NCBI RefSeq assembly: GCF_016446285.1
Contig: NZ_CP054140.1
Coordinates: forward strand, 2,461,501 to 2,525,500
Source: Desulfobulbus oligotrophicus
GTDB lineage: Bacteria; Desulfobacterota; Desulfobulbia; Desulfobulbales; Desulfobulbaceae
Length of the DNA: 64,000 nt
Reading direction: 5' to 3'
Of this stretch, positions 1 to 64,000 are shown one piece after another. The notes beneath the pieces are model-generated. The model was given only the letters and a program-made list of their open reading frames with translations. It searched no databases and was not told where the DNA came from. The position numbers were made by a program, and so were the translations under genes. The first letter of the stretch is position 1; every line of letters begins with the position of its first letter.

Positions 1-601
1 CAATACTGCCGCCATAAGGCCCGGTGCGCTTGTTACAGCCGTCTCGCAGAAATTGATCAAGTAAATACCCATTGGCGCCATGGAGTTCTATACCATCAAA
101 ACCGGCCTTCTGTGCATTCAGTGCAGCCTGCCTGAACAGATCGATGATACCGGGCAGCTCGTTATCGAGTAACATCCGCGGTACCACATAATTTGCCTTG
201 CCCCTGGGCGTATGCGTGTAATCATTGGTAATGGCTTCCGCACTGGCAGATACCGGTTCTATGCCCTCATTTATAAACGGATGACAGGCACGTCCACCGT
301 GCCAAAGCTGCAGAAAGATTCTGCCTCCCTTCTCATGAACAGCCCTGGTGACCTGTTGCCAGCCCTCAACTTGCTTCTGATTATAGATTCCAGGTTCGGT
401 CTGAAACGCCGAGTGTCCTTCCTGTATCATGGTCGCCTCGGCAATGATCAGACCGGCGCTAGCACGTTGGCCGTAGTATTCAGCCATCAGTGGAGTTGGA
501 ATATGGGTGTGATCTGACCGGCAACGAGTTAATGGCGCCATACAGATTCGGTTTGGCAGTGTCAGCGTTCCAAGTTGCAGAGGCTGAAAAAGGTAGTGCA
601 T
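1..601 (-). CDS. Old Yellow Enzyme family NADH:flavin oxidoreductase, N-terminal part (runs off window)
   Basis: Reading the minus strand from the ATG at 601 gives an open frame of 200 codons without a stop down to base 1, so the gene continues outside the window. It begins MHYLFQPLQLGTLTLPNRI and later contains LWHGGRA and GFDGIELHGANGYLLDQFL, hallmarks of the FMN-binding TIM barrel of OYE/NemA-type ene-reductases; the HGAN segment is in the conserved active-site region. A GGAG lies eight bases before the ATG. It follows the PpsR gene by 64 bases on the same strand and could end that transcript. These enzymes reduce activated C=C bonds or nitro compounds with NAD(P)H; the substrate here is unknown. 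Confidence 0.88.
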   Translation of the reverse strand, partial: MHYLFQPLQLGTLTLPNRICMAPLTRCRSDHTHIPTPLMAEYYGQRASAGLIIAEATMIQEGHSAFQTEPGIYNQKQVEGWQQVTRAVHEKGGRIFLQLWHGGRACHPFINEGIEPVSASAEAITNDYTHTPRGKANYVVPRMLLDNELPGIIDLFRQAALNAQKAGFDGIELHGANGYLLDQFLRDGCNKRTGPYGGSI

Positions 602-665
602 ATCTATTCTCCAAAAAGACGTTTATCAGAAAATACAGCTGAGCAGGGATTGGCAGGCGTACCTG

Positions 666-1532
666 TCAAACCACCAGTCTGGTACGAGAACGTGCTTTCT
701 GCTTTCCCTTTCTGGTCAGACCTATGGCCTGTGTGGCCTGTACAGCGATCTCCTCAATGGAACGGCCCTCCACATTAAGGATCTTTATACTATGCCGCAT
801 ATACAGTTGTTTAGCCTGCTGCAGTTCTTTAGTACAGTTGGCTAAGCTGGCATAGGTGGAACCAGTGTATCGTTTTTCACGAATTGTATGCAGGTACCGT
901 GGCGAACAGACCAGGCCAACCACCTTCTTCCGGTTGCGCACGATTTCCTTGGGCAGCTCATCTTTGTCAAGGTGATCTGAGGTGAGTGGAAAATTCGCTG
1001 CTTTGAGTTCCATGTGGGTGGCCAGATAGATGCTGACCGGAGTTTTTCCTGATCGCGATACACCTATGAGGATGATTTCCGCCTCATCATAGTCGTCAGG
1101 TTTGGTACCGTCATCATGTTCCAGGGAAAAATGAATGGCATCAACCCGTTTATCCATACGGGAAATGGTGAAGTGCCGGGAATATCCGGGTTCTCGTCTT
1201 GCCGGAATCTCAAGTGACTGCTCAAGCAACTCCAGGGTGCTAAGGAAAATATCAAAGAACCTAATCTCCGGGCAATTGAAGATGTTCCTGGTTTCCTGAT
1301 CCATAAGGGTGCAAAACACCAACGGCTGCATACCTTCAGACTGTTTGAGGATATGGGCCAGGGCGCGCTGAGCATCACTCGGGGTATGAACAAAGGGAAT
1401 TTTTTCCTCACGGAAACGAATCCCGGGAAACTGTGCCAACAGAGCCCGACCCATATCCTCAGCAAGGATGGCCGTAGATCCAGAGACATAGTAGACATCG
1501 TACATTTGAACTGCTGGTGCTGTCTCGTTCAT
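666..1532 (-). CDS. ppsR: Pyruvate, water dikinase (PEP synthase) regulatory protein
   Basis: Member of the DUF299 kinase/pyrophosphorylase family. Known members phosphorylate a threonine of PEP synthase or pyruvate phosphate dikinase with ADP and remove it by phosphorolysis, controlling pyruvate-to-PEP flux. The sequence shows the family start (YDVYYVSGST) and the P-loop GVSRSGKTP near residue 160, with the C-terminal VEGRSIEEIA segment. The frame is open up to an alternative start at 1556, but ATG 1532 overlaps the stop of the upstream cytochrome gene as ATGA, so coupled translation favours it (288 aa). The partner PEP synthase or dikinase gene is not in this window. Confidence 0.88.
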   Translation of the reverse strand: MNETAPAVQMYDVYYVSGSTAILAEDMGRALLAQFPGIRFREEKIPFVHTPSDAQRALAHILKQSEGMQPLVFCTLMDQETRNIFNCPEIRFFDIFLSTLELLEQSLEIPARREPGYSRHFTISRMDKRVDAIHFSLEHDDGTKPDDYDEAEIILIGVSRSGKTPVSIYLATHMELKAANFPLTSDHLDKDELPKEIVRNRKKVVGLVCSPRYLHTIREKRYTGSTYASLANCTKELQQAKQLYMRHSIKILNVEGRSIEEIAVQATQAIGLTRKGKQKARSRTRLVV

Positions 1533-1789
1533 TTTCGCTTGTGACAAAAGAGGCATCGATATTTGGGGGGATGGGTTTCCGGCAATTGATTTTTCTTCCC
1601 TGGTCCGTGACAGCTGTCACAGGCCTGTTCCGCCTCCTTTTTCCTCATGGTCATGAAACGTTCATGATCCTGATCCCGAGGAAGAGGTCGTGTGGTCTCA
1701 GGAGGCGCATTCAGTAAGAAGTAAAGAAGCAGGCAACTTCCCGTAAGAAACAGGATGTTTGCAAGAATCCTTTTGTATTTACTCATCAT
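1529..1789 (-). CDS. Small membrane-anchored c-type cytochrome with two CxxCH motifs
   Basis: An 86-residue protein: a short basic N-terminus, one hydrophobic segment (about residues 7-25, ILANILFLTGSCLLLYFLL), then an extracytoplasmic tail with two heme-attachment motifs, CDSCH and CLFCH, the second five residues from the end. No cleavable signal is evident, so it is probably anchored in the inner membrane with hemes in the periplasm. The frame is open back to 1861, but that would overlap the preceding flavoprotein gene; the ATG pair at 1789/1786 puts the hydrophobic segment at the N-terminus. No strong ribosome-binding site is visible. Its stop overlaps the ppsR start (ATGA). The redox partner is unknown; the adjacent flavoprotein is the obvious candidate. 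Confidence 0.72.
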   Translation of the reverse strand: MMSKYKRILANILFLTGSCLLLYFLLNAPPETTRPLPRDQDHERFMTMRKKEAEQACDSCHGPGKKNQLPETHPPKYRCLFCHKRK

Positions 1790-1829
1790 AGGGTTGTCAA
1801 GGTAATGGGAACTGCTCGGCAGTTTCAAG

Positions 1830-2861
1830 CTAATCTGCCATTTCCAGATGCCGAAATGCAATCATTTTCGATCGCAAAAGCATAATCATCACCTCCATCA
1901 TCAGCGAACCAATACGCGGTCTGGCCATGACGGAAGCAAGAAGTCGCCTGTGCAAACCATGTTTTCGGACCAGCATCTGCAGCCGTTTAGGCGTATAATC
2001 TGCAGCCAGAATCATTCTGGCCACCTCTTGGCCTGACAGAAAAGCCGAATAGATCCCCTCCCCTGTCAAACCAGAGGCCAGGCCGGCCGCATCGCCGACC
2101 AGCCAGACAGAACCAAAACGAACTCCGCGGTAGTCATAGTTAACCAGACCGGCACGCAGAGTGCTTGCATCAGGTTGCACACGGCGCTGCTGCAGCCATC
2201 CCAGCAACTGCTGACGAAGATTTCGGGCCGGTATCCATCGGCTGTCAGCATACACACCCACAGAGTACTGACGCTGGTGCGGGAAATACCATCCATAACC
2301 AGGACCAAACATATCGGGGTCCAGATGCCATTCCATCTGCGGATACCAACCAGAAACCTCACAATGGATGCCAACCCCCATCGCATCCACCGGCAGGCCG
2401 ATGAACCGGCGCACCAGACTGTTGGTGCCATCAGCACCGACCAACTGCTCAAACTGCAGCCGGTGCCGTTGGCCATTGAGGTGTTCAAGACCGGCGTGAT
2501 GCTCCTCAAGACTCAAGAGACGGGTACCGGTCAACAGGGTGACCCCTGCACGCTGAGCCTGATCTGCCATCCACTGTCCCAACCGGTGCCGATTCACAGT
2601 GGCAACCATCGGGCCCTTAACGGTTATCACCGCAGACTGCCGGAGAGTGGATACGTGCTGTTGGGAAAAAGTCCGTTCGATTAACTCGACAGGAATATGA
2701 GGCAGAAGCCCATTGCAGGTAATACCGCCGGCACAGACTTTAGGTCCAATGACCGATTTCCGCTCAACAAGGACCACCCTGACCCCATGCTGAGCAAGCA
2801 GCGTTGCACAGGCCAGACCACCCGGTCCTCCGCCGACGATTAATACCTCTGTTGTATCCAT
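1830..2861 (-). CDS. Geranylgeranyl-reductase-family FAD-dependent oxidoreductase
   Basis: A 343-residue flavoprotein with the N-terminal dinucleotide-binding motif VLIVGGGPGGLACATLLA, the family motif KVCAGGI, VGADGTNSLVRR in the middle and LVGDAAGLASGLTGEGI for FAD contact. These mark the geranylgeranyl reductase/PHBH superfamily, which reduces isoprenoid double bonds or hydroxylates substrates. Start ATG 2861 is chosen because it places the GxGxxG near residue 10; the open frame extends to 2918. It is first in a minus-strand run with the mini-cytochrome and ppsR. Reduction of an isoprenoid (lipid or quinone tail) is possible but not shown. Confidence 0.8.
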   Translation of the reverse strand: MDTTEVLIVGGGPGGLACATLLAQHGVRVVLVERKSVIGPKVCAGGITCNGLLPHIPVELIERTFSQQHVSTLRQSAVITVKGPMVATVNRHRLGQWMADQAQRAGVTLLTGTRLLSLEEHHAGLEHLNGQRHRLQFEQLVGADGTNSLVRRFIGLPVDAMGVGIHCEVSGWYPQMEWHLDPDMFGPGYGWYFPHQRQYSVGVYADSRWIPARNLRQQLLGWLQQRRVQPDASTLRAGLVNYDYRGVRFGSVWLVGDAAGLASGLTGEGIYSAFLSGQEVARMILAADYTPKRLQMLVRKHGLHRRLLASVMARPRIGSLMMEVMIMLLRSKMIAFRHLEMAD

Positions 2862-3305
2862 GTTCTTTATATGCACACCATGCTGACCCATTTTGTGACT
2901 ACACACAGGTACAGCCAATAATCACCGAAAAAGGTGTGTCCGCCGCCTAACTGTTGCCTTTGCCGACTGTTTACGATAGGTTAACTGCTGTTACTCGGAC
3001 AGGTCTCTACGTTGTCCTCATCTCGTTTCTTAACACTGTACTGTGCAGAGACTTCTTTACGAACACCTGTCTGATCATTATCGTTTGCCTGGCGCTACCA
3101 TACCATACAAAAAGCAGGACGAAACCTCTGAACCACAGAAGAATCTGAAGCATCTCTGCTCTTGAACAGCCACTCTGCGGTGAGCAGTAGGATCTTTACT
3201 GCTCAGCAGGCTGCAAAGCTGCATGCCGGTCACTGGTCAGTCTTGCTCTGGCTGCTGTCCATTCCATTTGGAGAACAACTCTCTTCTTTTACCCGAGGTG
3301 TCTTC
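2862..3305. other. Divergent intergenic region between the flavoprotein gene and pepN
   Basis: About 440 bases between two divergent genes. The open stretches within it show no recognisable protein and no RNA gene is seen. Promoters for both genes presumably lie here, but I do not see a convincing consensus pair. Confidence 0.5.
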
Positions 3306-5960
3306 GTGATCGCACAAAAAAAAGAAACATTTCTCAAAGATTATCAACCACCGGCTTATCTGGTCGATCGTGTTGATCTCCGGATTGAACTTGATGCTCA
3401 GAGCACCCTGGTTCAATCCAGACTGCTATGTCGCCCCAATCAACAGACAAAAAAACCGCTGGTTCTTAACGGTAAACGTCTTGAAGTAGTGCAGGTTGCA
3501 CTCAATGGGAGTGTTTTAACCAGAAACCGGTTCACGTTCACAGACGGACTGCTGACCATTGCCCATGTACCAGCAGAGCCCTTTGAAGTGGCGGTCACAA
3601 CCCGCATCAACCCTGCTGAAAACACCGCCCTTGAGGGTCTGTACCTTTCTTCAGGGAACTACTGCACCCAATGTGAACCCGAGGGGTTCCGAACCATCAC
3701 CTGTTTTCCCGACCGACCCGATGTGATGAGCGTTTTCACCACCACAGTGATCGGTGATAAGACAAGCTGTCCGGTTCTGCTGGCAAACGGCAATTTAATG
3801 GCCAGCGGTGATCTTGACGATGGTCGTCACTATGCAACCTGGCACGATCCATTTCCCAAACCATCCTATCTGTTTGCCCTGGTTGCAGGCGATCTGGTGC
3901 GCATCAGCGACACCTTTACCACTCGATCAGGCCGTACTGTAGCCCTTCATATCTATGTTGAGGCAAGAAACAGGGACAAGTGCGGTCATGCCATGCGCTC
4001 ACTCAAAAAAGCTATGCGCTGGGATGAAGAACACTTTGGCCGTGAATACGACCTGGACCTCTATATGATTGTTGCTGTTGACGATTTTAATATGGGTGCC
4101 ATGGAAAATAAAGGCCTCAACGTTTTCAACTCCAAGTACGTCCTTGCCCTGCCGGAGACTGCAACTGACGCCGATTATGAAGGCATTGAGGCAGTTATTG
4201 CCCACGAATATTTTCATAACTGGACCGGTAACCGCATCACCTGCCGGGATTGGTTTCAACTGAGCCTGAAGGAAGGATTAACCGTTTTCCGCGACCAGGA
4301 ATTTACCGCTGATATGAGTTCACGACCGGTGAAACGTATTGAGGATGTCAACATCATCCGTTCGCTCCAATTTCGTGAAGACAGTGGCCCCATGGCCCAC
4401 CCTGTACGTCCTCCTTCGTTTGTTGAAATCAACAACTTCTATACATTGACCGTCTACAACAAGGGGGCAGAGGTTATCCGTATGCTCTTCACCCTGCTCG
4501 GGGCTGAAACGTTCCGCCAGGGCATGGATATCTATTTTGACCGCCATGACGGCCAGGCGGTGACCTGCGACGATTTCGTCGCTGCCATGGAGACAGCCTG
4601 GGGAAAAGACCTGTCCCAGTTCAAACGCTGGTACAGTCAGGCCGGCACCCCGGAATTAACGGTCACCGGCCACTACAGTGCAGCTGACCAACAGTTTATC
4701 CTCGAAATAGAACAGTCTTGCCCTCCCACCCGTGAATCGGTTGTTAAAGAACCTTTTTTCATGCCGATAGCCATCGGTCTTCTTGACGAGAACGGTAACG
4801 CTCTCCCCGTCAATACAGATGCAGGCACAGGTACAGACACTGACACAAAAATGCTCATCCTCTCTGAACAGCGGCAGCAGTATTTTTTCCCGAATATCAC
4901 GTCCAAACCAACGGTCTCGTTCCTCCGTAATTTTTCAGCACCGGTTAAAGTACACCATGCACAGTCCGAGGAAGAACTCCATCGTCTAATGACCCATGAT
5001 ACTGACCCGTTCAATCGATGGGAGGCAGGACAAACACTGAGTTTACGGCACATCCTTGAACAGATAGCGAACTTTCAGCACCAGCAGCCGATAAGTATCC
5101 GTCATCGGCTTGTGCGCGGTCTCCGTGACTTTTTACTGGACACGGATCTTGATCCTGCATTTACAGCTATGGCAGTAACCCTGCCCACAGAAAACTGGAT
5201 CGGTCAGCAGATGACGATCATTGACCCTGTTGCCATCTTTTCCGTGCGACAACAGTTTCGTGCGCAAATCGGTCTGCAACTTCGTGATGAACTACTCCAG
5301 CGCTACCATGATCTGACTGGTGACATTCCCTATCAGTACAATGCCGTTGAAGCGGCAAGGCGCACACTGCGCAACACCTGCCTGGCCTATTTACTCGCCC
5401 CGGAAATCGGTGGCCGACTCACTCCGGAACTTCTACAACTGGGCACAGAACAGTATCAGCGCAGTGACAACATGACTGATTCCATTGCAGCCCTTGGTTG
5501 TGTCGTCAATGCAGATGCAGCCGCCGGTGCAGCCCTTCTGGCAGACTTCTACACAAAATGGCAGCACGATCCACTGGTTGTCGACAAATGGCTTGCCCTG
5601 CAGGCAGGTTGCAGCCTTCCCGGCACTTTGGAACATGTGAAAAACCTGACCGGCCATGCAAGTTTTTCCATTAAAAATCCAAATAAAGTACGGGCCTTAA
5701 TCGCCACTTTCTGTGCAACTAACCACAACCAATTCCATGCTGCCGATGGGCATGGATACTGCTTCCTCGGTGATCAGGTTATCCGGCTCGATCCGTTGAA
5801 TCCACAGATTGCAGCCCGGATGCTGACACCACTGACACAATGGCGGCGCTATGATCCGACCAGGCAACAGATGATGTGCGAACAGTTGGAACGAATTCGT
5901 CGACAACCACTCGTCTCTGATGATGTTCAGGAAGTGGTGGATCGCTCACTGCAGAAATAG
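3306..5960 (+). CDS. pepN: Aminopeptidase N (M1 family zinc metallopeptidase)
   Basis: Cytosolic alanyl-type aminopeptidase removing N-terminal residues from peptides. The sequence shows the exopeptidase motif GAMEN, the zinc motif HEYFHNW followed by the third ligand in LKEGLTVF, and the bacterial PepN-type start DYQPPAYLVDRVDL. The C-terminal half carries the helical domain of E. coli-type PepN. The frame is open back to a TTG at 3162, but that would add about 48 residues absent from the family; GTG 3306, preceded by GAGGTG five bases upstream, gives 884 aa, close to the usual 870-890. It appears monocistronic, followed by the tRNA-Val promoter. Confidence 0.93.
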   Translation: MIAQKKETFLKDYQPPAYLVDRVDLRIELDAQSTLVQSRLLCRPNQQTKKPLVLNGKRLEVVQVALNGSVLTRNRFTFTDGLLTIAHVPAEPFEVAVTTRINPAENTALEGLYLSSGNYCTQCEPEGFRTITCFPDRPDVMSVFTTTVIGDKTSCPVLLANGNLMASGDLDDGRHYATWHDPFPKPSYLFALVAGDLVRISDTFTTRSGRTVALHIYVEARNRDKCGHAMRSLKKAMRWDEEHFGREYDLDLYMIVAVDDFNMGAMENKGLNVFNSKYVLALPETATDADYEGIEAVIAHEYFHNWTGNRITCRDWFQLSLKEGLTVFRDQEFTADMSSRPVKRIEDVNIIRSLQFREDSGPMAHPVRPPSFVEINNFYTLTVYNKGAEVIRMLFTLLGAETFRQGMDIYFDRHDGQAVTCDDFVAAMETAWGKDLSQFKRWYSQAGTPELTVTGHYSAADQQFILEIEQSCPPTRESVVKEPFFMPIAIGLLDENGNALPVNTDAGTGTDTDTKMLILSEQRQQYFFPNITSKPTVSFLRNFSAPVKVHHAQSEEELHRLMTHDTDPFNRWEAGQTLSLRHILEQIANFQHQQPISIRHRLVRGLRDFLLDTDLDPAFTAMAVTLPTENWIGQQMTIIDPVAIFSVRQQFRAQIGLQLRDELLQRYHDLTGDIPYQYNAVEAARRTLRNTCLAYLLAPEIGGRLTPELLQLGTEQYQRSDNMTDSIAALGCVVNADAAAGAALLADFYTKWQHDPLVVDKWLALQAGCSLPGTLEHVKNLTGHASFSIKNPNKVRALIATFCATNHNQFHAADGHGYCFLGDQVIRLDPLNPQIAARMLTPLTQWRRYDPTRQQMMCEQLERIRRQPLVSDDVQEVVDRSLQK

Positions 5961-6074
5961 TGTCTGCCTACAGGCACGATGGCCTTGAACACCCAGGCAC
6001 TGCTGCAGACCACGCACGCGGATGAAGACAATTTTACTCGCTTTCCACTTGACACGTTTTTTTTTAGCTGGTAT

Positions 6075-6103
6075 TTGACTTGCGATTTTACATGAGATAT
6101 TTT
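6075..6103 (+). promoter_or_regulatory. Sigma-70-type promoter for tRNA-Val (and possibly thrS)
   Basis: TTGACT at 6075-6080, a 17-base spacer, then TATTTT at 6098-6103. The expected start point near 6110 is about 25 bases before the mature tRNA. It is the only good promoter seen between pepN and thrS. Confidence 0.6.
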
Positions 6104-6134
6104 ATGATGGTTTGTTTCAAAAGATAAAATCCAT

Positions 6135-6209
6135 AGGCGCGTAGCTCAGTGGGAGAGCGCTACCTTGACGTGGTAGATGTCGTCGGTTCGACCCCGTCCG
6201 CGCCTACCA
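6135..6209 (+). tRNA. tRNA-Val (anticodon GAC)
   Basis: A cloverleaf can be drawn: acceptor AGGCGCG pairing with CGCGCCT, D-arm GCTC/GAGC, anticodon stem CTACC/GGTAG with loop TTGACGT (anticodon GAC), T-loop TTCGACC, discriminator A and an encoded CCA at 6207-6209. The T-stem has one T-T mismatch. It lies upstream of thrS. Confidence 0.95.
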
Positions 6210-6217
6210 ATTTCCCT

Positions 6218-6265
6218 AAAGGCTAGGATGCAGAAGCTATCTTCTGCTCATTAGCCTTTCTTTTT
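6218..6265 (+). terminator. Intrinsic terminator or attenuator between tRNA-Val and thrS
   Basis: An outer stem of 8 bp (6218-6225 AAAGGCTA with 6252-6259 TAGCCTTT) encloses a 4x4 internal loop and an inner 7-bp stem (6230-6236 GCAGAAG with 6241-6247 CTTCTGC) with a 4-base loop, followed by CTTTTT to 6265. The thrS ATG is at 6272, so the U-tract abuts the ribosome-binding region. It can end the tRNA transcript or attenuate thrS. Confidence 0.75.
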
Positions 6266-6271
6266 ACAGGC

Positions 6272-8206
6272 ATGATGGCAACGATAGAGGTTTCTTTACA
6301 AGGCGGCAAAACCAAATCATTTCCCAGCGGAACGACTGTTGCGGCAATGTTGACTGATTTAGCGTCCGGCAAACAGCGTAAGCAGACTGTTGCCGTGAAA
6401 GCCAATGGTACACTGCTGGACCTCTCCACACCTGTGCATTCAGACCTGACCCTGGAGCCCATTTCAATTCATACGGCAGAAGGTCTGGATATTCTTCGTC
6501 ATTCTACAGCCCACATCATGGCCCTGGCGGTTAAAGAACTCTTTGGCAATCAAGTCAAAGTGGCAATCGGCCCTGCTATTGAAGATGGCTTTTATTACGA
6601 TTTTGATCGGGAAAAACCATTTTCGCCGGATGAGTTTGAGTTGATCGAAAACAAGATGACCGAACTGGCCGAAGCCCGTTTACCGTTTGTACGGCAGGAG
6701 ATGCCAAAGGCTGGGGCCCTTGATTTCTTCAAACAGCTCGATGAGCCCTATAAAATAGAAATGCTCAACGAGATGGACGCGGAGACTGTCAGTCTCTATA
6801 CGCATGGACAGTTTGTCGATCTCTGCAGAGGGCCGCACGTGCCGGACTCTTCCTGGATCAAAACTTTCAAGCTGTTGCGAGTGGCAGGTTCGTATTGGCG
6901 TGGTGATGAAAAACGCCAGATGCTGACCCGGATCTATGGAACAGCCTTCTCCGATAAAAAAGAGCTCCAGCAGTATCTGACCCGACTGGAAGAAGCCCGG
7001 AAACGAGATCACCGTCGTCTTGGTAAGCAGTTGGGTTTATTCACCATCCAGGATCAGATCGGTCCCGGACTGATCCTTTGGCAGCCTCGAGGAGCCCTGC
7101 TCCGCAAGCTCATTGAAGATTACTGGAAAGACGAACATTATCGCAACGGTTACCAGCTGCTCTACACGCCGCATATAGCTCGGCAGGATCTGTGGAAGAC
7201 CTCCGGCCACCTCGACTTCTACAGTGAAAATATGTACGCTGCCATGGAGATCGACGAGGTGATGTATCAGCTCAAGCCGATGAACTGCCCTTTTCATATC
7301 GGCGTGTACAAGGCAGAGCCGCACAGCTATCGTGAATTTCCCATTCGCTGGTGCGAACTGGGCACAGTCTACCGTTATGAACGCACCGGTGCCTTACACG
7401 GCTTAATGCGGGTTCGCGGCTTTACACAAGATGATGCCCATATCTTTTGTCGTCCTGATCAACTTGAAGAAGAAATCTTCAACATCATTGATCTCAACCT
7501 GCACATACTCAAAACCTTCGGGTTTGAGGACTATGACATATATCTGTCGACCCGGCCGGAAAAATACGTCGGCTCAGAGGCACACTGGGACCTGTCAACA
7601 CAGGCCCTGAAACAGGCTTTAGAAAAAAAAGACCTCAACTATGAGCTTGATCCGGGAGAAGGCGTATTTTACGGGCCCAAGATTGACATTAAAATCAAAG
7701 ATCAGCTCGGTCGATCCTGGCAGTGTTCAACCATCCAGGTTGACTTCAATTTACCGGAACGCTTTCAGATGACCTATACAGGTCAGGATGGAAACGATCA
7801 TCAGCCGATCATGATTCACCGTGCTTTAATGGGTTCTCTGGAGCGGTTCATTGGCGTCCTCATCGAACACTACGCCGGTGCCTTTCCCCTTTGGATGGCA
7901 CCGGAACAGGCACGGATACTGAATATCACCGATGAGCAAAGTGCATACTGTGAACAGGTATTTGCACAACTGCGTTCCAGAGGCATTCGCATTGACAAGG
8001 ACCTCCGCAACGAAAAACTGAACTATAAGATCCGCGAGGCTCAGTTGATGAAGGTCCCCTACATGCTCATTGTTGGTGAGCGTGAGAAAAATGAGGGGAC
8101 GATAACAGTACGTCACCGATCCGGACAGAATCTGCCGGCAATGACTCCTGAAGATTTTATCGATCTCGTTGCAGAAGAGTGCAAGTTCAACAAGAACACC
8201 AACTAA
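6272..8206 (+). CDS. thrS: Threonine-tRNA ligase
   Basis: Charges tRNA-Thr with threonine. The 644-residue protein has the TGS domain (about 1-65), the editing/SAD domain with HSTAHIMA and the CRGPHV segment, the class II catalytic core with the zinc-ligand motif MNCPFHI, motif 2 in YRYERTGALHGL, and a C-terminal anticodon-binding domain. ATG codons at 6272 and 6275 are both possible; the weak AGG at 6268-6270 fits 6275 a little better. It is separated by only six bases from the U-tract of a terminator-like hairpin, suggesting control by readthrough. It begins the thrS-infC-rpmI-rplT-pheS-pheT-ihfA series. Confidence 0.96.
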   Translation: MMATIEVSLQGGKTKSFPSGTTVAAMLTDLASGKQRKQTVAVKANGTLLDLSTPVHSDLTLEPISIHTAEGLDILRHSTAHIMALAVKELFGNQVKVAIGPAIEDGFYYDFDREKPFSPDEFELIENKMTELAEARLPFVRQEMPKAGALDFFKQLDEPYKIEMLNEMDAETVSLYTHGQFVDLCRGPHVPDSSWIKTFKLLRVAGSYWRGDEKRQMLTRIYGTAFSDKKELQQYLTRLEEARKRDHRRLGKQLGLFTIQDQIGPGLILWQPRGALLRKLIEDYWKDEHYRNGYQLLYTPHIARQDLWKTSGHLDFYSENMYAAMEIDEVMYQLKPMNCPFHIGVYKAEPHSYREFPIRWCELGTVYRYERTGALHGLMRVRGFTQDDAHIFCRPDQLEEEIFNIIDLNLHILKTFGFEDYDIYLSTRPEKYVGSEAHWDLSTQALKQALEKKDLNYELDPGEGVFYGPKIDIKIKDQLGRSWQCSTIQVDFNLPERFQMTYTGQDGNDHQPIMIHRALMGSLERFIGVLIEHYAGAFPLWMAPEQARILNITDEQSAYCEQVFAQLRSRGIRIDKDLRNEKLNYKIREAQLMKVPYMLIVGEREKNEGTITVRHRSGQNLPAMTPEDFIDLVAEECKFNKNTN

Positions 8207-8213
8207 ATTCACT

Positions 8214-8228
8214 GGAGGAACGAACATC
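8214..8228 (+). promoter_or_regulatory. Ribosome-binding site and AUC start codon of infC
   Basis: A perfect GGAGG (8214-8218), seven bases, then ATC at 8226-8228 in frame with IF-3, exactly where family members begin (IKKRGN...). No ATG, GTG or TTG is present between the thrS stop and the conserved start. Known IF-3 genes use AUU or AUC, which lets IF-3 repress its own translation. Confidence 0.85.
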
Positions 8229-8774
8229 AAAAAACGAGGCAATAGAAAATTTTCTCCGCAGCAGGACCTCAAAATAAAGGTCAACCATGATATTGATTAT
8301 CGTGAGGTTCGGCTCATTGATGCCGATGGGACTCAACGCGGTATAGTCCGTGCAGAGGAAGCTCTGGCAATAGCACAGGAACAGGGACTTGATCTGGTTG
8401 AAGTTTCTGACAAGGCTGATCCGCCGGTATGCCGGATTATGAATTACGATAAATTCCGGTACGAATTAAAGAAGAAGCAACAGGAAGCCAAGAAGAAACA
8501 AACTGTTATTGAGACCCGGGAAATCAAGTTCCGTCCCAAAACCGAAGAACACGATCTCTCCTTTAAAATACGGAAGATCAAAGAGTTCTTGGCCCAGAAA
8601 AATAAAGTTAAAATAACGATGCGGTTTCGTGGCCGTGAGATTATCTATGCCCAGACCATAGGCCTTGAGGCCCTGACAAAAATAGCCGACACGCTTCGAG
8701 AAGACGGTGTTATTCTGCAGGAGCCGAAGATGGAAGGTCGACAGTTGGTCATGTTCGTTGGTCCGAAATCTTAG
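8226..8774 (+). CDS. infC: Translation initiation factor IF-3
   Basis: Binds the 30S subunit, prevents 50S joining and rejects non-canonical start codons. 182 residues: the N-terminal domain (DYREVRLIDADG, VEVSDKADPPVCRIMNY), a lysine-rich linker (YELKKKQQEAKKK) and the C-terminal domain (KFRPKTEEHD, MRFRGRE). The best start is the AUC at 8226 behind GGAGG. An open frame reaches 8169 inside thrS but has no ribosome-binding site and would add residues foreign to the family. Autoregulation through the rare start codon is known for the family and expected here. The thrS stop lies 20 bases upstream. Confidence 0.94.
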   Translation: MKKRGNRKFSPQQDLKIKVNHDIDYREVRLIDADGTQRGIVRAEEALAIAQEQGLDLVEVSDKADPPVCRIMNYDKFRYELKKKQQEAKKKQTVIETREIKFRPKTEEHDLSFKIRKIKEFLAQKNKVKITMRFRGREIIYAQTIGLEALTKIADTLREDGVILQEPKMEGRQLVMFVGPKS

Positions 8775-8850
8775 CAGTGACTTACGCTTGTAATTATTAT
8801 TATTTTTTTGTTAATTGAATGGTTCAGTTCACAATGTCGGGAGTACAACC

Positions 8851-9048
8851 ATGCCAAAAATGAAAACCAACAGAGGTGCCGCTAAACGATTCAGAACGAC
8901 CGGCGGTGGTCGTATTCGTCGCAGCAAGGCATATTCCTCGCACATACTTACTAAAAAATCCACCAAACGAAAACGAAACCTGCGAAAGACGACCCTGGTC
9001 GCTGAAGTCGATCAACGCGCTGTTCGCCGGATGTGTCCATACCTCTGA
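8851..9048 (+). CDS. rpmI: 50S ribosomal protein L35
   Basis: A 65-residue basic protein with the family signature [14 protein letters not shown] and the closing [15 protein letters not shown]. The ATG at 8851 is chosen over an upstream in-frame start at 8815 because it gives the canonical N-terminus and has a GGGAG before it. It lies between infC and rplT, the universal order. A terminator-like hairpin overlaps its stop codon. Confidence 0.95.
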
Positions 9049-9083
9049 GATTTCCAGGTACTGTCGGAATCTCGGATTTTTTT
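9047..9083 (+). terminator. Terminator-like hairpin overlapping the rpmI stop, upstream of rplT
   Basis: GAGATT (9047-9052), a bulged T and CC pair with GGAATCTC (9066-9073), with a 10-base loop, followed by GGA and seven T at 9077-9083. It begins inside the TGA of rpmI and ends 28 bases before rplT. It may be a partial terminator or part of an L20-sensing leader; L20 autoregulation on this mRNA is known in other bacteria. Confidence 0.55.
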
Positions 9084-9111
9084 ACCTCAAGTATACTTAA
9101 CGGAGATAACA

Positions 9112-9465
9112 ATGCCTCGTGTAACCCGCGGCTTTAAAGCTCGCCGCAGAAGAAATAAAATACTGAAACTTGCTAAAGGTTTTCGTGGTGGGCGGCATCG
9201 ATTGTTTCGAACAGCAACGGAAGCTGTCGATCGTGCACTGTGCTACGCCTACCGTGACCGTCGCGTCAAAAAACGTGAATTTCGTCAACTGTGGATCACT
9301 CGTATCAATGCTGCCGCCCAACAAAACGGGACCAGTTACAGCCGATTGATCGGGGCGATGACCAAAAATTCAATCGAATTAGACCGTAAAGTTTTGTCTA
9401 ATCTTGCCATTGTCGACCCCAATGCTTTCACGGCTGTTGTCCGAACCGCTGGTCAACTCCATTAA
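9112..9465 (+). CDS. rplT: 50S ribosomal protein L20
   Basis: A 117-residue basic protein starting [18 protein letters not shown], with [18 protein letters not shown] and INAAAQQNG, full length for L20. It organises 23S rRNA early in 50S assembly and in other bacteria represses its own operon by binding mRNA. GGAG precedes the ATG. The phenylalanyl-tRNA synthetase genes follow directly. Confidence 0.96.
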
Positions 9466-9477
9466 TTCGACCAGTTG

Positions 9478-10497
9478 ATGCACATGGAACAAGAGCTGAA
9501 CCGGCTTCGCCTGGAGGCGGAGCAAGCCCTGACACAGGTTACCGATCGCGAGCAGCTTGAAAATTTTCGTGTTACCTATCTCGGTCGTAAAGGTGGTGCG
9601 ATAACCCTGCTCTTGCGGCAGCTTGGTGCAGTGGCACCGGAAGATCGACCGCGCCTCGGACAGCTGGCCAATGAGGTCAAGTTGCAGATCGAGGCTAAAT
9701 TTCACGACAAAAAGCAAGAGCTGCACAGTGAACGTGTCGAGGATCTCACCGGCACAATCGATCATAGTCTGCCCGGTCGATATCTCCCTTTTGGTAAACT
9801 GCATCCCGTTACCCAGGTAATGGATGAAATCTGTTCGATTTTTGAAGGGCTTGGTTTTGCCGTGGCTGAAGGGCCGGATGTTGAAACCGATCACTATAAT
9901 TTTGAGGCCCTCAACATCCCCAAACATCATCCGGCCCGAGACATGCACGATACTTTCTATGTCGCGGACTCCATCCTGCTGCGCACCCATACCTCCCCCA
10001 TGCAGGCACGGATCATGGAACAACAGGACCCTCCTCTGCGGTATATTGCCCCGGGGAAGGTGTATCGTCGGGACTCCGATATCACCCACACACCGATGTT
10101 CCATCAGGTTGAGGGATTTCTCGTTGATCAAAACGTCTCCTTTGCAGATCTGAAGGGAGTGTTGACCAGTTTTACCCATAAGATGTTTGAACAGGAACTG
10201 GCACTGCGTTTTCGACCGAGTTTTTTTCCGTTCACCGAACCCAGTGCCGAAGTCGATATTGCCTGTGTCATGTGCGGTGGGGCAGGATGCCGGGTCTGTA
10301 AACGAACAGGATGGCTGGAGATCCTGGGATCAGGACTTATCGACCCTGAAGTCCTTCAGATGGTCGGCTATGATCCTGATATCTACTCAGGCTTTGCCTT
10401 TGGTCTTGGAGTAGAACGTATTGCCATGCTCAAATACGGTATAGACGATATTCGACTGTACTACGAAAACGACCTCCGTTTTCTCCAGCAATTTTAG
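9478..10497 (+). CDS. pheS: Phenylalanine-tRNA ligase alpha subunit
   Basis: Catalytic subunit of the alpha2-beta2 enzyme. The N-terminal coiled coil (about 1-85) is followed by the class II core: HPVTQVMDEI, GPDVETDHYNF, motif 2 around APGKVYRRDSD with THTPMFHQVEG, and motif 3 FGLGVERIAMLKYGI. A cysteine cluster CVMCGGAGCRVC sits in the core, as in many PheS of this type. ATG 9478 and ATG 9484 are both possible; neither has a clear Shine-Dalgarno. It is 12 bases after rplT. Confidence 0.95.
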   Translation: MHMEQELNRLRLEAEQALTQVTDREQLENFRVTYLGRKGGAITLLLRQLGAVAPEDRPRLGQLANEVKLQIEAKFHDKKQELHSERVEDLTGTIDHSLPGRYLPFGKLHPVTQVMDEICSIFEGLGFAVAEGPDVETDHYNFEALNIPKHHPARDMHDTFYVADSILLRTHTSPMQARIMEQQDPPLRYIAPGKVYRRDSDITHTPMFHQVEGFLVDQNVSFADLKGVLTSFTHKMFEQELALRFRPSFFPFTEPSAEVDIACVMCGGAGCRVCKRTGWLEILGSGLIDPEVLQMVGYDPDIYSGFAFGLGVERIAMLKYGIDDIRLYYENDLRFLQQF

Positions 10498-10570
10498 CCA
10501 AAAAGTACAGCGTTACCCTTGATTTCGGTGGACTGCTGTACCGAAAAACATGGAACCATAAATTCTGTTG

Positions 10571-10607
10571 AACGGTTTCTCTCCCCTGAGTGACCGTTTT
10601 TCTTTTT
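10571..10607 (+). terminator. Possible weak terminator between pheS and pheT
   Basis: AACGGT (10571-10576) pairs with ACCGTT (10593-10598) across a 16-base loop and is followed by a T-rich stretch to 10607. The stem is short, so it may only reduce pheT transcription. The 218-base pheS-pheT gap is unusually long for this operon. Confidence 0.4.
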
Positions 10608-10715
10608 GAATAATTTGAAGCCACGAGTCTGTAAGCGTGACGGTTGCGGACGAACATCAGGTCGCCAAAACCTTTCACCCACACTCCACCGGCACCAAGT
10701 TACAAGGATACCATC

Positions 10716-13157
10716 ATGAAATTCACCCTGAGCTGGCTCAACGAATACATATCTACCAAGGGGATGAGTGCTACTGAAATTGCCGACAACCTGACAATGC
10801 GCGGCCTGGAGGTGGACAGCGTTGAAGTACTGTTTACCGAGCTGGAGAGCATCACCACTGCACGTATTACCCAGGTTGTTAAGCATCCTGATGCGGATAA
10901 GCTCACCGTCTGCACAGTTGATACCGGTAATGAAACTGTCCAGGTTGTGTGTGGTGCACCAAATGTGAGACCAGACATGCTCACAGCCATTGCCAAACCC
11001 GGAGTCAGATTGCCGGATGGTACCAAGATCAAAAAATCCAAGGTACGAGGCGTTGTTTCTGCAGGTATGCTCTGTTCTGCCCGTGAATTAGGTCTCAGTG
11101 ATGATCATCGAGGTCTGATTGAATTTCAAGAAGATATCCCCATCGGTCTGCCGATAGTGGATGCCCTTAACCTGCGTGATACGGTCATTGAAGTTGACCT
11201 GACACCCAACCGGCCGGACTGTGCCTGCGTTCGTGGAATCGCACGTGAAGTGAGCAGCTTTTGTGATGGTCCGCTTAAACCGCTTGTTCCGGCAGTTACT
11301 CCGTTAACCGGAACAGGTTTGGACTTTGCTATCCGTATTCAGGAGCCGACCTTATGTCCCAGATATAGTGCACGTAAACTGACAGATGTCGTGGTTGGCC
11401 CATCCCCAAAATGGCTTCAGCAACGGTTGACAGCCGTTGGTATGCGGCCGATCAACAATATTGTCGATGTCACCAACTACGTCATGCTTGAATGCGGGCA
11501 ACCAATGCACGCCTTTGACTTTACCACCTTAAAAGGCCGGAAAATCATTGTCCGCCGTCCTGCTGCCGAAGAGACCCGCTTCACTACTCTGGATGGCAGC
11601 CAACGAGACATCACCTCGGACATGCTGATCATCTGTGACAGTGAACGACCGGTGGCTGTAGCCGGGGTCATGGGAGGTCTGGACACAGAAATTACTGCAA
11701 CCACCACCACCATTCTCCTTGAATCAGCATGTTTTGACCCGGTTTCCATCCGCCAGACAGCCCGCAAAATCGGCATTCACTCTGAGTCATCCTACAGGTT
11801 TGAGCGAGGTGTTGATCCGGATCTTGCGGACAGAGCACTCGAACGAGCAGTCAATCTTATTGTTGAGCTCACCGGTGCCACTGCCGATTCCACGGGGATT
11901 GATGTCTATCCCGGTAAAAAAGAACCCCTTACCCTGCAACTGCGAACAGAACGGGTGTGCCGTTTACTTGGTATGCAACTTCATCAGGATACAATTGCCG
12001 ATCACCTGCGCAGTATCGAATTTACTGTAACCGAACTGGATGCCTCCACCCTGCAGGTCAGTGTTCCAAGTTTCCGTGTGGATATTGAGCGTGAGATCGA
12101 TCTTGTTGAAGAGGTTGCCCGCCTGGTCGGCTATAACGAAATTCCGACATCGCTGCCCCTGATACGCATGGATTATCCAAAACGGGACGAACTGCGCTCC
12201 CTCCGGCAAAAGATAGCACAGTTCATGACAGCGCAGGGCTACCATGAGGCAATCAACTACAGTTTTGTCAGTGAAGAGCACCTGAACGACTGCCGTCTTC
12301 AGGAGAGCGACCCCAGACGGCACGTGACCAGACTGCTCAATCCGCTCAGTGAAGAGCAGAGCATCATGCGTTCTTTACTTCTGCCGGGGTTGCTGGAAAA
12401 CATTCGCCGTAACATCAACTTTCAACAGACAGACATTCGCCTGTTTGAGATCGGAAAGATTTTTCTCCAGGAAGAGTCAGGATCTCTTCCTCAAGAACGA
12501 TTCTTCCTCTGTGCGGTTATCAGCGGTCAACGATATCCGGAAGCGGAACCTCTCTACTTCGCCAACCAGACAACTGATTTCTATGACATCAAAGGTGCTG
12601 CGACCAACCTGCTGCACGCCCTACGGGTGCACCCAATGATCAGTGATGCGATGGCCTCTGCTCTTCCTCAACAGGTACAGCCTTACTGCGATCCAGCTCA
12701 TGCCGGTATTATTCACGATGACGGCCGAAGCATCGGTTCACTGGGAGCAGTCCATCCGCAAACGCTCAAGGCATTTGGTATAAAACAACCGGTTCTTTTC
12801 CTTGAAATTGATCTGCACCATCTGCTGTGCCTGACACAGATCCCAAAACAATTCACTCCCCTTCCCAAGTACCCGTCAATAAAACGTGATGTCAGTCTTG
12901 TTGTCCCAGACTCAGTGGCAGCCGGTGCTCTTCTTACGGCAATCGAAAACAAACGACAGAAATATCTTGAATCTATACAGATTTTTGATGTATACCAAGG
13001 GAAACCAATTCAGACCGGTTTTAAAAGTGTGGCACTGTCCCTGACATACCGATCCGCGACCGCAACCCTTGATGATCAATCGGTCGATAAACTGCACGAC
13101 AAAATCATAGCTTTTCTGATGTCTGAATTTAATGCTGCCTACCGGGAAGGAATGTAA
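10716..13157 (+). CDS. pheT: Phenylalanine-tRNA ligase beta subunit
   Basis: Partner of PheS; binds tRNA-Phe and edits mischarged tyrosine. 813 residues with the N-terminal KFTLSWLNEY start, an OB-fold tRNA-binding domain (about 40-150), B3/B4 editing region, B5 domain, class II-like core and a C-terminal FDX-ACB domain (KYPSIKRDVSLVV onward). ATG 10716 is chosen over an upstream open extension to 10644 because it gives the canonical start and has AGGA before it. ihfA begins four bases after its stop. Confidence 0.95.
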   Translation: MKFTLSWLNEYISTKGMSATEIADNLTMRGLEVDSVEVLFTELESITTARITQVVKHPDADKLTVCTVDTGNETVQVVCGAPNVRPDMLTAIAKPGVRLPDGTKIKKSKVRGVVSAGMLCSARELGLSDDHRGLIEFQEDIPIGLPIVDALNLRDTVIEVDLTPNRPDCACVRGIAREVSSFCDGPLKPLVPAVTPLTGTGLDFAIRIQEPTLCPRYSARKLTDVVVGPSPKWLQQRLTAVGMRPINNIVDVTNYVMLECGQPMHAFDFTTLKGRKIIVRRPAAEETRFTTLDGSQRDITSDMLIICDSERPVAVAGVMGGLDTEITATTTTILLESACFDPVSIRQTARKIGIHSESSYRFERGVDPDLADRALERAVNLIVELTGATADSTGIDVYPGKKEPLTLQLRTERVCRLLGMQLHQDTIADHLRSIEFTVTELDASTLQVSVPSFRVDIEREIDLVEEVARLVGYNEIPTSLPLIRMDYPKRDELRSLRQKIAQFMTAQGYHEAINYSFVSEEHLNDCRLQESDPRRHVTRLLNPLSEEQSIMRSLLLPGLLENIRRNINFQQTDIRLFEIGKIFLQEESGSLPQERFFLCAVISGQRYPEAEPLYFANQTTDFYDIKGAATNLLHALRVHPMISDAMASALPQQVQPYCDPAHAGIIHDDGRSIGSLGAVHPQTLKAFGIKQPVLFLEIDLHHLLCLTQIPKQFTPLPKYPSIKRDVSLVVPDSVAAGALLTAIENKRQKYLESIQIFDVYQGKPIQTGFKSVALSLTYRSATATLDDQSVDKLHDKIIAFLMSEFNAAYREGM

Positions 13158-13161
13158 AGAT

Positions 13162-13452
13162 ATGAAGAGAAAAAATGTAACCAGAAAAGAACTTGCTATT
13201 GCCATTAATAGCAAGGTAGGCATTTCCCAGCGTAATGCTGCTGAGATAGTGGACACTGTCTTCTCGACCATGAAAAAAACGCTGACAGCAGGGGAATCCA
13301 TCAAACTGGTTCAATTCGGAACGTTGACAGTGCGTGACAAAAGTCCACGGCGTGGTCGTAATCCGCGTACCGGTGAATCAATGACTATAACCAAACGTCA
13401 GATGGTCTCTTTCCGTCCCAGTAAACGATTGCGGGAACGCTTAAATAAATAG
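13162..13452 (+). CDS. ihfA: Integration host factor alpha subunit
   Basis: A 96-residue HU/IHF-family DNA-bending protein (MKRKNVTRKELA) with the arm motif GRNPRTGE that inserts a proline into the minor groove. It follows pheT by four bases, the same position as in gamma-proteobacteria, which supports the alpha assignment over HU. IHF also assists tyrosine integrases, relevant to the island 600 bases downstream. An upstream frame extension to 13132 overlaps pheT and is not needed. Confidence 0.9.
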   Translation: MKRKNVTRKELAIAINSKVGISQRNAAEIVDTVFSTMKKTLTAGESIKLVQFGTLTVRDKSPRRGRNPRTGESMTITKRQMVSFRPSKRLRERLNK

Positions 13453-13549
13453 TTTTTATCGAAGACCGATTAACGCTTCCTGACTATTGAACGGGGTGGT
13501 TCACCAAGAGCAGTACCTCACAGACAGCAAACAGGAGTGTCAGGTTAAT

Positions 13550-13948
13550 GTGAAACACGAAACTCAGAGTTTCCCGAATATTCCGGATAAAATTTATTTC
13601 CGGATCGGTGAAGTTAGTCAGCTGGTGGGTGTGGATACTCATGTGCTGAGATACTGGGAATCTGAATTTTCGCTGATCAAACCCTTCCGAGGCCCATCAA
13701 AACAACGGTTATACAGACGTCGGGATGTCAAAAATTTACTCCGGATCAAATACTTACTTCACGAAGAAGGCTATACGATCTCTGGAGCTCGAAAGTACAT
13801 CAAACGCTTGACTGATAGGGGGTACGACCTGGCAAAGATGAGCTGGGGCGATCCTGACTCTACCCCGGATACCCTTCTATTTGAAATCAAGCAGGAGTTG
13901 CAGGTTATTCTTGAAAAACTGGAGAGAGGAAAAAAAACTGACTCATAA
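13550..13948 (+). CDS. MerR-family transcriptional regulator
   Basis: A 132-residue protein with an N-terminal MerR winged helix-turn-helix (FRIGEVSQLVGVDTHVLRYWE, then KQRLYRRRDV), a linker helix and an acidic/basic C-terminus without metal-binding cysteines. Genes of this type usually follow ihfA in Desulfobacterota and related groups; the effector is unknown. GTG 13550 with GGAG twelve bases upstream gives the short N-terminus expected; the open frame runs back to a TTG at 13487. The tRNA-Pro promoter follows it. Confidence 0.85.
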   Translation: MKHETQSFPNIPDKIYFRIGEVSQLVGVDTHVLRYWESEFSLIKPFRGPSKQRLYRRRDVKNLLRIKYLLHEEGYTISGARKYIKRLTDRGYDLAKMSWGDPDSTPDTLLFEIKQELQVILEKLERGKKTDS

Positions 13949-13955
13949 CTTAAGG

Positions 13956-13985
13956 TTGACAGTTCTCTAGCATCAGTGATACATA
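13956..13985 (+). promoter_or_regulatory. Promoter of tRNA-Pro
   Basis: TTGACA at 13956-13961, an 18-base spacer and TACATA at 13980-13985, about 18 bases before the mature tRNA. The -35 is perfect, the -10 moderate. Confidence 0.5.
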
Positions 13986-14002
13986 CACTCTCGACAATAC
14001 AT

Positions 14003-14079
14003 CGGAACGTAGCGCAGTCTGGTAGCGCACCTGAATGGGGTTCAGGGGGCCGGAGGTTCAAATCCTCTCGTTCCGACCA
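14003..14079 (+). tRNA. tRNA-Pro (anticodon GGG), used as integration site
   Basis: Acceptor CGGAACG pairs with CGTTCCG, D-arm GCGC/GCGC, anticodon stem CCTGA/TCAGG with loop ATGGGGT (anticodon GGG), T-arm GGAGG/CCTCT (with a G-T pair) around TTCAAAT, and encoded ACCA. Its 3' part, from the anticodon arm on, is repeated at 21166-21213, so the present 3' half was supplied by the integrated island. Confidence 0.96.
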
Positions 14080-14080
14080 A
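14033..14080 (+). repeat. attL: 48-bp direct repeat within tRNA-Pro
   Basis: Starts GAATGGGGTTCAGGGG in the anticodon arm and ends GACCAA one base past the CCA. Identical to 21166-21213; the flanking bases differ (CT before it here, AA before the right copy). Confidence 0.92.
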
Positions 14081-14088
14081 TAAAAACA

Positions 14089-14128
14089 AGGGGTTAGGCG
14101 ACATAAAGCGCCTCACCCCCTTTTCTTT
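14089..14128 (+). terminator. Rho-independent terminator after tRNA-Pro, brought by the island
   Basis: GGGGTTAGGCG pairs with CGCCTCACCCC around a short A-rich loop (one T-C mismatch), followed by a T-rich tract. It lies inside attL, so it is island DNA that now terminates the tRNA transcript. The likely original terminator remains beyond attR at 21219-21251. Confidence 0.8.
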
Positions 14129-14227
14129 TTGGCGTAAACAGAGAAACTGGGCTTTTTGTGTCAACTTATTGTTTTTTGGTTGTTAGTCGTAATTTCAACT
14201 CGTTGTCGCTCGTTGCTCCACATTTAA

Positions 14228-14260
14228 TTTTACGCCAAATTTTACGCCAAATTTTACGCC
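14228..14260 (+). repeat. Tandem 12-bp repeats, candidate integrase arm sites (left)
   Basis: TTTTACGCCAAA occurs at 14228 and 14240 and again, without the final AAA, at 14252-14260, ending directly at the ATG of the integrase remnant. The inverse GGCGTAAA occurs near 14131. Related copies lie near the right end (21107-21128). Confidence 0.55.
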
Positions 14261-14644
14261 ATGGCCACGATCAGAAAACGGTCAGGACGACACGGCACCG
14301 CTTACCGGGCAGAGGTCTGTGTCAAGGGTAGGCGGGAGTCGGCCACTTTCGATACGCTCTCTCTGGCGGCAGCGTGGGCGGAAGAGACAGAGGCTCTACT
14401 TCGTGCAGGGGGAGCGCTACCTGGCGAAGCACCTCCCGGCGACATGGAGTTTGCCGCGGCAGTCGAAAAATATATATTTGCCGTAGCGCCCAGAAAAAAA
14501 CAGAACACCCGTCGCCTAAAGATCGACAAAAATGGCGAACGCCTGCTCGTGAGCGACAACCCAGCCTACGACCCCGTCAAACCCAACGGTGAATATAGAA
14601 TTATCGGCGTGGCTATAAACTGGGTGCGACTGGGAAAGCTCTGA
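14261..14644 (+). pseudogene. Deletion fusion: tyrosine integrase N-terminus joined to S24/CI-type repressor C-terminus
   Basis: Residues 1 to about 85 match the arm-binding start of phage tyrosine integrases (MATIRKRSGRHGTAYRAEV, ATFDTL..AAAWAEETE) and the beginning of the core-binding domain (AVEKYIFAVAPRKK). From about residue 88 the sequence changes to the closing segment of S24/LexA-like phage repressors (GERLLVSDNPAYDP, RIIGVAINWVRLGKL). The catalytic R-H-R-Y domain of the integrase and the DNA-binding part of the repressor are missing. A deletion fusing both gene ends in frame explains this; the product is unlikely to recombine DNA. No ribosome-binding site is visible before the ATG. 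Confidence 0.7.
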
Positions 14645-14674
14645 AACGACGGAAAATTATCGAAAGGTTAAGCC

Positions 14675-15238
14675 ATGATACCGTTTCATCAAGCATGCCT
14701 GTTTGTTTTCGCAATTGTATGTTCGGCTTCGGTCGCACTCCTTCATGGCAGCGCAAATTGTTCCTCATACACTGACATATCCATCGAAACACAACGAGCC
14801 GCTGAAGGGATTTTATTAAGGCATCCTGAACTAGCCACCAACGATGCGCTGATGGAAAAAATGCTATCAATCATTCAACACTACGAGAGGCTGGGTAACA
14901 CCAGGAACCAAGCTATCTCCCGCGCAGAAAACGATATGATCAGAAACGGCCTCTTGTTGAGCGAAAAAGAGCGTCAGCGCCGAGCTGCAATGAACGGTAA
15001 AGAGCAAGAACGGGCTGTTTCTGGCGTTATAGAAAGCAGGATTGATGGCGATTTCAACGGCTGGGAAGGTGAAACTATCGTACGTTTAAGCAACGGACAG
15101 ATATGGGAACAAGATCAATATTATTACGAATACCGTTATGCCTATATGCCGAAAGTCATTGTTTTTATCAGCGATGGAAGGTGGAAGATGCTGGTTGACG
15201 GAACATCTCGGGCGGTTCCGGTGGCCAGGTTGAAGTAG
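14675..15238 (+). CDS. Secreted protein of unknown function (island cargo)
   Basis: 187 residues. The first 27 form a signal peptide (hydrophobic CLFVFAIVCSASVALLHGSA), with export to the periplasm or outer membrane expected. The middle (about 35-115) is charged and helical (IQHYERLGN, SEKERQRRAAMN); the C-terminal 65 residues (VIESRIDGDFNGWEGETIVRLSNGQIW) look like a small beta barrel of SH3 type. I do not recognise the family. It lies 39 bases before the J-domain protein gene on the same strand, so both are probably co-transcribed. Confidence 0.7.
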   Translation: MIPFHQACLFVFAIVCSASVALLHGSANCSSYTDISIETQRAAEGILLRHPELATNDALMEKMLSIIQHYERLGNTRNQAISRAENDMIRNGLLLSEKERQRRAAMNGKEQERAVSGVIESRIDGDFNGWEGETIVRLSNGQIWEQDQYYYEYRYAYMPKVIVFISDGRWKMLVDGTSRAVPVARLK

Positions 15239-15277
15239 AAGAACATATCAAACCTTACTTAATCTAGGCAGAGGCGC

Positions 15278-16780
15278 ATGGAATACAATTTCGACCCCTC
15301 GGTAGATTATTACGCAAGGCTGGGACTATCCCCTCAAGCTGAGGAGAACGTCATTAAGGCCGCATACAGGGCCTTGTCCCAGAAATACCATCCCGACAAA
15401 AATGGCGGGGACAACAGTCGAATGCAGGAGCTCAACGAAGCATACGCCATTTTGTCAACGCATGAATCTAAGGCGGCCTACGATGAAGCCAGGAAATCAT
15501 TCAACAATACCTATAGAGGGAATGGTTTTTCAACTGAGAACCATAGTAACGGAAACCATGGGACAGGCAAACCTGATGCAAAGGCCACAGTAACAGCGCC
15601 TCGCTGGTCTCGTTTTTTTGCTAGAATTTTTGACTTATGGCTTGAAGTCCTGGTCGTATCCTTGGTGGTAGGGCTTGTTGCTGGCTACATCTTTCCATCG
15701 TTCTGGGCGTGGCTGGAAAAGCCAGGAGCGGACGCGGTTTTGGGAATTATTACAATGCCGGTTGCCCTCGTGCTGGATGCCGTCATTTTTTCCATATTCG
15801 GAAATACCCCAGGAAAAGCTATCCTTGGCTTGAGAATATTAACAAAAGACGGACAGGTCCTCAGTTTCGCTCAATACCTACAAAGAAACTTGTCAGTGTG
15901 GGTCTATGGGCTTGGGCTTGGAATTCCCATTGTGAACCTGTTCACAATGGCTGCGCAAGGTAATCGTCTCAAAAAAGGAATGCCAACCAAATATGATGAG
16001 CAATCAGGGTATACAGTTCAAACGGGAGATACCACTTGGATTCGAAGGTCTGTTTTTGGCGTTTCTGTTATATCATTGTTATTTCTTATCTCTATTTTCA
16101 ACACCATAAAAAAGGGAAACAAAGAATACAGACATGACGAATCTTTAGAAACAACAACTCAAAGCAAAAATATTGATAGAATGATTGACGATATTTTTGA
16201 TACAGACAATAAACAAAAAACAAAACAAAATCATTTAGATCAATCTAAAATACAAAATAACAGTGGAGATTACAGCGATCCAGAAAAAAGATCGGAAAGA
16301 ATAATAAATTTATACAACGCAGGGGACTATACTGAAGTAGTAAAAGAAGCAGAATCAGGAGATTTCCTTAAAAACGTTTCAAATATAATAGGTATATCCA
16401 TGTACAATACAGGTCAATTCAAAAGATCCTTGTACATGTTTCTGGATGCAGAAGAATTGTATCCAGATGATTTTGCAATAAAGTGCAATCTTGGCGACTC
16501 GTACCTGAAAAATGGAAACTTATCTATGGCTCTGTGCAAGTATATCGAGGCGCAAAACATCAATCCTGATAATGAATATATTAATAACAAAATAAGATAC
16601 ATAGAAAGTAATGTTGACTTTTCATCTTTTGGATACAAAATGAGGCCCATAGACATTGAATTAAAAAAGGTTGAGGCGCAAAGTGTATTTAATTTTCTTG
16701 AGCAAATTAATTATCATGAAAGAATAACTGAAATCAAAATAATTTATAAGGGAAATTCTTCAAAACTAGCAGGCTGTTGA
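15278..16780 (+). pseudogene. J-domain / RDD membrane / TPR protein, 3' end cut off by an IS5-type element
   Basis: Residues 8-72 form a J-domain with the HPD motif (QKYHPDKNGG) that would stimulate a DnaK-type Hsp70. Residues about 105-235 form an RDD membrane domain (RFFARIFDLWLE, NTPGKAILGLRI) with several hydrophobic segments; another lies near 255-273, then a charged linker and a TPR-like region (about 335-450). The frame ends at a stop inside the IS (KLAGC). Removing the IS and one CTAG copy restores the frame with 18106-18233, adding about 42 residues and a natural stop. The last third is much richer in A+T than the first two thirds. Whether the shortened protein still works is unknown. 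Confidence 0.8.
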
Positions 16781-18101
16781 AAAACAGGAAAATACGAGAC
16801 AAGGGTTGTTTATTTGCCCTTCGATAGCTCTTTGACAGTGAGCCCTTGGCCGTTTGTTTGTCATGATGTGTTGCCGGTTTTCATCTTCCGAGGCGCTTCA
16901 AGCCGCTCTGATGAGGATTTCCCCTCTTATCCAGAGGTAACTACCCCCAGATTACGCATTCGGACCATGTTGTAGGCTGCCGCAGAGAGCGTGAACAGCC
17001 AGTCTATCTTTTCCACGCCTTTGTATCTGGCTTTGCGTAACCAGGCGACGGTCTTCATCCAGCCAAATATCTCTTCCACCCGTTTGCGTTTTTTCCGGCT
17101 CACAGCATAACCTGCATGACGGGTGGTCCGGCCATCGATGGCGGAGCCTTTGACTTTCTGCGCTACATGTGGAGTAACGGTCAGGATGCGCAGGTCATCG
17201 ACGAACTCCTTGCAGTCATACCCTTTGTCCGCGCCGATGGTGACTCGATGTGTGCCCGGAATATCCGAAGCCATGGAAAGGGCGGCCTCGCGCTCCGCCG
17301 TCCCGGTTGCCTGGGTCAGGCGGGTATCGACGACCAAACCGTTCCGATTTTCCATCAGCACATGCCCCATGAAGCAGAGCCTGGCCTCCTTGCCTTTTCC
17401 TTTTCTGAACAGCCGGGATTCTGGATCGGTGACCGATGCGTGCGTGTCATTGCGACGCTTTTTCCCGTGGAAATCCACTGCCGGATTGCGGTTGCCGCCG
17501 GTAGAGACCGGAGGCTCCTCATCTTTGGGCCGAAAGCTCTTCAGCGATGCCCACGTTTCGATCAGTGTGCCGTCAACGGTGAAATGGTCGTCAGACAAGA
17601 GTCCGGCTGCCTCGGCTTGGGAACAGATGGATCGCAAGAACATCACCGCAAGATCACTGTGCAGAATGCGCTCCCTGTTTTTGGAATAGACGGAGTGATC
17701 CCAAATTGCTTCATCCATGGACAGGCCGACAAACCAGCGAAAAAGAAGATTGTAATCAAGCTGTTCCACCAACATCCGCTCGCTCCGGATCGAATAAAGG
17801 ATTTGCAGCAGCAGGGAGCGAAGCAGTTGCTCGGGCGGAATCGATGGTCGTCCTGTTCGTGAGTAGAGTTCCCGAAACACGGGAGAGAGTTCCTTCAGCG
17901 CTTTATCAGCCATGATTCGGATAGGGCGCAGGGGATGCGTTTGGGGAACCCGGGATTCGGGGGAGAGATAGCTGAACAATTTCTGTTGCTGAATGTCAGG
18001 ACCGCGCATATTTCCACCTGTTTGTCAGTTATTCCAAATGGTTGGATAATACACGGTATTGTTTTACATGTCCCGTTGTTTATGAGTTTTTCAACAGCCT
18101 G
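16770..18101 (-). mobile_element. IS5-family insertion sequence, copy 1
   Basis: A 1332-bp element with 16-bp terminal inverted repeats (CAGGCTGTTGAAAAAC at 16770-16785, complement ending at 18101), flanked by CTAG at 16766-16769 and 18102-18105. A 4-bp CTAG-type duplication fits the IS5 subgroup. It holds one transposase gene on the minus strand and has interrupted the J-domain gene. It is nearly identical to copy 2. Confidence 0.93.
16927..18009 (-). CDS. IS5-family DDE transposase (copy 1)
   Basis: 360 residues. The N-terminal DUF772-like domain (QLLRSLLLQILYSIRSERM) is followed by the DDE core: HFTVDGTLIETW (first D), TIGADKGYD (second D) and RKRVEEIFGWMKT (E). It differs from copy 2 at only three residues seen by eye (I/S in DDLRILTV, V/E in KGVEKID, T/A in VVTSG), so the copies parted recently. 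Full length and apparently intact. Confidence 0.93.
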   Translation of the reverse strand: MRGPDIQQQKLFSYLSPESRVPQTHPLRPIRIMADKALKELSPVFRELYSRTGRPSIPPEQLLRSLLLQILYSIRSERMLVEQLDYNLLFRWFVGLSMDEAIWDHSVYSKNRERILHSDLAVMFLRSICSQAEAAGLLSDDHFTVDGTLIETWASLKSFRPKDEEPPVSTGGNRNPAVDFHGKKRRNDTHASVTDPESRLFRKGKGKEARLCFMGHVLMENRNGLVVDTRLTQATGTAEREAALSMASDIPGTHRVTIGADKGYDCKEFVDDLRILTVTPHVAQKVKGSAIDGRTTRHAGYAVSRKKRKRVEEIFGWMKTVAWLRKARYKGVEKIDWLFTLSAAAYNMVRMRNLGVVTSG

Positions 18102-18105
18102 CTAG

Positions 18106-18233
18106 TAACGTTAAGTCTTAACAATATTCCATACGACCTTGTATTTGCTGTCGTTTTGCATCTCGGCAACCTTGAGTCTGTAAACTACGGAGAAGAAATA
18201 TACGTGTACAACAAAAGGCAGACAAAACAATAA
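18106..18233 (+). pseudogene. Severed 3' end of the J-domain/RDD/TPR gene
   Basis: Joined to 16769 across one CTAG, this continues the reading frame as VTLSLNNIPYDLVFAVV to NKRQTKQ and a TAA at 18231-18233. It has the same A+T-rich composition as the 3' part of the interrupted gene. It has no start codon or ribosome-binding site of its own other than IS DNA. Confidence 0.85.
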
Positions 18234-18319
18234 AACATAAACAAAATTCCTGTGGCTGGTAAGTAAAGGTCAATGAGCAAACTTACTGGAAAATAATTCA
18301 GCAGACCGACGAGGATATA

Positions 18320-18487
18320 ATGCCTCCTAATCGCCCTTTATTTAAAAAATCAATAGTTGAACTGGAAGAAGAATACAAACGTGCAGATGCATCTAGAGAC
18401 ACAGACGCAATAAAAGCCCTTTCTCACGAGCTTTCATACAGGAAAACGGATCGGGCAGGAAAACTGACTAGTGTCCCGTGCGGTTAA
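18320..18487 (+). CDS. Small charged protein, C-terminus altered by an IS630-type insertion
   Basis: ATG 18320 has GAGG six bases upstream. The 55-residue product begins MPPNRPLFKKSIVELEEEY and includes ALSHELSYRKTDRAGKLT; it looks fully helical. The last codons come from the IS630 end (SVPCG, stop at 18485-18487). Without the insertions the sequence would read ...KLTR and stop at a TAA, giving 51 residues, so the insertion changed only the tail. I do not recognise a function. It is downstream of the J-domain gene on the same strand and may have been part of the same transcript. Confidence 0.55.
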   Translation: MPPNRPLFKKSIVELEEEYKRADASRDTDAIKALSHELSYRKTDRAGKLTSVPCG

Positions 18488-19606
18488 TAGAGTCTTTTAA
18501 TATTTCTTGTGTTATAGTGCCGTATGGCACGCAAACACGAGAAATTTACGATAACAGACGAACAACGCCAAGACCTTGAGGCGTTGTTGCGCTCACCGAA
18601 AACAGCCCAAGATCTGGCATCTCGGGCCAAGATTATCCTCTTAACGGCATCAGGTAAAACTGCCGAGGATTTGATTGTCGAATTAGGGACAACTTTTCGC
18701 ACAATCTATCGATGGAGGAAACGATTTAAAGAGTATGGCATCCACGGGCTTGTCGATCGTCCTCGTAGCGGCCAGCCAAAAAAACTGACCGATGCAACGG
18801 TCAAAGAAGTTTTGCGGATGACAGTTGAGTGCATTCCTCATGAGGCAACCCATTGGAGTGTTCGCCTTATGGCCAAAGCCGCCAAGGTCACCACGTGGCA
18901 GGTGCGACAGATATGGAATGCAGCCGATTTAAAACCGCATCGGCTTAAAAATTTCAAAATCAGCAATGATCCGAATTTTGCTGAGAAAGTAATCGATATT
19001 GTTGGCCTGTACATGAATCCACCTGAAAATGCGGCTGTGTTTTCCGTTGATGAGAAAACGCAGATTCAAGCGTTGGATCGTACCCAGCCAATGTTGCCCA
19101 TGCGGCCCGGCCAGATTGAGCGTCGCACGCATGATTACAAACGAAATGGCACCACCAATTTATACGCTGCCTTCGACATTTTAACCGGACAAGTGCTTGG
19201 CCGAACAACCAAAAGGCATCGAGCCAAGGAGTTTCTCGACTTCTTGCGGCAGTTGAATAGGGCCGTTCCAGCCGAGGTTGCCCTCCATGTCATACTGGAC
19301 AACAGCAGTACCCATAAAACGGCAGATGTGATGCAATGGCTCAAGGCCCACCCTCGGTTTACGTTCCATTTCACACCAACCAGTGCATCATGGCTGAATG
19401 CGGTTGAAAGCTGGTTCGGCCAACTGGAGCGCAGAGCCATCCACCGAGGGGTGTTTACAAGTGTCAAAGATCTCAGAGATGAAATCCACCGCTTCATCAA
19501 GCAGCACAATAACAGATCGGCCAAGCCATTCACATGGACAAAGACTGCAGCGGTGATACTTGAAAAGGTCTCAAAATTAAAAGACGACACTAACCAAACA
19601 GGACAC
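18471..19606 (+). mobile_element. IS630-family insertion sequence
   Basis: 1136 bp with imperfect inverted ends (GTGTCCCGTGCGGTTAAT at the left; GTGTCCTGTTTGGTTAGT reading inward from the right, 14 of 18 identical), flanked by TA at 18469-18470 and 19607-19608, the duplication typical of IS630/Tc1. IS5 copy 2 later inserted into the CTAG formed by its last base, the TA and the next G. Confidence 0.85.
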
Positions 19607-19609
19607 TAG
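18524..19609 (+). CDS. IS630-family DDE transposase
   Basis: 361 residues: an N-terminal helix-turn-helix region (SGKTAEDLIVELGTTFRTIYRW, GLVDRPRSGQPKKL) and the catalytic motifs FSVDEKTQIQ (D), HVILDNSSTH (D) and WLNAVESWFG (E). The stop codon TAG at 19607-19609 is made of the target-site TA and a flanking G, so the element does not encode its own stop. Reading frame intact. Confidence 0.92.
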   Translation: MARKHEKFTITDEQRQDLEALLRSPKTAQDLASRAKIILLTASGKTAEDLIVELGTTFRTIYRWRKRFKEYGIHGLVDRPRSGQPKKLTDATVKEVLRMTVECIPHEATHWSVRLMAKAAKVTTWQVRQIWNAADLKPHRLKNFKISNDPNFAEKVIDIVGLYMNPPENAAVFSVDEKTQIQALDRTQPMLPMRPGQIERRTHDYKRNGTTNLYAAFDILTGQVLGRTTKRHRAKEFLDFLRQLNRAVPAEVALHVILDNSSTHKTADVMQWLKAHPRFTFHFTPTSASWLNAVESWFGQLERRAIHRGVFTSVKDLRDEIHRFIKQHNNRSAKPFTWTKTAAVILEKVSKLKDDTNQTGH

Positions 19610-20940
19610 CAGGCTGTTGAAAAACTCATAAACAACGGGACATGTAAAACAATACCGTGTATTATCCAACCAATTGGAATAACTGACAAACAGGTGGAAA
19701 TATGCGCGGTCCTGACATTCAGCAACAAAAATTGTTCAGCTATCTCTCCCCCGAATCCCGGGTTCCCCAAACGCATCCCCTGCGCCCTATCCGAATCATG
19801 GCTGATAAAGCGCTGAAGGAACTCTCTCCCGTGTTTCGGGAACTCTACTCACGAACAGGACGACCATCGATTCCGCCCGAGCAACTGCTTCGCTCCCTGC
19901 TGCTGCAAATCCTTTATTCGATCCGGAGCGAGCGGATGTTGGTGGAACAGCTTGATTACAATCTTCTTTTTCGCTGGTTTGTCGGCCTGTCCATGGATGA
20001 AGCAATTTGGGATCACTCCGTCTATTCCAAAAACAGGGAGCGCATTCTGCACAGTGATCTTGCGGTGATGTTCTTGCGATCCATCTGTTCCCAAGCCGAG
20101 GCAGCCGGACTCTTGTCTGACGACCATTTCACCGTTGACGGCACACTGATCGAAACGTGGGCATCGCTGAAGAGCTTTCGGCCCAAAGATGAGGAGCCTC
20201 CGGTCTCTACCGGCGGCAACCGCAATCCGGCAGTGGATTTCCACGGGAAAAAGCGTCGCAATGACACGCACGCATCGGTCACCGATCCAGAATCCCGGCT
20301 GTTCAGAAAAGGAAAAGGCAAGGAGGCCAGGCTCTGCTTCATGGGGCATGTGCTGATGGAAAATCGGAACGGTTTGGTCGTCGATACCCGCCTGACCCAG
20401 GCAACCGGGACGGCGGAGCGCGAGGCCGCCCTTTCCATGGCTTCGGATATTCCGGGCACACATCGAGTCACCATCGGCGCGGACAAAGGGTATGACTGCA
20501 AGGAGTTCGTCGATGACCTGCGCAGCCTGACCGTTACTCCACATGTAGCACAGAAAGTCAAAGGCTCCGCCATCGATGGCCGGACCACCCGTCATGCAGG
20601 TTATGCCGTGAGTCGGAAGAAACGCAAACGGGTGGAAGAGATATTTGGCTGGATGAAGACCGTCGCCTGGTTGCGCAAAGCCAGGTACAAGGGTGAGGAA
20701 AAGATTGACTGGCTCTTCACGCTCTCAGCGGCAGCCTACAACATGGTCCGAATGCGTAATCTGGGGGTAGTTGCCTCCGGGTAGGAGGGGAAATCCTCAT
20801 CAGAGCGGCTTGAAGCGCCTCAGAAAACAAAAAATGGCAACACACCATGACGAAAAACGGTCAAGTGCTCACTGTCAAAGAGCTATCGAAGGGCAAACAA
20901 ACAACTCTTGTCTCATGTTTTCCTGTTTTTCAACAGCCTG
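19610..20940 (+). mobile_element. IS5-family insertion sequence, copy 2 (inverted relative to copy 1)
   Basis: 1331 bp, starting CAGGCTGTTGAAAAAC and ending in its complement, flanked by CTAG at 19606-19609 and 20941-20944. It is one base shorter than copy 1, with scattered differences near its transposase-distal end. Together with copy 1 it makes a large inverted repeat around the IS630 element. Confidence 0.93.
19702..20784 (+). CDS. IS5-family DDE transposase (copy 2)
   Basis: 360 residues with the same DUF772-like start and the D-D-E motifs HFTVDGTLIETW, TIGADKGYD and RKRVEEIFGWMKT as copy 1; full length. A long frame on the opposite strand is a shadow of this gene. Confidence 0.93.
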   Translation: MRGPDIQQQKLFSYLSPESRVPQTHPLRPIRIMADKALKELSPVFRELYSRTGRPSIPPEQLLRSLLLQILYSIRSERMLVEQLDYNLLFRWFVGLSMDEAIWDHSVYSKNRERILHSDLAVMFLRSICSQAEAAGLLSDDHFTVDGTLIETWASLKSFRPKDEEPPVSTGGNRNPAVDFHGKKRRNDTHASVTDPESRLFRKGKGKEARLCFMGHVLMENRNGLVVDTRLTQATGTAEREAALSMASDIPGTHRVTIGADKGYDCKEFVDDLRSLTVTPHVAQKVKGSAIDGRTTRHAGYAVSRKKRKRVEEIFGWMKTVAWLRKARYKGEEKIDWLFTLSAAAYNMVRMRNLGVVASG

Positions 20941-20944
20941 CTAG

Positions 20945-21165
20945 GTAACAGGCGCGCTCGACCTGATGAAGAGAAGCATCCCTGGGATACTGCGGAAGCG
21001 ACCAAGGCCAATGTATTGCCCAGCCCAATACCAAGGAGACGGCCAGTGCATTGCGAACTGCCGGCAACAGCACGGAAGATGCATATCCAGATGCAGGCGA
21101 GCGGACATTACGCCAAATTTTACGCCAATCTTTTGCAACATCCTGAGACTATCAACATTCCTCAA
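20945..21165 (+). other. Right end of the island, no convincing gene
   Basis: About 220 bases between IS5 copy 2 and attR. Open frames run through it into the tRNA fragment, but their ends (such as GGSNPLV) are translation of the tRNA repeat. It is probably the residue of a phage gene or attachment arm; it contains TTACGCCAAATTTTACGCCA near 21107. Confidence 0.5.
21107..21128 (+). repeat. Repeats related to the left 12-mers, candidate integrase arm sites (right)
   Basis: ATTACGCCAAATTTTACGCC, two units of the 12-bp motif found at 14228-14260, located 38 bases before attR. Confidence 0.5.
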
Positions 21166-21213
21166 GAATGGGGTTCAGGGGGCCGGAGGTTCAAATCCTC
21201 TCGTTCCGACCAA
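21166..21213 (+). repeat. attR: 48-bp copy of the tRNA-Pro 3' end
   Basis: Identical to 14033-14080. It lacks the 5' half of the tRNA, so it is not a functional tRNA gene; it is the displaced original 3' end. Confidence 0.92.
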
Positions 21214-21218
21214 GATGT

Positions 21219-21251
21219 CCAAGGGTTACGGTCAAACCGTAACCCTTGTTT
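21219..21251 (+). terminator. Likely ancestral tRNA-Pro terminator, stranded beyond attR
   Basis: AAGGGTTACGGT pairs perfectly with ACCGTAACCCTT around CAA and is followed by GTTTT. Placed seven bases after the repeated tRNA end, it fits the terminator of the tRNA before integration. Confidence 0.85.
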
Positions 21252-21307
21252 TATGGCTCATCCTCCTTGGGCACACAGATAACCCGACTCATCCGGAGAG
21301 GCTTCAA

Positions 21308-21784
21308 ATGCATCCTGTCATTCCCATCGGTACCATATATTCACCGCACACATCGATTGAAAATATGCCTATCCAGCCGAAGGGTGCAGCAGAGTTTCAA
21401 GGGATGGTTGTGGTGGATGAACAGTACATCGATGGACTGCAGGATCTTGCCGGCTTCAGCCATATATACCTCTTGTACAGTTTTCATAAGGCAACTCGAA
21501 CAGAACTGCTGGTTACCCCATTTCTTGATCAGCAGACAAGAGGTGTTTTTGCCACCCGCTCCCCATTGCGACCCAACCATATCGGACTGTCCATTGTTCA
21601 GCTGAAACGTATTGATGGCAACACACTCTATGTACAGGGCATAGACGTGCTTGATGGAACCCCCTTATTGGATATCAAGCCTTATGCTGAAAAATTTGAT
21701 GCCGTAAAAAATAGCCGCTCCGGATGGATGCAAGCCAGTGAAAAGGAGATTCGAGAAAAACGATCTGACAGCAGATTCAGCTGA
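21308..21784 (+). CDS. trmO: tRNA (N6-threonylcarbamoyladenosine-37) methyltransferase, TrmO/TsaA family
   Basis: 158 residues beginning MHPVIPIGTIYSP, with the family features GFSHIYLLYSFHKA, FATRSPLRPNHIGLS and LDIKPYAEKFD. E. coli TrmO methylates t6A37 of threonine tRNAs using S-adenosylmethionine. ATG 21308 has GGAGAGG six bases upstream; the open frame extends backwards through attR only by chance. It is the first chromosomal gene after the island. Confidence 0.88.
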   Translation: MHPVIPIGTIYSPHTSIENMPIQPKGAAEFQGMVVVDEQYIDGLQDLAGFSHIYLLYSFHKATRTELLVTPFLDQQTRGVFATRSPLRPNHIGLSIVQLKRIDGNTLYVQGIDVLDGTPLLDIKPYAEKFDAVKNSRSGWMQASEKEIREKRSDSRFS

Positions 21785-22099
21785 TGGAAACAGAGCTTGC
21801 GACTCTACAAAATGTTCGGAAGAAAAGAGAACAGTCTATCTATTGCATCTGTTCGTACTGGAACAATCACTGCCCCTTACATGTCAAGATTTTCAAAAGC
21901 ACAAAACAGCAGGGCCTGCCTCTTCAAACCTGAGACCCTGCCGGGTGTTTAAAACATCCTCAAGCATCAATAGATGCATGTCGAACTGTGCAATCCGATA
22001 CCGGTCAGCAGCTCTTCTCGCCGCAGGTGTAACTATTGAGGTTCAATAAACAATCCATAGACACGGCTGCACGCATTTATTTATCATCTCCCGTGTTCT
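21785..22099 (+). other. Intergenic region after trmO
   Basis: About 315 bases between convergent genes. An open frame (21738-22049) overlaps trmO and has no recognisable features. A GCAGGG/CCCTGC pairing near 21909-21940 lacks a T-run. Nothing else seen. Confidence 0.45.
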
Positions 22100-22516
22100 C
22101 TACTCACCGATGATTTTAACCAGGACCCGTTTTCTACGGCGGCCATCAAATTCACCGTAAAAGATCTGCTCCCAGGTGCCGAAATGCAACTTACCGCCGG
22201 TAACCGCCACCACCACCTCCCGCCCCATGACCTGCCTTTTGAGGTGAGCATCAGCATTATCTTCATAACTGTTATGACGATACTGGCTCACCGGCTCGTG
22301 CGGGGCCAACTTTTCCAGCCAGACCTCATAGTCGTGGTGCAATCCGGATTCATCATCATTAATAAAGACCGAAGCCGTGATATGCATGGCATTGCACAGC
22401 AATAACCCCTCCTGAATCCCACTTTCACGAAGGCACTCCTCAACCTGTGGGGTGATGTTGATAAACGCACGTCTTGCAGGGACATCAAACCAGAGTTCTT
22501 TGTGATAACTTTTCAT
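22100..22516 (-). CDS. YjbQ/UPF0047 family protein (secondary thiamine-phosphate synthase type)
   Basis: 138 residues with the family motifs [44 protein letters not shown] and the ending [16 protein letters not shown]. The conserved His/Asp residues form a metal site; some members have weak thiamine-phosphate synthase activity, but the main role is unknown. AGGT precedes the ATG by six bases. It lies 36 bases downstream of the HD-GYP regulator and may be co-transcribed with it. Confidence 0.85.
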
Positions 22517-22552
22517 AGTTTACCTGATGGAAAAAGAATGCATACCGCACCA

Positions 22553-23617
22553 TTAATCAGCATTATTGGCAGCAATCCGGCGGAAATCCGGTTCAACCAC
22601 CACAAAGGCATCAAGTATGATCGGATCAAAGTGACTCCCCTTGCCTTCCAGCATGATAGTCAGAGCCTGTTCGTGGTGCATAGAGGTCTTGTAAACACGT
22701 CTGGAGATCAATGCATCATAAACGTCTGCCACGGCCATAATCCGACCGGCAAGGGGGATAGCATCCCCGACCAGGCCCCGGGGGTACCCGCTCCCATCAT
22801 ATTTTTCGTGATGAGTGCCGGCAATATCTTTGGCGCAGTTGAGAAAAGATGTCGGTTGCCCGGCCATCTGTTCTAAATTGGCAATGACCTCTTCACCGAA
22901 CAACGTGTGCTTCTTCATGGCCTCGAACTCTTCGTCGGTCAATTTCCCGGGCTTGAGAAGAATGGAGTCTCGAATGGCCACCTTGCCGATATCATGCAAT
23001 GGTGCCGATTTCCAGAGCAAGGTGATGTAATCAGTGGTGAGTACATCAAGAAAATGTCCCTGTTCGACCAGGGTTTTGGCCAGCAGCTGAACATAGGCCC
23101 GGGTGCGTTGAATGTGGTTGCCTGTCTCCGGATCACGGTACTCTGCCAATTCACCCATGGCCTCAATGATCACATCCTTTAACAGTTCTGCTTCATGGGT
23201 TCGTTCTTCCACCAACCGTTCAAGGTTCGTTCGATACGAGTGGAGTTCAAGGTGCGTACGAACTCGTGATTGCAACTCCACCCCTTTGAACGGCTTGGTG
23301 ACATAATCAACGCCACCGATGTTAAATCCTTTGGCCACGGCCACTGATTCTGTACGGGCAGTAAGAAAAATTATCGGGATAGAGTTGGTCGCAGCGTCTT
23401 TTCTGAGCTCCTCAGTCACCTGAAATCCGCTCATTCCCGGCATCATCACATCCATGAGGATAAGTTCCGGCTGTGTGGAGGCAATTCGCTCCAATGCCTG
23501 TTCACCGGAGGTCGCATAGGCAAAATCACAGTCAAGTTCATGGAGATGGGTGATGGCAAGCTGTATATTTTCCGGCACATCGTCAACGATGAAGATCAAC
23601 GGCTTTGCTGATTTCAT
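22553..23617 (-). CDS. Response regulator with HD-GYP domain (probable cyclic-di-GMP phosphodiesterase)
   Basis: 354 residues. Residues 1-125 form a receiver domain (FIVDDVPENI, phospho-acceptor in LILMDVMMPGMSG, TARTES, YVTKPF). A short coiled coil leads to an HD-GYP domain with the catalytic HD in APLHDIGKVAI and the GYP variant HHEKYDGSGYPRGL. Such proteins hydrolyse cyclic di-GMP. Its ATG overlaps the stop of the hybrid kinase (ATGA, 23614-23617), so that kinase is the likely phosphodonor. Confidence 0.93.
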   Translation of the reverse strand: MKSAKPLIFIVDDVPENIQLAITHLHELDCDFAYATSGEQALERIASTQPELILMDVMMPGMSGFQVTEELRKDAATNSIPIIFLTARTESVAVAKGFNIGGVDYVTKPFKGVELQSRVRTHLELHSYRTNLERLVEERTHEAELLKDVIIEAMGELAEYRDPETGNHIQRTRAYVQLLAKTLVEQGHFLDVLTTDYITLLWKSAPLHDIGKVAIRDSILLKPGKLTDEEFEAMKKHTLFGEEVIANLEQMAGQPTSFLNCAKDIAGTHHEKYDGSGYPRGLVGDAIPLAGRIMAVADVYDALISRRVYKTSMHHEQALTIMLEGKGSHFDPIILDAFVVVEPDFRRIAANNAD

Positions 23618-25647
23618 GACGCATTACGTGGGGCCGGCAAAGCAAGTAAAGTGAGGAGCCGTTCTATGCCTTGAATATTAAGTTCCTGCACATGCAACAG
23701 CAACTCCTCTCCCATATCGTTCAAAAAAGGTGGGGATACACTCCTGCCGTGCTGGATCATTGCTGTTGCCAATGCAGTGACATCGGCAAGACGCCCTGAG
23801 CACACAGCCTGCCGGTGTTGTTTTTCAAGGGCGTCAGTCCAGACAGAGGCAATCTGTGTCAGTTGCGCCTCGTGACCATGGTCAACGACATCGCCCTGCT
23901 CTGCGGCTACGTTCTCATTGGCGGGTGTGGGGTCGATAAAGGACTCAACCATTGTCTTCAGGGTATGCAGATGAAAAGGTTTCTGCAAAAAACCAGCAAA
24001 CAGGGGCCGGCAGTCAGTTTCTTCGAGTATCTCGCCGGTCATGGCAATCACAGGGATTGATGCAGTCACTGGATTTTGTCGTAATTGTCGGGTTATGTCG
24101 CGACCATCCGGTCCTCCGTCTAAATTGAGATCCATGAAAACAAGATCAGGTCGGTTGGTTTGCACACTGCGCAAAGCCTCTTCACCTGTACTTGCGGTGT
24201 GAATGCTGTACGGTGCATCGTGAAAAAATTCAACAAACAGGTTCTTTATAATCGCAACATCATCAACAACCAAAATTCGTTTCTTCCCTCTGTGGTACAT
24301 GTCTTGTCTTTTCTTCTTCTCACTGCCTTCACCTGCCGGCTCAACAGCTGCAACAGGAAGGTGGAGATGAATGGTGAACCGTGCGCCTTGGCGTCCAACA
24401 CTGTGCAGTTCAAGCCTGCCGCCCATTAAAGATACCAAACGACTGCACAGCGTTAAACCAGGACGAACATCTTTATACTGTCTGCCAACTTCCGCCTCTT
24501 CCCGGGCAAACAACGCACATGTCTTCTGCTGGTCAGGTTCCTGGATACCTTCTCCTGTGTCCTGAACAATAAAACAGAGGTCATAGTGGCCTGATTGCGT
24601 TACAGAGGGAGCACCTTCAATCAGCAGTTCCACAGATCCCCGGCCGGTACATTTAATCGCATTACCCACCATATCCTGCAGCACCTGGAGCAATCTGCCG
24701 TCATCGCAGACAAAGGCATCAGGAAGCCCTTCAGCTATGCTGACGACCAGCTGCAGACCCTTTTCCTGCGCCTGATCCTGCAACAGATCTTCAATTGTGT
24801 CGGCCAGAGCAGACAGTTGCACAGTACCGGTCGAAACCTGAAAATCTCCGGATTCTATTGTCGACAGTTCCATGATATCGTTAAAAAGAGAGACAAGCGC
24901 CATGCTGCTTTTGTGAATATGGGCAACAAAACGTTGCTCCCGGGCTGCAAGCGGAGCTTGGGCCAGCATCTCAGTATAGCCGATGATGGCATTCATCGGT
25001 GTCCGCACCGCATGATTGATCTTGGCGAGACATTCACTTGTCATCTGCTGCGCAGATACCTCGTCATACCAACAGGTCTTTGTCTCGGCTGGACTCATGG
25101 CCTCTTTGATTGCCGCTATCCCGTACCAGATCCCCTGGTTATGCTTTTCATTGCGGATAATGAGCAGCTTCCCTTCATCAACGATCTGTTGCTCAACAGG
25201 CAGGTTGGTACAGGCAACGGTCGCCCGCATCAGGGGCATCTCACTTTGTCTGGCGGTTTTTGTTTGAGCTGCCAGGATATCTAAACTTTTTCCCGGATGA
25301 GGGTTGAGGGTATGGAGTTGCATTCCAAGCAACGAGAAATCCGGGTGAGCCTGTCGGGCTGCATGGTTGGCTGTTGTAACAACTTGTCTATGATCAAATT
25401 GAACGATGGGAAATGGAGCATGCTCAACAATCTCTTCAGCCAGCTGTACACGACTCTGCAAGCTCCGGTACTGCTGCTGTAAACGCCGGTAACGCAGTCC
25501 CAGCCAACCACCTGCAACAAGCAGCACCGGTACGATCAGCAGAACTGTCGTCGTTCCCGGGAACGACGGGTCAAATCTCTGGGCAGCGGCAGTAATGGCG
25601 GGTATTGAGATACAACAGAGGCAGACAATCAGTTTTTTTACAAACAT
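23614..25647 (-). CDS. Membrane hybrid sensor histidine kinase
   Basis: 677 residues: signal-like N-terminus and one more membrane segment (about 30-50), a PAS-like domain (EIVEHAPFPIVQFDH), a HisKA domain with the phosphorylated His in INHAVRTPMNAIIGY, an HATPase domain (VLQDMVGNAIKCT, VQDTGEGI) and a receiver domain (ILVVDDVAII, phospho-acceptor in LVFMDLNLDGG). The first N-box Asn is Asp and the following Phe is Cys, minor departures. The final 100 residues are helical but show no clear HPt motif. Translationally coupled to the HD-GYP regulator downstream. Confidence 0.92.
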   Translation of the reverse strand: MFVKKLIVCLCCISIPAITAAAQRFDPSFPGTTTVLLIVPVLLVAGGWLGLRYRRLQQQYRSLQSRVQLAEEIVEHAPFPIVQFDHRQVVTTANHAARQAHPDFSLLGMQLHTLNPHPGKSLDILAAQTKTARQSEMPLMRATVACTNLPVEQQIVDEGKLLIIRNEKHNQGIWYGIAAIKEAMSPAETKTCWYDEVSAQQMTSECLAKINHAVRTPMNAIIGYTEMLAQAPLAAREQRFVAHIHKSSMALVSLFNDIMELSTIESGDFQVSTGTVQLSALADTIEDLLQDQAQEKGLQLVVSIAEGLPDAFVCDDGRLLQVLQDMVGNAIKCTGRGSVELLIEGAPSVTQSGHYDLCFIVQDTGEGIQEPDQQKTCALFAREEAEVGRQYKDVRPGLTLCSRLVSLMGGRLELHSVGRQGARFTIHLHLPVAAVEPAGEGSEKKKRQDMYHRGKKRILVVDDVAIIKNLFVEFFHDAPYSIHTASTGEEALRSVQTNRPDLVFMDLNLDGGPDGRDITRQLRQNPVTASIPVIAMTGEILEETDCRPLFAGFLQKPFHLHTLKTMVESFIDPTPANENVAAEQGDVVDHGHEAQLTQIASVWTDALEKQHRQAVCSGRLADVTALATAMIQHGRSVSPPFLNDMGEELLLHVQELNIQGIERLLTLLALPAPRNAS

Positions 25648-25820
25648 GATGATACGAGCTGAAAGATAACAGACAGATATTGCTCTGAATAGGGAGACTG
25701 TATTGCATTATAGGGGAGCGGAAACTTCTTGTCAAAATCTTGCAAGTAAAACCCGTGGCCCTGGGATCGTTCTCAACCGAAAGCCGGTATTCTGTCGGGT
25801 TTTTTGTCTACTCTTCCCGG

Positions 25821-27203
25821 CTACTGTTGTCTGGATGACTGTGCATAAGCATGAGCGGCCTTTATAAAACCAGTGATCCATTCAGGTGTTCCAGAGGCCA
25901 TAACATGGGTATACAGAGCAAGGGTGTTTTTTTTGACCAGCCCGTCGCGTTGACCTGAAAAGCCTGTCCCCCGTTCCATGTTGAGGATCAGCTCGTCTGT
26001 CTCTCCTTCCCATTGGTGCACAGTGGAATATCGGAACTCATGCCCTTTGATACGGGTTCCGACAGGATAAAAACTGTTCGGCTGTTCAACAACAAAGGTT
26101 GAGTAGCCATGGGCCTGCGGTTTGTTGCTCAAGGCAAAGGTAACCGGAAAGACATCGGCCAGAGGATATTCCTGACCGTCCAGGACAATTGAGCGACCAA
26201 GAAAAATCAAACCGCCGCACTCCGCATAAACAGGCAGGCCGGCCTCAATTCGTTCCCGGACAGAGCGGCGAAAACCAACATTATCCGCCAGTTGACGAGC
26301 ACTGGTTTCAGGGAAACCACCGCCGATATAGAGGCCGTCAAGTTCTTTTGGCAGCTCTGGTGCGTGAAGCGCATCAATCAGCACTAAATCTGCGCCGGCA
26401 GCGGATAAGGCATCCAGATTTTCCTGATAATAAAACTGAAAGGCTGCGTCCCGAAGGATTCCGATGGTGAGCCTTGGTGATGTTTGTTCATGGGAAAAAG
26501 AGCGAAGAGGGGGCATTTCCCGCATTCGTTCACTGATGCCATCAAGATCAAAATGATTTGCAGCAAGAGTGCCGAGTTTGGCAACAGCCTCGGCAGCAGC
26601 ATCATACTCTTCACATGGAGTCAGCCCAAGATGACGCATCGGAAAAACATCCCGCTGCAGTCTGGGCATAACCCCGAGAACAGGTAGATCGGTATAATGC
26701 TCGATCGACTGCCGAACAATGGACTCATGCCGGCTGGTGGCGATCTGATTGAGGATAACACCTGCCAGGCTGAGCTGTGGATCAAAAACCTGACATCCCA
26801 GCACTAGGGCAGCTATTGTTCTGGTGGTTTTTGCGCAGTTGACCACCAGCAAAACCGGTACGTCAAGCATTCGGGCCAGTTCAGCGGTAGAGTACTCACC
26901 TTTGGCGTTCACCCCGTCAAAAAGTCCCCTGTTCCCTTCAATCACCGCAACGTCACTGGCGTAAATACAACGCTGAAAGGTGCTGATAATGGTTGCCGGT
27001 GACATCAGATACGGATCAAGATTGTAACAGGGGCGCCCGGCTGCCTTGCTCATCCAGCCGGCATCAATGTAATCGGGTCCTTTTTTAAAAGGCGCCACAA
27101 TCATACCACGATTTTTAAGGGCCGCTATCAGGGCCACCGATACCACCGATTTCCCGGCCCCTCCGCTGAGCCCGGCAAGGACCACGCTTTTTACCCGTTT
27201 CAC
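25821..27203 (-). CDS. cbiA: Cobyrinate a,c-diamide synthase family protein (CbiA/CfbB type)
   Basis: ATP- and glutamine-dependent amidation of two acetate side chains of a cobalt or nickel tetrapyrrole. 460 residues: an N-terminal dethiobiotin-synthetase-like ATPase with the P-loop LSGGAGKS and KKGPDYIDAGW, then a class I glutamine amidotransferase domain with the nucleophile in VYAECGGLIFLG and the closing ALYTHVM. GTG start 27203. CbiA (cobalamin) and CfbB (coenzyme F430) are hard to separate by eye; cobalamin is more likely in a bacterium. No other cobalamin gene is nearby. It follows the acyltransferase by 55 bases. Confidence 0.88.
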   Translation of the reverse strand: MKRVKSVVLAGLSGGAGKSVVSVALIAALKNRGMIVAPFKKGPDYIDAGWMSKAAGRPCYNLDPYLMSPATIISTFQRCIYASDVAVIEGNRGLFDGVNAKGEYSTAELARMLDVPVLLVVNCAKTTRTIAALVLGCQVFDPQLSLAGVILNQIATSRHESIVRQSIEHYTDLPVLGVMPRLQRDVFPMRHLGLTPCEEYDAAAEAVAKLGTLAANHFDLDGISERMREMPPLRSFSHEQTSPRLTIGILRDAAFQFYYQENLDALSAAGADLVLIDALHAPELPKELDGLYIGGGFPETSARQLADNVGFRRSVRERIEAGLPVYAECGGLIFLGRSIVLDGQEYPLADVFPVTFALSNKPQAHGYSTFVVEQPNSFYPVGTRIKGHEFRYSTVHQWEGETDELILNMERGTGFSGQRDGLVKKNTLALYTHVMASGTPEWITGFIKAAHAYAQSSRQQ

Positions 27204-27258
27204 ACAGCTACTTCCCTTTCTTACGATGCTTAGTTATCCAAGTATGAACAAAACCGGA

Positions 27259-27963
27259 TCATACTTTCCCCTGCCCGTTTCTTTCACGCACCTCATCATG
27301 CGGGCCCCGACCCACCTCGTGCCAGACCGCATTATACAGACGATTAAGCTCGTCTTCCAGTTCCCGACGATAAATTTCCACCTGCGCTTTAGTGATATCC
27401 GGCGGGATCCACAGAGGTTCGCCAACCCGCAGCACTACTGTGGCAAAGGGTAACGGTACCACGGTCCGATCCCAGCTTTTAAAAATCAAGGTCCGGTCAG
27501 CAGCCCAGACAAAAGGTACAATGGGTTTACCGCTTCGGCTGGCCATGAGAATGCATCCTGGCTGCGCCTTACGAGCAGGGCCCTGGGAGCCGTCGGCAAC
27601 AACCGCACAGTTGTTGCCTCGACGCAACTGGCTGATCATGTCCCGCAAGGCCTTTGCTCCGGCACGATTAGAAGAGCCACGTACCGGCACATAGCCCATC
27701 AACTGTGCTAATCGGGCAATATACTCACCGTCTTTGCTGGCACTGACCATAACCGCAGCCCGGTACTCACGAAAATAATGGAATAAAAAGAAAAAGGAGT
27801 AATGCCAGAAAGCGGCAATAGCCGTGTCACCGGTTTGCAGAAATGCCCGCGAGGACACCTCTTCCCGCACCTTGACTGTGCAGGTGGCAAACCAGAGACG
27901 ACTGAGGCCGTACACAAGGCGTGGTACAGTTGCCACGGCACATCGATACCAGAAATCAGCCAA
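27259..27963 (-). CDS. Lysophospholipid acyltransferase family protein (DUF374)
   Basis: 234 residues with the DUF374 pattern: [11 protein letters not shown] near residue 53 (HxxxF in place of the classical HX4D), [26 protein letters not shown] and [10 protein letters not shown]. Probably a membrane-associated acyl transfer enzyme in lipid A or phospholipid metabolism. It starts at a TTG with GGAG eight bases upstream, inside the last codons of uvrB (8-base overlap), so it is translationally coupled. Confidence 0.8.
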
Positions 27964-30001
27964 CCGCCAGCTCCATCATCTTTAATTCTCTGATACGGTC
28001 CCGGTATCCGGCTGCCTCCTCAAAGGCCAACCGCTGGGCAGCTTCCTGCATCTTTTTCTCTAACTCGCCGATCTCGTTTCTTATCTCAGAAACATCATGG
28101 TAAAGGATGTTCGCTTCAGCGGTCACGGGCATGAACTGATCAGCCTCAACTTCATTGTCCACCCAGCCGGATGCCTTGAGGTGTTGCGCCATGGCATCTT
28201 TTATCTCCGAGATCACGGTTTGCGGTGTGATGTTATGGGTATGGTTATAGGCCTCCTGAATGGCTCGGCGTCGATTGGTCTCATCAATGGTGTACTGCAT
28301 TGAGGACGTTATCTTGTCGGCATACAGGATGACCATGCCCTCCGCATTACGGGCAGCCCGTCCACAGGTCTGCACCAGGGAGCGTTCGGAACGGAGAAAG
28401 CCCTCCTTATCGGCGTCAAGCACAGCCACCAGAGAGACCTCTGGAATATCAAGACCTTCTCGCAACAAGTTAATGCCGATTAGAACATCATAGTATCGCT
28501 GTCGCAGATCACGGATCAGTTCAACCCGCTCCAGGGTTTTAATATCGGAATGAAGATACCGTACCCTCACCCCCAACTCTTCATAGTACTGTGTCAGATC
28601 CTCAGCCATGCGTTTTGTAAGGGTCGTCACCAGGACTGCCTCGTTACGGGCGGCCCGCTTCCGAATCTCTTCAAGCAGATCGTCGACCTGATCAGAGGCC
28701 GGCCGCACCTCAATGTGAGGATCAAGCAGTCCTGTCGGCCGGATGAGTTGTTCAACAATATACTCATCAGCATGTTTGAGTTCATACGGTCCGGGGGTGG
28801 CTGAGACGTAGACCACCTGGTGGACGCGCTCTTCAAACTCGTCAAAACGAAGCGGTCGATTGTCCAGTGCTGAAGGAAGCCGGAATCCGTAATTGACCAG
28901 GGTCTGTTTCCGTGATCGATCGCCGTTGAACATACCACCGATCTGCGGTACGGCAATATGTGACTCATCAATAAACAGCAGATAATCGTCGGGAAAATAG
29001 TCAAGCAGGTTCGGCGGCGGCACGCCAGGAGGTTTGCCGGTCAGATGGCGGCTGTAGTTTTCAATGCCGTTACAGTAGCCCAACTCTGCAATCATCTCCA
29101 GATCAAACAAGGTGCGTTGTTCCAGTCGCTGCGCCTCAAGCAACCGGTTTGCAGCCTGCAGTTCAGTCAAACGCAGTTGCAACTCATCCTGAATGGAACG
29201 CATGGCTGATCGAAGGTTATCCTGGCTCGTAACAAAATGGCTGCCGGGAAAGATCGTTATCTCAGCCACATCATCCAGAACGACCCCACGCAGCGGATCG
29301 ATAATGGCAATGTTGTCAACAGTATCACCAAAAAACTCAACCCGGACCGCCCGCTCTTCCTCGTGGGCGGGAAAGATATCAAGCACATCACCCCGTACCC
29401 TGAAGGTTCCGCGATGAAAGGAGTAGTCATTGCGCTCGTAGAGCATGAACACCAGCCGGCGAAGGACCTCTTCCATGGGCTGATCTTCACCGGTGCGCAA
29501 AAACAGGTGCATGTTCTGATACTCTTCAGGAGACCCTAAACCGTAGATACAGGAAACCGACGCCACAATCAGCACATCACGCCGGGTCAGCAGCGACCGG
29601 GTTGCCGAATGCCGTAACTTGTCAATGGCATCGTTGATCGAGGAATCCTTTTCTATGTACGTATCAGAGGCCGGAATGTATGCTTCGGGTTGATAATAAT
29701 CGTAGTAGGAAACGAAATATTCCACAGCGTTGCGGGGAAACAACTGACGAAACTCAGCAAATAACTGGGCTGCCAGAGTTTTGTTTGGCGCCATCACCAG
29801 GGTTGGTCGTTGCACTCTGGCGACGACCTGGGCCATGGTAAACGTTTTGCCCGATCCTGTCACGCCGAGCAGGATCTGCTCTCTGACGCCATCTTCAATA
29901 TTTTTGGTCAGATGGGTAATGGCAGCCGGCTGATCACCGGATGGAACAAAGTCAGAAACAAGTTCAAAGGGCTGGTCGGAATACGATAGAGACAGTTGCA
30001 C
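27956..30001 (-). CDS. uvrB: Excinuclease ABC subunit B
   Basis: Damage-verification helicase of nucleotide excision repair. 681 residues: Walker A in [14 protein letters not shown], the beta-hairpin region [38 protein letters not shown] (motif II), motif [11 protein letters not shown] and a C-terminal UVR domain ([21 protein letters not shown]) that contacts UvrC. It starts with GTG at 30001, with a weak ribosome-binding site. Full length. Confidence 0.96.
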
Positions 30002-30108
30002 AACTATTTAAAAGAGCAGTAAAAATGATTGTTTTGTCAGAAAAATACAGCGTACGCATACTCAACGCGGACAGCATCGTCATGTGCAGTTCATGCGATT
30101 TGAAACAG

Positions 30109-30432
30109 CTACGGGGAAGCAGCCGACAGATTCAGAACCACCACACCACCGACAATGGCCAGGATCCCGCAGATCTTCAGCATGGTGACCGGTTCCCGGA
30201 ACCAGATGATCCCCACAGCCGCGATCAGTGCCGTGCCTATACCGCTCCAGATTGCATAAGCAACGCTTACATCGATTTTTTTGAGGCTCAGCGTTAAAAA
30301 ACCAAAGCACACAGTATACAGAAAAACCATTAAGACGGTGGGAACCAACCGTGTAAAGCCGGTCGACAGCTTCATGCAGACCGTACCGGCGACTTCAAAC
30401 ATAATTGCCAAAACCAAGAACATCCAGTGCAT
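30109..30432 (-). CDS. Small multidrug resistance (SMR) family transporter
   Basis: 107 residues with four hydrophobic helices and the conserved membrane glutamate in LAIMFEVAGTVCMKLS (about residue 14), then VAYAIWSGIGTALIA and IWFREPVTMLKI. This is the EmrE/SugE type, exporting quaternary ammonium, guanidinium or similar cations by proton exchange. ATG 30432 is chosen because it opens with the first helix; the frame extends to 30525. Located 107 bases before uvrB on the same strand. Confidence 0.9.
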   Translation of the reverse strand: MHWMFLVLAIMFEVAGTVCMKLSTGFTRLVPTVLMVFLYTVCFGFLTLSLKKIDVSVAYAIWSGIGTALIAAVGIIWFREPVTMLKICGILAIVGGVVVLNLSAASP

Positions 30433-30801
30433 ATGTTTTTTTACCCGACATAAGAGAAAAGTGCTACCGTTGTTGATCAACAGATGAGGGCATAGCTGTC
30501 TGTTGAGCAAGGACCGAGTAAACAATCGTAAGCAGGGAAAATAAAATCAATGCGGTATAAATCAAGCCTTCACTTGAACCCGCCGCAGCAAATCTCAGAC
30601 AAAAACACCCTGAAACCTTTTTATGCCCCTACAGTATCTCCGGCTTGCAACGAAACACAGTTGCTTTTCAGCAGCTATACTCGTATCACTGCACAATGTA
30701 CACCCTGTTATACTGGCAGTCTGTTTGTCGGACTTAAACGTGCCTGCTCAATCAGCAAGCACACTCCATGCATCTTCTCTCTCAGGAACGAAAAAACTTG
30801 T
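30433..30801. other. Divergent region between the SMR gene and mazG
   Basis: About 370 bases. The frame of mazG is open backwards to 30550, but the added residues (Cys- and Pro-rich) do not look like protein. No RNA gene or clear promoter recognised. Confidence 0.4.
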
Positions 30802-31209
30802 ATGACGGAACCATTACACCACCAGGCCTGTACCGATTTCACCCGACTGTTATCAATAGTGGCGACGCTGCGCAGTGACCACGGTTGCCCCTGGGACAGG
30901 AAGCAGACACCTCTTTCCTTAAAGAAATATCTCCTTGAAGAGTGTCAGGAGCTGATTGAAGCCATTGATGGCGGGAATGCACAGGCAATCTGTGAAGAGA
31001 CCGGGGATCTACTCTTTATCCTGACGATGTTGACCCGGATTTTTTCAGAAAATGAAGCATTTACCATGCGTGATGTATTATCCGCTGTCAATGAAAAGAT
31101 GATTCGACGACATCCGCATGTTTTTGGTGATGTGCGGATAACGAATGAGCAGGAATTACGCCGGCAATGGCAACGGATAAAAGAGCAGGAAAAACAATCT
31201 CCCCCCTGA
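30802..31209 (+). CDS. mazG: MazG-family nucleoside triphosphate pyrophosphohydrolase
   Basis: 135 residues with one MazG domain: CPWDRKQTPLSLKKYLLEECQEL and ETGDLLFIL carrying the EExxE and ExxD metal-binding acids, then IRRHPHVFGD. It corresponds to the shorter single-domain form. MazG hydrolyses non-canonical NTPs and has been linked to (p)ppGpp removal. ATG 30802 is chosen; AGGA lies about 14 bases upstream, so the start is moderately certain. Confidence 0.88.
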   Translation: MTEPLHHQACTDFTRLLSIVATLRSDHGCPWDRKQTPLSLKKYLLEECQELIEAIDGGNAQAICEETGDLLFILTMLTRIFSENEAFTMRDVLSAVNEKMIRRHPHVFGDVRITNEQELRRQWQRIKEQEKQSPP

Positions 31210-31232
31210 ACGCTCCATAACCCAGCTTTCCC

Positions 31233-31262
31233 TTGACATTTTCTCTTCTATTTTGCTAATAG
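31233..31262 (+). promoter_or_regulatory. Promoter for the rpsF operon
   Basis: TTGACA (31233-31238), an 18-base spacer and TAATAG (31257-31262) with an upstream TG (extended -10). About 80 bases before rpsF, leaving room for a leader. Confidence 0.55.
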
Positions 31263-31340
31263 TTCAGCTTTATCATTTTACCCTTCTCGCTCTCATCGTC
31301 CGGATTGAAGCGAGGGCCACTACGACCATGAGGAGGAGTC

Positions 31341-31775
31341 ATGCGGCATTACGAAACCACCTACATCCTGCGCCCTAACCTGGGAGAGGAAAAATTCACA
31401 GAAATTATTGATCGGACCAACGCCATTATTTTAAATGACGGCGGGAGTTTGATCGGTCTTGATCGTTGGGGCGTCAAGCGACTGGCCTACGAAATCGACA
31501 AGGAAATTCAAGGTTACTATGTCTATCTAAACTATGCGGCACCGGCAAAGACGGTCGATGAGATCGAACGTATTTTCAGAATCGATGACCGGGTGATGCG
31601 TTATCTGACCGTCAAGTTGCATGACGCTATCAACGCAGCAGACATAGAGGTCGAAAAACAGCGTTTGGAAGAGGAAGTTGCGGCTCGTTCCAGAGTACAG
31701 TCTGAAGAGTCGGAAACAGATGAAGACAAAGAGTTTGACGATGAGTCACTGGAAGACGAAGAGAACGACGAGTAA
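31341..31775 (+). CDS. rpsF: 30S ribosomal protein S6
   Basis: 144 residues: [17 protein letters not shown], the S6 fold with [18 protein letters not shown] and VMRYLTVK, then an acidic tail of about 30 residues ([20 protein letters not shown]). It starts behind AGGAGGAG. In E. coli S6 is extended by glutamates after translation; here acidity is encoded. First gene of rpsF-rpsR-DUF2232-rplI. Confidence 0.96.
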
Positions 31776-31816
31776 TCAACTTTCAGTGTTCACCCAACTT
31801 TTACAGGAGTAGAAAA

Positions 31817-32056
31817 ATGTCACAGCAGCGAAGAGTCTTTTCCCGGCGTCGTGTCTGCCGATTCTGTACGGATAAGGAAATTATTATTGATTATAAAGAT
31901 GCAAAAACGTTAAGGAATTTTGTCACTGAACGGGGCAAGATCATTCCACGACGGATCTATGGCACCTGCGCCAAACATCAACGGCAGCTGACCGAGGCGG
32001 TTAAGCGGGCTCGACAGCTGGCGCTCTTGCCGTACATGGGCAACACCCAGTTTTAA
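31817..32056 (+). CDS. rpsR: 30S ribosomal protein S18 (zinc-motif form)
   Basis: 79 residues, with [11 protein letters not shown] near the start and [10 protein letters not shown] later, giving a CxxC...CxxH set that fits the zinc-binding (C+) form of S18. The conserved core [17 protein letters not shown] is present. It binds S6 on the small subunit. AGGAG lies seven bases before the ATG. Confidence 0.95.
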
Positions 32057-32068
32057 CTCGCTTAAAAC

Positions 32069-33031
32069 ATGACAGGGTCCGGTACCGAACGGAAGAAAGG
32101 GGTTCTTCCATTCAACCAAATTCTGCTCTTCAGCATTATTTTTTTCCTGCCGGTTGTCCTCCCTTCATATTTTGGCTGGACAACCGGGATGCTCGCTGTT
32201 CCTGTTTTCTGTGCCCTGTCATTCAACGGCGCTTCCACCGGCAAAAGCGTTATTGTCGTCAGTTTAGTACTCGTCGGTGTGGTTGCCCTGGTGCTCCAGC
32301 AAACCAGTGCCTTCTTGTTCTCGATCAATGCTGTACCCCTTGGTTTCGTGCTGTTTCACAGCACTCGAACCGGCAAAACAGCCGCACGCAGCGGCTTTGA
32401 GGGACTCGGAACTCTTCTGGCCGTATGGCTGTTGTTCTGGGGTATTTTCGATGCAGTGACCGGCGTCAATCTCTATCAGCAAATTCTGGCCACGATGCAC
32501 AGCGCTTTGGAGCAGACGAGAGAGGTTTCCAGCTCCCAGGAGGCAGGGTTCACTCCTGAGATGGTTTTGGGAATCACACAGGCTGTCGCTGCGATGCAGG
32601 AGACCATACCTAAGATGCTTCCAGGCTTGCTGCTTTCGCTCCTGTCTGTCACGGTCTGGCTGAATATGGTCATCATCAACAGCCTGATGGCACGAATAAC
32701 AGGGAAGGCTCCATGGGGTGTCTATTCAACCTGGAAACTGCCTGAACAGTTGGTCTGGCTGCCGGTGGGAGCCATAGCAGCAATGCTTTTAACGCAAGGT
32801 ACGGTCCAGAAGATCGGTATCTGGCTGGCGATGGTTGCGGGGCTTCTGTATTTTTTTCAAGGTCTGGCTGTCTTTATGACCCTGTTAACGCGATGGAGAA
32901 TCCCACCGTTTATAAAAACAATCCTTTATCTTGCGTGCTTTCTCCATACCTACGGCCTCTTACTGCTGACCTCATTAGGACTTCTTGATGTCTGGTTCAA
33001 TCTCAGAAAAAAACAAAAAAACGGTGCCTGA
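32069..33031 (+). CDS. DUF2232 (YybS-like) membrane protein
   Basis: 320 residues with about eight hydrophobic segments (ILLFSIIFFLPVVLPSYF, VIVVSLVLVGVVALVL and others) and a charged C-terminus (RKKQKNGA). Its place between rpsR and rplI and its profile fit the DUF2232 family. Function unknown; members sit in translation operons. Starts 12 bases after rpsR. Confidence 0.78.
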   Translation: MTGSGTERKKGVLPFNQILLFSIIFFLPVVLPSYFGWTTGMLAVPVFCALSFNGASTGKSVIVVSLVLVGVVALVLQQTSAFLFSINAVPLGFVLFHSTRTGKTAARSGFEGLGTLLAVWLLFWGIFDAVTGVNLYQQILATMHSALEQTREVSSSQEAGFTPEMVLGITQAVAAMQETIPKMLPGLLLSLLSVTVWLNMVIINSLMARITGKAPWGVYSTWKLPEQLVWLPVGAIAAMLLTQGTVQKIGIWLAMVAGLLYFFQGLAVFMTLLTRWRIPPFIKTILYLACFLHTYGLLLLTSLGLLDVWFNLRKKQKNGA

Positions 33032-33111
33032 CTTACGAAAGCACCGCTGTTCACCTCGTTTACTGTCTGCATGCTTTTTCAGATAAAAGTTACCGATAGA
33101 GGATCATATCA

Positions 33112-33573
33112 ATGGAAATTATTTTAAAAGAAACAATCGAAACACTTGGCCGGGAAGGTGATGTTGTCAATGTTAAGCCCGGCTATGCCCGTAACTTTCT
33201 CATCCCTCAACAGAAGGCAGTCCTGGTTACCAAGGCATCACTGGCACAACTTGAAAATGAAAAACAGGCGATTGCCGCACGATTGGCCGAGCAACAGAAA
33301 GAGGCCGAGGGACTGGCCGCTCAGCTTGAAGGGAAGGTTGTTGTTCTGGACAAACGGGTTGGCAGCGAAAACCGCCTGTTCGGCTCTGTGACCACCAACG
33401 ATATCGCCGTTGCTCTGCAGGAAACCGGTATCACCGTTGACAGAAGGGCTGTCGTTCTCCCTGAACCGATCAAAACCATCGGTGAATTCAAGGTCACTGT
33501 GAAAACAGGGTACCAGACGTTTGCCACGGTTCTGGTCCAGGTGGTTCCTGAAAACATAGAGGGTGTGCAGTAA
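33112..33573 (+). CDS. rplI: 50S ribosomal protein L9
   Basis: 153 residues: the N-terminal 23S-binding domain (MEIILKETIETLGREGDVVNVKPGYARNFLIP), a long central helix (KQAIAARLAEQQKEAEGLAAQL) and a C-terminal domain (GSVTTNDIAVAL). Full length. Last gene of the rpsF operon, followed by a strong terminator. Confidence 0.96.
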   Translation: MEIILKETIETLGREGDVVNVKPGYARNFLIPQQKAVLVTKASLAQLENEKQAIAARLAEQQKEAEGLAAQLEGKVVVLDKRVGSENRLFGSVTTNDIAVALQETGITVDRRAVVLPEPIKTIGEFKVTVKTGYQTFATVLVQVVPENIEGVQ

Positions 33574-33680
33574 CACCTCCCTGTTATCGATCGGCACTGA
33601 AACGTCATCCCGAACGGTATACTGAAACTCGGCTCATCAAGAGACTGATTAAACGATTTTCCAACAATCATGTCCCTGTT

Positions 33681-33719
33681 AATGCCTTTTCTGCTCACGG
33701 AAAAGGCATTTTCATTTTC
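33681..33719 (+). terminator. Rho-independent terminator after rplI
   Basis: AATGCCTTTT (33681-33690) pairs with AAAAGGCATT (33701-33710) around a 10-base loop, followed by TTCATTTTC. Confidence 0.88.
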
Positions 33720-33819
33720 ATCGTGCCATTCGCCAACAGGGAATGTATAGTGCCGAAAAAACAGCATCCGTTCCACTGGTCCTCCTTCCGCAATACAGTA
33801 ACGCCCTATCTCTGTCATC

Positions 33820-35214
33820 ATGAACATGCCATACACCAGCAAGATGATCCCGCCGCAAAATATCGAGGCAGAACAGGCTGTACTTGGAGCTGTCCTTCTT
33901 CAGGATAAAGCACTGTTAAAGATTGTTGAACTGTTAACCCCGAATGATTTTTATCGCGACGCGCACAAAACCATCTTTGCTGCAATGCTGGCGCTCTTTG
34001 AAAAACGTGAGCCCCATGATCTGATCACAGTGACGGGACTGCTCAGTGATCAACGCAAGCTCGAAGAAATCGGCGGGGCCTCTTACCTGGCATCCTTAAC
34101 GGATATTGTCCCATTAAGCGGCTCGCTGGTTCACCATGCCCATATTATCCGCAGAAAATCGATTTTACGGCGCCTGATCCAGACCACATCCGAGGTTGCT
34201 GCCCGTTGTTATGATGCCCAGGACGATATTGAAACCCTGGTTGATGAGGCGGAAAAAACAATCTTCGAAATAGCCCACTCCAACAAGGGGCAGGGGTTTC
34301 AATCTATGTCAACGGTGGTACCGCGGGCATTTGAACGCATCACCAGACTCTTTGATCAAGAGGGGAACATCACCGGTATCGCCACCGGCTATGAAGAAAT
34401 CGACCGTATGACCGCCGGGCTTCAACCTGCAGAACTGATTGTCCTGGCCGCCCGACCCTCCATGGGAAAAACCGCTTTGGCTATGAATATCGTCCAGCAT
34501 GTCGCTGTGATCAACAAAGTAGCGGTGGCGGTCTTCAGCCTGGAGATGTCAAACGAAGCGCTGGTTTTACGTATGCTCTGCTCTCTGGGTCATATCGACT
34601 CCCAGCGGATACGTACCGGCAAACTCCATACCAATGACTGGCCGAAACTGACCAGAGCCACCGGCATGCTGTCGGATGCACCGATTTTTATCGATGACAC
34701 CGCCGGCCTCACGGTCCTTGAAATGCGGGCCAAAGCCCGTCGCCTTAAGGCTGAGCACAACTTGGGCCTTGTTGTTGTCGACTATCTGCAACTGATGCAA
34801 GGCAAGAACAGTGCGGAGAATCGTGCCCAGGAGATTGCGGATATCTCCCGCTCACTTAAAGCCATGGCCAAGGAGCTCGATGTACCGGTACTGGCCTTGT
34901 CACAGCTGAACCGCAGCCTGGAAAATCGGACCGACAAACGCCCGCAACTTGCGGATTTGCGGGAATCAGGCGCCATTGAACAGGACGCCGATGTCATCAT
35001 GTTCATTTACCGTGATGAGGTGTACAATCGTGCCGACGACAACCCCAACCGCGGCATTGCGGAAATCATTGTCGGTAAACAGCGTAATGGCCCCACCGGA
35101 GTTGTCAAACTTACATTTCTCGGTGAATACACCTCCTTTGAAAATTACAGCAACCGTTTTCCCGGGGCTCCTTATCAACCCGAGCACACCTTAACAGATG
35201 CCGATCTCAACTAA
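33820..35214 (+). CDS. dnaB: Replicative DNA helicase
   Basis: 464 residues: N-terminal DnaG-interacting domain ([18 protein letters not shown]), a linker helix and the RecA-like motor with Walker [14 protein letters not shown], Walker [11 protein letters not shown] and the arginine-finger region ([15 protein letters not shown]). Ring-shaped hexameric 5'-3' helicase of the replication fork. ATG 33820 or 33826 is the start. leuS follows after 14 bases. No intein is seen. Confidence 0.96.
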
Positions 35215-35228
35215 ACAACACAAACACC

Positions 35229-37712
35229 ATGTCATCGACTACTCAACTCAACGATAAATACGACTTTAAAACCATTGAAAACCGTTGGCAGCAGCGATGG
35301 GAAACTGAAAAAACATACAAGGTTGACCACCGCTCCGACGCTCCGAAATACTATGTCCTTGAGATGTTTCCCTACCCTTCCGGCCGGATTCACATGGGGC
35401 ATGTCCGCAACTACTCTATTGGTGATGTTATTGCCCGTTACAAACGTATGCAGGGGTTTAATGTGCTCCATCCCATGGGCTGGGATGCCTTCGGACTGCC
35501 TGCTGAAAATGCCGCCATGAAAGTCGGGGTTCATCCGGCCGCATGGACCTACGACAACATCGAGTATATGCGCAATCAGCTCAAGGCCATGGGCCTGAGC
35601 TATGACTGGGACCGGGAACTGGCAACCTGCCGGCCCGAGTATTACCGCTGGGAACAGCAACTTTTTCTCAAGATGCTGGAACACGGTCTTATTTACCGCA
35701 AAGAGACGAGTGTCAACTGGTGCGATGACTGTCAGACCGTACTCGCCCGTGAACAGGTCATTGATGGAACATGCTGGCGCTGTGATCAGGCGGTTGTCCC
35801 TAAACTCATGCATGGCTGGTTCTTTAAAATTACAGACTATGCTGAAGAGCTGCTCAATGATCTGGATACGCTTACCGGATGGCCTGAAAAGGTGGTCACC
35901 ATGCAACGGAACTGGATCGGTAAGAGTGTCGGTCTTCTCTGTGATTTTCCAATAGAAGACAGCGACCGGACGCTCAGTATCTTCACCACCAGACCTGACA
36001 CGATCTTTGGTGTCACCTTTATGTCGCTGGCTCCCGAACATCCCCTGATTACCGGCCTTATGCAGGGTAAGCCGCAGGAACAGGCAGTCACCGCCTTTAT
36101 ACAGGAAACCATACTGACAAAACAGCGTGCAACTCCTGATCAGGAGCTTGAGAAACAGGGCGTATTTACCGGAAGTTACTGTATCAACCCGTTTACCGGG
36201 GAACGAATTCCCATCTATGTGGCAAACTTTGTTCTCATGGAATACGGAACCGGTGCGGTTATGGCGGTGCCGGCACATGATCAACGGGATTTTGAATTTG
36301 CTCAAAAATACGGTCTGCCGATTAAAGTGGTTATCCAACCAGAGGGAGAGCTGCTTGAGCCCTCGACGATGACTGCGGCGATAGAAGAACCGGGGATCCT
36401 GGTTTCTTCAGGAGAATTCAGTGGTCTTGATTCACAGACTGCCCAGAAAGCCATCATAGCTGCAGCTCAACAACAGGGATGTGGTCGTCCCCATGTGACC
36501 TATCGTCTCCGTGACTGGGGGATCTCCCGTCAACGCTACTGGGGAACACCGATACCAGTGGTGCACTGTGACCGATGCGGTATCGTACCTTTACCAGAGT
36601 CTGCGCTACCGATTCTTCTCCCCGGTGCAGACACAGCCACCGGTGACCATGCCCCTCTGCATCAGCAGCCGGAGTTTATTGCCACTGTCTGCCCGCAGTG
36701 TAATCAAAGCGCCCGAAGAGAAACCGACACCCTGGACACCTTTGTTGAATCGTCCTGGTATTTTGTTCGCTACACCAACCCTGCCCTCAGTACCGCACCC
36801 ATTGATACAGAGGCCGCTGCCTACTGGCTGCCGGTCGACCAGTATATCGGTGGTGTTGAACATGCCATCCTTCACCTGCTTTATGCCCGTTTTTTCACCA
36901 AAATGCTGCGGGACCTCGGGTATCTCACCATTGATGAACCCTTCAGTCATCTGTTAACCCAGGGAATGGTCATTAAAGACGGGGCCAAGATGTCCAAGTC
37001 CAAGGGTAACGTCGTTGACCCGAACGAACTCATTGAACAGTACGGAGCAGATACGGTGCGTCTTTTTTCACTGTTTGCCGCACCGCCTGAACGGGATCTT
37101 GAGTGGAACGACCAGGGTGTTGAAGGTGCATCTCGTTTTTTAAACCGGGTGTATCGTCTGGTGACCGGCAATGTTGACTGTTTTACACATCCAGCAGCAA
37201 TCAACCTGGCAGCCCTGAATACAGCCTCCCGTACTCTCCACCGCAAAACCCACCAGACAATCCGTCGGGTAACGGAAAGTATTGAGAGCGACTTCCACTT
37301 CAACACTGCCATCTCCAGAATCATGGAGCTGGTCAACCAGGCTGCGGCAACCACCGAGGAACCCATTGATCAGGCCGTACTGCGTGAGGCCCTGGAAACG
37401 GTTCTCACTTTGCTCTTTCCCATGGCCCCGCACATCTGTGAGGAACTCTGGCAACTTGCCGGACACGCGGATCTGCTCGAAAACATGGTCTGGCCCGCCT
37501 TTGACAGCGAAGCGGCAAAAGAAGATGAAATAACGGTTGTTGTACAGATAAACGGCAAGATACGTTCAAAACTTCAGGTCCCTGCAGACACTGACAACCA
37601 GACGCTGGAACGGCTTGCCATGGACGATGAAAAAATCGCTCAGCTGACCGGTCAGAATAAACCGAAAAAGATTATCGTTGTCCCCAAAAAACTGGTCAAC
37701 ATTGTTCTTTGA
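35229..37712 (+). CDS. leuS: Leucine-tRNA ligase
   Basis: 827 residues, class [15 protein letters not shown] (HIGH motif), the CP1 editing domain with the TTRPDT element and [29 protein letters not shown] (KMSKS) and a C-terminal anticodon/tRNA-binding region ending [13 protein letters not shown]. Charges tRNA-Leu and edits other aliphatic amino acids. Starts 14 bases after dnaB; lptE follows, an order seen in many Gram-negatives. Confidence 0.97.
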
Positions 37713-37777
37713 CAACGCTTTTCTTCATGCGTGTTGACAGGCAAAGACTATAATCAGAATAAGAGCCCGGAAATATC

Positions 37778-38305
37778 ATGCCTAAACTGATGCGATGCAC
37801 ATGGATGACAGTCGTCCTTACACTCCTCCTCTTGTATGGATGCGGATATTATTTTCCCTATGCCTCTGAAGGAGAACAACGGGTTATCTATATGCCGGCC
37901 TGGTCAAACCGAACCAACAAACTCGGGCTTGACATGAAAATTTACCAGTCACTGACCCGTTGGTTTCAAAAGTCTGCCTCCATTTCCCTCACACGGGAAA
38001 AAAGCCGTGCAGATTTTGTCCTGAGCGGTGAAATCCTTGTCGTTGAACTGCCCAGTGTCTCCTGGGACAATATCTCTGAAGTAACCGGCAGCAAGATCAA
38101 CCTGTTTGTACGCTGGGCACTGAAAGATCAGAAATCAGGCACGATTCTCTGGGAAGTGCCCAGAAAACTCTACACTGAAGACTATAAGGTGGCGACATCG
38201 ATCATGGCCACTGAAGACGAAGCCCTGGAAAAGATAATTGATGATATGTCCGAAGATATCTATTTAGGCGCCCTGAAAAGAATTCGAAAACAATCTCATC
38301 CGTAA
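37778..38305 (+). CDS. lptE: LPS-assembly lipoprotein LptE
   Basis: 175 residues with a lipoprotein signal: hydrophobic TVVLTLLLLYGCGYYF with lipobox Cys near residue 22. The body (YMPAWSNRT, QSLTRWFQ, DFVLSGEI, TEDEALEKIIDDMSEDI) fits the LptE family. It would plug the LptD barrel in the outer membrane to deliver LPS. Its place after leuS matches LptE in other Gram-negatives. Sequence conservation is low in this family, so the call rests partly on context. Confidence 0.78.
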   Translation: MPKLMRCTWMTVVLTLLLLYGCGYYFPYASEGEQRVIYMPAWSNRTNKLGLDMKIYQSLTRWFQKSASISLTREKSRADFVLSGEILVVELPSVSWDNISEVTGSKINLFVRWALKDQKSGTILWEVPRKLYTEDYKVATSIMATEDEALEKIIDDMSEDIYLGALKRIRKQSHP

Positions 38306-38323
38306 ATAGACATCTTCTGCTCC

Positions 38324-38368
38324 TTGCAGCTCATCTGATGGAAAGATGTTCCGTCAAATGAGCTGCAA
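38324..38368 (+). promoter_or_regulatory. Long hairpin upstream of the dihydrouridine synthase gene
   Basis: TTGCAGCTCAT (38324-38334) pairs with ATGAGCTGCAA (38358-38368), and inner TGA/TCA and GGAA/TTCC pairs extend the stem with a five-base loop. No T-run follows, so it is not a standard terminator; it ends 17 bases before the ATG. Confidence 0.55.
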
Positions 38369-38385
38369 CAGCTTTACCGCCACCT

Positions 38386-39348
38386 ATGACACCCTCTCCT
38401 GCCAGACTTCCATCCCTGACGATTGGTTCTGTTCAGCTTTCTCCCGGATTACTTCTGGCACCGCTGGCCGGATACACTGATCTTCCCTTTCGTCTACTCT
38501 GTAAAGAAAACGGGGCAAGCTGCTGTGTCTCTGAAATGGTCAGCAGTCATGGCCTGACGTTCGCACAGCAAAATACCCGCGATCTTCTTCAAACCATTGT
38601 CACCGAGCGCCCCTTTGCCGTCCAGCTGTTCGGCAACAACGCTGAGCTGATGGGTCGTGCAGCCGCCATTGTCTCCGAATGCCCCGTTGATCTGATCGAT
38701 ATCAATATGGGGTGTCCGGTACGAAAGGTTGTCAAAAAAGGATGCGGAGCAGCACTCATGAAGGATCTGCATCTGGCTGAAAGCATCATCCAGAGCGTTT
38801 GTGCCCAGACATCCCTGCCGGTAACAGTGAAGTTCCGCAGCGGGTGGACAGAGTCAACCATCAATGCGCCGGAGTTTGCCGCCATGACTGAAGCCGCTGG
38901 TGCGGCTGCCGTCATTGTCCATGGCCGGACCTGGGCACAGGGCTTTGGGGGATATGCTGATTGGGAGATTATTAAAAAAGTGAAGGAGGCTGTCACTATT
39001 CCCGTCATCGGTAACGGCGATGTGCACTCTTGTACAGACGGCCTTGCCATGATACAGACAACCGGATGTGATGGCGTCATGGTCGGTCGAGCCGCCCTTG
39101 GCAACCCCTGGCTGTTCTCCGGATCAGAAAAACCGGCCACACTGGCCGCCCGCCTCCCTCTGATCAAACGTTATCTGCAGTTGGCACAACAGTTCCTTCC
39201 TGTGAACAGAGTCCTGTTCAGGGTGAAGCTGCAGGTTGTCAAATTTCTTACCGGATTACCCGGAGCTACCCGTATGCGCCTTGCAGTGATTGATTGTACA
39301 AATATTGAAGAGCTGACCGGGTTTCTCGATCAATTGGCAGAGCAGTAA
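38386..39348 (+). CDS. tRNA-dihydrouridine synthase
   Basis: 320-residue FMN enzyme of the Dus family: LLAPLAGYTDLPFR, VQLFGNNAELM, DINMGCPVRKVVKKGCGAALM (catalytic Cys in the MGCP segment), VTVKFRSGW, VHGRT and IGNGDVHSC. It reduces uridines in tRNA D-loops with NADPH. Closest to DusB by the look of these motifs, but the subtype is not certain. It ends 12 bases before a convergent Sel1-repeat gene. Confidence 0.92.
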   Translation: MTPSPARLPSLTIGSVQLSPGLLLAPLAGYTDLPFRLLCKENGASCCVSEMVSSHGLTFAQQNTRDLLQTIVTERPFAVQLFGNNAELMGRAAAIVSECPVDLIDINMGCPVRKVVKKGCGAALMKDLHLAESIIQSVCAQTSLPVTVKFRSGWTESTINAPEFAAMTEAAGAAAVIVHGRTWAQGFGGYADWEIIKKVKEAVTIPVIGNGDVHSCTDGLAMIQTTGCDGVMVGRAALGNPWLFSGSEKPATLAARLPLIKRYLQLAQQFLPVNRVLFRVKLQVVKFLTGLPGATRMRLAVIDCTNIEELTGFLDQLAEQ

Positions 39349-39360
39349 CAGATGCGATCT

Positions 39361-40167
39361 TTACTTCTCTGGTGTCGGGGCTATACTTCCGGGTTCGGCA
39401 ACATGTTCCACCCGGCGATACAGTTCAAGGGAAAGGGCCTGGGCCCGGTTGAGTTCCTCCCAGGACATCTCCATCATAAGATTGTTTCGATTTATTGAGG
39501 CAGTGGTATTTCCCCGGCTGGCTGCCAGTGAATACCAGGCATATCCCTTAGCCCTGTCCCTCTCAGCGCCGACGCCGGTGGCATACATCAGACCGGTGTT
39601 CGCCTGGGCCACAACATCTCCCTGATAGGCTGCCCGTTCATACAGTTGCAAAGCCTTTTGATAGTCAGGCACACCGCCCAGGCCGTGATAGTACAGATAG
39701 GCCAGATCATTTTGTGCTGTCACATTGCCGTTCTGGGCAGCCTTGCTCAGCCATTTTTCGGCCTCAAAGTAGTTCTGTGGAACCGCGTTACCGCGCAGGT
39801 ACATGGCCCCGATAATACCCAATGACTCAGGCGACACCTTGCCCTGCTCCGCCGCCTTCAACAACCATTTAAAGCCATTGTGTCTATCCGGTTTCTCTTT
39901 GCCCTGCCCCTGATACAACATACCGCCAAAAATAAACTGCGCCTCGGCATCACCTCGCTCCGCAGCCTGCTGATACAACAGCAGGGCCCGCTCATAACTG
40001 ACCGGCTCCCCTTTCCCGTAATACGCACGGTACGCCTGGGCTTTAAGCTTCTTGGCAATATCGTCGCCATACCCTTCCGCAGCTGTGAACAGACCTGCCG
40101 TCATCAGCAACAGAACAAGTATCTTGAGCAACCGTCGTTGTTCAGACATAAAAAACGAATCTGTCAT
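39361..40167 (-). CDS. Sel1-repeat (TPR-like) secreted protein
   Basis: 268 residues with an N-terminal hydrophobic signal (LLKILVLLLMTAGLFTAAEG) and about five Sel1 repeats such as AAERGDAEAQFIFGGMLYQG and AAQNGNVTAQNDLAYLYYHG. Sel1 proteins are scaffold or adaptor proteins, here probably periplasmic. ATG 40149 is an alternative start. It lies downstream of the AAA+/VWA pair on the same strand, with an 80-base gap. Confidence 0.85.
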   Translation of the reverse strand: MTDSFFMSEQRRLLKILVLLLMTAGLFTAAEGYGDDIAKKLKAQAYRAYYGKGEPVSYERALLLYQQAAERGDAEAQFIFGGMLYQGQGKEKPDRHNGFKWLLKAAEQGKVSPESLGIIGAMYLRGNAVPQNYFEAEKWLSKAAQNGNVTAQNDLAYLYYHGLGGVPDYQKALQLYERAAYQGDVVAQANTGLMYATGVGAERDRAKGYAWYSLAASRGNTTASINRNNLMMEMSWEELNRAQALSLELYRRVEHVAEPGSIAPTPEK

Positions 40168-40248
40168 TTTCGGTTATACAGCAAATTCTGCCAAGGGCTC
40201 CACCACCATCTCCTGGATAACACGATCCTCTCACTGTCGATCATGGTA

Positions 40249-42522
40249 TCAGCTGGTAAGGGTCCGATAGATCTCCGACATCCGGGAAGGCAGCTGATTG
40301 ATCTTGTCGATGAAGATGTAGTTCACCTCACCATACATATGGGCCATGTACTCATGGGCCTGGCGATCAATGGTGATACAAAAGGGATGGATCCCCATGG
40401 CTTTCGCCTCCAGCAGCGCGTGGCGGGTATCTTCAATGGCATACTCACCCTTATAGTCATCATAGTCCTCGGGCTTGCCATCGGAAAGGACTATCAGCAG
40501 TCGTACCTTGGCCTCAACCTTGGCAAACAATGAACTGACATGACGGATAGCCGGTGCCATGCGGGTGTACTCACGCGGACCGATGGCACTGATTCGCTGT
40601 CGGACTGTCTGGGAATAGCGTTCTTCCAGTCGTTTTATCGGAAAAATCTCACAGCGTAATCGTCGCATCCCGGAGAAACCGTAAATAGCGTACCGATCGT
40701 TCAAGACCTCCATAGCCTCACAGATAAGAACCAGGGCCTCCTTAATCGATTGCCCGACCCAGCCGGCTGTGGAGTTGGACATATCCACCAGAAAAGAGGC
40801 GGCAATATCACGCTGATCACGGGCCAGCCGGATAAACAGACGGTCTGACGGCGGATGGCCGGCGCGGACATCGGCCAGCGATTCCACCAGGGCATCAAAG
40901 TCAATATCATCACCGTCGCGCTGTCTTCGTATAAACCGTTCGCTGGTTTGCAGCAGTTCAAACTGATACCGCAGTCGACGGATCTGTCCCCGATACTTTT
41001 TCAGGGTCTGCTCGATAAACGTATTGTGGACGGGCGCCAGTTCCTTCTCCGTGACAACGCACCAGTTTTTCCGAAAACCTTTCCGCCGGTAATCCCATTC
41101 ATCATACACAGCCGGTTCAACAGTCTTCTCCTCTGTTTTTGCATCAGCAGGACCACGGGACAGACGAGAGAAGAGCTGTCCTGATTTTCCAACCCCCGAG
41201 GCACTGCTCGCCTGCTCAACCACCCCGCTTTTGCCGGAAGATTCCTGATCAGCTGCCTGTTCAGACGGCTGTGACTCGCTGTTATCAATCCGCTGCGCCA
41301 GGGAATGCAGGAAAGGCGGTAACTGTTCCCATGCACTGTCCGTGTCAATGACCAGGGCCGTATCCGCAGCCTCCTGTCCGGCGGTATTCCCGGGTTCGAG
41401 ATGCGGTTGGGTCGTCTTGTTCACCTTTGGCGGGAGCTGGGCTTTCATGGTCATCATGAGGCGCAACTCCTTATCAGTCTGCTCTTTTGCGCCCAGGTTA
41501 CGCATCTCCTGCAAGCGCATAATCCCTTGAAAGAGAAGAGGGCTGGTGCCGGTAAACACTTCAGTTGCCGGAACAAGAGGCATCAGCTCACGTACCGCTT
41601 CCAAGCTGACCAGGTTATCCACCTCCTCTTCTTGATATCGCTGCATCAGGGCAACAGCCCGAGCAAGCAGCGGTGAAGAAGACGATACCGGCCACTGGCC
41701 CCGCAACAGGCCTCGCTGCAGCCAATCAAGCAGATTCAGCTGTGACGAATCATCACCGGTCAGTGGCAGCAACGGCAGAATAACCCCGGCTTCCCGCATC
41801 AGCCCCGGTAGCTCGTGACGCAAAAAGTTGAGTACTCGTGCTGTTTCAAAAATATGGTAGAGGCTGCGAGCTTTTTCCGGTTCTGAGAATCCAGAAAAGA
41901 AGCGATCCAATGGATGAGCGCTCTTCCGGGTTACCTCCAGCCACTGTGGTGCGGTGTACATCCCGCTGCTGAGAGAAGCCCACTGAAAAGAGACAATCAG
42001 TTTATAAAGAAAAAAATTGTGCTCATGGGTCTGCAACACTCCAATCGTATTGGGCAGAAAGATGGATTCCGAGTCAGTCCCGACCTCGTCAGCGGCAACC
42101 AGGGGCATCTCTTTGCCGGCAAGACCATTGACATAAGGCTGCAGTCGAGAACGAACATCGAGCAGCCGCACGCCGCCCTCCCCGCGAAGCCGGCATGCAT
42201 ACTGCTGTTCCACATCCGCCATGAACAGTCGTGCCTCACGCAACCCCCCGGTCTCATAGCGATCCAAAAGGCTGTGCACCCAAAGGGAGAGTTCTTCAAC
42301 AGCAAGGCAACTAAGAGCAGGACCGGCGGCATTGAGATAAGCAAAGCAAAGCGAATGGGAGACCGGCCAGATCGCCGGCACCTGGGAAAAGATGCCGTCC
42401 AGATACTCGGCTTCATAGTCCAGTAACGGTTCCAGAGCAGCCTCAACATCCCATTCATTGGGCAGACTGGGGGCCACAAGCTGATAAAATTTTGTTTTCA
42501 GACTTTCCAGGTCCATTGGCAT
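40249..42522 (-). CDS. VWA-domain protein of the CbbO/NorD type
   Basis: 757 residues. The N-terminal half is helical without a known domain; the middle (about 370-470) is low-complexity and charged (SEQAADQESSGKSG); the C-terminal 200 residues form a von Willebrand A domain with the metal-site motif DMSNSTAGW and the later LIVLSDGKPEDYDDY. In known systems such proteins pair with a MoxR-type AAA+ ATPase (CbbQ, NorQ) to remodel or activate a metalloenzyme. Its ATG overlaps the stop of the AAA+ gene (TGATG). No Rubisco or NO-reductase genes are seen nearby. Confidence 0.85.
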   Translation of the reverse strand: MPMDLESLKTKFYQLVAPSLPNEWDVEAALEPLLDYEAEYLDGIFSQVPAIWPVSHSLCFAYLNAAGPALSCLAVEELSLWVHSLLDRYETGGLREARLFMADVEQQYACRLRGEGGVRLLDVRSRLQPYVNGLAGKEMPLVAADEVGTDSESIFLPNTIGVLQTHEHNFFLYKLIVSFQWASLSSGMYTAPQWLEVTRKSAHPLDRFFSGFSEPEKARSLYHIFETARVLNFLRHELPGLMREAGVILPLLPLTGDDSSQLNLLDWLQRGLLRGQWPVSSSSPLLARAVALMQRYQEEEVDNLVSLEAVRELMPLVPATEVFTGTSPLLFQGIMRLQEMRNLGAKEQTDKELRLMMTMKAQLPPKVNKTTQPHLEPGNTAGQEAADTALVIDTDSAWEQLPPFLHSLAQRIDNSESQPSEQAADQESSGKSGVVEQASSASGVGKSGQLFSRLSRGPADAKTEEKTVEPAVYDEWDYRRKGFRKNWCVVTEKELAPVHNTFIEQTLKKYRGQIRRLRYQFELLQTSERFIRRQRDGDDIDFDALVESLADVRAGHPPSDRLFIRLARDQRDIAASFLVDMSNSTAGWVGQSIKEALVLICEAMEVLNDRYAIYGFSGMRRLRCEIFPIKRLEERYSQTVRQRISAIGPREYTRMAPAIRHVSSLFAKVEAKVRLLIVLSDGKPEDYDDYKGEYAIEDTRHALLEAKAMGIHPFCITIDRQAHEYMAHMYGEVNYIFIDKINQLPSRMSEIYRTLTS

Positions 42523-43334
42523 CAGAACAGAGAGCTGACCATCTCATCAAGTGCTGCAAGTAATTCCCGATCATCTGTGAGAGCTTCACTGATCGCGGCA
42601 CGACAGGCGGTTTTGACCTCTATGCCCCGACCGATGAGCTGACCGGCCAGGATCAGCAATCGCGTCGACGCACCTTCAACAAGTCCCGAATCCTTCAGAC
42701 CTCTGGTCATGACCGCCAACTTAACCAGAGACTTCGCCATCTCAGGTGCTAATCCTCCCTCCCTGCAGACAATCTCCACCTCTTTGTCAGGTTCGGGATA
42801 GTCGAAACTCAGGGCAACAAAGCGCTGTCGGGTGGAAGTTTTCAGATCTTTGAGCACACTCTGATACCCGGGATTGTAGGAGATGGCGAGCATGAACTCA
42901 GGAGGGGCTGTTAACAGTTCTCCCCGTTTTTCAATGGGCAGCTGCCGACGATCATCAGCTAGAGGATGGATAACAACGGTGGTGTCTTTCCGGGCCTCAA
43001 CGATCTCGTCCAGGTAGCAGATAGCTCCGGCTCGAACAGCCATGGTCAGAGGACCATCTGTCCACACCGCCTCACCTGAGCGGATCAGGTAACGGCCGAC
43101 CAGATCAGAGGTGGAAAGATCGTCATGGCACGATACCGTCACCAGCGGACGTTGCAAACGCCAGGCCAGATACTGCATAAACCGGGTTTTTCCGCATCCT
43201 GTCGGCCCTTTCAGTAACAGTGGTGTACCGTCATGGTAGGCTGCCTCAGCTATAGCGATTTCTTGCCCGGTGGATAAATAAAACGGTTCGGTGTCTATCT
43301 GATAGGCATCAAGATTCATACGAGGTGTTGGCAT
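42522..43334 (-). CDS. MoxR-type AAA+ ATPase of the CbbQ/NorQ type
   Basis: 270 residues: Walker A KGPTGCGKTRFM, the CbbQ/NorQ signature SCHDDLSTSDLVGRYL, Walker B YLDEIVEARKD and sensor ISYNPGYQ, then the C-terminal lid. ATG 43334 has AAGGAG five bases upstream and is better supported than a GTG at 43340. It forms one unit with the VWA protein; together they should make a chaperone-like complex whose client is unknown. Confidence 0.9.
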   Translation of the reverse strand: MPTPRMNLDAYQIDTEPFYLSTGQEIAIAEAAYHDGTPLLLKGPTGCGKTRFMQYLAWRLQRPLVTVSCHDDLSTSDLVGRYLIRSGEAVWTDGPLTMAVRAGAICYLDEIVEARKDTTVVIHPLADDRRQLPIEKRGELLTAPPEFMLAISYNPGYQSVLKDLKTSTRQRFVALSFDYPEPDKEVEIVCREGGLAPEMAKSLVKLAVMTRGLKDSGLVEGASTRLLILAGQLIGRGIEVKTACRAAISEALTDDRELLAALDEMVSSLF

Positions 43335-43420
43335 GATCACTCCTTATTGAGCAAGGGTTTCTGGCAATAATAAGAACAGCGCCGGCAAATGACAAGTCAC
43401 TCCTTTGCAGTGATTCTATT

Positions 43421-43440
43421 TGGTTATTGCGCAATAACCA
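43421..43440. promoter_or_regulatory. Perfect 20-bp palindrome (candidate operator)
   Basis: TGGTTATTGC followed directly by its complement GCAATAACCA. It sits between the divergent CbbQ-like gene (start 43334) and the PHP gene (start 43523), a typical operator position. Confidence 0.6.
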
Positions 43441-43453
43441 GTCCCTGAGTACA

Positions 43454-43487
43454 GTGTGTGGAGAAATCGAAACAACTGTCCACACAC
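43454..43487. promoter_or_regulatory. Second inverted repeat (GTGTGTGGA / TCCACACAC)
   Basis: GTGTGTGGA (43454-43462) and TCCACACAC (43479-43487) with a 16-base spacer. In RNA it would form a stem 35 bases before the PHP gene; in DNA it could be a regulator site. Confidence 0.5.
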
Positions 43488-43522
43488 GACATCCCTTCCC
43501 AGGTGCAGTTCAAAACCCCAGT

Positions 43523-44389
43523 ATGTGCGTCGATCTTCATATCCATTCCATTTATTCAGACGGAAGCCACACTCCGGAAGAACTGATAACCTTAGCTGTG
43601 CGCAACAGGTTGCAGGGACTGGCTCTGACAGATCATGACACCGTTGAAGGAGTGGAAGAGATCACTCGATTAGGATCTGAGGCCGGCATCATCACTGTTA
43701 CAGGGGTGGAAATCAGTACCAACATGTATCAACGGGCAGTCCATATTCTCGGCTATGGTATTGATATCACTGATCCCAGGCTGAAAAGCTGGCTACAGCC
43801 CCTGCAGGAGGGACGAAAGCAACGCAACACCATTATCCTTCAAAAACTGCGTGATCTCGGTATTGTGATTCACGATGAAGAAGTACAGCGTGTTTCCGGC
43901 GGCGGTCTGGTCGGTCGCCCCCATATTGCTCGTCTTCTTATCGAAAAGAAGGTTGTGGACAGCTTTGATGCAGCCTTCAAAAGATATCTGGGTCGCAACC
44001 GGCCGGCCTGGGAGGACCGCTTCAGCTACTCCCCTGCCGCCAGCATTGATATGATTCACCAGATGGGCGGTATCGCGGTGCTGGCACATCCCGGTCACCT
44101 GGACCCGGAAATGCGATTACAGTCATCACTTATCAGAGAGTTGGTGCAGTACGGTCTTGACGGTGTTGAGTTCTATTATCCGACGCACACCAAAAAGATG
44201 AGGAAAAAGCTCAAGACCATTGCCGCTGACCATGGACTGCTGCTTACCGGGGGAAGTGACTTTCATGGCTCCACAAGGCCGACGCATCCCCTTGCCGGTG
44301 GCAGGGAGGGGTTTTGCCCTCCCCTGACCATGTTCGAAACACTGCTGGCCCATCTGCATCAAAGCCCTCAGCCATCTCTTTCCTGTTAA
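43523..44389 (+). CDS. PHP-domain phosphoesterase (RNase AM/YciV-like)
   Basis: 288 residues from ATG 43523. PHP metal-binding motifs: DLHIHSIYSDGS, LALTDHDTVEG, GVEIS, RPHIARLL, VLAHPGH and GSDFHGS. This matches the YciV/RNase AM group, which removes 3' phosphate from 3',5'-bisphosphates and trims RNA 5' ends. An open extension to 43427 begins with TTG and has no family support. No clear ribosome-binding site. The NtrC-type regulator follows six bases later. Confidence 0.85.
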   Translation: MCVDLHIHSIYSDGSHTPEELITLAVRNRLQGLALTDHDTVEGVEEITRLGSEAGIITVTGVEISTNMYQRAVHILGYGIDITDPRLKSWLQPLQEGRKQRNTIILQKLRDLGIVIHDEEVQRVSGGGLVGRPHIARLLIEKKVVDSFDAAFKRYLGRNRPAWEDRFSYSPAASIDMIHQMGGIAVLAHPGHLDPEMRLQSSLIRELVQYGLDGVEFYYPTHTKKMRKKLKTIAADHGLLLTGGSDFHGSTRPTHPLAGGREGFCPPLTMFETLLAHLHQSPQPSLSC

Positions 44390-44395
44390 AGTACT

Positions 44396-45784
44396 ATGCA
44401 CACCATTTTAATTGTCGACGACGAACCCAACTATCTGATTGTCCTTGCTGAACTCCTTAAAGACGAAGGCTATGAGGTTTTTTCAGCAGAAAGCGGTTTA
44501 ACTGCTCTCCCCATTGTGTACAGCACTGATCTGGACCTGGTACTCTCTGATATGAAGATGCCCGGGATGGACGGCATTGAGTTGCTGGCGAAGATCAAAG
44601 AGTACAATAGAGAGTTGCCCGTTATTCTCATCACGGCCTATGCTGAGGTTGAAAAGGCGGTGGAGGCCATGAGCCTGGGCGCCTTTACCTATTTAGCCAA
44701 ACCATTTTCCAACCAGCAACTGTTGGCCAGTGTTACCAAGGCCATTGAACATTACGGCCTGATCCGGGAAATCAGAAGACTTCGGGCAGAGGCCGTTCCG
44801 CGTTCAGGATTCGGCGGCATGGTCGGCAAGAGCCCTTCCATGCGAATGGTGTATCAGTTAATTGAAAAGGTCGCACCAACCCCCTCTTCTGTTCTGATCA
44901 CCGGTGAGTCGGGAACAGGTAAAGAACTGGTTGCCCGCGCAATCCATAATCTGAGCCCCCGTTGTGAGGCTCCTTTCATCTCTGTCAACTGTGCAGCCCT
45001 GTCGGAACATCTTCTGGAAAGCGAGCTGTTCGGTCATGAAAAGGGCGCGTTCACCGATGCTGTGGTCATGCGCAAGGGACGCTTTGAACTCGCCGACACC
45101 GGCACTCTTTTTCTTGATGAGATCGGTGAGATGTCTTCACAGTTGCAGGCCAAACTCTTACGGGTTCTTCAGGAAAAAAGTTTCGAACGGGTGGGTGGCT
45201 CAACCACGCAGAATGTTGATATCCGCATCCTTGCCGCCACCAACAAAGACCTTAAAGACGAGGTGGATAAGGGAAATTTTCGTGAAGATCTCTACTATCG
45301 TCTCAATGTTATCCACATTCATCTGACCCCCCTGCGGGAACGGGTGGACGATATTCCCGCTCTGGTGACCCATTTTCTCGAAAAAAACAGCCGCAACTTG
45401 GACAAAGAACTCGATATCTCTCCAGAGGCACTGCGCCTGCTTGTCAGTCTGCCGTGGGAAGGTAATGTGCGTGAACTCGAAAACACCATTGAACGCGCCG
45501 CCATCCTGTGCAGCAGCAATCGAATTGAACCTGAGGATGTACAGCCCGACTCAACCGAACTGTCCCCTTCCCATGACTGGAGTAAGGGTCTGGAACTCAG
45601 TCAGTTCATTCCGGAGCATCTCAGCTTGTCGGAAGTGTTAAACGGGATAGAGGAAAAACTGGTGCGTACAGCACTGGAAGATAACTTCTATGTGCAGGCC
45701 CGGGCAGCGGAACAGCTGGGTATCACCAAAAGCCTCCTGCAGTACAAGATGAAGAAATACAGTCTGCAGCGACGTAAACGGTGA
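44396..45784 (+). CDS. Sigma-54-dependent response regulator, NtrC family
   Basis: 462 residues: receiver domain ([10 protein letters not shown], phospho-acceptor in [17 protein letters not shown]), AAA+ activator domain with Walker [16 protein letters not shown], the sigma-54 contact loop GAFTDA and Walker [10 protein letters not shown], and a C-terminal Fis-type helix-turn-helix ([16 protein letters not shown]). It needs RpoN and an unknown kinase; no histidine kinase adjoins it. Probably co-transcribed with the PHP gene. Confidence 0.94.
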
Positions 45785-45829
45785 GGCAAAGACCCCTTCT
45801 CTTTTGCCACAATCTGGTAGTGCACATCT

Positions 45830-46693
45830 TCAGCAGTGTTTACACGCCTTTTCCGGCAGGGGAATATCAACACTTGCCCCGCCCCAGTTGAGTTTATTTC
45901 GCAGGATATTGAAGTAACTTTTCCAGGGCGAACTGACAATGAGCAGTGGCAGCGACGCCTTCCGCACCTGCAGGTAATCGTTTTCAGTGATGGTCCACTG
46001 CAGTCCACCGTCAATAATAACCTTCACCTCTCCGGCGGGTGCGAGCAGCTGAGCCGTGATATTATGATCCGAACCCAGCAGTATCGGCCGGGATTCCAAC
46101 ATGAAAGGGCAGATCGGGGTCACAACAACGGCATCAAGTTCAGCGTGCACCACCGGCCCACCGGCAGAAAGATTGTATGCAGTGGACCCGGTGGGCGTGG
46201 CAATGATCAACCCGTCAGCCCGATAGGTGGTCACATATTCGCGGTCGGCCCAGCAGCGCAGGCGAATCATGGCCTCTGTGCTTTTCTTGACAATCACGAC
46301 CTCATTCAAGGCGTGCACAGAAGCACTCTTTTCCCCGGTGGTTCCATTCACATAGGCAGCAGAAAGCATGATTCGTGTTTCTAAGCGCACGTCATCTTCA
46401 ACCAGCAGCAGCTCCAGTGCCTCATATCGTTCGTCAGCAGCGATTTCGGTCAGAAAACCAAGGTTACCGAGGTTGATGCCCAACACCGGCAACTGATACT
46501 CAGCCGCCTTATCCGCCACATGAAGCAGTGTCCCATCACCACCTAACACGATGAGAATATCCATGTGCCGATCAATCCGGTTGAAATCAGCCCGGATGGA
46601 TCGACATTTAAACCAGTCGACCATCTCCCGACCGATGGCATCAACCTCCGGACTGTCCGGCCGTGTGATCACCCCTGCGTACTGAATATTCAT
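45830..46693 (-). CDS. nadK: NAD kinase
   Basis: 287 residues with the catalytic LGGDGTLLHVAD, GINLGNLGFLTEI, HALNEVVI, YRADGLIIATPTGSTAYNLSAGG and PICPFML motifs. Makes NADP from NAD and ATP. Its ATG overlaps the stop of proC (ATGA, 46690-46693). Confidence 0.96.
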   Translation of the reverse strand: MNIQYAGVITRPDSPEVDAIGREMVDWFKCRSIRADFNRIDRHMDILIVLGGDGTLLHVADKAAEYQLPVLGINLGNLGFLTEIAADERYEALELLLVEDDVRLETRIMLSAAYVNGTTGEKSASVHALNEVVIVKKSTEAMIRLRCWADREYVTTYRADGLIIATPTGSTAYNLSAGGPVVHAELDAVVVTPICPFMLESRPILLGSDHNITAQLLAPAGEVKVIIDGGLQWTITENDYLQVRKASLPLLIVSSPWKSYFNILRNKLNWGGASVDIPLPEKACKHC

Positions 46694-47505
46694 GCCCCCA
46701 GCTCCCTGGAACGATCTGCTGCCGTTTTAATGGCTGCCATGACCATCCCACGCAACCCACCCTGTTCCAGTACCTGCACACCACTGATGGTCGTTCCGCC
46801 CGGTGAGGTTACCTGAGCTTTCAGTACTGCCGGATGTTCACCGGTCGTCAAAGCCAGCCTGGCCGACCCATAGACCGTCTGCAAAGCTAACTGTTCAGCA
46901 ACAGAGCGCGGTAATCCGGCCAGAACACCGCCGTCAATCATGGCCTCAATAAAGGTCAGCACATACCCGGGCCCGGAGCCGCTTAAACCGGTCACAGCGT
47001 CAAGCAGATGTTCCTCCACCTCAGTACATGTGCCCACAGACGAGAGAATGGCAGCGGCACTCTGTCGATCTTCATCCGTGGCTTCGACGTTGGCACAGTA
47101 TGCCGAGGCTCCGGCTAAAACCAGTACAGCGATATTGGGCATCACCCGGATCAGCCGTACCGGTCCGGACAAAGCAGCAGTCAGGGAGGCTAAGGATATG
47201 CCGGCCATAATCGAGATGACCAGGTGCTGCTGCTGTATACAAGGTTGGTACTGCTCCAGAACAGGTATGCCCACCTGCGGTTTGACAGCCACCAGCAACA
47301 GTTCGCTGTTTGAACAGAGCAGTCCCGGATCCTGCGTACATTGCACCCCGTACGTTTTCGTCAGATAATCACATCGACTGCTGTCCGGTTCAGCAACAGT
47401 TATTTGGGCAGGGGTCAGCAACTGTGCAGTCAACAGGCCGCGGATAAAAGCTTCAGCCATTTGACCACCGCCGATACAACCGAGGGGAGGAATAGAATGC
47501 GACAT
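46690..47505 (-). CDS. proC: Pyrroline-5-carboxylate reductase
   Basis: 271 residues: Rossmann start LGCIGGGQMAEAF, VAVKPQ, SIMAGISL, RVMPN and the C-terminal ALTGLSGSGPGYV region, with TSPGGTTISGVQ near the end. Last step of proline synthesis. Translationally coupled to nadK; biosynthetic use of NADPH makes the pairing sensible. Confidence 0.95.
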   Translation of the reverse strand: MSHSIPPLGCIGGGQMAEAFIRGLLTAQLLTPAQITVAEPDSSRCDYLTKTYGVQCTQDPGLLCSNSELLLVAVKPQVGIPVLEQYQPCIQQQHLVISIMAGISLASLTAALSGPVRLIRVMPNIAVLVLAGASAYCANVEATDEDRQSAAAILSSVGTCTEVEEHLLDAVTGLSGSGPGYVLTFIEAMIDGGVLAGLPRSVAEQLALQTVYGSARLALTTGEHPAVLKAQVTSPGGTTISGVQVLEQGGLRGMVMAAIKTAADRSRELGA

Positions 47506-47618
47506 ATCTTCTGGAAAGTTTTGAGAGAAGGTAAGGTATACTCCGCTGTCGACGCCGCTACTATACGGCGGATCAGCAAAGCCGACAAGAGCGGGACTGT
47601 GATCAATCTGCCGGCATA

Positions 47619-47650
47619 TAAAAAAACCGCCGGTACATCTTCCGGCGGTT
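47619..47650 (-). terminator. Rho-independent terminator of lpxC
   Basis: On the minus strand AACCGCCGG pairs with CCGGCGGTT around an 8-base loop and runs into seven or more T. It is 47 bases past the lpxC stop. Confidence 0.9.
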
Positions 47651-47696
47651 ATCCTGGAACATATCGTTTTTCAGATCTTTTATACGGCAGTCAAGC

Positions 47697-48695
47697 TTAT
47701 ATCAGACAAACAGGTTGAGGGGAGATGTTTGAACCAAGGGGCCTGAAAAGAGGAGCGAACCGGTTTCCGGAGTCCTGCGTTGTCTTCACAACCTGGCGAA
47801 GCAGCGAATTGCCATTCTTTTTGAACGTCACATACTCCCAGGCAAGTGGATTGCCGATGATTGCCTGCATGAAGGCATGATGCAAACCATGACCGGAACA
47901 ATCAGCAGTTACATGCCCCATGAGCGGTGAACCAAGCAAGGCCATGTCGCCGATGATGTCCAGTACCTTATGACGGATAAACTCGTCATCAAAACGCAAT
48001 CCGTCCTCATTGAGAATAGAACGACGATCCCAATGAATGGCAATGACATTGTCGAGTGTACTTCCCAGCGCCAGACCATTCTGCCAGAGATGTTCGACCT
48101 GTTCGACAAATCCGAAGGTCCGCGCCTTGGCAATTTCTTTAATAAATCGCTCCGGGGTGACCTCAATGGAATACTGCTGTTCGTTGATCAGGGCATCGTC
48201 AAACTGAATCCGGGCCGTAACTTTATACCCGTTATACGGGTCAATGCGGATTGACTTGCTGCCCTCTGTATAGACGATCGGCCGGGTGATGCGCATGACC
48301 TTCCGCAACGCCCGCTGGCGGAGCAGACCTGCTGTTTTCAACAGCCGGATAAACGGCCCGGCGCTGCCGTCCATAATGGGCACTTCGTGTGAATCAAGCT
48401 CAACAACAGCGTTATCAACCCCGCATCCGCGCAGAGCAGCCAGCAGGTGTTCTGTTGTGGATATGGCATGGGCCCCTTTTCCGATGGTGGTAGCCAGTGT
48501 TGTCTGCGACACCTGTTCAACCCGGGCCGGAATAACAGGCCGATCCGGCAGGTCGGAACGAAGGAACTGGATACCGGTATGGGCCGGAGCCGGATTTATG
48601 GTGAGGTTGACTGTTCTGCCGGTATGCAATCCAACACCACAACAGCTGACACCCCGTTGAATGGTATGTTGATGTGGCTCTATCTGATATGACAT
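47697..48695 (-). CDS. lpxC: UDP-3-O-acyl-N-acetylglucosamine deacetylase
   Basis: Committed step of lipid A synthesis, zinc-dependent. 332 residues: HQHTIQRGVSCCGVGLHTG, STTEHLLAAL (first zinc His), the hydrophobic passage, FIRHKVLDIIGDMALLG (second His and Asp ligand) and the catalytic His in SGHGLHHAF. ATG 48695 has GGGAG five bases upstream; an in-frame TTG at 48707 overlaps that site and is rejected. Single gene between two minus-strand terminators. Confidence 0.96.
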   Translation of the reverse strand: MSYQIEPHQHTIQRGVSCCGVGLHTGRTVNLTINPAPAHTGIQFLRSDLPDRPVIPARVEQVSQTTLATTIGKGAHAISTTEHLLAALRGCGVDNAVVELDSHEVPIMDGSAGPFIRLLKTAGLLRQRALRKVMRITRPIVYTEGSKSIRIDPYNGYKVTARIQFDDALINEQQYSIEVTPERFIKEIAKARTFGFVEQVEHLWQNGLALGSTLDNVIAIHWDRRSILNEDGLRFDDEFIRHKVLDIIGDMALLGSPLMGHVTADCSGHGLHHAFMQAIIGNPLAWEYVTFKKNGNSLLRQVVKTTQDSGNRFAPLFRPLGSNISPQPVCLI

Positions 48696-48880
48696 GATGA
48701 CTCCCAATGAAGGAGGAAATGTAGAGAAGACAATAACACTTTATTTTCTTTAAGCAATTTTCAAACCAATATCAGAAAACCACAACAATACCATTAGAGA
48801 ATTCAAAAATTTTAACTAAATCAAAATAATAGAACTTTTATGTCTTCAATCGGCACCTTTATGCACAACACGACTGTGTC

Positions 48881-48916
48881 AAAAACAACACAGCAATTCG
48901 CCTGGGTTGTGTTGTT
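48881..48916 (-). terminator. Rho-independent terminator of lpxK
   Basis: On the minus strand AACAACACA pairs with TGTGTTGTT (9 bp) and is followed by TTTTT; it begins 27 bases past the lpxK stop. The AT-rich DNA at 48710-48880 between it and lpxC is probably the lpxC promoter region. Confidence 0.8.
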
Positions 48917-48942
48917 CACGCAACACAAAAATATTAAAGGGA

Positions 48943-50016
48943 TCAGGAAGATGGACGCCGGGAGCGAAGAGCGCGAAGAACTGTTGCCGTAAATTCTTCA
49001 TCAACCAGCACCTGCATACGAATACCGTAGAGCGGTACAGGCAGCTGGTGCGCATAGCCGGAAAATTTAACCAGGTCCTTTTCCGTGGTCAGCAGAAAAT
49101 CAGCACCTGTTTTCCGAGCAGTGCTAATCAGCCGTTCCACCAGCGAATCGGAGTATTGCCGATGATCAGCAAAACCGGTAAACCCGGTGAGGTCCACTCC
49201 GATCCCCTGGACTGTTTCCCGAAACGATTCTGGATGGGCAATGCCGCAGAAACCATATCCTTTCAGGCTGGCAACCGTTGCCGCAGCAACGGGCACTGTC
49301 TCACCGGACGGCATCAGACGAACCAGCGTCTCCACCTCATAACCGGTGAGGAACGTTGGAATTCCAGGAAATTTTGTTGCAAGCAGGTCACGGAACCGTT
49401 GAGCCCGATCACGGTTCGCCTCATACACACCTGTCAGTACAAAACCAGTGGCCCGATGCAGTGCTGCAACAGGTTCGCGAAGATCTCCACCGGGAAAGAC
49501 CCGTGAATTGCCTGCCAAACGGTCTGTATTAAACAGGACCAGATTGACATCACGTTGGATGGGCAGGTGCTGAAAACCGTCATCAAGCAACAGGACATCA
49601 GCACCAAGGTCAACAGCCCGCTGTGCCGGTAAGCGACGGACAATACCTGTTAAGACAGGAACACCCGGCAGTGTTTCGGCAAGCATTCGGGGTTCGTCGC
49701 CCGCTGCTTTCGCATCAAGCAGAAGAGAACAGCCGTCTGAGACGATGTTCACAGGGCCCTGGGCCGTTCCACCGTAACCGCGACTGATGATCGCCGGCTT
49801 AAAACTGTTCTGCTGCAGCAATCGGGCAAGATAGTGCACCATGGGGGTCTTACCGGTGCCACCCATGGTTAAGTTACCGACACTGACAACCGGTACCGGA
49901 AAGTGATACGACCGGAAAACACCACGCCTGTACCCTGCCTCCCGGGCGCGCATTGCCCAGCTGTACAGGGGAGAAAAAGGTCGTCCCAGAAAAAAAAGAA
50001 GCGGCGATGTTTTCAT
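48943..50016 (-). CDS. lpxK: Tetraacyldisaccharide 4'-kinase
   Basis: Phosphorylates the lipid A disaccharide at 4'. 357 residues: N-terminal membrane-associating helix, P-loop in VGNLTMGGTGKTPMV, ISRGYGG, GDEPRMLA, DVLLLDDGFQHLPI and DFLLTTEKDLVKF. GAGGA precedes the ATG. Single transcription unit ending at the terminator at 48881-48916. Confidence 0.95.
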   Translation of the reverse strand: MKTSPLLFFLGRPFSPLYSWAMRAREAGYRRGVFRSYHFPVPVVSVGNLTMGGTGKTPMVHYLARLLQQNSFKPAIISRGYGGTAQGPVNIVSDGCSLLLDAKAAGDEPRMLAETLPGVPVLTGIVRRLPAQRAVDLGADVLLLDDGFQHLPIQRDVNLVLFNTDRLAGNSRVFPGGDLREPVAALHRATGFVLTGVYEANRDRAQRFRDLLATKFPGIPTFLTGYEVETLVRLMPSGETVPVAAATVASLKGYGFCGIAHPESFRETVQGIGVDLTGFTGFADHRQYSDSLVERLISTARKTGADFLLTTEKDLVKFSGYAHQLPVPLYGIRMQVLVDEEFTATVLRALRSRRPSS

Positions 50017-50373
50017 AAGTCCTCGTTAGCAGACAACAAACCAAAATCACTGAACACTATCGACAGCGGGTAGAAAGACAGGGTATCCACAGATACAAAA
50101 GGCCGCCCGGGCAACTCTTCCCCCTCTGAGGTTCGACGATTCCATCGTACTGTCTCATAAACACGTCACTTTAAAAGCGTACACAATAATGACCGATACT
50201 CGCTGCCAACCATCTTCTGTCGAGCATCTCCTCTTCTCAGGAGAAGAACACCTGTCATCAACGGGTCATTTTTAGTGCAAAAAACAACGAATGCAGTATG
50301 AAAAAGCAGATCAAAAAGATAAAGTATATGTTTTTGTTTTACAAATCAAACCCTAAGAAAGGTGGAACATTCG
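50017..50373. other. Divergent region between lpxK and the liv operon
   Basis: About 357 bases, turning A-rich towards the liv genes. An open frame starting at 50298 is not credible. No RNA gene or clear promoter recognised; promoters for lpxK and the liv operon presumably lie here. Confidence 0.4.
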
Positions 50374-51492
50374 ATGCGAACGACCTTGTTTTCTTTTACC
50401 CTTGTCTTTTTCATCCTGCACCTCCTGCAGTCTCCACTTCATGCCGCAGACACCATCAAAATCGGTGTTACCGGAGCCCATCAGGGTGATCTGGCCTCCT
50501 ACGGTTTACCCTCGTTAAAAGCAACCCAACTGGTCGTCAAGGATGTCAACGCTCAGGGAGGCATTAACGGCGTTCCCATTGAGCTGCTGGTTGAAGACGA
50601 TGGCTGCAAACCGGAAGTAGCCACCAATGTGGCCACCAAACTGGTGGCAGCCGGAGTACGGGCAGTGATCGGCCCCGTCTGTTCCGGTCCGACCAAAGCT
50701 ACACTGCCGATCTATCGGGACGCCAATGTGGTGGTTATCTCGCCTGCAGCCACCACCCCCAACCTCAGTCAAGACGGTGCATATCCGAATTTTTTCCGCA
50801 CCATAGCTGCAGATGACACCCAGGCGCGTCTGCAAACTGATTTTACTTTGCAGACCCTCAAGGCTAAAAAGATCGCCATCCTTCATGACAAGGGGGACTA
50901 TGGCAAGGGGCTTGCCGAATATGCGAAAACCTTCATCGAACAGTCTGATAACGCCAAAGTGGTACTTTTTGAAGGTGTCACCCCGGGCGCTGTCGATTAC
51001 TCTGCCGTGATTCAGAAAATCAAGCGCTCCAATGCAGATGCCGTTCTCTTTGGCGGCTATCATCCCGAGGCCTCCAAAATTGTTGGCCAGATGCGCCAGA
51101 AACGCTTAACCATCCCTTTTATTTCCGATGATGGCGTCAAAGATGCTACTTTTATCAAGGTAGCCGGCAAAGATGCGGAAGGTGTGTATGCCACCGGACC
51201 GGCAGATGTGTCCAACAACCCGATTGCCATTATGTATCGTGAAAAATTCAAGGCAGCCGAGGGGACGGAGCCGGGTTCTTTCTTTAACAACGCCGTTGCC
51301 GCAGCACTTGCTCTGACCCAGGCCATGACCAAGGCCGGGTCAGCGGACGCAGATGCGGTGAAAGAGGCTCTGCGCGCGCACGCGGTTGCCACTCCTTTTG
51401 GCGATATAACCTTTGACGACAGGGGAGAGCCGGTGGGCATAGGATTCTTTATTTACCAGGTACAGAACGGACAGTTTGTTCTGGTCCAATAA
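50374..51492 (+). CDS. Branched-chain amino acid ABC transporter, substrate-binding protein
   Basis: 372 residues with a signal peptide (FSFTLVFFILHLLQSPLHAA, cleavage after HAA) and the LivJ/LivK type I periplasmic fold: KIGVTGAHQGD, VIGPVCSGPTKA, SPAATTPNLS, AILHDKGDYGKGLAE and FGGYHPEA. The ATG 50374 has AAGGTGG nine bases before it. First gene of a complete five-gene liv operon. Confidence 0.92.
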   Translation: MRTTLFSFTLVFFILHLLQSPLHAADTIKIGVTGAHQGDLASYGLPSLKATQLVVKDVNAQGGINGVPIELLVEDDGCKPEVATNVATKLVAAGVRAVIGPVCSGPTKATLPIYRDANVVVISPAATTPNLSQDGAYPNFFRTIAADDTQARLQTDFTLQTLKAKKIAILHDKGDYGKGLAEYAKTFIEQSDNAKVVLFEGVTPGAVDYSAVIQKIKRSNADAVLFGGYHPEASKIVGQMRQKRLTIPFISDDGVKDATFIKVAGKDAEGVYATGPADVSNNPIAIMYREKFKAAEGTEPGSFFNNAVAAALALTQAMTKAGSADADAVKEALRAHAVATPFGDITFDDRGEPVGIGFFIYQVQNGQFVLVQ

Positions 51493-51531
51493 CCACTGAT
51501 CGGATTCTTCCCATTCGAACGCTGAGATTGC

Positions 51532-52434
51532 ATGGATTATTTCATTGAACTGCTCTTTAGTGGACTCACACGAGGATCCATTTATGCCCTGATCGCTCTC
51601 GGGTACACCATGGTGTACGGGATCATCGGATTAATTAACTTTGCCCATGGTGAAATGTACATGATCGGTGCCTTCACCGGTCTCATCGTTGCGGAGATTT
51701 TACTGATCTACCAGTTCCCCCTCCCGGCTGTTTTTGTTCTGACAGCGCTTGCCGCTGTTGTCTGGTCTTCTGCCTATGGGTATACGGTTGAACGCATTGC
51801 CTACAGACCACTGCGCAAAGCCCCTCGTCTGGCCCCGCTCATCTCGGCAATCGGCATGTCCATCTTTCTCCAGAACTATGTCCAGCTTGTGCAGACAGCG
51901 GACTTTCTGCCTTTTCCATCCCTGATTCCCGAGTTTGCCTTTCTGGAACCCTATGCAGGTGTCATCGGCTCCACAGATGCCGCAATCCTTGTGGTTTCCC
52001 TGCTGGCCATGTTACTGTTGTCAGCCATGGTCAAATGGACACGGATCGGTAAGGCCATGCGAGCTACTGCTCAAGATCAGAAGATGGCGCTGCTCGTCGG
52101 CGTCAATGTTGATCGCATCATATCGTTCACCTTTGTCCTTGGTTCCGGTCTGGCAGCCATCGGTGGTGTCCTGATCGCCTCTCATGTCGGCCAGATCAAT
52201 GTCTTCATCGGATTCATTGCCGGCATCAAGGCATTTACCGCTGCTGTCCTTGGAGGTATCGGTTCTATTCCTGGTGCGGTTCTGGGCAGCTATGTCCTTG
52301 GGCTGACCGAATCTTTGACCACCGGCTATGTGTCCAGCGATTATGAAGATGTCTTTGCCTTTGCCCTGCTGGTCCTGATACTGATCTTTCGTCCCAACGG
52401 GCTTTTGGGCAAGGCCTCTGTTGACAAGGTCTAA
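51532..52434 (+). CDS. livH: Branched-chain amino acid ABC transporter permease LivH
   Basis: 300 residues, about eight membrane helices; GLTRGSIYALIALGYTMVYG and LINFAHGEMYM at the start, GIKAFTAAVLGGIGSIPGA near the end are LivH hallmarks. Forms the membrane channel with LivM. 39 bases after the binding protein gene. Confidence 0.95.
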   Translation: MDYFIELLFSGLTRGSIYALIALGYTMVYGIIGLINFAHGEMYMIGAFTGLIVAEILLIYQFPLPAVFVLTALAAVVWSSAYGYTVERIAYRPLRKAPRLAPLISAIGMSIFLQNYVQLVQTADFLPFPSLIPEFAFLEPYAGVIGSTDAAILVVSLLAMLLLSAMVKWTRIGKAMRATAQDQKMALLVGVNVDRIISFTFVLGSGLAAIGGVLIASHVGQINVFIGFIAGIKAFTAAVLGGIGSIPGAVLGSYVLGLTESLTTGYVSSDYEDVFAFALLVLILIFRPNGLLGKASVDKV

Positions 52435-52461
52435 TTTCTCCTTACGGATACAAGCAGTCTC

Positions 52462-53712
52462 ATGATCACCAGACACGATCTCCGCCACGCCTGCCTTACC
52501 GGGCTTTGGTTTATGTTTCTCACCTTTCCCCTTGTGGTGATCAAGGTCAATCCCATCGAACACATTGTTCTGTGGCGCTGGTCCAACATGTTGTGGATAG
52601 GAGTAATCAGCTTTCTTGCCTCACTGATCATCCGCCTTGTTCAGGCCCGCCGCCTCCTCACCCGCCGGGAAGAGAAAGATCCTATCCGGCCGCAGACACC
52701 TGCCCAACCGTTTGATGTTCTGCGCCGACCAGCGTTTCTTACCGCTGCCCTCATCGCTTCAGCCCTGCTTCTGACCTGTTTTCCCCTGTTTTTTTCCTCC
52801 TACCAGGTGAACATCATGACCACTGCGCTGATGTATGTGGTGCTCGGCCTGGGACTGAACATCGTTGTCGGTATGGTCGGCCTGCTGGATCTGGGGTATG
52901 TCGCCTTTTATGCGGTGGGAGCCTACACCTATGCCCTCCTCCACCTCCACTTCAACCTGGGTTTCTGGATGGCACTCCCCATTGGCGGCCTGCTGGGTGC
53001 CCTGTTCGGACTGCTGCTCGGTTTCCCGGTCTTGCGACTCCGCGGTGATTATCTGGCCATCGTTACCCTGGCCTTTGGTCAGATCGTTCGCCTTGTCCTT
53101 GAAAACTGGAGCGAATTTTCTAAAGGACCGAGCGGTATCGCCAACATTGCCAGACCGAGCCTGTTCGGACTGTCGCTGTCGCCTGAGGCCACCATCAACT
53201 ACCTGTACTATCTGATGATCGGCCTGGTCGTTCTTACGGTCTTTGTTGTCTATCGGCTGCAGAACTCCCGTATCGGTCGAGCCTGGCAGGCACTGCGGGA
53301 AGACGAAATAGCGTGTCAGGCAATGGGTATTGACAAAACAAAAATCAAGCTGTCCGCCTTTGCCTTAGGCGCCACCTGGGCAGGCATGGCCGGTGTGTTT
53401 TTTGCCGCCAAAACAACCTTTGTCAATCCGGCCAGTTTCACCTTTATGGAATCTGCAATCATCCTCTGCATCGTTGTTCTTGGCGGCATGGGGTCGATTG
53501 TCGGCGTTATTGCCGGTGCACTGATCCTTATTCTGCTCCCCGAATACCTGCGTATCATTGCCGATTACCGGATGCTGGCCTTTGGCGCCATCCTGGTGGT
53601 CATGATGATTGTCCGCCCCCAGGGGCTGATTGCACCAAAACGCCGAACGTACACCCTCCCATCAACACATGACCAGACCAATTCTCCCCATGCCGCCACT
53701 CCTGACCGTTAA
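52462..53712 (+). CDS. livM: Branched-chain amino acid ABC transporter permease LivM
   Basis: 416 residues: an N-terminal extension with two extra hydrophobic segments (about 1-90, as in the long E. coli LivM), then the LivM core (MYVVLGLGLNIVVGMVGLLDLGYVAF, GDYLAIVTLAFGQI, SAFALGATWAGMAGVFFA). Partner of LivH. Its 3' end overlaps the livG start. Confidence 0.94.
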   Translation: MITRHDLRHACLTGLWFMFLTFPLVVIKVNPIEHIVLWRWSNMLWIGVISFLASLIIRLVQARRLLTRREEKDPIRPQTPAQPFDVLRRPAFLTAALIASALLLTCFPLFFSSYQVNIMTTALMYVVLGLGLNIVVGMVGLLDLGYVAFYAVGAYTYALLHLHFNLGFWMALPIGGLLGALFGLLLGFPVLRLRGDYLAIVTLAFGQIVRLVLENWSEFSKGPSGIANIARPSLFGLSLSPEATINYLYYLMIGLVVLTVFVVYRLQNSRIGRAWQALREDEIACQAMGIDKTKIKLSAFALGATWAGMAGVFFAAKTTFVNPASFTFMESAIILCIVVLGGMGSIVGVIAGALILILLPEYLRIIADYRMLAFGAILVVMMIVRPQGLIAPKRRTYTLPSTHDQTNSPHAATPDR

Positions 53713-54481
53713 CAAGCTGAGTATGGATTTCGGTGGCATACGTGCCATTGACAAATGCAGCCTGCGCATCAAGCAGGGTGAAATAGTCGCCCTGATCGGC
53801 CCCAACGGTGCCGGCAAAACCACATTTTTCAACTGCCTCACCGGCATCTATCAGCCAACAGCCGGTGAACTCCTGTGGACACCGCCAAACAGTCCGAGCC
53901 GCACCTTAAACGGACTCAAACCCCATCATATTACCGAACAGGGGCTGGCTCGCACCTTTCAGAACATCCGCGTGTTCCGCAGCATGACGGTTCTTGAAAA
54001 TGTGATGATCGGCCGGCACTGCCGGACAACCGCCACAATTTTAGGTGCGATTCTCCGCCCGCCATCGGTCGCCAGAGAAGAACAAAAGACCATTGCTACC
54101 AGCTTTGCCCTGCTTGAACGGGTCGGGCTGGCTGATGTTGCGCATGAACGGGCCGACAACCTGCCCTATGGAGCGCAACGACGGCTGGAAATAGCCCGGG
54201 CTCTGGCCACAGACCCGCTTCTTCTCCTTCTGGACGAACCAGCCGCCGGAATGAACCCGCAGGAGGGACAGGAGCTGGAAACACTCATCCGGTCCATCAA
54301 CAACGACCGGACAGCTGTGCTGTTAATTGAGCATGACATGCAACTGGTAATGCGCCTGGCTGATCACATCTTTGTTCTTGAGTATGGCCGTCTCATTGCC
54401 GAAGGGCCGCCGGAAGCGATACGAAACGATCCGGCAGTGATCCGGGCCTATCTCGGTGAAGAGGAAGATCATTATGCTTGA
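53669..54481 (+). CDS. livG: Branched-chain amino acid ABC transporter ATPase LivG
   Basis: 270 residues from ATG 53669 (ATG 53690 also possible). Walker A IGPNGAGKTTFFN, long LivG insertion with GLARTFQNIRVF, signature NLPYGAQRRLEIARAL (a Y-G-A variant of LSGGQ typical for LivG), Walker B LLLLDEPAAGMN and switch IEHDM. Overlaps livM by 44 bases and livF by 8. Confidence 0.94.
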   Translation: MTRPILPMPPLLTVNKLSMDFGGIRAIDKCSLRIKQGEIVALIGPNGAGKTTFFNCLTGIYQPTAGELLWTPPNSPSRTLNGLKPHHITEQGLARTFQNIRVFRSMTVLENVMIGRHCRTTATILGAILRPPSVAREEQKTIATSFALLERVGLADVAHERADNLPYGAQRRLEIARALATDPLLLLLDEPAAGMNPQEGQELETLIRSINNDRTAVLLIEHDMQLVMRLADHIFVLEYGRLIAEGPPEAIRNDPAVIRAYLGEEEDHYA

Positions 54482-55181
54482 ACTACAGAACATCAGTGTG
54501 TTTTACGGTAATATTCAAGCACTGTATGACATCTCCATCACGATCCAACAGGGAGAGATCGTCACCTTAATCGGCGCCAATGGTGCGGGTAAATCCACCA
54601 CGCTCATGACCATAAGCGGTATTCTGTCGCCTCGACACGGTCGCCTGACCTTTCTCGACCGGCAGATCTCCGGCCTTATGCCGGATCGTATTGTTCAACT
54701 CGGGATCAGTCAGGTACCGGAAGGCCGTCATATCTTTCCCGCCCTCAGTGTTTCCGAAAATCTTGACCTGGGTGCCTTTCTCCGCCGCGACCATGCCGCC
54801 ATCGCCGCAGACAAGGCCTGGTTGTACGGCCTGTTTCCCATTCTGGAGAAGAGACGGCAGCAACCCGGCGGCACGCTTTCCGGCGGTGAACAGCAGATGC
54901 TGGCCATTGCCCGCGCCCTGATGGCCCGGCCCAAACTCCTGCTCCTTGACGAACCGTCCATGGGCCTGGCCCCTTTAATCATAAAACAAATTTTTGAAAT
55001 ACTGATCAGACTTAACAATGAACACCAGACAACCATCTTTCTGGTTGAGCAAAATGCAAACTTAGCGCTGCGCATTGCACACCGCGGCTATGTTCTTGAA
55101 AACGGCAGGGTCGTTCTTCATGGGGATGCAGCGGGACTGCGGAACAATCCCGTTGTTCAGAAAGCTTATCTTGGTATGTGA
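54474..55181 (+). CDS. livF: Branched-chain amino acid ABC transporter ATPase LivF
   Basis: 235 residues: Walker A IGANGAGKSTTLM, SQVPEGRHIFPALSV (LivF hallmark), signature TLSGGEQQMLAIARAL, Walker B LLLLDEPSMGLAP and switch VEQNAN. ATG 54474 with AGAGGAAG upstream, overlapping livG. Ends 15 bases before the Gfo/Idh/MocA gene. Confidence 0.95.
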   Translation: MLELQNISVFYGNIQALYDISITIQQGEIVTLIGANGAGKSTTLMTISGILSPRHGRLTFLDRQISGLMPDRIVQLGISQVPEGRHIFPALSVSENLDLGAFLRRDHAAIAADKAWLYGLFPILEKRRQQPGGTLSGGEQQMLAIARALMARPKLLLLDEPSMGLAPLIIKQIFEILIRLNNEHQTTIFLVEQNANLALRIAHRGYVLENGRVVLHGDAAGLRNNPVVQKAYLGM

Positions 55182-55196
55182 CAACACAATAACAGT

Positions 55197-56207
55197 ATGG
55201 ATACAATTATAAAAGTCGGTGTGATAGGTGTCGGATATCTCGGTCGGTTCCATGCGCAGAAATATGCGGCAATGGAAGGAGTGGAACTCATCGGTGTTGC
55301 CGACACCGATGGCGGCAGGGCTGCACTGGTGGCTGATGAGTGCGGTACGCGGCCCTTTACCGACTATCGTGCCTTACTTCCCCTGGTGGATGCGGTCTCC
55401 ATTGTTGTGCCCACCACCCTCCACCATCAGGTCGGCAAGGTCTGTCTGCAGGCCGGCATTGATGTGATGATGGAAAAGCCCATCACCACCACAGTGGCTG
55501 AAGCGGACGACCTGATCCGCATCGCCCGGGCCGGGGAGCGAATCCTCCAGGTCGGCCATCTGGAACGGTTCAACCCCGCGGTTATGGCCATGCAACCGCT
55601 CCTCACCCATCCGCTCTTTATCGAGGCTCACCGGATTGCCGTGTTCAAAGAAAGGGGAACTGACGTTGATGTGGTGCTGGATCTGATGATTCACGATATC
55701 GACATCGTGCTCTCCATTGTCCAGGCCCCGATTGTTTCCATTTTAACGGCCGGGGCACCCGTGGTCACCCGGTTCACGGACATTGCCAATGCCCGCCTGA
55801 TCTTTGCCAACGGCTGTACGGCAAATATTACGGTCAGCCGTATTTCCCTGGACAACATGCGTCGTATGCGAATCTTTCAGCCGGGTCAGTATCTCTCTGT
55901 TGATTTCGGCAAGAAAGAGATCATGACCGTGCGCCTGAAGCCGGGAACAAAAGGCAGCCCCCCTGCCCCAGAGATCAGCAAAGTGAACTTCGCAGAACAG
56001 GATGCCCTGGAGATGGAGCTGCACAGCTTTGTTCAGCACGTCCGTGACCGCACCCAACCGACTGTCAGCGGTGAAGCCGGTCGGCGTGCTCTTGATATCG
56101 CACTGCAGGTAGTCAGCCAGATACGCATGAACCGGGAACAGGTCGAACAGATACTCATGGAAGAAGGTCGAGGCGATCTGTTGAACTTTCTTCAGCCGTC
56201 CCATTAA
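55197..56207 (+). CDS. Gfo/Idh/MocA family oxidoreductase
   Basis: 336 residues: NAD-binding start VGVIGVGYLGRFHAQKYA, MEKPITTTVAEAD and the C-terminal substrate domain (VDVVLDLMIHDIDIVL). The EKP and HD.D motifs are family catalytic features. It lies five bases before lpxB, and family members occur next to lipid A genes; GnnA, which oxidises UDP-GlcNAc for amide-linked lipid A, is in this family, but no GnnB aminotransferase is seen here, so that role is only a possibility. Confidence 0.85.
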   Translation: MDTIIKVGVIGVGYLGRFHAQKYAAMEGVELIGVADTDGGRAALVADECGTRPFTDYRALLPLVDAVSIVVPTTLHHQVGKVCLQAGIDVMMEKPITTTVAEADDLIRIARAGERILQVGHLERFNPAVMAMQPLLTHPLFIEAHRIAVFKERGTDVDVVLDLMIHDIDIVLSIVQAPIVSILTAGAPVVTRFTDIANARLIFANGCTANITVSRISLDNMRRMRIFQPGQYLSVDFGKKEIMTVRLKPGTKGSPPAPEISKVNFAEQDALEMELHSFVQHVRDRTQPTVSGEAGRRALDIALQVVSQIRMNREQVEQILMEEGRGDLLNFLQPSH

Positions 56208-56212
56208 CAGAG

Positions 56213-57421
56213 ATGGTGCCAGTGACGGATTCTGATCCGGCCACCACCCCCCGGGAGGTGATGATTGTAGCTGGAGAGGCCTCAGGGGATCTGCACGGTG
56301 CCAACCTGGTCCGTGCCATGCGGGAACAGTCTCCTGAGCTGCGATTTTACGGCATGGGCGGGATCGAGCTGGAGCGGGCAGGTGTGGAGTTACTCTACGA
56401 TGCCGCCAAACTGGCGGTGGTCGGGGCAGTGGAAGTGTTCAGTCACCTCCCTGACATTCTCCGTGCCCGCCGGATTCTGATTGCCCGTCTCCGGCATCAA
56501 CGCCCTGCTCTCCTCATCCTGATCGACTATCCGGATTTCAATCTGATGCTGGCAAAGGTCGCCAAACAACTGGGTATTCCTGTTTTTTATTACATCAGTC
56601 CGCAGGTATGGGCCTGGCGCAGCGGACGGGTGCAGACCATTAAAAAACGAACGGATCGGATGGCGGTCATTCTGCCCTTTGAACAGGCCTTCTACGCCGA
56701 ACACGGTATGCAGGTCGATTTTGTCGGCCACCCCCTGCTGGACAACATCCAACCCACATGCACCCCGGCACAGTTTAAAGCACAACACCACATCGATCCC
56801 CTACGCCCGGTTATCGGGCTGATACCGGGAAGCAGACGAAAGGAGGTGGCGGTCCTGCTGCCCGAATTCCTCGCTGCAGCCGGTCTGCTGTCTGCTGCCC
56901 ATCCGCAACCAATTTTTCTGCTTGCCCAGGCACCAACCATTGACACGGCTCTACTGAGAGAACATGGTCTGGACCGATGGCAACAACAGCTTGATCTCCG
57001 TGTAATCACCGAAGATCGATATGCCATGATGGCAGCCTGTGATGTGGCTGTGGCGGCATCCGGCACGGTTACCCTTGAGCTGGCGATCCTGGATACACCC
57101 ACTGTGGCTGCTTATCGGATCAGCCCGCACACCTACTGGCTGGGCAGACTGCTGATCCGTGGACTTCCCTTTTTCACCCTTGTCAACCTGATTGCCGATC
57201 AGGCCATCCTGCCGGAACTTCTCCAGAGTGCGGTGACCCCACAGCGGATCGCTCAGGAGGTGTCGACTTTGCTCAACAATGCCCAGGCCCGGTCAAACAT
57301 GCTGACAGGTCTCAAAGAGGTTCGGCAGCGGCTGGGCGGACCGGGTGCCTCAAAACGAGCGGCAGCCATAGCCTTTTCTCTCCTTAACACGCGGAGACAG
57401 CAGAATGGATACCAATCCTGA
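56213..57421 (+). CDS. lpxB: Lipid-A-disaccharide synthase
   Basis: 402 residues, GT19: VMIVAGEASGDLHGANLV, YGMGGIE, LLILIDYPDFNLMLA, YYISPQVWAWRSGR, GHPLLD and ASGTVTLELAIL. Condenses UDP-2,3-diacylglucosamine with lipid X. Its last 17 bases overlap the start of the Smr gene. lpxC and lpxK are nearby but in opposite orientation. Confidence 0.95.
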   Translation: MVPVTDSDPATTPREVMIVAGEASGDLHGANLVRAMREQSPELRFYGMGGIELERAGVELLYDAAKLAVVGAVEVFSHLPDILRARRILIARLRHQRPALLILIDYPDFNLMLAKVAKQLGIPVFYYISPQVWAWRSGRVQTIKKRTDRMAVILPFEQAFYAEHGMQVDFVGHPLLDNIQPTCTPAQFKAQHHIDPLRPVIGLIPGSRRKEVAVLLPEFLAAAGLLSAAHPQPIFLLAQAPTIDTALLREHGLDRWQQQLDLRVITEDRYAMMAACDVAVAASGTVTLELAILDTPTVAAYRISPHTYWLGRLLIRGLPFFTLVNLIADQAILPELLQSAVTPQRIAQEVSTLLNNAQARSNMLTGLKEVRQRLGGPGASKRAAAIAFSLLNTRRQQNGYQS

Positions 57422-57698
57422 TGACCTTGAGCCGATTGAACTGCCGATTGACGGTACGCTGGACCTCCACACCTTTCGCCCGCAGGATCTCGGTACCCTG
57501 ATCCCCGACTATCTCCAGGAGTGCAGGGACCGGGGCATAACTGAAGTACGCATTGTTCACGGCAAGGGGACCGGTGCCCTGCGCCGCTCTGTCCATGCCA
57601 TCCTGGCCCGGCTCGACTGTATCCAACACTACCGTTTAGCCGATGAAACAGCTGGTTCCTGGGGTGCTACACTGGTGGTTCTTCGGAAGAAGCAGTAG
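57405..57698 (+). CDS. Smr-domain protein
   Basis: 97 residues with a stand-alone Smr domain: LDLHTFRP (DLHG-like), VRIVHGKGTGALR (HGKG) and a C-terminal GATLVVL strand. Smr domains have endonuclease activity in MutS2 and some stand-alone proteins; the substrate is unknown. Overlaps lpxB at its start and the convergent gene 57667-58191 by 32 bases at its end. Confidence 0.85.
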   Translation: MDTNPDDLEPIELPIDGTLDLHTFRPQDLGTLIPDYLQECRDRGITEVRIVHGKGTGALRRSVHAILARLDCIQHYRLADETAGSWGATLVVLRKKQ

Positions 57699-58191
57699 CC
57701 TGCTGCATCGGCTCAACAAGACCGTGCTGTACCGCAAGTGTGCGGACCTGCAGCATGAATGTCGACGGCAGGGGCAGAGGCCGACTCTCCTGCAGAATTC
57801 CGAGAGCCCTGGCCATGAGCAATGAGGGGATGGAGTGAATACCTTCCTGGTTGTCACAGATGATCTTCATACGGAGGGTATCGGTAATCAACGGCAACAG
57901 AGGAGCGATCCTGGCTGCAAGTTCCCGCAGTTCCAGCTCGACAAGCTCGCGGTTGGCTGCCGCAAATGCAGCCACCTCCCGGTCTGCCGGTTGCGTGCCG
58001 AACAGATTGTTGATCACTGCGCCGGCTAACCGGGTGTGATGGGGTTCCGGGACATCTGCATACCGGTTGTGGATATCCTGGCGCAGCTCCTTAAAGAGGA
58101 GCATCTGCACTGTTGTGATCGCCTCGCGCATCACCGGGATGAGCTTATTTTCAATCAGTGGTTTGTCCATATCCTTATCCGCCCTGTTCAT
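57667..58191 (-). CDS. Conserved protein of unknown function
   Basis: 174 residues, mostly helical: IPVMREAITTVQMLLFKELRQ, then YADVPEPHHTRLAGAVINNLFG and VELELRELAARIAPLLPLITD. No transmembrane segment or catalytic motif recognised. Its ATG overlaps the stop of the DUF493 gene (ATGA, 58188-58191), supporting a real, coupled gene. Confidence 0.7.
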   Translation of the reverse strand: MNRADKDMDKPLIENKLIPVMREAITTVQMLLFKELRQDIHNRYADVPEPHHTRLAGAVINNLFGTQPADREVAAFAAANRELVELELRELAARIAPLLPLITDTLRMKIICDNQEGIHSIPSLLMARALGILQESRPLPLPSTFMLQVRTLAVQHGLVEPMQQATASSEEPPV

Positions 58192-58451
58192 AACACCATC
58201 CGTATAGCCGGATCAGCAGCAAACCGGTTGTACAGGTCAAGGCGATTCTCTTCACTTGTCACCATTACCTCCACACTGATACTTATGTAACGACCACCCG
58301 AACTTACGTTGCCGTCACTCACAGTGCAGGTCTCAAGATTGACCACTGTCTGTATCGCCTGCAGAATGGTTGTGCGTTCTTCTCCAATCAGACGATACTG
58401 CCAGTGGCAGGGATATTCGATATCCGGTTTACAGCGAGCACATCTGTCCAT
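58188..58451 (-). CDS. DUF493 (YbeD-like) family protein
   Basis: 87 residues; IEYPCHWQYRLIG near the start and the YISISVEVMVTSEENRLDLYNRF strand-helix region match the small ACT-like fold of YbeD/DUF493. Two extra cysteines (CARC) near the N-terminus. Function unknown, thought to be regulatory. First gene of a two-gene unit. Confidence 0.78.
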   Translation of the reverse strand: MDRCARCKPDIEYPCHWQYRLIGEERTTILQAIQTVVNLETCTVSDGNVSSGGRYISISVEVMVTSEENRLDLYNRFAADPAIRMVL

Positions 58452-58793
58452 ATCACTCTCCTCCCAGAAAACCCCGTATCTAACCGATGTTCAGACAACC
58501 GGAAGATTGTCTTCTTCTTTTTTTAAGCACAATGCTGCACTGGTAGAGTCAGGATCTTTCTTTCAGTTTTTTTTAAAGACCTGTTCCGCGTCATTCATTC
58601 CTGCCTGTCAAGCAACAGATGCTACTGTGCAGGTGATGACGAAAACTGGTACACTGTGCATCGCTCCGAGTGCACAGGTTCTGTTGCTGCTACCTGGCAG
58701 CCCCTGTCAGACAACGGGCAGCAGCAGAACTCCGGACAGTCCCGAACGCTCCTCCGGCCCGCACCTTCATCATCCTGCACCCTGGAAACTGCC
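58452..58793. other. Divergent region between the DUF493 gene and yaaA
   Basis: About 340 bases with T-rich stretches near 58510-58575. The yaaA frame is open backwards to 58656, but the added residues (Cys- and Pro-rich) are not family-like. No other feature recognised. Confidence 0.4.
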
Positions 58794-59564
58794 ATGCTTA
58801 TTCTCTCACCTTCCAAAGGACAACAGCAATCAACAGCACCCCCCGGGGTGATCACCACCGTTCCGGAATTCCTGCCCCAGGCAAAACAGTTGCTCGCCTC
58901 TCTACGCACCCTCTCACCTGATGAGCTAACCGCCCTGATGCGGCTGGGGCCGTCGCTGGCTGAGCGAACCTACGCGCAGCTGCACACCATGGAGCTGGAC
59001 AGTCTTCTGACAGCCGGCAGTCCGGCTCTGCTCACCTTTCGCGGTACTGCCTTTCACGGCATCAACGCCCGGCAGTGCAGTGCTGCTGACCTTACCTTTG
59101 CCCAGCAACATGTGCGCATTCTTTCCGGACTCCACGGCGTGCTGCGTCCACTTGACCGTATACTGCCCTATCGTCTGGAGATGGGAACCCCGATGCCCAA
59201 TGAGCAGGGAAAGACTCTGTATGCGTACTGGGCCGAACGTATCACCACACACCTGAACAAAGCCCTGGCTCAGGAACAGCAGCCGCTGCTCATCAATCTC
59301 GCCTCACAGGAGTATGCCAGAAGTGTGCTCCGCTCCCAACTGATTGCGCCATGGCTTGATATTCAATTCAAGGAAGAGAACGGTGAGCAGCTGAAAACTG
59401 TAACGATCTACACGAAAAAAGCCAGGGGTCTGATGGCTGGTTTTTTCATCCGCCACCGGTTACGCGATCCGGAAGAACTCAAAGGATTTACTGAAGACAG
59501 GTATCGTTTCAGGCCGGAACTGTCCACAGACCAGGTATGGCTTTTTACCCGACCTGCTTCATGA
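58794..59564 (+). CDS. yaaA: Peroxide stress protein YaaA (DUF328)
   Basis: 256 residues from ATG 58794, beginning MLILSPSK as in the family, with AFHGINA, RILSGLHGVLRPLD, PYRLEMGT and NLASQEYARSV. E. coli YaaA lowers free iron and protects DNA during H2O2 stress. The C-terminal KKARGLMAGFFIRHR element is present. Its 3' end overlaps the convergent TM2 gene by six bases. Confidence 0.92.
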   Translation: MLILSPSKGQQQSTAPPGVITTVPEFLPQAKQLLASLRTLSPDELTALMRLGPSLAERTYAQLHTMELDSLLTAGSPALLTFRGTAFHGINARQCSAADLTFAQQHVRILSGLHGVLRPLDRILPYRLEMGTPMPNEQGKTLYAYWAERITTHLNKALAQEQQPLLINLASQEYARSVLRSQLIAPWLDIQFKEENGEQLKTVTIYTKKARGLMAGFFIRHRLRDPEELKGFTEDRYRFRPELSTDQVWLFTRPAS

Positions 59565-59996
59565 ACCGTTTGTCAACGACTTCATGTCCGGGCGATGCTG
59601 AGCAGTGCTGTTCACCAGGGTCACCTGCTCGTTCAATGTCCACAGATCGTAGATATAGCCCAGCCCGCAGATTCCAAAGGTCAGCAGATAGAGGATCCCG
59701 GTGCCGATTTTGCCCATGTACAGACGGTGCATGCCGAATAGACCCAAAAATATCAGGAGCAGCCAGGCGACATTGTAATCGATCGGACCGGTGACATAAC
59801 GGATATCCGCCTCCCGATCCATCTGCGGGATGAGAAACAGGTCAACAATCCAGCCGATGAACAAGAAACCCATGGTAAAGAAGTACAGGGTACCGGATAA
59901 GGGTCTGCCGTAGTAAAACCGGTGGGCACCTATAAAACCAAAGAGCCAGGCTACATAGCCGATGAGCAGATTGTGGGAGGTGCGGGTACTTTCCAT
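59559..59996 (-). CDS. TM2-domain membrane protein (two TM2 units)
   Basis: 145 residues with two TM2 units: GYVAWLFGFIGAHRFYYGRPL and WLLLIFLGLFGMHRLYMGKIG, each with GxHRxY and a following hydrophobic pair (FLFIGWIVDLFLIP, FGICGLGYIYDLW). Four membrane helices in all. Function unknown. Its start lies 46 bases inside the nagZ gene on the same strand. Confidence 0.87.
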   Translation of the reverse strand: MESTRTSHNLLIGYVAWLFGFIGAHRFYYGRPLSGTLYFFTMGFLFIGWIVDLFLIPQMDREADIRYVTGPIDYNVAWLLLIFLGLFGMHRLYMGKIGTGILYLLTFGICGLGYIYDLWTLNEQVTLVNSTAQHRPDMKSLTNGS

Positions 59997-61030
59997 GGGT
60001 GTTGTCCTGCAATTTTCTTTTTGAATAAGGCAATCCGTGCCAACGACTGACGGATACGCTGTACATCAACTCTCCCGTCCGCAAGCATGTCTTCTATGGC
60101 ACGAATGCCTGCAGTCACAGCATCCTCACGCGGGGTCAGATTGTTACCGACCACCAGAACATCCACACCGGCCAGCACCGCACGCTGCACGGCCTCCGCA
60201 TACCCCCACCTCCGGCTGATGGCCTGCATCTGCAGATCATCGCTGAACACCACACCGGTAAAACCAAGCTGCTGCCGCAGCAGCCCGGTGATGATCTGTG
60301 GTGACAGGGTCGCCGGTAATCCTGAGGGGTCAAGTCGGTGATGCACCAGATGTGCCGTCATGACGGCATCATCATATCCGGCGGCAAAAAGGCAGCGATA
60401 GGGATCCAGTTCCTGCTGCTGCCAACAGGATGTCACGTCAACAAACCCCAGGTGCGAGTCGCTGCCGGCACTGCCGTGGCCGGGAAAATGTTTGAGACAG
60501 CAGCCGATGCCATGGTGATGATGGGCCGCAATAAAGGCCTGTGCATGGGCAGCCACGATGTCTGGTCCGCATCCGAAGCTGCGCTGGTAGCGGCCGATAA
60601 TCGGATTATCAGGATTGAGATCAAGATCCACCACCGGCGCAAAATTAAGAGTAATACCAAGTGCTGCCATCTCCGCGGCCATAACAGCTGCAGATGTGGC
60701 AGTACCCTGCACGCCGGATTCGGCCAGCTCCTTTGCACTGGGTGATGGAGCAAAGCCGGCCTGTGCCTTGAGACGGCACACCTTGCCGCCTTCCTGATCA
60801 ACAGCGACAAAGGGCTTTTCAACGGCATACCGGTTGAGACTGTGCACCAGTTCCCGTACCTGCTGAGGTGAGCGGATGTTCTGAATCGTGCCGTCAACAT
60901 TGCGCTCAAAAAGCAGGATGCCACCCAACCGGTTTTCAGTCAGGGCCTCGACAATCCAGTGATCCGGCCCTACTGTAGTCCCCAGAAAGCCAACGGTAAA
61001 CATCTGACCGATCGGCAGTTGCTCCGACAC
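59951..61030 (-). CDS. nagZ: Beta-N-acetylhexosaminidase, GH3 family (NagZ type)
   Basis: 359 residues: GGILLFERNV, VAVDQEGGKVCRL, LNFAPVVDLDLNPDNP, CLKHFPGHGSAGSDSH (the NagZ catalytic His/Asp loop) and VVFSDDLQMQAI with the nucleophile Asp. It releases GlcNAc from anhydro-muropeptides in peptidoglycan recycling. No clear signal peptide, fitting a cytosolic enzyme. Its C-terminal 15 codons overlap the TM2 gene. Confidence 0.92.
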   Translation of the reverse strand: MSEQLPIGQMFTVGFLGTTVGPDHWIVEALTENRLGGILLFERNVDGTIQNIRSPQQVRELVHSLNRYAVEKPFVAVDQEGGKVCRLKAQAGFAPSPSAKELAESGVQGTATSAAVMAAEMAALGITLNFAPVVDLDLNPDNPIIGRYQRSFGCGPDIVAAHAQAFIAAHHHHGIGCCLKHFPGHGSAGSDSHLGFVDVTSCWQQQELDPYRCLFAAGYDDAVMTAHLVHHRLDPSGLPATLSPQIITGLLRQQLGFTGVVFSDDLQMQAISRRWGYAEAVQRAVLAGVDVLVVGNNLTPREDAVTAGIRAIEDMLADGRVDVQRIRQSLARIALFKKKIAGQHPWKVPAPPTICSSAM

Positions 61031-61056
61031 GTCTGTTCCTGTGTACCGAGTGCTGA

Positions 61057-61458
61057 TCAGGCGTTTTTAAGGCGGATGGACAGCGGGATACGATGCAGGG
61101 ACTGTTCTTCCTGCACCGTGCGGCCAAGCTGCCACTGATCACAGACCACCTTGTCGCCGAGCAGCCGTCCAATGTCCGTGACCAACCCGTTCAGATTGAT
61201 AATCGGATGCCGACTGAACACCTGGGGCAGACCGGCGGTCAGATTACAGACCAGGCAACGACCGGGACGTTCATGCAAATCCAGATTAAACTGCAGTGTC
61301 TGTGTGGCGCGGTCATAGGCTGCAAAACGCAGGGCAATATCATACGCCCCTTCATCAGCATCACCGAAAAGGGCGTCAAAAAACTCATTGGAGCGTTCCG
61401 GTGGAAACAGGTCTGCCAGTACTTTCTCAGTAAAAATCTGCTCAGGCTGCATCATCAT
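61057..61458 (-). CDS. Conserved protein of unknown function
   Basis: 133 residues from ATG 61458: FTEKVLADLFPPERSNEFFDALFGDADEGAYDI, then FNLDLHERPGRCLVCNLTAGLPQVFSRHP. The RCLVCNLT segment (CxxC) is the most striking part. From memory the family is common in Desulfobacterota; no function is known to me. It lies 26 bases before nagZ on the same strand. The frame is open to 61551, but the extra residues look like chance. Confidence 0.68.
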   Translation of the reverse strand: MMMQPEQIFTEKVLADLFPPERSNEFFDALFGDADEGAYDIALRFAAYDRATQTLQFNLDLHERPGRCLVCNLTAGLPQVFSRHPIINLNGLVTDIGRLLGDKVVCDQWQLGRTVQEEQSLHRIPLSIRLKNA

Positions 61459-61648
61459 CCCTATACAATGCTCTTCTTGTTCAACAGTATCCGCCCGTCT
61501 TTTTTTGAAGAGACAGGCAACAACGACAACAATGGATCCGGTGCGAAGCACCTGCCGGTGCCTTCCGGATCATGCCGACTTTACTCAGGAGGCAGCGCAC
61601 CTGTCAACAGCATTGCAGCACTGTTGAGGCTGTGGTAGAAACCAGGAC

Positions 61649-63835
61649 ATGCGCGTTCAATCTTCTTTTCCAGAGAACCAGTCGGCAGAATCCATCACAG
61701 AACCGGCACCACTCAACCTTGCTCAACAGATCGCGGTGAGCCACGGTGACGGTCCTATACTGGTGATAGCCGGCGCCGGTTCCGGCAAAACCCGAACCCT
61801 GGTGTACCGGATGGCCCACCTCATTGAAAGAGGTGTGGAACCGGAATCTGTTCTGCTCTTAACGTTCACCCGGCGGGCCGCCCAGGAGATGCTGCAGCGG
61901 GCCGGAGAACTCACGGCAGGATCATGCCGGCGGGTCATGGGGGGAACCTTCCACGCCACTGCCAATATTCTGCTGCGCCGATACGGTCATCTCCTGAACC
62001 TCGGCCCGAACTTCACCATTATTGACCGTGGCGATGCGGAAGGCATCATCAACCTGCTCAAGTCTTCATTGGGCATGGGCGGTGCCGGTAAACGGTTTCC
62101 ATCCAAACGGGTGGTGATGAATCTGATCTCCGGGGCTGTCAACAAGTCCTCCAGTATTGAACAGCTGGTCTATGAAGACCATCTCCACCTCACCGAATTT
62201 CTGAACGATTTTTACACGATTGCCGATCACTACCGCCAGTTCAAACGTGATCACGGCCTATTGGACTACGATGATCTGCTGGTGTACTGGAAACAGCTGC
62301 TGGTTGAATCGGAAAACGCCAGGGTGGAACTGTCCAGCCGGTTTCAGCACATTCTGGTTGACGAGTATCAGGATACAAACCTGCTGCAGGCCGAAATTGT
62401 TCGCCTGCTCGCCTACTGTCATCAGAACGTCATGGTGGTCGGCGATGATGCCCAGTCTATCTACAGCTTCCGTGGAGCGGATTTTGCCAATATCATGCGC
62501 TTTCCTGAGCAGTTTCCCGGCACCAGAATCGTGAAACTCGAAGAAAACTATCGCTCCACCGAACCGATCCTGCAGCTGACCAATGCCATCATTGCCAATG
62601 CAGAAAAAAAATTCACCAAAACCCTGTTCACCGAAAAGGTCGGAGGAGTGCGACCGCAGCTGGCTGCAGCACCCAATGAGGCCGCAGAAGCCCGCTTTAT
62701 TGTCCAGGAGATTCAGAAACACCACCAGAATGGCACCCCCCTGACCGACATCGCCGTCCTGTTCCGTTCCGGATTTCATTCGTTCAAGCTGGAAATCGAA
62801 CTGGCGGCCCATGGTTTTGACTTTGAAAAACGTGGTGGTCTCCGACTGACGGAATCCGCCCACATTAAGGATGTGCTTTCCTTTTTACGGGTCATCATCA
62901 ACCCCTGGGACAACCTCAGCTGGAACCGTATACTTCTCCAGCTGGAAAAGGTCGGCCCCAAGACCGTACAAAAGATTCTCAACAGTGTCCGGCAGGCGGA
63001 CAATCCCTTGACAGCCCTGACCGCCTATCGGCCCGCACCAACCTGGCGCCTGCAGTTCGAGAAACTGGTGGACATGCTCGGCCGCCTGCACCAGCCGGAT
63101 TTAACCCCATCGGATCAGTACGATCTGGTCATGGAGTACTATTCGCCGATCTTTGAAAAGATCTACTATGACGACTATCCCAAACGCCGCCGGGAACTTG
63201 AGCAGATCAAGGCTCTGATCAGCGGTTATGGTGATCTGCAGTCCTTTATCGATGACACCGCGCTTGATCCCCCTGAAGTTGGAGCAGATGCAGAAGGAAT
63301 CCGCTCGGAACAGAGATTGACCCTGTCCACCATCCATTCAGCCAAAGGACTGGAATGGGATACGGTCTTTGTCATGGGGTTGGCCGAAGGACGTTTTCCC
63401 CACCAGCATGCCACGCCCGGCGAGCAGTGGGAGGAAGAACGACGCCTGCTGTACGTTGCGACAACCCGTGCTAAAAAAGAGCTTTTTCTCACCTATCCCA
63501 AGGAGATGCTCGGATCAGACCGCCAGCTGCTGCGCGCATCGCTCACCCCCTTTCTGCGGGAAGTCAGCCCCGGACTGTACACAAATATCGATCAGGTCAG
63601 TGCACGTACACCGCTGCAGACCGGTCAGTACCAGCAAACAACGTCGCAGCTTCGGCATCCGAACGTTCAATCAGCCAGAATAACCTACCAGGAGGGGATG
63701 CGGGTCACCCATGCCTTCTTCGGCCATGGCCGGGTGGTCTCGATTCCAGGCCCCCGTCGCATTGAAATCCTCTTTGATCGCCACGGCAGTAAAATTCTTC
63801 ATCTTGACTACGCCAAACTTGAAATCCTTGACTGA
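61649..63835 (+). CDS. UvrD/PcrA/Rep-type ATP-dependent DNA helicase
   Basis: 728 residues, superfamily 1A: Q-motif LNLAQQIAVSHGDGP, Walker A AGAGSGKTRTLVYR, TFHATANILLRRYG, VDEYQDTNLLQ (motif II), GDDAQSIYSFRGAD (III), EENYRSTEPIL (IV), STIHSAKGLEWDTVF (V) and YVATTRAKKELFL (VI). A short C-terminal Tudor-like domain (VTHAFFGHGRVVSI, LHLDYAKLEIL) is as in PcrA/UvrD. Acts in repair or removal of stalled forks; Rep and PcrA cannot be told apart by eye. folC follows. Confidence 0.93.
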   Translation: MRVQSSFPENQSAESITEPAPLNLAQQIAVSHGDGPILVIAGAGSGKTRTLVYRMAHLIERGVEPESVLLLTFTRRAAQEMLQRAGELTAGSCRRVMGGTFHATANILLRRYGHLLNLGPNFTIIDRGDAEGIINLLKSSLGMGGAGKRFPSKRVVMNLISGAVNKSSSIEQLVYEDHLHLTEFLNDFYTIADHYRQFKRDHGLLDYDDLLVYWKQLLVESENARVELSSRFQHILVDEYQDTNLLQAEIVRLLAYCHQNVMVVGDDAQSIYSFRGADFANIMRFPEQFPGTRIVKLEENYRSTEPILQLTNAIIANAEKKFTKTLFTEKVGGVRPQLAAAPNEAAEARFIVQEIQKHHQNGTPLTDIAVLFRSGFHSFKLEIELAAHGFDFEKRGGLRLTESAHIKDVLSFLRVIINPWDNLSWNRILLQLEKVGPKTVQKILNSVRQADNPLTALTAYRPAPTWRLQFEKLVDMLGRLHQPDLTPSDQYDLVMEYYSPIFEKIYYDDYPKRRRELEQIKALISGYGDLQSFIDDTALDPPEVGADAEGIRSEQRLTLSTIHSAKGLEWDTVFVMGLAEGRFPHQHATPGEQWEEERRLLYVATTRAKKELFLTYPKEMLGSDRQLLRASLTPFLREVSPGLYTNIDQVSARTPLQTGQYQQTTSQLRHPNVQSARITYQEGMRVTHAFFGHGRVVSIPGPRRIEILFDRHGSKILHLDYAKLEILD

Positions 63836-63861
63836 CGAGCCTGCCCGTCATCTGTTTTGCC

Positions 63862-64000
63862 GATGAACTATCAAGAAGCACTCCAATGGATGGATGAGCG
63901 CCAACAGTTCACCATCAAACTGGGTCTGGCAACAACCCGGACCCTGTTGGCTCAATTCGGCAATCCGCACAAGCAGCTGCGCATCATTCATATTGCCGGG
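63862..64000 (+). CDS. folC: Folylpolyglutamate synthase/dihydrofolate synthase, N-terminal part
   Basis: 46 codons from ATG 63862 to the window edge: MNYQEALQWMDERQQF, then FGNPHKQLRIIHIAG, which leads into the P-loop region of FolC (HVAGTNGKGS follows in the family). The gene continues outside. It starts 26 bases after the helicase stop. Confidence 0.85.

Follow-up and report, generated by a model that had tools for sequence, protein, structure and literature searches.

The open reading frame (ORF) at 14261–14644 of the window (the whole 64,000-nucleotide stretch of Desulfobulbus oligotrophicus DNA analysed here) is an in-frame join of two gene parts of different origin. It lies on the + strand and has 127 codons, encoding 127 amino acids, in which the start of an integrase (residues 1–86) runs into the C-terminal end of a Peptidase_S24 protein of the LexA/CI type (residues 84–123). 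The original prediction of a fusion between an integrase N-terminus and a repressor-type C-terminus is confirmed, both halves being matched well above chance. The in-frame state of the join alone is not above chance, as one third of random joins would be in frame. The ORF is most probably (probability about 0.82) a decay scar, generated by a deletion that joined integrase codons 1–86 to the end of an S24-type repressor gene. As a kind of event such a scar is ordinary genome decay; the join itself is real and well defined.

Two gene parts in one reading frame

The integrase-derived part, codons 1–86 (14261–14518, + strand), consists of an arm-binding-type domain and the start of the core-binding region. 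A profile search of each half had been suggested. For this half, a profile of 12 related integrases covers residues 1–90 with an E value of 1.6e-33 in a search of this one sequence. Pfam finds no family in the 85-residue N-terminal part alone, and NCBIfam assigns none to the whole ORF. The closest relative is the integrase of a congener, genome G022, which is 71% identical over residues 1–96. That integrase has a full-length frame with PF00589 at E 2.8e-29 and is located directly behind tRNA-Pro(GGG), after ihfA-like and merR-like genes, in the same order as in the window. Its phage relatives (925 records) are all below 60% identity, and the ten matches listed are at 30–32%.

The N-terminal part contains no stop codon and retains all 11 of the columns in its stretch that are invariant in the 12 relatives. 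Such an intact state would be expected if the event were recent or a function had been kept, and it is counted against the reading as a decay scar. The rest of the integrase is gone. When two whole integrases were used as queries, the window was matched only up to their residues 95–96. PF00589 is absent from the ORF, which has no catalytic domain with the conserved Arg and His residues and the Tyr. The loss of the catalytic domain, as first proposed, is thus borne out by the absence of integrase residues past 95–96 from the window.

The structural model of the fusion has a beta-beta-beta-alpha arrangement over residues 2–49 (strands 2–9, 12–21 and 24–30, helix 33–49), with a mean pLDDT of 92–96 over residues 1–50. 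The same elements make up the first domain of a model of the G022 integrase, which was used solely for this comparison. PMC8138268 gives this architecture for arm-binding domains. The integrase profile and the predicted fold together agree with the expectation that an arm-binding domain had been left over, in that a domain of this type is present. Structure look-ups with the fusion model returned mostly double-stranded RNA-binding domain (dsRBD) chains with Foldseek (best E 0.05), and dsRBD chains, one AP2 domain and others with VIA-align (best Z 6.1, residues 1–51). There is no integrase among the matches listed, which excludes nothing as the fold arrangement is a common one. Searching the sequences of solved structures with integrase N-termini gave a single row, unrelated, at E 0.63.

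The S24-derived part (14510–14644, + strand) extends from the Lys column, occupied by Arg84, to the end of the ORF and is the C-terminal end of a LexA/UmuD/CI-type protein. This column is presumably that of the catalytic Lys, in agreement with the LexA numbering in the structure matches. Pfam Peptidase_S24 matches residues 81–119 with the C-terminal 41 of its 116 positions, reaching the profile end (116/116), at E 0.0024 and 18 bits, which is under the curated cut-off of 23.3 bits. PHROG 4, 'transcriptional repressor', matches the tail at E 5.8e-5. A tblastn search with the tail finds an intact 214-amino-acid HTH-S24 protein in G022 at 1e-7, with 56% over 40 amino acids. The S24 assignment proposed for this half holds in the PHROG and tblastn searches, the Pfam match lying below its threshold. 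When the tail was combined with seven other S24 tails, the resulting profile found the structures of UmuD, LexA and lambda CI (best E 1e-8, 2.2e-7 and 0.0038), a result that those seven rows might produce by themselves. Matches of the tail to phage repressors (mEp021 and six more records) are weak, at E 0.1 to 0.6. With the S24 protein as query, the window is matched only from its residue 164 on. Among 257 genomes of the order, three have a match to the tail alone, the window's own included, and there is no second copy of the tail in the window's genome at E up to 10. From residue 91 on the model is not confidently folded (pLDDT 42–52), which says little about the tail since the input alignment held integrase N-termini only and no S24 relatives.

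The likeness of the fusion to Peptidase_S24 proteins such as LexA, UmuD and CI is therefore confined to approximately the last 40 residues. Unlike these proteins it has no HTH and no Ser region, and has Arg at the Lys column. It lacks the Ser-Lys dyad and is not a peptidase, nor is it a repressor. The S24 relative that is intact in G022 (L018:11565-12209) reads G-E-A-M at the position where active S24 proteins carry Ser, and its Lys column is likewise occupied by Arg. From its sequence the G022 protein may be a non-cleavable repressor.

The junction and the proposed deletion

The two homologies overlap in codons 84–86 (R-R-L; 14510–14518, + strand), a zone that is alike in the alignments of both parent families. 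The window reads N82-T83-R84-R85-L86-K87, compared with N-T-R/Q-R-L-D in the five closest integrases and x-x-K/R-x-L in the S24 tails. From a first mixed alignment of integrase and S24 sequences the integrase rows alone were used. The overlap places the breakpoint within or near these codons, in short similar sequence. Searches of the window with two integrases and one S24 protein recovered nothing more of either parent gene, other matches being at E values of at least 0.036. Both catalytic centres have therefore been lost.

A single natural protein family covering the ORF is extremely improbable. Matches over residues 26–122 in genome G507 and 29–122 in G444 at first looked near full-length, but realignment gave 34% identity with gaps and set the integrase part on the S24 core. 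The two proteins are rejected as full-length relatives, being LexA-like S24 proteins encoded next to what by eye resembles a Y-family polymerase gene. Among 55 relatives, of which 17 gave any match at E 0.001, and 395 genomes of the phylum, of which 11 matched at all, no protein uniting both halves was found. Likewise, none of 257 pattern stretches in genome_contigs and none of 19 in viral_contigs was confirmed as a relative of the fusion, these being scans that reach close relatives only. One family over all 127 residues in other genomes, the alternative named in the original prediction, was thus looked for and none was found. An assembly artefact that brings the two genes together is highly improbable, given that the genome is a single contig, 99.99% complete, and that no repeat of at least 18 bases occurs at the junction within 14000–21400.

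A decay scar would have arisen as follows. A tyrosine integrase gene with an arm-binding (AB) domain would once have been located directly behind tRNA-Pro(GGG), reading into the integrated element, with the S24 gene probably downstream on the same strand of the same element. One deletion ending in short similar sequence, the R-R-L codons, would have joined integrase codons 1–86 to approximately the last 42 codons of the S24 gene. This would have cost the integrase its catalytic domain and the repressor its DNA-binding part, Ser region and Lys, and the product would be functionless. Insertion sequence (IS) elements would have disturbed the element further at a later stage, if this order of events is correct. 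Lacking the catalytic domain, the element cannot excise by its own integrase. The earlier reading as a deletion scar fits well as regards the removal of both active sites, whereas the prophage origin attached to it is not supported.

A degraded island in tRNA-Pro(GGG)

The ORF starts 181 bases past the end of tRNA-Pro(GGG) (14003–14079, + strand, identified with ARAGORN), the integration target. A 48 bp core repeat made up of the 3' half of the tRNA (attL copy, 14033–14080, + strand) has an exact copy at 21166–21213 (attR copy, + strand), with 7,085 bases between the two. A 28-base part of this repeat is present twice in the window, against 0.00 expected from shuffles. This is a tRNA-borne integrated island of approximately 7.1 kb with the core repeat at both borders. 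In Pfam searches, the five island ORFs besides the fusion are two cargo genes and three transposase genes. One cargo gene (14675–15238, + strand) encodes a 187-amino-acid protein of no known family (no Pfam match over cut-off, no NCBIfam or PADLOC match), which among 55 genomes is present only in the window's own. The other (15278–16780, + strand) encodes a DnaJ-RDD-TPR protein, as identified with Pfam, and its 3' end runs into an IS. This IS starts at 16765, within the end of the ORF, and therefore probably truncates it. Two near-identical inverted copies of the IS (16765–18106 and 19605–20944), 98% complementary over 1253 nt, lie around a further transposase gene (18524–19609) that is taken to be of the IS630 type. 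The whole structure spans 16765–20944 and IS sequence in the island totals approximately 4.2 kb.

The element had been read as a prophage, for which support is lacking. No island gene examined with Pfam, PHROGs or NCBIfam is recognised as a phage gene, and PHROGs, run on the fusion and the 187-amino-acid ORF only, finds no structural family. The island is degraded, so that the present absence of phage genes is no proof for its past. In none of 99 integrase loci examined (several overlapping, most with 3-kb flanks) was the integrase seen to be followed by a phage-type S24 gene in the same orientation. An S24 gene is near the integrase in three of the 99, in two of these in opposite orientation and in the third (L059) on the same strand, approximately 7.5 kb away and with a LexA-like C-terminus. 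As neither a prophage nor a parent with an integrase and a downstream phage-type S24 gene was found, a single deletion between two prophage genes is at most something that we infer. 

A non-phage island is the better guess. In genome G014 a DrmD-like helicase and a type IIG-like restriction-methylation protein are encoded behind a related integrase at the same tRNA-Pro. In another stretch of G014, in which no tRNA was found, the genes accompanying a close integrase encode a type I methyltransferase and a DndD-like protein. The island headed by a close integrase in G009 contains type I restriction genes and a gene for a PtuA-like ATPase, again with no tRNA found in the stretch. These are PADLOC names, given to eight selected ORFs of the three islands (L062:7343-16149, L060:8575-16734 and L063:10371-19341). 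The tRNA-Pro elements of G005, G002 and G022 run off their contigs. PADLOC finds no defence gene among the two cargo genes of the window's island, and the window itself therefore gives no sign of having been a defence island.

It is possible, if rather doubtful, that the join was made between two different elements and not within one, either through tandem islands in one tRNA or through an S24 gene outside the integrase's element. The closest S24 relative, in G022, is 16 kb upstream of the tRNA-Pro element and not inside it, and in G009 a partial tRNA-Pro copy beside a second integrase-like gene (by eye) suggests stacking there. However, a second element would be needed, of which nothing else is recognised in the window, and a single deletion is simpler.

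The 29-kb contig of G022, which carries an integrase and an S24 gene on the same strand, was considered as a circular phage parent and rejected. It has no exact terminal overlap of 11–400 bases, its genes look chromosomal by eye (tig, clpP/X, lon, thrS and pheST-like) and its S24 gene is upstream of the tRNA. Another G022 contig (L101:6795-6843) has a copy of the 3' half of tRNA-Pro, likely an attR, that adjoins a small gene pair resembling a toxin-antitoxin system by eye.

Decay of the integrase at tRNA-Pro is recurrent. This tRNA was found in 42 of 59 genomes of the family, and 30 loci were fetched. Five of the 30 have this integrase behind the tRNA. The copies of G005 and G022 are full-length, and those of the window, of G011 (a 120-amino-acid ORF departing from the integrases) and of G023 (an internal stop) are broken. 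Further full-length integrases at tRNA-Pro are found in G002 and at one place in G014. In 25 of the 30 loci there is no clear copy of this integrase (weak matches down to E 0.005). The window's right flank, the TrmO gene, follows the tRNA within approximately 1.5 kb in none of the 30. Elsewhere in the window's own genome (L003:1447-1692) there is a second truncated integrase start, at tRNA-Arg, beside genes that by eye resemble IS3-type transposases.

Arm-like repeats and the retained domain

Three copies of TTTTACGCC at 12 bp spacing precede the ORF (14228–14260, + strand), the last abutting the ATG. They are likely arm-type sites, and two arm-like copies, the first imperfect, are present inside the right end (21107–21126, + strand). 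Tandem repeats precede 14 of the 17 integrase starts in a first set, and no more than 4 of 500 shuffles equal them; two of the three starts without repeats belong to truncated integrases. In a second set (L103–L182), a tandem repeat within 80 bases before the start was found in 56 of 75 loci, some of them near-identical, against 3.7 expected from shuffles. The spacing is 11–12 bp in 50 of these 56. Across 51 loci the similarity of the repeats tracks the identity of the first 50 residues, with a partial rank correlation of 0.58 when the catalytic domain is controlled for. The reverse, repeat similarity against the catalytic domain, gives 0.06. None of 300 permutations reaches this result, a test that is lenient with related sequences. 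On these sequence patterns, the tandem repeats before integrase starts are likely arm sites.

The locus shares several features with the tRNA-associated AB-domain tyrosine integrases, of which PMC8138268 describes six subgroups. These are the N-terminal domain of three strands and one helix, the core repeat at the 3' end of the tRNA, the reading direction away from the tRNA and the arm-like repeats. In contrast to those integrases, the fusion has no catalytic domain and is without most of its core-binding domain, and it cannot recombine. In E. coli prophages, including KplE1 with its intS gene, the integrase is autoregulated where attL overlaps its promoter (PMC2951348). By analogy, the intact integrase genes are likely to be autoregulated as intS is. 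The locus has in common with KplE1 IntS-type genes (PMC2951348) that attL and arm sites overlap the integrase start region beside a tRNA. It differs in host and in the missing catalytic domain, and regulation in the fusion is only putative.

Residual DNA binding by the retained N-terminal domain is possible. It is unlikely that the fusion keeps a job, in which this domain would bind the 12-bp repeats, repress its own transcription or block a related integrase, and help to lock the island. The arm-binding-type domain is predicted with high confidence and retains the 11 invariant columns, three repeats abut the ORF start with two in the right end, and the repeats covary with the first 50 residues in 51 relatives (0.58 against 0.06). 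Integrase autoregulation is also known from the E. coli prophages (PMC2951348). However, the fusion is found in one genome only, and synonymous sites have reached saturation in all five comparisons with relatives. There is by eye no Shine-Dalgarno-like sequence before the ATG, promoter-like matches over 13950–15300 are near chance (3 against a mean of 1.7) and the S24 tail is a mere fragment of its domain. It is very unlikely that the deletion made a working occupant of the arm sites, silencing its own gene and blocking excision by related integrases, such that the scar would keep the island fixed. The other full-frame integrase of the genome, found by similarity to the N-terminal part, is 42% identical and is located at tRNA-Leu. 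Its repeats differ, and rescue in trans therefore looks unlikely.

As a decay scar the ORF is clean, a single join having cost both active sites while the borders and the arm-like sites remain, and it illustrates the fixation of a mobile island. The covariation between the repeats and the N-terminal domain matters more than the scar. It would allow arm sites to be predicted, and would make it possible to test which residues of the arm-binding domain set its specificity.
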